DNA from: a virus
Length of the DNA: 20,949 nt
Virus record (IMG/VR): IMGVR_UViG_3300047284_000565
Span: 1-20,949 of that record
Strand: one strand, 5' to 3'
The notes under the pieces were generated by a model that did no database searches, was not told the origin of the DNA, and was given only the letters and a program-made list of their open reading frames with translations. Positions 1 through 20,949 of the stretch are shown in pieces. A program made the translations under genes and the position numbers. Positions within the stretch are counted from its first letter, which is position 1, and every line of letters starts with the position of its first letter.

Positions 1-157
1 ATCAATGGGAGAGAAGGACGGTTTGAGCTATTGCCAAACGAGCAAATTGCTGAGCATTATTGGCAATTTCTCGGCACGCCAATCAGAGGCATTTTTAGAC
101 TGGTTGGCAAAGGAAGCGTACAGAACGCCTGACGCTAAAACACTTTCTCTCCATTGA
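1..157 (+). CDS. 3' end of an upstream late gene, reading frame unresolved
   Basis: The start lies outside the window. Two forward frames are open here. One runs from base 1 to a TGA at 130-132 (43 residues, ending GIFRLVGKGSVQNA). The other runs from base 2 to a TGA at 155-157 (51 residues, ending WLAKEAYRTPDAKTLSLH). The third frame has early stops. Codon-position composition does not settle it: the first has the more gene-like first position, the second the more gene-like second position. In the second frame the stop overlaps the GAGGA ribosome site of the next gene, which is a common coupling arrangement. No family is recognised in either. From position, it is probably a head-tail connector or other late structural protein. 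Confidence 0.4.
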   Translation, partial: SMGEKDGLSYCQTSKLLSIIGNFSARQSEAFLDWLAKEAYRTPDAKTLSLH

Positions 158-167
158 GGACCTTCAA

Positions 168-746
168 ATGCTCTATCATCCCACTGAGCTAGTGAAAAGC
201 CAGGACGTTATTGTGCGTGTTGGCTCTATCGACGGCACTGCTCGCCCTGTGATTACTCAGAGTGGCGCCACCTTCACTGTTAGCGGCGCTCCCACCCTTT
301 ACACGCTGCAGGCCGCTACGACGGCTTCCGTGGCCTTTAACGACGGCAACACGGAATTCTATCTGCTTGGCGGCGGCGGCTTCTCTGACAGCGTTATTGT
401 CACCTCTCAAGCGACTGCCTCGATTACTTCCTATTTCCAGAAAGATGTCGATGGCACGGTGTTCCTGCCAAACAGCTTTGACGAAGCTTTCCAAGTAATT
501 AGTGCTTCGCGCTACAACAAGAACAGCGAAGTTTATGTGGAGATCAATAAGCAACTGGGCGCTTCCGGCACTACTTATTACTACGATCGCGTGGCTTACA
601 CGGGTCGAGTGATGAATTACAACGAAAGCTATCCTGCTGACAATCTTGTCGAAGTAACTTTTGACATTATTAGCCGTGGTCGCATTGGCATCCACCAGAA
701 CGCTGAAAACACTGGAAGCCTGATTCCCTCGGCTCCCAATAGCTGA
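168..746 (+). CDS. Probable major tail tube protein
   Basis: This 192-residue protein starts at ATG 168, seven bases after a good Shine-Dalgarno GAGGA (156-160). It is rich in Val, Thr, Ser, Gly and Tyr in alternating beta-strand patterns, has no membrane segment or signal peptide, and has a flexible polar C-terminus (GSLIPSAPNS). Size, composition and position in a siphovirus tail operon fit a tail tube subunit, the abundant protein that stacks in rings around the tape measure protein. It is followed at once by a strong intrinsic terminator, which suits a gene needed in many more copies than its downstream neighbours. No diagnostic motif was seen, so the assignment rests on context. Another major structural protein, such as a head decoration protein, is the main alternative. 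Confidence 0.55.
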   Translation: MLYHPTELVKSQDVIVRVGSIDGTARPVITQSGATFTVSGAPTLYTLQAATTASVAFNDGNTEFYLLGGGGFSDSVIVTSQATASITSYFQKDVDGTVFLPNSFDEAFQVISASRYNKNSEVYVEINKQLGASGTTYYYDRVAYTGRVMNYNESYPADNLVEVTFDIISRGRIGIHQNAENTGSLIPSAPNS

Positions 747-773
747 TTGCTCTTTCCCATTGTTTCTTTGCTA

Positions 774-798
774 GCCTGCCTATACGGCAGGCTTTTTT
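774..798 (+). terminator. Rho-independent terminator after the tail tube gene
   Basis: A perfect 7-bp stem, GCCTGCC (774-780) paired with GGCAGGC (786-792), closes a 5-base loop TATAC and runs directly into six T (793-798). An extra A773-T793 pair is possible. This is a textbook intrinsic terminator. It lies inside the operon, between the tail tube gene and the next gene, whose GTG start comes only 3 bases after the T tract. It probably trims transcription into the downstream genes instead of ending the operon, because no promoter is visible after it. Confidence 0.85.
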
Positions 799-801
799 AT
801 T

Positions 802-1209
802 GTGAACATTTCACAGTTGCGAGATGTAATTACAACGCTCTTGAGCGCTAGCCCTAATTTAATCGGCTCGTATATTTTTCCGAATGGCACCACTGTTCCC
901 GCCGTGTATGTGGTGGGACAAAAAAGCGTGCCTTCTGAATGGAAGGTGACGGGACTGGAGGTGACAATGCGGCAATACCCAGAAGTGCTCCCTAGGGCTG
1001 GCGTAGGAGTTGTGGACGTGCTACAGCAATGGGAAGTGGTGCTGATGCAATACAACCCTGATGGTTCTGAAATTGCTTCTGCGATGGACAGAATGAGTAG
1101 GCGCTTCCCTGACGCAGACTTTCGCTACCTGCCTGGCGACGACGTGGCTTATGAGCGCTGCCGCATCATCATCCCCGACAGAGAAATTCGGAGGCTTATC
1201 ACGGCATGA
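802..1209 (+). CDS. Tail-terminator-like protein (lambda gpU type role)
   Basis: This 135-residue protein probably starts at GTG 802. Codons upstream lie in the terminator, and no ATG is available before the conserved-looking first helix (ISQLRDVITTLL). The only Shine-Dalgarno-like sequence (GGCAGG, 786-791) sits in the 3' arm of the terminator hairpin. The layout is an N-terminal helix, beta strands (VPAVYVVG, WEVVLMQYN), a helix (IASAMDRMSRRFP) and a last strand (ERCRIIIP). Length and this alpha/beta pattern match tail terminator proteins, which cap the finished tube and join it to the head (lambda gpU is 131 aa). Its stop overlaps the next start (ATGA at 1206-1209), linking it to the gp10-like gene. 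The role is inferred from size, pattern and neighbours; no catalytic or signature motif exists for this family. Confidence 0.5.
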   Translation: MNISQLRDVITTLLSASPNLIGSYIFPNGTTVPAVYVVGQKSVPSEWKVTGLEVTMRQYPEVLPRAGVGVVDVLQQWEVVLMQYNPDGSEIASAMDRMSRRFPDADFRYLPGDDVAYERCRIIIPDREIRRLITA

Positions 1210-1661
1210 CAACTGCTGCTTCGCGAATCATCAACCAGTCCAAGCTTGTAACGGCGTTAGCCAATGCATTTGAAACTTGGGCGAAAGAAGACATTGATGA
1301 TGCCCATTGGGATGATCAATTCAAAGATATGAGCAGATGGCGCTGGTTTGGCGAAACACGACGCCGCAACGGAGAAACAGTCGAAAGCCCCAGGGACATT
1401 TACGATCTCGGCACACTGCATGAAAGCAGAGAATACTCTTTTTCCAAAAACAGCTCCAAAGCAGAAGCTAGCTGGCATTGGGGAGCCGTCAATTCTTCAG
1501 GGCAGGAATATGCCTACTATGTTCACTATGGAACAAAGTTTACAAGGGCTCGTCCGTTTACCAATGATGTTGCCATTGCATCTTCTTTTCTAAGAAAGGC
1601 TCCCGGCATGGCGCTGGTTCGGCAAATGCAAGCAGCTTTGAATTCTCTCCATGCAAATTGA
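1206..1661 (+). CDS. HK97 gp10-like neck/tail completion protein
   Basis: This 151-residue protein is translationally coupled to the gene before it by an ATGA overlap. Near residues 102-122 it carries YYVHYGTKFTRARPF, the typical 'xxVEYGT...xARPF' signature of the HK97 gp10-like family of head-tail joining and tail completion proteins. The N-terminal half is helical and charged, with a Trp-rich segment (DDAHWDDQFKDMSRWRWFG) as often seen in this family. It probably acts at the neck, connecting the tail terminator ring to the head, with a role like lambda gpZ. It is unusual that this gene and the terminator-like gene come after the tail tube gene rather than before it. The family call is good; the exact position in the virion is inferred. 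Confidence 0.7.
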   Translation: MTTAASRIINQSKLVTALANAFETWAKEDIDDAHWDDQFKDMSRWRWFGETRRRNGETVESPRDIYDLGTLHESREYSFSKNSSKAEASWHWGAVNSSGQEYAYYVHYGTKFTRARPFTNDVAIASSFLRKAPGMALVRQMQAALNSLHAN

Positions 1662-1902
1662 TTTTCTACAAAGTGACGATTCAAGGGTGCATGCCATCAA
1701 TTGCACCATTGAAGACTCCGCGATGGAAGTGGGCATCCTCTGCCTTGTTTCCTGCAACGATACCACCACTAGAATTTGCAATGAAAATCACGCTTTCATC
1801 GTGGAGCTTCCCCGAGAGGTGCGTTCCAGTCATGAAAGAGTGAAGGCTTTTAACGCTGTTCTGAACATTCTGAGCCATGAGCAAATACAGCTTCCTTCTT
1901 GA
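1651..1902 (+). CDS. Small unassigned protein between neck and chaperone genes
   Basis: This 83-residue protein starts at ATG 1651, overlapping the last 11 bases of the gp10-like gene, and ends 26 bases inside the G chaperone gene. Without it, about 215 bases of a tightly packed operon would be non-coding, so I take it as real. The sequence is acidic in its first half (IDFLQSDDSR, INCTIEDSAMEVG), with beta-like strands and three Cys, then a helical end (SSHERVKAFNAVLNILSH). No family is recognised. Position just before the G/GT chaperone suggests a small tail assembly or tail structural factor. The ribosome site is weak, as expected if it is translated by coupling. A shorter TTG start at 1658 in another frame was not preferred. 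Confidence 0.6.
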   Translation: MQIDFLQSDDSRVHAINCTIEDSAMEVGILCLVSCNDTTTRICNENHAFIVELPREVRSSHERVKAFNAVLNILSHEQIQLPS

Positions 1903-2425
1903 AACTAAGGCCACCGACTATTTCGAACTACTGCCTGACATTCGCATGAAGAAGTATGGCGGATGGCTGGTTGCCGAGGCTATTGAACAAGAGGAAATTA
2001 GCAAGCTACAGAGTCAAGCCACCATTCGAGCCGTGCAACTGGCCAAGCGAATTGCCATTGCCAAGGACATTCCCCTGGACGAAGCCTTTGGGCTTTTGCA
2101 GGGTGGTGGCGCCATCACAGAGGCTGAACTGCTTTCTGACTTCACGGAAGAAACGCTGGGCATGATTACTAGCGGCACTTCAGTGGAGGCGACGAACGCT
2201 CGAATGGTCACTGCATTTGTCCGTTCACGAGGACAGGGCTTGATTGACGGTGAATGGCAAGACTTGACTGATTGGGACCTTGAAGACACCAAAGGACTCC
2301 CCCGAGCCATCATTGCCAAGGTTGTTGAATTTATTTCTGCAGAACAAGAAGCTGAAATGAAGGAGGCAAACAACACGGCAAAAAAAGCGACGAAGAGGAA
2401 TTCTCCTCAACCGCCGAGCGCTTAG
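1877..2425 (+). CDS. Tail assembly chaperone, G-type
   Basis: This 182-residue protein lies directly before the tape measure gene, where siphoviruses encode their G and GT tail chaperones. The first 160 residues are mostly helical and acidic (LPDIRMKKYGGWLVAEAIEQEE, EAELLSDFTEETLGM). The last 20 are basic and disordered (AKKATKRNSPQPPSA) and are read only when ribosomes do not shift frame. G-type proteins bind the tape measure protein and keep it soluble during assembly; they are not in the finished virion. Codons 168-170 (GCA AAA AAA) form a slippery site from which some ribosomes enter the -1 frame and make the GT form. The start, ATG 1877, lies inside the end of the preceding small gene, so translation is probably coupled. 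Lambda gpG is 140 aa. Confidence 0.8.
   Translation: MSKYSFLLETKATDYFELLPDIRMKKYGGWLVAEAIEQEEISKLQSQATIRAVQLAKRIAIAKDIPLDEAFGLLQGGGAITEAELLSDFTEETLGMITSGTSVEATNARMVTAFVRSRGQGLIDGEWQDLTDWDLEDTKGLPRAIIAKVVEFISAEQEAEMKEANNTAKKATKRNSPQPPSA
2360..2408 (+). promoter_or_regulatory. Programmed -1 ribosomal frameshift signal
   Basis: Three elements line up. First, a strong internal Shine-Dalgarno-like AAGGAGG at 2360-2366. Second, 13 bases later, the heptamer A AAA AAA at 2380-2386, in the correct phase of the G frame for tandem slippage and followed by G. Third, after an 8-base spacer, a hairpin with stem GAGGA (2395-2399) and TCCTC (2404-2408) and a 4-base loop ATTC. The internal SD, slip site and hairpin layout resembles the frameshift signal of E. 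coli dnaX. The AAGGAGG has no start codon at a usable distance in any sensible frame, so its likely job is to promote slipping, not initiation. The stem is only 5 bp, so its contribution is uncertain. Confidence 0.8.
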
Positions 2426-2850
2426 AGCACAACGCCCGTCGCTTCCTGAAAGGACTCACTAATTGGAACGACCTTTATTTTCGCCTCAACGCATCCGACC
2501 TTAACGATGATCGCTGGAACGCAGCAAATTTCGGGAAGCAGCAGCTTTCCGACGTCAAGGCTGCGTTGAAATACCTAGAAAAGCACGACATCGCAAAGTA
2601 CAACACTGAAAGCATTGCCATCGCAAAGTTCGGAACTATGGTTTCGGCAATGATGGCTGGAAAGAAAAGCACTGTCAAGCCCGCTGATTTTCTTCCGTTT
2701 GACACGAAACTTATTGAAAAAGAGCAAGGCGTTACGCCTCAAAGCTTGTCCGTTCTCCATCGTCTTCTTAGCACTAAAAAGATGGATGGGCGTGTTGTTG
2801 GTATGTTGGCAGATGAAATCAAGATGGCTTCAATGCGTGAGCAAGCTTGA
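2386..2850 (+). CDS. T extension of the GT tail chaperone, made by -1 frameshift
   Basis: This reading frame is open from 2356 to a TGA at 2848-2850 but has no ATG or GTG to start on before the core of the domain; the first plausible start is a TTG at 2566, deep inside it. It is therefore expressed as join(1877..2386, 2386..2850): ribosomes slip back one base on A7 at 2380-2386. The fusion has 170 residues from G followed by 154 of T, 324 in total (lambda GT is about 280). The T part begins SDEEEFSSTAERLEHNARRF, contains a helical core (LKGLTNWNDLYFRL) and a KPADFLPFD segment, and ends MASMREQA. In lambda, T recruits tail tube protein to the chaperoned tape measure, so only a minority of chains should carry it. 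Confidence 0.85.
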   Translation, partial: SDEEEFSSTAERLEHNARRFLKGLTNWNDLYFRLNASDLNDDRWNAANFGKQQLSDVKAALKYLEKHDIAKYNTESIAIAKFGTMVSAMMAGKKSTVKPADFLPFDTKLIEKEQGVTPQSLSVLHRLLSTKKMDGRVVGMLADEIKMASMREQA

Positions 2851-2888
2851 CATTGGCTACAATGCAAAATAATAGTGCTTGAAATACA

Positions 2889-5800
2889 ATGGCAGCGGGC
2901 GCAGGTGACGTTCGTCTTCAGCTTGGCGTCACGCTTGACCTGGCCAGCTTTAGGCAGCAATTAGCTGCGGCATCGCGAGCGGCAGCATCTTACTACTATC
3001 CCGTCAATTTTGACAAAGCAGGCATTGATCGGCAATTTGCAGCGCTTGATAGGCAATTTAGAACAAAAAATTACAGACTAGAAGTCATTACAAATTTTGC
3101 GGCGGAGATTGAGAGCGCCGACAAACTAGTTAGAAAAATAGGAGAAGTTAAGCGGGCTGCGCAATCCTCTGGTCCACAATCACGCTCGGTGGGACTGGTC
3201 GATATAACAGCATTAAACCGCTTTCCAAGCAAAGGCGGTCCGAGCGCCTCTGAAATTGCTGCTCTTTACGAAAGCTTGGCTATTGCGGGCGTAGAAGGTT
3301 TTGAGCGTGGCGTCAAAAAAACTCGCGGCGAAATGCTCGCGCAAATTGGGACGATCGGGCAGGACGTTGTTGCAGGACTCCTGAACGGCCTAAAGGGGGG
3401 CGATGCGGCTATGGCGGCAGCCGCGCAAAGCCTTGGCACTGCGCTAATCAAAACCTTCAAGGCACTGCTTGGCATCGCTTCGCCTTCTCGAGTGTTTAGG
3501 GAGTTCGGGAAAAACATTGGGGAGGGCTTTGAGCAAGGCGCCACTGCCTCGATGGACAAGGCTTTTGACGCGCTAGAGCGACAGCTTCGGCAGCGGCTTA
3601 GCATGCTCCAAGGCATGATGAGTGGAGGGCGGGGGGCTTTTCCCTTTATCGCCAAAGGGGGACCCGTAGAGCAGAAGGCTTTGTTTGCCGAGGCCGCAAG
3701 CTTGGCGAGCAAGATTGACGAAGCTCGTGCTCAAATTAGCCAAATCCAAGCGCGTCGCGAATCGAGGTTGGCTTTTCAAAGCGAATCGCTGCAGCAAGCG
3801 TCAGCGCGATTGCTGCCACCGGCTCGAGATAGGTCTTTGCAGCCAGGGCGCACCACTATTTTTCCAGGAGGAGGCGCTGCAGAGGAATTGTCAAGGGGCT
3901 TCTTTCGTTCGTTGCAAAACACGCAAGATTTTTTCGCGAGAAATTTTGCCGCTAACACTTATCTGCCTAAAGCGAGTCGCGAACTTGCCTCTTCGATGAA
4001 AGCTGCATCTAGGCAGCTCACGGGCACGAGAATTGCAGGACTGCTCCCGTCGTCGGAAATGATGGAGCCGTTGCGCTTTCAACGAGCAGCACTTAGGGCT
4101 AGGGAGATTGACGAGGCTAATACTCAAAGGGCGCGACGAGGGTCTCTTGGGCAGTTCCCCATGGAGGGGATGATTGGCCCTTCTCGAAGCGTAGACAGAT
4201 CATTTAGTAATTACATCACTGCTGAATTTACTCGCATGATGAGAGCTGGAGCGCTGGGCGGCGGCTTTGCATTCCCTAACGCTCCCATGATGGGGCCATC
4301 TTCCGCGCTTCCGCCAAGAGGCTCATTGGGGCGCTTCCCCTCGACGGGAATGCTAGCAATTGGCGGGCCCTCTGCCGTTGGGCAGGCAATGGCAGGTCCC
4401 ACTCCGTGGTATAACACAAGCTTGGGAGCCCGTGGAGGGTACGTTCCAGGGGTCAGGTCGAGCGCCTTTTTCCCTATGGGGGGAATGATGGGACCCTCAT
4501 CCCCCCTTGGGCGCATTACGGCCCAAAGCAGCATGTTTGGGGGCAGTCCTCCTCCAGTACCTCCTGGCGGCGGTGGGGGTGGCTTTGGAGGGTTCGGGGG
4601 ATTTGGTGGTTTTGGTCGGGCGATGGGAGAAATTAACTTGCCAGGAGCTGGTTTAATCCGTGAGATAGGGGAAGAGTTCGCTTTTGCCACCAAGCAAGTG
4701 CTTTTGTATGGGCAAGCCTATAAGCTACTCGGTTTTGCTCAAGACTTCCCTGCACAGGTAGGTCAAGCTGTTGGGGAGCTGCAAAGCTTTAGGAACACGC
4801 TGAAGGCGATCACTCCAAACGCCCAAGAGGCCGCGAAATCAAACGCCTTGATTCTGGACTTGGTCAGCAAGTATAACGTTCCCCTTGAGTCGGCTAGAAG
4901 TGGATTTACCAAGCTATACGCATCTATGCAGCCAGCGGGCTTTGCTGGCGAAGAGGTGAGAGATCTGTTCACCGGCATTAGCAAAGCCGCCGCCACCTTT
5001 GGGATGAGTTCCGACAAAGTCGATCGAGTGACCTATGCCTTTGCTCAGATGGCCAGCAAGGGTCAAGTGATGAGCGAGGAATTAAAAGGGCAACTGGGCG
5101 ATGTTCTTCCGGGGGCGATGGCGCTATTTGCCGAAGCGGCGGGGTTTAAGGGGTCAAGTGCAATTGCTCAATTCTCAAAGGCGTTAGAAGATGGCGCCTA
5201 CAAAGGGCAAGCCATGAAAGACCTGCTTAATAATGTGACGATTTTGCTTAATCAAAAATTCTCAGAGGGAGCAAGGGGTGCGGCAAACACTTTCCAAGGT
5301 TCAATGAACAACATGAGGAACTCCCTCAAAGGTTTTTACGAGAGTTTTGAACCAATAGCTGTACAATTCCTTAATAGTTTTGTTTCTCCATTGAGTCAAG
5401 GCTTGAAGGACGCCACGGATGGTATCAATGCATTTTTTACTGGCACACAGGCCAAGACATCCGGCGGCATGGCGATAGCAAACGAACTGAAACAGTTGCA
5501 ACCAGCATTGCAGGGAATACAGAATAATATCAAGCAAATACTGCCAGTGTTTGGACAGTTGATTAAAATCGCCCTGGAAGTTGGCAAGATTTTTCTTTCA
5601 GTTGCTGGCAGTCCCTTGACGGGCTATTTGGTTCGCGTTTATGCGGTGGTGCTGCCGGTTATTACGGCATTTGGCATTTTGCGCACGGCAGTGGTGACAA
5701 TGCTTGGTCCACTTGGCCTGTTTAACGCTCAAATGCTTTTAGGAGTGGGCAGATTCACTGCGTTCCGCAATGCCATGAGCCTAACCGGTGCCACCGCCGC

Positions 5801-7790
5801 ACAAACCGCAACTGCAATTAGAGGTGTAAATGCTGCTCTGACAGGCTTGGTGGCGCGAACTGGCGTTGGCTTGGCCATTATCGGGCTGGGCATGCTGGCG
5901 GAGCGATTTCTCTCGGCTGGAGCTGCTGCTCAGACGGCTCGCCAGAAAATGCTGCAATTTGCTGATGCAGTTAAGGCTTTGGGTGAAGCAGGAGATGTGG
6001 CAGGCGTGACCGTGGAATTGGCAGAGCAGAAAGCCTTGGCGGCTCGCATTAAGCGTGCGCAAACATTGCTGAGCGACTTGCGAGCCGGAAAGAGAAGTGT
6101 TAGCCCCCAGCAGGCCGAGGAATTGCAGGCGCTTGGGCTTTCCTCCAACATGGCCTTCGCCCAAGAGGGTGGACAGCGCAACCTTACGGTACAGACAATG
6201 CCAGGGGCAATTTCCGCCAACTTAGGAGCGGCACAAAGAGGTTATCTGGAGGCTCAAACTAAAATTATTCAAGCAGAGCGTGCGCTAACGCAAGCAAGGA
6301 AACAGCGCGTTGAAACGGAAAAAGGACTGAGCAAAATTCAAGAAGAGCCTGATGTAAAAGGCGTCGCTAAAAAGGAAAGCGCTTACAATCAATTGCTACA
6401 AGAACAGCTTCAAAAGCAAAACGAAATCAATGCAATTGGCAAGGATGAGCTTTCTCAACTTGAAGCCAAAAGAGAGCTCGCGGCACAGCTCTTAAAGCTT
6501 CGCGTGGATGAAATCAATAGAACGCAAACCGGGCGCGTCAGGGAGTTGGCTCGATCAAATGAGCTGTTGGAATACAAGAAAATAGTAGCCGAAACTGACG
6601 AAGAGTGGAAAAACATAACAAGAGAAATTTCCGAAGCGGCAACAAAGGCCCAAGAATTATTTGACAAAATTTACAAGCAAGATACGCCGGAAATGACGCC
6701 CTTGCAGAAGGCGCTGGGCGACATCAAAAAAGAGACTGTTGACAATATTCAAGCCATAGACGAGCTGTTGAATTACGTCAACAAACGAGTGGGCACTCGC
6801 CCCGAATACAAAACCTTAGTCACTTCGCTCACTCAAATGAGGGGCGAGCGAGCTGGCATGACGCCCGCCCAGCAAGCGGCGGCTGCTGGAGTTCGCGTGA
6901 CACGAGATATTGCCAAAGATTTGCGTTCGGAATTGCAAACGGGAGCGCAAGCTTTTGCTCCGTCCACCGCTCTGGCTGGAGCGCAAGCCAAGCTTGGCCC
7001 TGACTGGATGCAGCTTTCTGGTCAGCGTCAAGGAGAAATAACGCAATTAGCCGGGCAGGTCGACTTGATGAAGCCATTTGTTGACATGGCTCAGGCAATA
7101 AAAGCATCGAGAGAAGAATTGCAAAAATTAACCGATATGAGATATCAGATTGTGCCCATGGCGCAAGCAATAGGATCTTCTTTTGCGGATTCTTTCAAGG
7201 GCATCGTAAGCGGTTCCATGACTGCTCAGCAGGCGTTAGCTAATTTTTTCCAAAGTGTTGGTAATTATTTCTTGGATATGGCGGCAAGGATGATTGCCAA
7301 GTGGATTGAGATGCAAATCATTGGACTCGCGGCTAGTTTGATCCCTGGAATCGGAGGTTTCTTTGGTGGCGGGGCTCGTGTGGGGCAATCAGTCGCCTTG
7401 CCATCTGGGGTGGGGATCGGAGCTGGCGGAGGTATTCTTCAAAATCCAGCAGGGCAGGGCTTTGGCACATTCGGCCCTAATTTTGGCATCCGTCAATTTG
7501 CCAACGGAGGCATTGTCAACGGTCCAACCATGGGATTGATTGGTGAAGGTCGTTACAATGAAGCGATCGTGCCATTGCCCAATGGCAAAAGCATTCCAGT
7601 GGACCTTGGAGATGGAGCAGGCAGCAACATTTCCACTAACATTGTTATCAATGTCAGCAACGGTCAGGCTCAAAGCAGCATGACTGGCGGTGGCGCTTCC
7701 GACTTCGGGCGCAAAATGGAAGGAGCAGTGAAGCAAGTGATCGTAAATGAGCTGCGTCCTGGCGGTGTTCTTGCAGGAGCCCGTCGATGA
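2889..7790 (+). CDS. Tail tape measure protein
   Basis: At 1633 residues this is the longest gene, placed straight after the chaperones as is standard. It threads the tube lumen, sets tail length and is later released into the host envelope. The N-terminus is helical (residues 10-100). Residues 195-216 carry the SPSRVFREFGKNIGEGFEQG motif frequent in tape measures. Residues 410-560 are Gly/Pro/Met rich with degenerate repeats, ending in a Gly run and four GGF units (560-577). Residues about 605-830 form the conserved tape measure domain (TIGR02675 type: FGMSSDKVDRVTYAFAQMASKG, MSEELKGQLGDVLPGAM). Hydrophobic stretches follow at about 914-945 and 986-1009, then coiled-coil-like Gln/Glu/Lys-rich helices (1080-1260). 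A C-terminal block has MTAQQALANFFQSVGNYFL, a hydrophobic segment (1467-1492) and FANGGIVNGPTMGLIGEG. ATG 2889 has only a weak ribosome site. Confidence 0.93.
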   Translation: MAAGAGDVRLQLGVTLDLASFRQQLAAASRAAASYYYPVNFDKAGIDRQFAALDRQFRTKNYRLEVITNFAAEIESADKLVRKIGEVKRAAQSSGPQSRSVGLVDITALNRFPSKGGPSASEIAALYESLAIAGVEGFERGVKKTRGEMLAQIGTIGQDVVAGLLNGLKGGDAAMAAAAQSLGTALIKTFKALLGIASPSRVFREFGKNIGEGFEQGATASMDKAFDALERQLRQRLSMLQGMMSGGRGAFPFIAKGGPVEQKALFAEAASLASKIDEARAQISQIQARRESRLAFQSESLQQASARLLPPARDRSLQPGRTTIFPGGGAAEELSRGFFRSLQNTQDFFARNFAANTYLPKASRELASSMKAASRQLTGTRIAGLLPSSEMMEPLRFQRAALRAREIDEANTQRARRGSLGQFPMEGMIGPSRSVDRSFSNYITAEFTRMMRAGALGGGFAFPNAPMMGPSSALPPRGSLGRFPSTGMLAIGGPSAVGQAMAGPTPWYNTSLGARGGYVPGVRSSAFFPMGGMMGPSSPLGRITAQSSMFGGSPPPVPPGGGGGGFGGFGGFGGFGRAMGEINLPGAGLIREIGEEFAFATKQVLLYGQAYKLLGFAQDFPAQVGQAVGELQSFRNTLKAITPNAQEAAKSNALILDLVSKYNVPLESARSGFTKLYASMQPAGFAGEEVRDLFTGISKAAATFGMSSDKVDRVTYAFAQMASKGQVMSEELKGQLGDVLPGAMALFAEAAGFKGSSAIAQFSKALEDGAYKGQAMKDLLNNVTILLNQKFSEGARGAANTFQGSMNNMRNSLKGFYESFEPIAVQFLNSFVSPLSQGLKDATDGINAFFTGTQAKTSGGMAIANELKQLQPALQGIQNNIKQILPVFGQLIKIALEVGKIFLSVAGSPLTGYLVRVYAVVLPVITAFGILRTAVVTMLGPLGLFNAQMLLGVGRFTAFRNAMSLTGATAAQTATAIRGVNAALTGLVARTGVGLAIIGLGMLAERFLSAGAAAQTARQKMLQFADAVKALGEAGDVAGVTVELAEQKALAARIKRAQTLLSDLRAGKRSVSPQQAEELQALGLSSNMAFAQEGGQRNLTVQTMPGAISANLGAAQRGYLEAQTKIIQAERALTQARKQRVETEKGLSKIQEEPDVKGVAKKESAYNQLLQEQLQKQNEINAIGKDELSQLEAKRELAAQLLKLRVDEINRTQTGRVRELARSNELLEYKKIVAETDEEWKNITREISEAATKAQELFDKIYKQDTPEMTPLQKALGDIKKETVDNIQAIDELLNYVNKRVGTRPEYKTLVTSLTQMRGERAGMTPAQQAAAAGVRVTRDIAKDLRSELQTGAQAFAPSTALAGAQAKLGPDWMQLSGQRQGEITQLAGQVDLMKPFVDMAQAIKASREELQKLTDMRYQIVPMAQAIGSSFADSFKGIVSGSMTAQQALANFFQSVGNYFLDMAARMIAKWIEMQIIGLAASLIPGIGGFFGGGARVGQSVALPSGVGIGAGGGILQNPAGQGFGTFGPNFGIRQFANGGIVNGPTMGLIGEGRYNEAIVPLPNGKSIPVDLGDGAGSNISTNIVINVSNGQAQSSMTGGGASDFGRKMEGAVKQVIVNELRPGGVLAGARR
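4140..4517 (+). repeat. Degenerate repeats within the tape measure gene
   Basis: The encoded protein shows an imperfect motif of the form GSLGxFPxxGMxxGPS: residues 418-432 (GSLGQFPMEGMIGPS), 460-475 (FAFPNAPMMGPSSALP, partial), 478-495 (GSLGRFPSTGMLAIGGPS) and 527-543 (FFPMGGMMGPSSPLGRI, partial). They lie in a flexible Gly/Pro/Met-rich stretch between the N-terminal helical part and the conserved tape measure domain. DNA identity between copies is modest, so the repetition is mainly at protein level. Tape measure proteins often carry repeats related to tail length, but these units are short and few, and a linker role is as likely. Confidence 0.6.
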
Positions 7791-8140
7791 CGCAACCAAC
7801 TTTTGCGCTGCCTTGTCAGTATAATTTGACCGTTCAAAGGAGTGTGCGCACAAAGAGAGTGCAGTTTGGCGATGGCTATGAGCAAGTGATGCCAGAGCAG
7901 TTAAACGACGACATGCGCTCTTACGACATTGAAACTGCTCCCATTTCCGACTCCATTGCCATTTCCCTCGATTCACAACTGGCAGCGCTGAAGGGCGACT
8001 TCTTCTATTCGCAGTTCTTCATGGATGCCCAAAAGTATAAATATCGCTTAGAGCCGAATCAATGGAGGTGGCAAGTGATTGGGCCCAATAGCAATGTGTT
8101 TTCCTTCACCGTGAGGAGGATCTATGACCCTAGAAGCTGA
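7787..8140 (+). CDS. M: Minor tail protein M-like tail-tip protein
   Basis: This 117-residue protein is the first of a lambda-ordered tip block and overlaps the tape measure stop by ATGA; AGGAG at 7775-7779 gives a well-spaced ribosome site. It matches the phage minor tail protein family typified by lambda gpM (109 aa): an N-terminal strand region, the motif VQFGDGYEQVMPEQLNDD around residues 25-42, a helix (ISLDSQLAALKGDFFYSQFF), and a C-terminal WRWQVIGPNSNVFSFTVRRIY that resembles the closing strands of that family. In lambda, M is needed to build the tail tip around the J hub before tube polymerisation. The order M-L-K-I-J downstream strongly supports the call. Confidence 0.88.
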   Translation: MTQPTFALPCQYNLTVQRSVRTKRVQFGDGYEQVMPEQLNDDMRSYDIETAPISDSIAISLDSQLAALKGDFFYSQFFMDAQKYKYRLEPNQWRWQVIGPNSNVFSFTVRRIYDPRS

Positions 8141-8807
8141 CCTGCAGCAGGGATGGCACGATGCCATCGTGGAAATGTTTGACCTTGATCTAGAACCTAT
8201 CACGGGCGATGTTAACGATAAGTTTTACTTCACCAATCAGCTAAAGCCTGATAGCAGCAAAATTCAATGGAAAGGGAATATCTATGAGCCATTGCCCATC
8301 ATTTCAAGCGGCTACGAAAAGAATACCACTGGCCAAATTGCGCAGCCGTCATTGACCGTTGCAAATGTCATGGGCACCTTCACGCAAGTGATTGACAGCT
8401 TGGATGATTTAGTGGGAGCAAAGGTTACAAGACGACGCACGCTTGGCAAGTATCTTGACGGCGAGGCTACTGCCGATCCCACCCAAGAATTCCCCATTGA
8501 CATCTTTTTTGTTGAGCGCAAGTCTGCCGAAAACGCCCTTAGCATCACTTGGCAACTTGCAAGCATCTTTGACCTGGAAGGGCTCATGCTTCCACGGCGT
8601 GTGATCACGCAAAACTATTGCCAATGGAAATACAGAAGCAGCGAGTGTGGCTATACAGGCGGAGCCGTTGCAAAAGTTGACGACAGTCCCACGAGCAATA
8701 TCAACGAAGACGTGTGCGGCAAGCGAGTAAGTAGCTGTCAGCTTAGGTTTGCCAATGTATCGTTGCCCTTTGGTGGCTTTCCTGGCGCCATTCAAGGACG
8801 GCAATGA
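8124..8807 (+). CDS. L: Tail-tip protein L with Fe-S cluster cysteines
   Basis: This 227-residue protein matches lambda gpL (232 aa) in length, position and C-terminal motif. A strong Shine-Dalgarno (AGGAGG, 8114-8119) precedes ATG 8124, and the start overlaps the end of the M gene by 17 bases. The N-terminal half contains the family's typical WKGNIYEPLPIISSGYEKN and an ARG-rich turn (KVTRRRTLGKYLDG). Four cysteines at 166, 175, 198 and 205 lie in YCQWKYRSSECGYTG and EDVCGKRVSSCQLRF, separated by 8, 22 and 6 residues. In lambda gpL four C-terminal cysteines bind an iron-sulfur cluster, and the spacing I recall there is the same. The C-terminal LPFGGFPG is also characteristic. It forms part of the tip complex joining the tube to the J hub. 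Confidence 0.92.
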   Translation: MTLEADLQQGWHDAIVEMFDLDLEPITGDVNDKFYFTNQLKPDSSKIQWKGNIYEPLPIISSGYEKNTTGQIAQPSLTVANVMGTFTQVIDSLDDLVGAKVTRRRTLGKYLDGEATADPTQEFPIDIFFVERKSAENALSITWQLASIFDLEGLMLPRRVITQNYCQWKYRSSECGYTGGAVAKVDDSPTSNINEDVCGKRVSSCQLRFANVSLPFGGFPGAIQGRQ

Positions 8808-9517
8808 CTTGGCAATCGCTTAAGCAGCAAATGGCTGCGCATGCCCAAAAGCATCCCGATCAAGAGGTGTGTGGCATTATTGCGGGAGGACAGTATTGGC
8901 CTTGTAAAAACGCTCATTCTTCCCCATCGCAGCATTTTGCCATCACGGCGGAAGATTATGCTCGTCTCGACCCTCTGGGAATCGAGGTCATTTTCCATAG
9001 CCATTTGTACTTTTCGGAAGATAAATTTAGCAGGCATGACATTGTTTCATGCAAGCAAGTAAATGTTCCTTGGGTGATGTATTGCGTGCCTGCAAATTCT
9101 TGGCACCACATGGACCCCACAGGCAACGCTCCTTTTCTTGAACGCCCATGGCTCTATGGCATTTACGATTGCTATGGACTTCTGCGAGATTATTATCGTC
9201 GAGAATTTAGCATTGAGCTAGACGATTACGAGCGCGGAGAAGAGTTTGAGTGGAAAAGCAGCGAGTGGCGCATGTTTGAGAAAAATTTTCAAGGGCAAGG
9301 CTTTCGCGAGGTGGGTGACGATCAGCTTCAAAAGGGCGACATGCTCCTAATGCAATTGCAGGCAGATTTTCCAAATCACGTGGGGGTGATGCACAGTCCA
9401 GAGCAAAATGTGTTTTATCAGCACCTTCTTGATAGACTGTCCGAAGCCAGCGTTTACGGCGGCTATTGGCGCAAGAACACCGTCAAGGTTTTGAGGCATC
9501 AGGAGCTGTTTCAATGA
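8804..9517 (+). CDS. K: Tail-tip protease/hydrolase K (JAMM + NlpC/P60)
   Basis: This 237-residue protein has the two-domain layout of lambda gpK. The N-terminal half is a JAB/MPN (JAMM) metalloprotease domain with Glu21 (QEVCGIIAGG), His65 and His67 (HSH), Ser76 and Asp79 (SRHD), which together form the zinc-site pattern; the usual Pro after the second His is Leu. The C-terminal half is an NlpC/P60 peptidase with catalytic Cys123 in YGIYDCYGLLRDYY, His192 in NHVGVMHS and a third polar residue, probably His207 in FYQHLL. Lambda K is 199 aa. Such proteins act in tail-tip assembly and may cut peptidoglycan cross-links during DNA entry. The ATG overlaps the L stop (ATGA, 8804-8807), with AAGGA at 8794-8798 as ribosome site. 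Confidence 0.92.
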   Translation: MTWQSLKQQMAAHAQKHPDQEVCGIIAGGQYWPCKNAHSSPSQHFAITAEDYARLDPLGIEVIFHSHLYFSEDKFSRHDIVSCKQVNVPWVMYCVPANSWHHMDPTGNAPFLERPWLYGIYDCYGLLRDYYRREFSIELDDYERGEEFEWKSSEWRMFEKNFQGQGFREVGDDQLQKGDMLLMQLQADFPNHVGVMHSPEQNVFYQHLLDRLSEASVYGGYWRKNTVKVLRHQELFQ

Positions 9518-10131
9518 AAATGATTGAAGTGAAGCTCTTGGGAGAGCTGGGGCGCAAGTTTGGGCGATACTATCGTTTTGCTGCTGATTCGCCTCGAGAA
9601 GTGATGTCTGCATTAACGAATCAACTGGCGGGCTTCAAGGACTATATGGTCACTGCTCACGAGCGAGGAGTGGCTTTTAAGGTGGTGAATCAAGACCCAG
9701 AGGGCATGGACTATGAGAATTTGCTCATGCCCTGTGATCGAATGATTATTGCTCCTGTGGTTAGCGGAAGTGGCGACGTGGGAAGGATTTTGATTGGCGT
9801 GGCCCTTGTTGCCTTGGCTTTCATTCCTGGTGTGGGCACTGCTACTGCTGCTGCAATTGCGGCTGGCACGGCAAAAGCTGGATTCACTGCAGTCGGCTCT
9901 ATACTTTTTTCCTTGGGCACCACGATGGTGCTCACTGGTGTTGCAGGATTGCTCACGCCGCAGCAAAGCAATGCAATGAACGATACCGAGCGAAAAGAAA
10001 GCTTTCTCTTTGACAGAGCAGCAGAACTCACCACGCAAGGCAGTCCAGTGCCAATCCTTTACGGTCGATTCCTAGCCGCCTCTCCATTGGTAATTTCTGC
10101 TTCTCTCACCACGCAGCAGGTGCCAGTCTGA
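9514..10131 (+). CDS. I: Tail assembly protein I
   Basis: I choose ATG 9514 (205 residues), which overlaps the K stop as ATGA and has AGGAG at 9501-9505. An in-frame ATG at 9466 would add 16 residues overlapping K and has no comparable signal. The N-terminal 80 residues look like a ubiquitin/beta-grasp-like domain (MIEVKLLGELGRKFG, CDRMIIAPVVSGSG) as in lambda tail protein I. Residues 89-149 are strongly hydrophobic and Gly/Ala rich (ILIGVALVALAFIPGVG, MVLTGVAGLLTP), also typical of the family. The C-terminal part (GSPVPILYGRFLAASPLVIS) is the usual conserved end. Lambda gpI is 223 aa. It is required for tip assembly together with J, K and L; its place in the virion is less clear. Confidence 0.9.
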   Translation: MKMIEVKLLGELGRKFGRYYRFAADSPREVMSALTNQLAGFKDYMVTAHERGVAFKVVNQDPEGMDYENLLMPCDRMIIAPVVSGSGDVGRILIGVALVALAFIPGVGTATAAAIAAGTAKAGFTAVGSILFSLGTTMVLTGVAGLLTPQQSNAMNDTERKESFLFDRAAELTTQGSPVPILYGRFLAASPLVISASLTTQQVPV

Positions 10132-12257
10132 TGAGCGAAATTATAAAAGAACGCAATGGAGGATGGACTGCCTATGTGAGTGGAGCAGGCGGCGGCGGAG
10201 GCGGAGGCGGCAAGGGCGGCAAGGGCGGAGGAAGCCGAAGACCGCAGGAAGACCCAGAATCGCTCAGGAGCCGCTCCGAAGCCGTCGTGGTGGCAGTGTT
10301 CAGCGAAGGCGAAATACAGGGCTTCGAGGACGACGTGGATCCGCTCACGCGCATCTACCTGGACAACACGCCCATCAAGAACCAAGACGGCAGTTTCAAC
10401 TTCAGCATCACCTATTTCTACACGGGCAGCGACACCAGTGCCAATGGAAAGGGCGCCCTGCTTAGTGCAATTGCCTCTTCCATTCCATCGCTCAACAGAG
10501 CAAGCGCCACTGGCGCCGTGGACTCGTTGGTTGTTGACTATCGCACTGGCACACAGGGGCAAGACCCCATGCCTGGCTTTGACGATGTGAAAGTAGAGCA
10601 GGCCGTAGGCATCAAGCTCACGAAAGCCATTGGAGGCGTTTCACGCACCACGGTCAGCTCATTGCTGAGCAAAATTCGCATTCGAGTGGGAGTGGGGGCG
10701 TTGTTTCGCGTGGATAAAGACAGTGGCGACGTCAAGGGCGAAAGCGTCACATTCAACATTAAAGTGCGTCCTGATGGAGGAAGCGTTTTTGTCAACGAAG
10801 ACAAAACCATTTCAGGTAAAAGCAGGGGGCCTGTTGATTTTGAATATGAATATGATTTGCAGGGCACTGGCCCATGGGTGGTGACAATTGAACGTGCCAC
10901 GGACGATCCCACGTCTACGTCTGTGTCGAACGATTTGTTCTTCAAGGCAATTGTTGGCATCTATGAGAAGTCCTTTCGCTACCCAAACACTGCCCTGATC
11001 GGCCTAAAGATTGGCGCCGAAAACTTCACGGCAGTGCCGCAAATCAGCGCGGACATGCTTGGAATGAAGATTAAAGTGCCCACAAATTACGATCCGCTGG
11101 CACGTTCGTACTCTGGCATTTGGAACGGCACTTTTAAGACTGTCTGGAGCAATAATCCTGCGTGGGTGTTTTACGACTTGCTTACCAACACGCGCTATGG
11201 GGCAGGCGAATTCATCACAGAAGCAAACGTAGACAAATACTCTCTCTATTCCATCGCTCAATACTGCGACGAACTTGTTCCTGATGGCAAAGGCGGCCTT
11301 GAGCCTCGTCTCACTTTCAATGGCTATATCACGGACAGGGCTGAGGCTTATGAAATCTTGAACGCTCTTGCAGCATCCTTCCGTGGCATGTTGTATTTCA
11401 GCGAGGGCTTGGTCACGGCCATCCAAGACAAGCCAAAGCCAATCACGAAAATCTTTTCGCCTGCCAACACCCTGCAGGAAGTGGACGAAAGCGGCAATGT
11501 TTCCGAGCCACCCTTCACTTACGAGGGCACTGCTCGCAAAGCAAGAAAGACCGTCGCGCTAGTCTCATGGAACGATCCTGCTGATCAATACAAGACCAAA
11601 GTCGAATATGTGGAGGACAGAGAAGGGCTTGAGCGTTATGGCTATCAAGAAGTGGAAATACGAGCATTTGGCACCACTTCCCAGGGGCAGGCACAGCGCG
11701 TGGGACGATGGACTCTATTGAGCGACCAGCTCGAAACAGAAATCGTCACTTTCAAAACATCTTCCGAAGGCTTCTTTGTTCTCCCTGGAGAAATCATTGG
11801 CATTGCAGATCCTGCAAAAGGAGGGAAGCGCTATGGGGGAAGAGTGGTTGATGCTTCCACTACTTCTCTTTCCATTGATGCTCCGTTCACAATCTTGCCT
11901 GGCTCTTCGTATCAGGCGTCCGTGATGCTGCCAAATGGCTCCATTGAAACGCGCACTGTCGCAAATGCTCCTGGAGAAACCAGCACGTTGTCTTTGGCCT
12001 CTGCGCTGTCTGATGCGCCAATCACGGGCGCACCATGGGTGCTGCAAGAAGATAGCGATGGAGTGAGAAGGTTTAGGACGATTTCCGTGGTGGAAGACCA
12101 AGGCATTGTCACTGTCATGGCTTCGTTGTACGACGAAGACAAGTTTACGCTCACAGACAGCGGCACCATCCTTGGACTGTCCCGTTCTTCCATTGCAGGC
12201 CCTCAAGTGGTGCCTAGCGTTGATGGTGGCAGCATCACTCTGGAGGTGACGCAGTAA
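10131..12257 (+). CDS. J: Central tail-tip hub protein J, shortened
   Basis: This 708-residue protein is a clear relative of lambda gpJ (1132 aa), overlapping gene I as TGATG. It opens with a Gly/Lys-rich arm (residues 19-35), followed by the hub domains: VVVAVFSEGEIQGF and IYLDNTPIKNQDGSFNF near 50-90, then NTALIGLKIGAENF, and a highly lambda-like stretch from about residue 320 to 580 (ARSYSGIWNGTFKTVWSNN, AQYCDELVPDGKGGLEPRLT, VEDREGLERYGYQEVEI, GQAQRVGRWTLL). It forms the trimeric hub that closes the tube. It ends just after the last hub domain, where lambda J continues with fibronectin III domains and the receptor-binding C-terminus. Those functions seem to have moved to separate genes downstream. 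It contains no adhesin domain of its own. Confidence 0.93.
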   Translation: MSEIIKERNGGWTAYVSGAGGGGGGGGKGGKGGGSRRPQEDPESLRSRSEAVVVAVFSEGEIQGFEDDVDPLTRIYLDNTPIKNQDGSFNFSITYFYTGSDTSANGKGALLSAIASSIPSLNRASATGAVDSLVVDYRTGTQGQDPMPGFDDVKVEQAVGIKLTKAIGGVSRTTVSSLLSKIRIRVGVGALFRVDKDSGDVKGESVTFNIKVRPDGGSVFVNEDKTISGKSRGPVDFEYEYDLQGTGPWVVTIERATDDPTSTSVSNDLFFKAIVGIYEKSFRYPNTALIGLKIGAENFTAVPQISADMLGMKIKVPTNYDPLARSYSGIWNGTFKTVWSNNPAWVFYDLLTNTRYGAGEFITEANVDKYSLYSIAQYCDELVPDGKGGLEPRLTFNGYITDRAEAYEILNALAASFRGMLYFSEGLVTAIQDKPKPITKIFSPANTLQEVDESGNVSEPPFTYEGTARKARKTVALVSWNDPADQYKTKVEYVEDREGLERYGYQEVEIRAFGTTSQGQAQRVGRWTLLSDQLETEIVTFKTSSEGFFVLPGEIIGIADPAKGGKRYGGRVVDASTTSLSIDAPFTILPGSSYQASVMLPNGSIETRTVANAPGETSTLSLASALSDAPITGAPWVLQEDSDGVRRFRTISVVEDQGIVTVMASLYDEDKFTLTDSGTILGLSRSSIAGPQVVPSVDGGSITLEVTQ
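10188..10232 (+). repeat. GGC/GGA low-complexity run encoding the J N-terminal arm
   Basis: Codons for residues 20-34 of J are almost all GGC or GGA with two AAG, encoding eight Gly then KGGKGGG. The run is GC-rich compared with its neighbours and could slip during replication. J homologues often carry a flexible Gly/Lys-rich N-terminus here (lambda J begins MGKGSSKGH), so it is a normal but extended form of that arm. Confidence 0.75.
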
Positions 12258-12655
12258 TGGCCTACAACGAAGCAACTTGGAGCTTCCCGCAATACTCCTC
12301 CTATTCAGTGCTCAACGCTGCAGTGCATCCCGCTGTCTGTTGGAATCCTCCTCAAAACAATCCATTCATTGCCTCTTTTGAAGTGGATTATTTGGACACA
12401 ATTGATAACCAATGGGTGAGGATTGGCACAACTGCTGCCAACTACATTCGCTTCCCATCGGACGTTTACACTACCAACGGTTCTTATCGCATTAGAATTG
12501 CTACAATTGGCATCAATGGCAGAAAATCTCCGTTTGCCTATAGCACTGTCGTGCTAGCCAGTCCGCTAGTTTTTGACTTTACTGCTGCACAAGAGGTGCG
12601 CTATTCTGACGGCACGACTGTTCCAAACCAGCGCTATTTGTTCTTGATTCTCTGA
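12257..12655 (+). CDS. Stand-alone fibronectin III-like tip protein, detached from J
   Basis: This 132-residue protein starts at an ATG overlapping the J stop (TAATG at 12255-12259), with GGAGGTG at 12242-12248 as ribosome site. Residues about 24-103 read as a single fibronectin type III-like beta sandwich: AVCWNPPQNNPFIASFEVDY, WVRIGTTAANYIRFPSDVY, GSYRIRIATIGINGRKSPF. This is the domain that follows the hub in full-length lambda-type J. The C-terminus (VPNQRYLFLIL) resembles a closing strand. It probably sits on the J hub and carries accessory fibers or glycan-binding function. Stop/start overlap and a different frame suggest J was split into two cistrons. A frameshift error in the sequence is less likely given the clean overlap and good ribosome site. 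Confidence 0.7.
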   Translation: MAYNEATWSFPQYSSYSVLNAAVHPAVCWNPPQNNPFIASFEVDYLDTIDNQWVRIGTTAANYIRFPSDVYTTNGSYRIRIATIGINGRKSPFAYSTVVLASPLVFDFTAAQEVRYSDGTTVPNQRYLFLIL

Positions 12656-12656
12656 C

Positions 12657-13067
12657 ATGGCCAATCTTTACGGACTTGATGCTCTTGGAAATGCCGCTTA
12701 TATTCGCGCCACTGGAGCTGGCAGCAGTGGCGATCCTTATGTAGTGCAAAATGATTTATTTAATGCTGGACTGAAAAGCGCTTCGGTTACGGGGGCTGCC
12801 AGCGCCGACGTAATTGCAGCAGTCGCGAGCACTAAGTTGCGCGTGCTGTCCATGATCATCACCGCCTCCGCTGCTTGCACCATAAAACTTCAAAGCGGCG
12901 CATCTTCTGACAAGACGCCTCCACTTCACCTAGGGGCCAATGGCAACATAACTCTTTCCAATCCATTGGGCCTGTTTGAAAGCGCAAGTGGTGAAAAAAT
13001 TAACGCAGTACTATCCGGTGCTGCCACTTACTCCGTGTTTCTTTCTTATCGGGAAGTGCCAGCATGA
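12657..13067 (+). CDS. Small tail-tip or virion structural protein, unassigned
   Basis: This 136-residue protein starts one base after the previous stop (TGACATGG) and its stop overlaps the next start as ATGA (13064-13067). The N-terminus (MANLYGLDALGNAAYIRATGAGSSGDPYVV) is polar and Gly-rich. The rest alternates short beta strands (TKLRVLSMIITASAACTIKLQSG, GNITLSNPLGLF, AATYSVFLSYREVPA), consistent with a small beta sandwich. I recall proteins of this shape being common between J and fiber genes in phages, annotated only as hypothetical or structural. It may be a decoration or adaptor protein on the tip. I know of no function, and the ribosome site is weak, so it is probably translated by coupling. 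Confidence 0.7.
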   Translation: MANLYGLDALGNAAYIRATGAGSSGDPYVVQNDLFNAGLKSASVTGAASADVIAAVASTKLRVLSMIITASAACTIKLQSGASSDKTPPLHLGANGNITLSNPLGLFESASGEKINAVLSGAATYSVFLSYREVPA

Positions 13068-13762
13068 GCAGTTTTCTTTCTACTTCCATTGCTCCTCGCG
13101 TTGATCTTTATTTGCTGCGGAGGGATTATTTCGATGGCATGGGGCTGCTGCTGCAAACTGCAAGTGGCACTCCTTATGACTTGAGCGGCGTGCAAGTATG
13201 CGCCACTGTCTGGAAGAAAACGGGAGATGCTTCATACACACAAATCGCAAGCGTCAATGTTGAAGAGGAAGAGCCGCTTCGTAACGGTCAAGTGAGGCTT
13301 TGGCTCACATCTTCTCAAACTGCAACTATTTGGGACGCCTATGGAAGCAGTCAGGCTCCAGGTGGGGTGTTCTTTCCAACTGCCTACACACAGGACGCTT
13401 CAATCGCAGAATATTCTCCATTGTTCTGGGATGTTCGCATTGAGACACAAGAATACCTCACTGATTTAGTTTCTGTGAGCGGCGGCACTTTTGTCACGCA
13501 AAATAATCACACGCTGGCCAGTTCAGAGCGCGTTGTGTTTAGTGGCACCACTTCTTCTGGCATCAATTTCAACAATAGCTCCGGCACTGTTTACAGCGGA
13601 TTGACAAATATTAGCTATCTCTCCCCTTATGCGTTTAGAATTCCCGCTCTATCTGGCGTAACTTCTAGCGGAATTGGTGGCGCCGTCTATAGACTAAGGC
13701 AAGACACTGTCATCGCTGGCAACGTAATTGTTGGCACCACCTTGTCCAACTGTTTCCCCTAA
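13064..13762 (+). CDS. Baseplate/tip-associated structural protein, unassigned
   Basis: This 232-residue protein has two visible parts. Residues 1-140 read as a beta-rich domain (RVDLYLLRRDYFDGMGLLLQTASGTPYDLSG, VRLWLTSSQTATIWDAYG, SPLFWDVRIE), which broadly resembles the N-terminal domain of baseplate upper proteins that anchor receptor-binding proteins. Residues 145-212 form a Ser/Gly/Thr-rich beta segment (HTLASSERVVFSGTTSSG, YLSPYAFRIPALSGVTSSG) like repeats seen in fiber shafts, then a short end, IVGTTLSNCFP. Its position between the FN3 protein and two large fiber-like proteins fits an adaptor role. The baseplate comparison is from pattern memory and is weak. Confidence 0.65.
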   Translation: MSSFLSTSIAPRVDLYLLRRDYFDGMGLLLQTASGTPYDLSGVQVCATVWKKTGDASYTQIASVNVEEEEPLRNGQVRLWLTSSQTATIWDAYGSSQAPGGVFFPTAYTQDASIAEYSPLFWDVRIETQEYLTDLVSVSGGTFVTQNNHTLASSERVVFSGTTSSGINFNNSSGTVYSGLTNISYLSPYAFRIPALSGVTSSGIGGAVYRLRQDTVIAGNVIVGTTLSNCFP

Positions 13763-13771
13763 AGAACTGTT

Positions 13772-15517
13772 ATGGCTGATTTGCAAGAAGGCGTAAGTGT
13801 AATTACTATTGGACGCACCGCCCCTATTCCTCCTGGACAGCAAACCATGGCAGACAGTCTGCCCGTGGTTATCGCCAGTGACCAGACGGCTGTGCCAGTT
13901 AGGGTGGCAAATCAGCAAATCAGTGAAGTAAGCTTGAGCTTGCTTGGAGTGCCCCGCGCCGAAGTAGCGCTTGGCATTTTCGCGGATGTTACCACTTACG
14001 ACATCAATCCAAACGAATGGCAAAGCGAGGGTGGCGGCGCTACCACTCATATTGCGAACGAAAGTGCCGCAAAAGTCGTATTGGGAGCGGCTACGACAAA
14101 TAATTATCAAATTCTGAGTAGTAAGCGCTTTTTTCGCTATCAGCCCGGACGAGTCAGCGCTGCTACATTTGGCGTAAGAGCATCCACGTCTAATGATTCA
14201 ACTGACATTAAAAAATTTGGAGCATTTGACAAGCGCGATGGATACTACATTGAAGTGCAGGGAGGCAGTCAAACAAGCAGTGCCGACAAGGAATTTAATT
14301 TTTACTGCGTGAGGCGCAGTAACGCTTTCGAAAGCAACGAGGCGGGCATTCGCACTCCCAACGTGGCCGATGGCGACATTGGCACGGCAGGCACGGACCT
14401 TGTCATTGTTCGAGCCGGACTCACTTATATCCACGCTGGACTATTTGACAGAAGCGTTCGCGGCAGTGGCGGCGTAAACATTGGAGGCATTGCTTCCTCT
14501 GATGGTACCACCAGTGTCTCAGGGTCTTTTATCTCCGTAGAGAGCGCATATCGTTACACCTACGAATATAGGGTGCCTCGCAAATACTTTAGTCACGACA
14601 GGCTAGATGGCGAAACAAAGGCGCAATATTACGCCGATAAAACACCAGGACGCACGTCATTCACTCTTTCCATTGGAGGAACTGCTTCTTCTCCTGTGGT
14701 CACCTATACCAATGGCAGCACTGTGGTAGACGTGAATGGTGACGTCGTAAGCGACACCAGCGTGTGGAACATTGATTTTTCAAAGGTGACAATGTTCAAG
14801 ACGGAATATAGCTGGTATGGCGCAGTTGGCGGTCATTTTTTGGCATATGTGCCCGATGCTACCAGTACCGGTGAGGCACGATGGGTGAGGATTCATCATA
14901 TTAGGGCGTCTAATCAGCTCACCAGTCCAAGCCTAGCCAACCCTACACTTCCTATTTCCTACCTTGCACAAAAAGGCACTAGCGCCAATGAGTGTGCCAT
15001 TTATAAATACGGGGCATCTTATTACATTGACGGAGGCGACAAGGGAACAATTACTGCTCGCTCCGAGAGTAATGCGACTGATCGCACGGTAACAGTTAGT
15101 GGCGCAATGCTGGTTGGCATTCAAGTGAAGGAAACCATCAATTCCATTCGCAATCGCATGCAAGTGTATCCCACTCGTCTCGGAGTGGGAAGCAGCGGAC
15201 GAGCAGTGGTTAAGCTCATTAAAAACCCCACCACCATCTCGGGCACCCCATCGTTCACAAGTGTTGCCACTCTTAGTCCCATCAATGTCACCACTACAAG
15301 TGGCGTTGTCACGCTTTCAGGCGGCACCAACGTGGCCACGTTCTATGTGGGCGCCGGTGGCGTTGATCTTGACTTGGCTCCTTATTTTGGCTACAACAAA
15401 GACTATCTTTCCTACCCATTGACTGCCGCTGCTGGCGACGCCCTCTATGTGTTTGCTCAAGGTATTGGAGCAAGTGTAGACGTGAGCGCGTCGCTAACGT
15501 GGGAAGAGCAGGTTTAG
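13772..15517 (+). CDS. Tail fiber-like protein, first of a paralogous pair
   Basis: This 581-residue protein opens with a short region containing SLPVVIASDQTAVPV (about residues 29-43), a stretch I recall from many phage tail proteins. It shares blocks with the next gene: LLGVPRAEVALGIF (56-69), RFFRYQPGRVSAATFGV (120-136), WNIDFSKVTMFKTEYSWYGA (332-351), YYIDGGDKGT (417-426) and a C-terminal domain from about 519 ending SLTWEEQ. Between the second and third blocks it has about 128 more residues than its neighbour, including DLVIVRAGLTYIHAGLFD. It is beta-rich, Gly/Ser/Thr-rich and without enzyme motifs. A role in host recognition or as a tip side fiber is inferred from position. ATG 13772 lies nine bases after the previous stop, with a weak ribosome site. 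Confidence 0.75.
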   Translation: MADLQEGVSVITIGRTAPIPPGQQTMADSLPVVIASDQTAVPVRVANQQISEVSLSLLGVPRAEVALGIFADVTTYDINPNEWQSEGGGATTHIANESAAKVVLGAATTNNYQILSSKRFFRYQPGRVSAATFGVRASTSNDSTDIKKFGAFDKRDGYYIEVQGGSQTSSADKEFNFYCVRRSNAFESNEAGIRTPNVADGDIGTAGTDLVIVRAGLTYIHAGLFDRSVRGSGGVNIGGIASSDGTTSVSGSFISVESAYRYTYEYRVPRKYFSHDRLDGETKAQYYADKTPGRTSFTLSIGGTASSPVVTYTNGSTVVDVNGDVVSDTSVWNIDFSKVTMFKTEYSWYGAVGGHFLAYVPDATSTGEARWVRIHHIRASNQLTSPSLANPTLPISYLAQKGTSANECAIYKYGASYYIDGGDKGTITARSESNATDRTVTVSGAMLVGIQVKETINSIRNRMQVYPTRLGVGSSGRAVVKLIKNPTTISGTPSFTSVATLSPINVTTTSGVVTLSGGTNVATFYVGAGGVDLDLAPYFGYNKDYLSYPLTAAAGDALYVFAQGIGASVDVSASLTWEEQV

Positions 15518-15528
15518 AGGGCTGTTAA

Positions 15529-17910
15529 ATGACAACTATTTCGGGATATTATCAACTACCCGACAATGTTGAGCCTGCTGGCGACGAATTGATCGACGCG
15601 GAACTTATTGATTTTCTCACTGGTGATTCCCTAATTGATCCGGCCGACCAAGAGAAGCTTACTGGCGACGCAAGAGGCACTTTGGTGCTAGTAGAAGATG
15701 AAAATTTGGTGCCGGTTACGCTTAGTAATTCAGCGTCAAGCAATATTTCTGTTGATGTTACTAATAGAAGCCAAAGCGAAGTGGCGACAACTTTGCTCGG
15801 AGTAGAAAGAAGCGAAACAGCGCTTGGCTTGTTTGACGCGGTGAACATTTATGGCATTAACGATAAAGAGTTTTACGCCGGACCAATTTACGCAGGCTAT
15901 CAATACGCAAGAGATCCTGTGGAGTGGACCTTCGCGGATGACTATGGGTATTATTGGCGGCATGTGCCAGCAGAAAGTGCGCTGCAAGCATACTCATTCC
16001 CTCCTCCGGCCAGCTTTACTTATTTAGTAGATGACAACACAGGACGTTTTCCCGGTGGAGGAACCGATGGGGTGATGCGTACATTTTGGGAGAGTAAGCG
16101 TGCATTTCGTTACCAACCGGGGCGAGTAAATGCCTTCACTTTTGGCGTAAAAATGTCAACTGGTAGCGATTACGAAGGGGAAGTGGTGCGATGGGGGTGT
16201 AGAAATAGCGCGGGAGATGGTTATTATTTTCAACTTGAAAAAGGAGGTGATTTGTATATTGTTCGTACATCTCCCGACCTCGGCACGTTAAAGGTGGATC
16301 GCGATAGCTGGAATGGCGATCCAATTCAGCCAAATGCGGGATCTACTGGCTGGAATCTTGACTTGTCGCGAGTAACAATGTTCAAGATTGAATTCAGTTG
16401 GTATGGAGCAGTAGGGGCAAAATTTTTAGCCTACGTACCCATTGATCACGATGAAGCGCGATGGGTGACGCTGCATTATATTTTCGCGGAAAATCAATTC
16501 ACGGTGCCTAGCCTGCGCAGTCCGTTCCTGAAGCTTTTTATAGAAGCGCAGACCACGGCGGGCGCCGTCTCTCCTGCATTCATCAATCTTTATGGAAGCA
16601 GCGTTTATATTGATGGCGGTGACAAGGGCACCGTAACCACTGGCGCTGCAGGGCTCGATAGCTTAAAGCCAATTGACAGTACGCCTCGATCCTTGATTGG
16701 CCTTCAAGTGAAAGGAACTATCAATGGAGTGGTTAGCAGAAAAGCCGTTTTTCCAAATGGATTTTCGGCTTTTGCTACAACCGATACGCGTTTTGATTTG
16801 GTATTTCAGGGAAATGATATTTGCGGGCAAGAAAGCTATTTCTATGGCAATGGCACGACTTTGACAGCAGGATCAGCTTCTGGCATTACAGTGGTTCGTG
16901 CTGGCGCAAATGTGCTGACCACGCCATCAGGGCAATTTTTTCCCGACATCAGAGGTGAGATTAGTGGAAGCACGGACTATCGCAGTGGTCGGCGCACAAA
17001 AATTATTGGGCCAAATATTTTCGCCACGCATGCTATTTTCCTTTCTGACGATCTCACAACTCTTGTGACGGATCAAACATTGCCAGGAGGATTGACCAGC
17101 ATTACATTTGGCCGAATGAATAATTATGCAGTAAGCAGCGGCTTCGTTGGTAGTGGCGTTATGGCAGGAACAATTTTTCAGCAATTTACTGGCGGATATG
17201 CCAGGGTGGGATTGCTCCCTAATTCAAGCGGCGTTTCTTATGATCCAAACAATGATACCGTTTTGTGGGTGTCATCGAACTTTCCAGTTTTTGCTTTTAA
17301 TCGTGTGGGGCAAATTGTAGGAGAAGCACGCTATCCAAGCGATTTTGGTTGTAATCAGACCACGGATTTTTCCATCGCATTTCCCACTTCTGGCACCACT
17401 ACAATTTCCTCCGCAGGAAGATCTATTACCATCTCAGGAAACAATCCATGGCCTATTCGCGTTGTTGTGGAGGGCCATGCTGATAGCGTTGTTTCCGACG
17501 TGGTATTAGCCCAACAGCCACTTGCTACGCGCTTAATCCCCGGCAGTGGCTCCACACAGGCTCAAGCTTCATGGCCCCTGACAAGTGGCATCACTGAAAA
17601 CTCTACCGCCGCCGGAGGCGCTAGCTATGTGGCGAATAAGTTTGAGGAAAGCTTGGCCGATCCACTCAGTGCTGTGCTGGTTGACAGGCAAGGACAGCGA
17701 GTATTGCGAGGCGGCCAGCGCGTTGCCACATACTTCATCGCAAGTGGTGAAAGTCGTCAGTTTGATCTCAGTCCATTGTTTGGCCCAGATAAAATGTTTA
17801 TAACAGGACAGCCAGGAAGCATTGAGAGCACTGGGGCGCTGTTTGTCGTGGCCACTGCTCGCACTGCGTCTGGAGAGGCTAGTGTAAGTATCAACTGGGA
17901 GGAACAATAA
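15529..17910 (+). CDS. Tail fiber-like protein, second of a paralogous pair
   Basis: This 793-residue protein is a divergent tandem paralogue of the gene before it; AGAGG at 15516-15520 precedes ATG 15529. Its N-terminus (residues 1-60) is acidic and different. Shared blocks are LLGVERSETALGLF (89-102), RAFRYQPGRVNAFTFGV (191-207), WNLDLSRVTMFKIEFSWYGA (275-294), YIDGGDKGT (about 360-369) and the C-terminal domain from about 731, ending SINWEEQ. Between the last two blocks it carries about 270 residues missing from its neighbour (roughly 405-715), with VRAGANVLTTPSGQFF and VSYDPNNDTVLWVSSN. The second motif faintly recalls a beta-propeller blade, but a single one. It is probably a virion adhesin or fiber. 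The final GAGGAACAA codons also serve as ribosome site for the next gene. Confidence 0.75.
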   Translation: MTTISGYYQLPDNVEPAGDELIDAELIDFLTGDSLIDPADQEKLTGDARGTLVLVEDENLVPVTLSNSASSNISVDVTNRSQSEVATTLLGVERSETALGLFDAVNIYGINDKEFYAGPIYAGYQYARDPVEWTFADDYGYYWRHVPAESALQAYSFPPPASFTYLVDDNTGRFPGGGTDGVMRTFWESKRAFRYQPGRVNAFTFGVKMSTGSDYEGEVVRWGCRNSAGDGYYFQLEKGGDLYIVRTSPDLGTLKVDRDSWNGDPIQPNAGSTGWNLDLSRVTMFKIEFSWYGAVGAKFLAYVPIDHDEARWVTLHYIFAENQFTVPSLRSPFLKLFIEAQTTAGAVSPAFINLYGSSVYIDGGDKGTVTTGAAGLDSLKPIDSTPRSLIGLQVKGTINGVVSRKAVFPNGFSAFATTDTRFDLVFQGNDICGQESYFYGNGTTLTAGSASGITVVRAGANVLTTPSGQFFPDIRGEISGSTDYRSGRRTKIIGPNIFATHAIFLSDDLTTLVTDQTLPGGLTSITFGRMNNYAVSSGFVGSGVMAGTIFQQFTGGYARVGLLPNSSGVSYDPNNDTVLWVSSNFPVFAFNRVGQIVGEARYPSDFGCNQTTDFSIAFPTSGTTTISSAGRSITISGNNPWPIRVVVEGHADSVVSDVVLAQQPLATRLIPGSGSTQAQASWPLTSGITENSTAAGGASYVANKFEESLADPLSAVLVDRQGQRVLRGGQRVATYFIASGESRQFDLSPLFGPDKMFITGQPGSIESTGALFVVATARTASGEASVSINWEEQ

Positions 17911-18467
17911 TGGCGTTCGCTGGCTTGGTAGCCTCTCAAAATTTAAGCGATGTAAGCAGCGCTGAAATCGCCTGGGACAACATCGGCGACGGTATAACTT
18001 ACTTTATTAACAATACAACAGTCAGTGGAATAACAATTAAGGGCGCCGATATTTTGGCCCTTAATGGAGTGAGTAGAGTTAGCGCTAGGGACTTGCTGCT
18101 TCTGCAGGGCCTGACAAGTGCTGCGCAGCCGCGACTTACGACTATTGCAAGCCAGGTGGGAAGCGGCGTCGTTTTGCAAAGTAATGCATTATTAAAAGCA
18201 TCTCCAACATCTATTGGCAACTATTCATTGAACGGTAGTCTTTCCGTTCAATCGTTGTCAATCAATGGAGTTGGAGCCAAATCTCTGTCAACGTCTCCAT
18301 TCTCGGGAGGAAGCGCAATTGCAAATATTTATTTGGACACGGCGATAGTTGGAAGTGGCGTGACAATACAAAACGCAATTACTAGCGGTACAATTACTGC
18401 GCCTGAAATTGCAATTCCCATTGAGGAAGCCGGCTATATTTACTATTTAAAGGCGGGGCAGTCATGA
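17910..18467 (+). CDS. Short fiber/adhesin protein with NLSD N-terminal module
   Basis: This 185-residue protein overlaps the previous stop as TAATG, with a strong GGGAGG ribosome site (17897-17902). Residues 6-26 (LVASQNLSDVSSAEIAWDNIG) form a module common at the start of phage tail fibers, where the consensus is roughly NLSDV..a..AR.NLG. After it come repeating hydrophobic beta strands with Ser/Gly turns (TTVSGITIKGADILALNGVS, SLSVQSLSINGVGAKS, VTIQNAITSGTITAPEIAI), suggesting an elongated beta-helical or triple-stranded shaft. It ends in a compact tip (IPIEEAGYIYYLKAGQS) similar in style to the C-terminus of the 19795-20322 gene. It is probably a short trimeric fiber or an adaptor for one. 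No catalytic motif is seen. Confidence 0.7.
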   Translation: MAFAGLVASQNLSDVSSAEIAWDNIGDGITYFINNTTVSGITIKGADILALNGVSRVSARDLLLLQGLTSAAQPRLTTIASQVGSGVVLQSNALLKASPTSIGNYSLNGSLSVQSLSINGVGAKSLSTSPFSGGSAIANIYLDTAIVGSGVTIQNAITSGTITAPEIAIPIEEAGYIYYLKAGQS

Positions 18468-19792
18468 CTCAGCAGTTTGGATTTAGGGCCTCGCGCAATT
18501 TGGCCGAAGTCGAGGATAGGGATAAGTGTTGGGACAATCTTGGCATTGATCGCAGAGATTTGGCCTTAATCGTCGGGACAAGCGCTGCTGGGGTGACGGA
18601 AGGGGATTATTTCAACTGCAAAGACTTGTCAAGTTCTCTTGAGGTGCAGATTAGCGAATTGTCCGCTGGGGCATCATCAGGCCTCACCGCAATGCTTGGC
18701 AAAATTAGCAAAAACGGTGACACTGGCATAGGCACTCTTTCCGGCAGCACTGTTAACAATGACAGGGGCTATTATAATGCTAGTTTTGATATTGTTTCTG
18801 CGTCTACAAATAGTTATTTTTCTCCGACCACATCGGCGGGCTATGGAGCGGGAGCGCAGTATTTACTGGGCTCCGTTAGTATTCCGAACTTAGTTGTTAG
18901 CGGAGTTAATTTCAAAGGCGAAACAAAGGATTGGTCGTCTTACTTTGTCAAGTCAAGGCAATATTTTCAATTTGTAGACAATAGCGCAACGCAACGTTTT
19001 GCCCCTCTTTACCTTGCGCCCCCATCGGCACTTTCTTCAAGTGTTCTTTGGCTTGATTCGGAATATAGCGAAATTACGGTAGAAGCTGGCGGCGTCAAGC
19101 GATGGGAAGACGTACTTAAAAGAGGAAGTGCGGTTCAGAATGAAAGCGCTTATAGGCCAATTGTTGCCGCTAGTGAAATCAATGGAAAAAACGGCGTTTA
19201 TTTTGATGGCAGCAATGATTTCTTAAATGTTGGATCAATTGGAGGGTCCGTGCCATCGGCCGCCACGTTGATAGTGACTATCAGTATCAGCAATTCTTTG
19301 TCAACTGGCGATACAAATTACTCCATCCTTAGCTCGTTGGCCAATATTTCTAGCGCATGGAGAGGTGGCGCGTGGGGATTATTTACAAATGCTCTTATAG
19401 GGGGATTTCCTGCTGGCATGCCAGCGAACGGGACGATTGTTGCCACTGTTAGAGCAAGTTCGTCCTATGGTTTAGAAATGCGAATAAATGGGCAAAGAGT
19501 ATCCTATATTGCTCCTTCATCGTATTCCTATTCCAGCACTGGCAATTTTGTTATTGGAGTAAGCGATTCGGCTAGCTTATCGCAAGCGTTTAATGGCAGC
19601 ATTCATTCCTTGGCACTGTTTAGCGAGGTCCTTTCAGATGTTCAGGCGAATTCAATGGAAGAATATTTTCGGTGGAGATATGGTTTTGTTTTTGATCCAG
19701 ATTCGGCGGCATTGTCTTACACGCATTTATTGCACACAGAGCGGAATGCAGTTTGGCTCCTAGAAGATGATTCCCAATTGGAGGTGAATTAA
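18464..19792 (+). CDS. Fiber protein with NLSD-like module and LamG-type lectin domain
   Basis: This 442-residue protein overlaps the previous gene by ATGA. Residues 7-27 (FRASRNLAEVEDRDKCWDNLG) are the same N-terminal module as its neighbours. Residues 30-185 are a Ser/Gly-rich shaft including IPNLVVSGVNFKGETKDW. From about 192 to 410 there is a laminin G/concanavalin-like domain of the kind in secreted and phage proteins: VLWLDSEYSEITVEAGGVKRWEDV, then INGKNGVYFDGSNDFLNVGS, MRINGQRVSYI, and the closing helix LSDVQANSMEEYFRWRYGF. Such domains bind glycans, so this gene is the best candidate for direct recognition of a host surface polysaccharide. The tail end (NAVWLLEDDSQLEVN) is also usual after this domain. 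The ligand cannot be predicted. Confidence 0.78.
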   Translation: MTQQFGFRASRNLAEVEDRDKCWDNLGIDRRDLALIVGTSAAGVTEGDYFNCKDLSSSLEVQISELSAGASSGLTAMLGKISKNGDTGIGTLSGSTVNNDRGYYNASFDIVSASTNSYFSPTTSAGYGAGAQYLLGSVSIPNLVVSGVNFKGETKDWSSYFVKSRQYFQFVDNSATQRFAPLYLAPPSALSSSVLWLDSEYSEITVEAGGVKRWEDVLKRGSAVQNESAYRPIVAASEINGKNGVYFDGSNDFLNVGSIGGSVPSAATLIVTISISNSLSTGDTNYSILSSLANISSAWRGGAWGLFTNALIGGFPAGMPANGTIVATVRASSSYGLEMRINGQRVSYIAPSSYSYSSTGNFVIGVSDSASLSQAFNGSIHSLALFSEVLSDVQANSMEEYFRWRYGFVFDPDSAALSYTHLLHTERNAVWLLEDDSQLEVN

Positions 19793-19794
19793 CC

Positions 19795-20322
19795 ATGACT
19801 CGCGGTCTCGTCAGGAAAAACAATCTAAGTGATTTACTGGATCCCGTTCAAGCAAGAATCAATCTTGGCCTGCAAACAGCGGACTATCGTCGCATAAGGG
19901 GGCTTTATTTATCGTCCGGCGTGAGCAATTTGGACGTTCAAAAAATAGCCAATTCTTCTTCCAATTTTCAGGCGCAAATTAACTCTTCCACTGCGCTTTT
20001 GGCTACTATCACGCCGGTACTTTATGCGGATAAGGCGGGCGATACATTTACAGGCACGTGGACAAACAGCGGCAAAATCGGGGCCAGTGGATTGATCGTA
20101 AGCGGAGTTACGCTTGCCGGGAGCGCCGATTCGTTATTTTCCAGATCGTCTCCATTATCTTCTTTGGCACTACAAACGGCATCCGGCATAACAATGCCTA
20201 GCGGACTGGGCGTAAATAATCTTACTGGCAGTGGCAACACTGTGGTTGCATCTGGAAAGACAGTCGCTAATTACATGAACATTCAAGTGAGAGGCGTGCC
20301 TTATCGCCTGGAAATTGTATAG
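19795..20322 (+). CDS. Short fiber/adhesin protein with NLSD N-terminal module
   Basis: This 175-residue protein starts two bases after the previous stop, with GGAGG at 19780-19784. The first 26 residues include LVRKNNLSDLLDPVQARINLGL, the clearest version in this window of the fiber N-terminal module also seen in the two genes before it. Residues 27-75 look helical or coiled-coil-like (VQKIANSSSNFQAQINSS). Then comes a beta repeat region (ADKAGDTFTGTW, ASGLIVSGVTLAGSAD, ASGITMPSGLGVNNLTGSG) and a compact end, MNIQVRGVPYRLEIV. TAGDTFTG-type segments are frequent in tail fibers. It is probably a small trimeric fiber anchored through its N-terminus. It is similar in design, but not closely in sequence, to the protein at 17910-18467. 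Confidence 0.72.
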   Translation: MTRGLVRKNNLSDLLDPVQARINLGLQTADYRRIRGLYLSSGVSNLDVQKIANSSSNFQAQINSSTALLATITPVLYADKAGDTFTGTWTNSGKIGASGLIVSGVTLAGSADSLFSRSSPLSSLALQTASGITMPSGLGVNNLTGSGNTVVASGKTVANYMNIQVRGVPYRLEIV

Positions 20323-20384
20323 AGAAAGAAGAACATATGTGAACGGCCTCTAGAATGTCTCTATCTTTTGGCGCAAACTAAACC
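20323..20384 (+). other. Intergenic spacer before the last fiber gene
   Basis: This 62-base gap is the largest clean non-coding space after 2888. It contains a short palindrome ACATATGT but no convincing intrinsic terminator, sigma-70-like promoter or strong Shine-Dalgarno. An in-frame TAA at 20379-20381 closes the frame just before the GTG start that follows. Confidence 0.5.
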
Positions 20385-20949
20385 GTGACTAAGATTTCTC
20401 AGCTTTCGTCCATTGGTGATTCGTTGGCAATTGACGATCAATTTCTCATTCGTGATGTTAGCGATGCAGTTACGCCGAACAAAAGCGTTACTGTTAGCGG
20501 CATTACAAGAGCACTGGATCTTGGCACTGCAGCGGCTCCTGCCATTGCTTTTGCAAGTGACAAGAACACCGGCATTTACAGTCCTGGCGCCGATGAAGTA
20601 GCCATCTCAACTAATGGCACTGGGCGGCTCTTTGTCTCTTCGGCGGGATTGATTGGAATAAATCAGTCTTCCCCTGGCTCGGCCTTAGACGTGGCGGGAG
20701 AGATTAGGATTTATCCGACATCTGGCGCTGGCATCCTTCGCTTTGGTAGTGGTGGCGCCGAGAAAGGCAAGGTCTCTGTTGATGCATCAAGCAACTACAC
20801 GGTTGAAACTGCAGGAAGCGAACGACTCAGAATCGACTCCAGTGGCCGCTTAGGTCTGGGGACTAGTAACCCTGACTATAACCTTGAAGTCGAAGGGAAT
20901 GTCGGTACCGCCTACAGCGGGACTGCTCGCAACACGTTTCTAGGACTTT
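20385..20949 (+). CDS. Tail fiber protein, 5' part only (cut by window end)
   Basis: An open frame begins at GTG 20385, the first start after an in-frame stop at 20379-20381, and is still open at the window edge (188 codons). It opens KISQLSSIGDSLAIDDQFLIRD, a second common fiber N-terminus type, different from the NLSD module. Then come TPNKSVTVSGITRALDLGT and, near residues 58-83, NTGIYSPGADEVAISTNGTG, a stretch I recall from marine phage fibers. Two repeats of the form GxxGIxxxxPxxxLxVxG follow at about 88-106 (GLIGINQSSPGSALDVAG) and 154-172 (GRLGLGTSNPDYNLEVEG). Proteins of this make-up usually end in a self-cleaving S74 intramolecular chaperone domain, which would lie beyond the window. 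It is probably a trimeric side fiber or tail spike. No strong ribosome site is visible. Confidence 0.8.
   Translation, partial: MTKISQLSSIGDSLAIDDQFLIRDVSDAVTPNKSVTVSGITRALDLGTAAAPAIAFASDKNTGIYSPGADEVAISTNGTGRLFVSSAGLIGINQSSPGSALDVAGEIRIYPTSGAGILRFGSGGAEKGKVSVDASSNYTVETAGSERLRIDSSGRLGLGTSNPDYNLEVEGNVGTAYSGTARNTFLGL

Follow-up and report, generated by a model that had tools for sequence, protein, structure and literature searches.

A probable -1 frameshift with a conserved internal Shine–Dalgarno element at the putative tail chaperone junction of a cyanophage-like lineage

How is a phage tail gene translated that overlaps its upstream neighbor and seems to bear no start of its own? This question is raised by the siphovirus tail region carried by the IMG/VR virus record IMGVR_UViG_3300047284_000565, of which the entire 20,949 bases (positions 1 to 20,949) were analyzed and are referred to here as the window. 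Immediately 5' of the tape-measure gene lie two overlapping open reading frames, as is characteristic of G/GT tail assembly chaperones, and the order G, then T in the -1 frame, then tape-measure gene is shared by the window and Synechococcus phage S-CBS4 (Table 1). A sequence-only reading of this DNA had placed a three-part signal at the G/T junction, composed of an internal AAGGAGG, a run of seven adenines (A7) and a short hairpin, and the coordinates and spacings of all three could be verified. It had also described the T frame as lacking an ATG or GTG before its core; this was borne out, the earliest start-type codon (ATG, GTG or TTG) being a TTG at position 2566, within the conserved core.

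The -1 frameshifting in phage tail chaperones is textbook knowledge, usually described through the slip site alone, and dnaX and IS elements provide known cases of -1 shifts stimulated by a Shine–Dalgarno (SD) element. From the comparison of relatives presented below, we consider it highly probable (roughly 0.87) that the window encodes a lambda-type -1 ribosomal frameshift at A7, which is stimulated by the internal SD and yields a GT chaperone; a slip of this kind is very probable for more than a hundred relatives as well. Hereby, the majority of ribosomes would make G and terminate at 2425. A small fraction, while decoding GCA-AAA-AAA, would slip back by one base as the two Lys-tRNAs pair anew with AAA AAA; these ribosomes would read on in the T frame as far as 2850 and thereby make a GT fusion with the junction ...NTAKK-SDEEEFSS.... 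The portion of G before the slip site is predicted to be common to the G and GT products. By base-pairing to the anti-SD of the elongating ribosome, AAGGAGG would favor the backward slip, as happens in dnaX and IS911, and the short hairpin may contribute slightly. Since several genes of the window have SDs ahead of their starts, it is plausible that the host anti-SD takes part in such a pairing. In the manner of the lambda tail assembly chaperones, G and GT would then act on the tape-measure protein, the expected partner of such proteins.

Table 1. Features of the G/T region in the window (positions count from the first base of the window)
Feature	Position	Strand	Description
G-like tail assembly chaperone gene (putative)	1877..2425	+	ORF, zero frame, 182 aa
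T frame, -1 relative to G	2356..2850	+	Open frame; expected C-terminal domain of GT
Internal Shine–Dalgarno (SD) AAGGAGG	2360-2366	+	13 nt between SD and slip site
Slippery heptamer A_AAA_AAA	2380-2386	+	Phase gcA AAA AAA in G frame
Dual-coded stretch	2387..2425	+	Basic G tail ATKRNSPQPPSA in frame 0; acidic T start SDEEEFSSTAER in frame -1
Short hairpin GAGGA-ATTC-TCCTC	2395..2408	+	Arms 2395-2399/2404-2408, 5 bp, 8 nt past A7
Tape-measure protein gene	2889..7790	+	phrog_2335 tail length tape measure protein, E 2.4e-50

To collect relatives, viral contigs were searched using G, T and a G alignment as queries, and one genome contig and S-CBS4 were added. This provided 152 distinct junctions, of which 131 remained after removal of near-duplicates; besides S-CBS4, more than 130 distinct viral contigs carry a homologue of G. 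At 151 of the 152 junctions—that is, in every readable relative—T lies in the -1 frame, the sole exception (L135) being a contig whose frames are broken at many places. Both frames are under purifying selection, with dN/dS values of about 0.03–0.09 for G as well as for T. Synonymous divergence frequently exceeds 1.5, so that synonymous sites are near saturation and synonymous conservation is informative even between near relatives. A homopolymer is an error-prone place, and a sequencing or assembly error, or a pseudogene, could split a single gene into two frames. However, the identical split recurs in sequences of many metagenomes (151 distinct junctions) as well as in a cultured phage, with both frames kept by selection, which leaves this explanation with next to no probability. 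A scan of genome contigs for the G/T junction yielded a single contig, L216, without pointing to a clear family of prophages. This contig, filed under a Rhodobiaceae metagenome-assembled genome, bears the same junction with GGAGG 10 nt upstream, and may be a misbinned phage contig.

T could also be made as a separate protein from an internal start, for which AAGGAGG would be the ordinary ribosome-binding site. The strong SD just 5' of T would suit this, as would the T-frame ATG that some relatives bear 33 nt past the heptamer. The T frame of the window, however, offers no ATG, GTG or TTG within reach of the SD, and the first 20 T codons lack all three in 97 of the 131 relatives; where the remaining relatives have an ATG, it lies within the conserved core and no SD stands at initiation spacing from it. 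An internal start is hence very improbable.

For the frameshift, the slip site is the most constant element. Within the window, A7 is rarer than chance (two found against 11 expected), and the other copy, at 3315, is out of phase. AAGGAGG by itself occurs at chance frequency (three against 2.3 expected), and because neither this motif nor a 5-bp stem is rare alone, the case for the three-part arrangement rests on comparison rather than on single-sequence rarity. The heptamer is A7 in 129 of the 131 nonredundant relatives, with one A_AAA_AAG and one A_AAA_AAC, and its phase is identical in every relative that carries A7. On a tree built with the junction excluded, it was altered only two times. 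Relatives that keep both frames and lack the slip site, which would have spoken against the sequence-only reading, were looked for among these junctions and none was found. Reporter frameshifting at A_AAA_AAA reached 10%, and tail chaperones showed 6–7% (PMC3711429); by analogy, an efficiency of a few percent might be expected for the window. A second phase-correct heptamer, A_AAA_AAT at 3065-3071 near the start of the tape-measure gene, is probably due to chance.

A homopolymeric slip site also brings slippage during transcription into play, as had been pointed out at the outset: the RNA polymerase would stutter on A7, so that in a minority of transcripts the run is shortened by one A (or lengthened by two) and conventional translation yields GT. 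It fits this idea that the homopolymer A7 is what is conserved, and not A_AAA_AAG, the best shifter in E. coli. On the other hand, functional transcriptional slippage in bacteria typically takes place at runs of about nine (PMC1088944), whereas the run here is exactly seven in 123 of the 131 relatives, eight in six and six in two. Moreover, transcriptional slippage leaves the SD at ribosomal spacing and the fixed codon phase without a role. It is therefore quite unlikely, and less likely than first allowed.

The internal SD was assessed in the clade of the window—78 members that form a single branch of the tree with a support of 100. GGAGG lies 9–14 nt upstream of the heptamer in 74 of these 78, against 10.2 expected from synonymous shuffles that use the clade's own codon usage, and its spacing is 10 or 13 nt. 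The codon choice within the element is equally strict. All clade members that encode Glu at the SD codon (74, or 75 once the register of L081 is corrected by eye) use GAG, whereas GAG accounts for 533 of 1527 Glu codons (35%) elsewhere in G; at the SD codons, Lys is always AAG and Gln always CAG, compared with 46% and 33% elsewhere. The GAG share in the other Glu columns of G ranges from 12 to 80%, where these control columns stem from an analysis whose sequences were chosen by SD presence; the SD codon and GGAGG counts themselves were made on the tree-defined clade and not on such an SD-selected set. Variants that change the amino acids and preserve the SD also occur (CTG-, CGG- and GAG-GAG-G, as well as AAG-GGG-G), and the four members without GGAGG carry GGAGA (one), GGGGG (two) or GGCGG (one). 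From this synonymous-site constraint, the SD is a genuine nucleotide-level feature in the clade of the window, and the proposal of an SD stimulator is well supported. SDs stimulate -1 shifts at a spacing of 9–14 nt (PMC5009743), a range that includes the 10 or 13 nt of the clade and in which the element corresponds to the SD of a dnaX-like signal. A published frameshift screen accepted spacings of 6–17 nt and found conserved SDs in three of 13 IS and prophage clusters (PMC4066793).

It might still be argued that A7 alone drives the shift and that AAGGAGG and the hairpin are mere by-products of codon choice and dual-frame coding. In clade C (20 members), A7 and both frames are kept and GGAGG is absent from the range (2.5 expected); hence, the SD is not indispensable. 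In its part on the SD, this argument runs against the 74 of 78 members and against a codon choice unlike that of any other Glu column, and as a whole we regard it as unlikely. For the hairpin, it has more to build on: all stem bases are in a non-wobble position of at least one frame, and the pair counts show no clear covariation.

The hairpin lies within a stretch that both frames encode. This stretch has a mean net charge of +1.8 as G tail and of -3.0 as T start, and the two frames are oppositely charged in 128 of the 131 relatives, compared with 7% of control windows. Folded in isolation, the hairpin has a free energy of -5.1 kcal/mol. Resolved at 20 nt, its site exceeds most of the gene in stability (mean z -2.4), and the 74- and 114-nt stretches downstream show no unusual degree of structure (z -1.3 and -0.1). 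A stem of at least 5 bp is found in 63 of the 78 clade members and none in 15. Two-sided pair changes in the stem were no better than slid controls, and for clade A no consensus structure emerged from RNAalifold. In one frame or the other, if not in both, each base of the stem occupies the first or second position of a codon, and the conservation of the hairpin is for this reason inseparable from coding. With 5 bp, its absence in 15 members and no convincing covariation, the hairpin does not match the stable and conserved stem-loop of a dnaX-like signal. Of the three-part signal originally proposed, the SD and the heptamer thus stand, while the hairpin, which is conserved in part of one clade and not beyond it, is a possible weak stimulator.

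Two further observations concern structures around the junction. A larger closing helix in the window (GCGACG...CGTCGC) was considered and rejected, as it is missing in the nearest relatives and vanishes when more sequence is folded. Two related viruses without GGAGG in range, L197 and L133, bear perfect stems of about 12 bp and about 9 bp; these differ in sequence and lie about 26–28 nt past the heptamer, which is too distant for a usual stimulator.

The elements around the slip site change more often than the slip site itself, with 14 changes on the tree for the SD class and 10 for the hairpin against the two of the heptamer. In the clade of S-CBS4 (16 members), GGAGG stands 16 nt from A7 in 16 of 16, against 1.1 expected, and the stem is a different one, GGCGAGGC/GCCTCGCC, altered to GGCAACGC/GCGTTGCC in L154 and L155. 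Clade B carries an alternative 8-bp stem in which two pairs changed on both sides, with weak support against shuffles. Tentatively, the slip heptamer might have been fixed while the stimulators were swapped in evolution—an SD at 10, 13 or 16 nt, other stems, or neither—with the dual-coded stretch acting as a charge switch by which the basic end of G turns into an acidic linker within GT, an extension that we find rather doubtful at present.

The assignment as tail chaperone draws on position, frameshift and T homology. T matches the Pfam family Phage_tail_T (PF06223) in 11 of 24 members, with a best E-value of 9.6e-4 and the protein of the window below the Pfam cut-off, and phrog_337 tail protein in 10 of 24 members. 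G gave no match in Pfam or to any described chaperone family. The AlphaFold models of G and T are of low confidence (pLDDT 60 and 67), and a fold search with the T model returned two sequence relatives and nothing else significant. Together with the gene order and the conserved frames, the weak and repeated Phage_tail_T matches fit the proposed -1 frameshift to a G–T tail chaperone, and we infer the chaperone role on these grounds.

The locus is similar to lambda gpG/gpGT in its overlapping frames between the tail genes and the tape-measure gene, in a slip site near the end of G and in a startless T that occupies the -1 frame and, in the window, bears a distant resemblance to Phage_tail_T. It differs in its A_AAA_AAA slip site—that of lambda is G_GGA_AAG—in the conserved upstream SD and in a G outside the described chaperone families. 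With the dnaX cassette of E. coli (SD, A_AAA_AAG and stem-loop), it shares an SD about 10–14 nt upstream, an A-rich heptamer and a downstream stem. However, the heptamer of the window ends in AAA, its stem comprises 5 bp and is not conserved compared with 11 bp in dnaX, and the shift lengthens the product in the window whereas it shortens that of dnaX. IS911 and the IS3 family likewise combine an A-rich heptamer, an SD and a downstream structure to give a fusion protein; there, the product is a transposase and the structure a larger branched one or a pseudoknot.

A pattern scan with AAGGAGGN{9,13}AAAAAAAG matched at least 120 stretches, which are a sample of such signals and no census. Among the matches listed, three had the frames of a G/T junction: one from the family of the window, L321 and L251. 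In L321 (1881-2222, - strand), AAGGAGG, 13 nt and A7 stand at the junction, and the two halves match Phage_TAC_13 and Phage_tail_T above the Pfam cut-offs; a search for its relatives found none. As its T and that of the window both fall in the Phage_tail_T family, L321 may be a very distant relative of the window's family and not a fully independent case. L251 has AAGGAGG, 10 nt and A7 ahead of a 1356-aa open reading frame at a tail-chaperone-like junction, and its family keeps the SD across three related sequences. The combination of SD and A7 is hence not confined to the group of the window.

This is a known mechanism that was previously unannotated in the cyanophage-like lineage of the window, including S-CBS4, and a strictly conserved internal SD is rarely documented for tail chaperone frameshifts. 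The open-access literature—the scope of our search, subscription papers lying outside it—yielded no description of a conserved SD at a tail chaperone frameshift site. S-CBS4 bears homologous G (65% identity) and T (51% identity), A7 and an upstream GGAGG, differing from the window in the 16 nt instead of 13 nt between GGAGG and A7. In its published annotation, gp032 and gp033 (L138, HQ698895.1 19779-20749) are hypothetical proteins that start late, and no frameshift is indicated, while A7 and both frames are intact. For this phage and its relatives, the annotation can be corrected, as T was previously truncated or missed. Across a large group of cyanosiphovirus-like viruses, most of them uncultured, no other stimulator is conserved as well as the SD. 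Related clades differ in the stimulators they retain, so that what the SD and the stem each contribute can be tested directly on homologous genes. If the exchange of stimulators and the charge switch were both functional, these phages would provide a natural series for studying how an SD may stand in for a stem, or a stem for an SD, at a single slip site.
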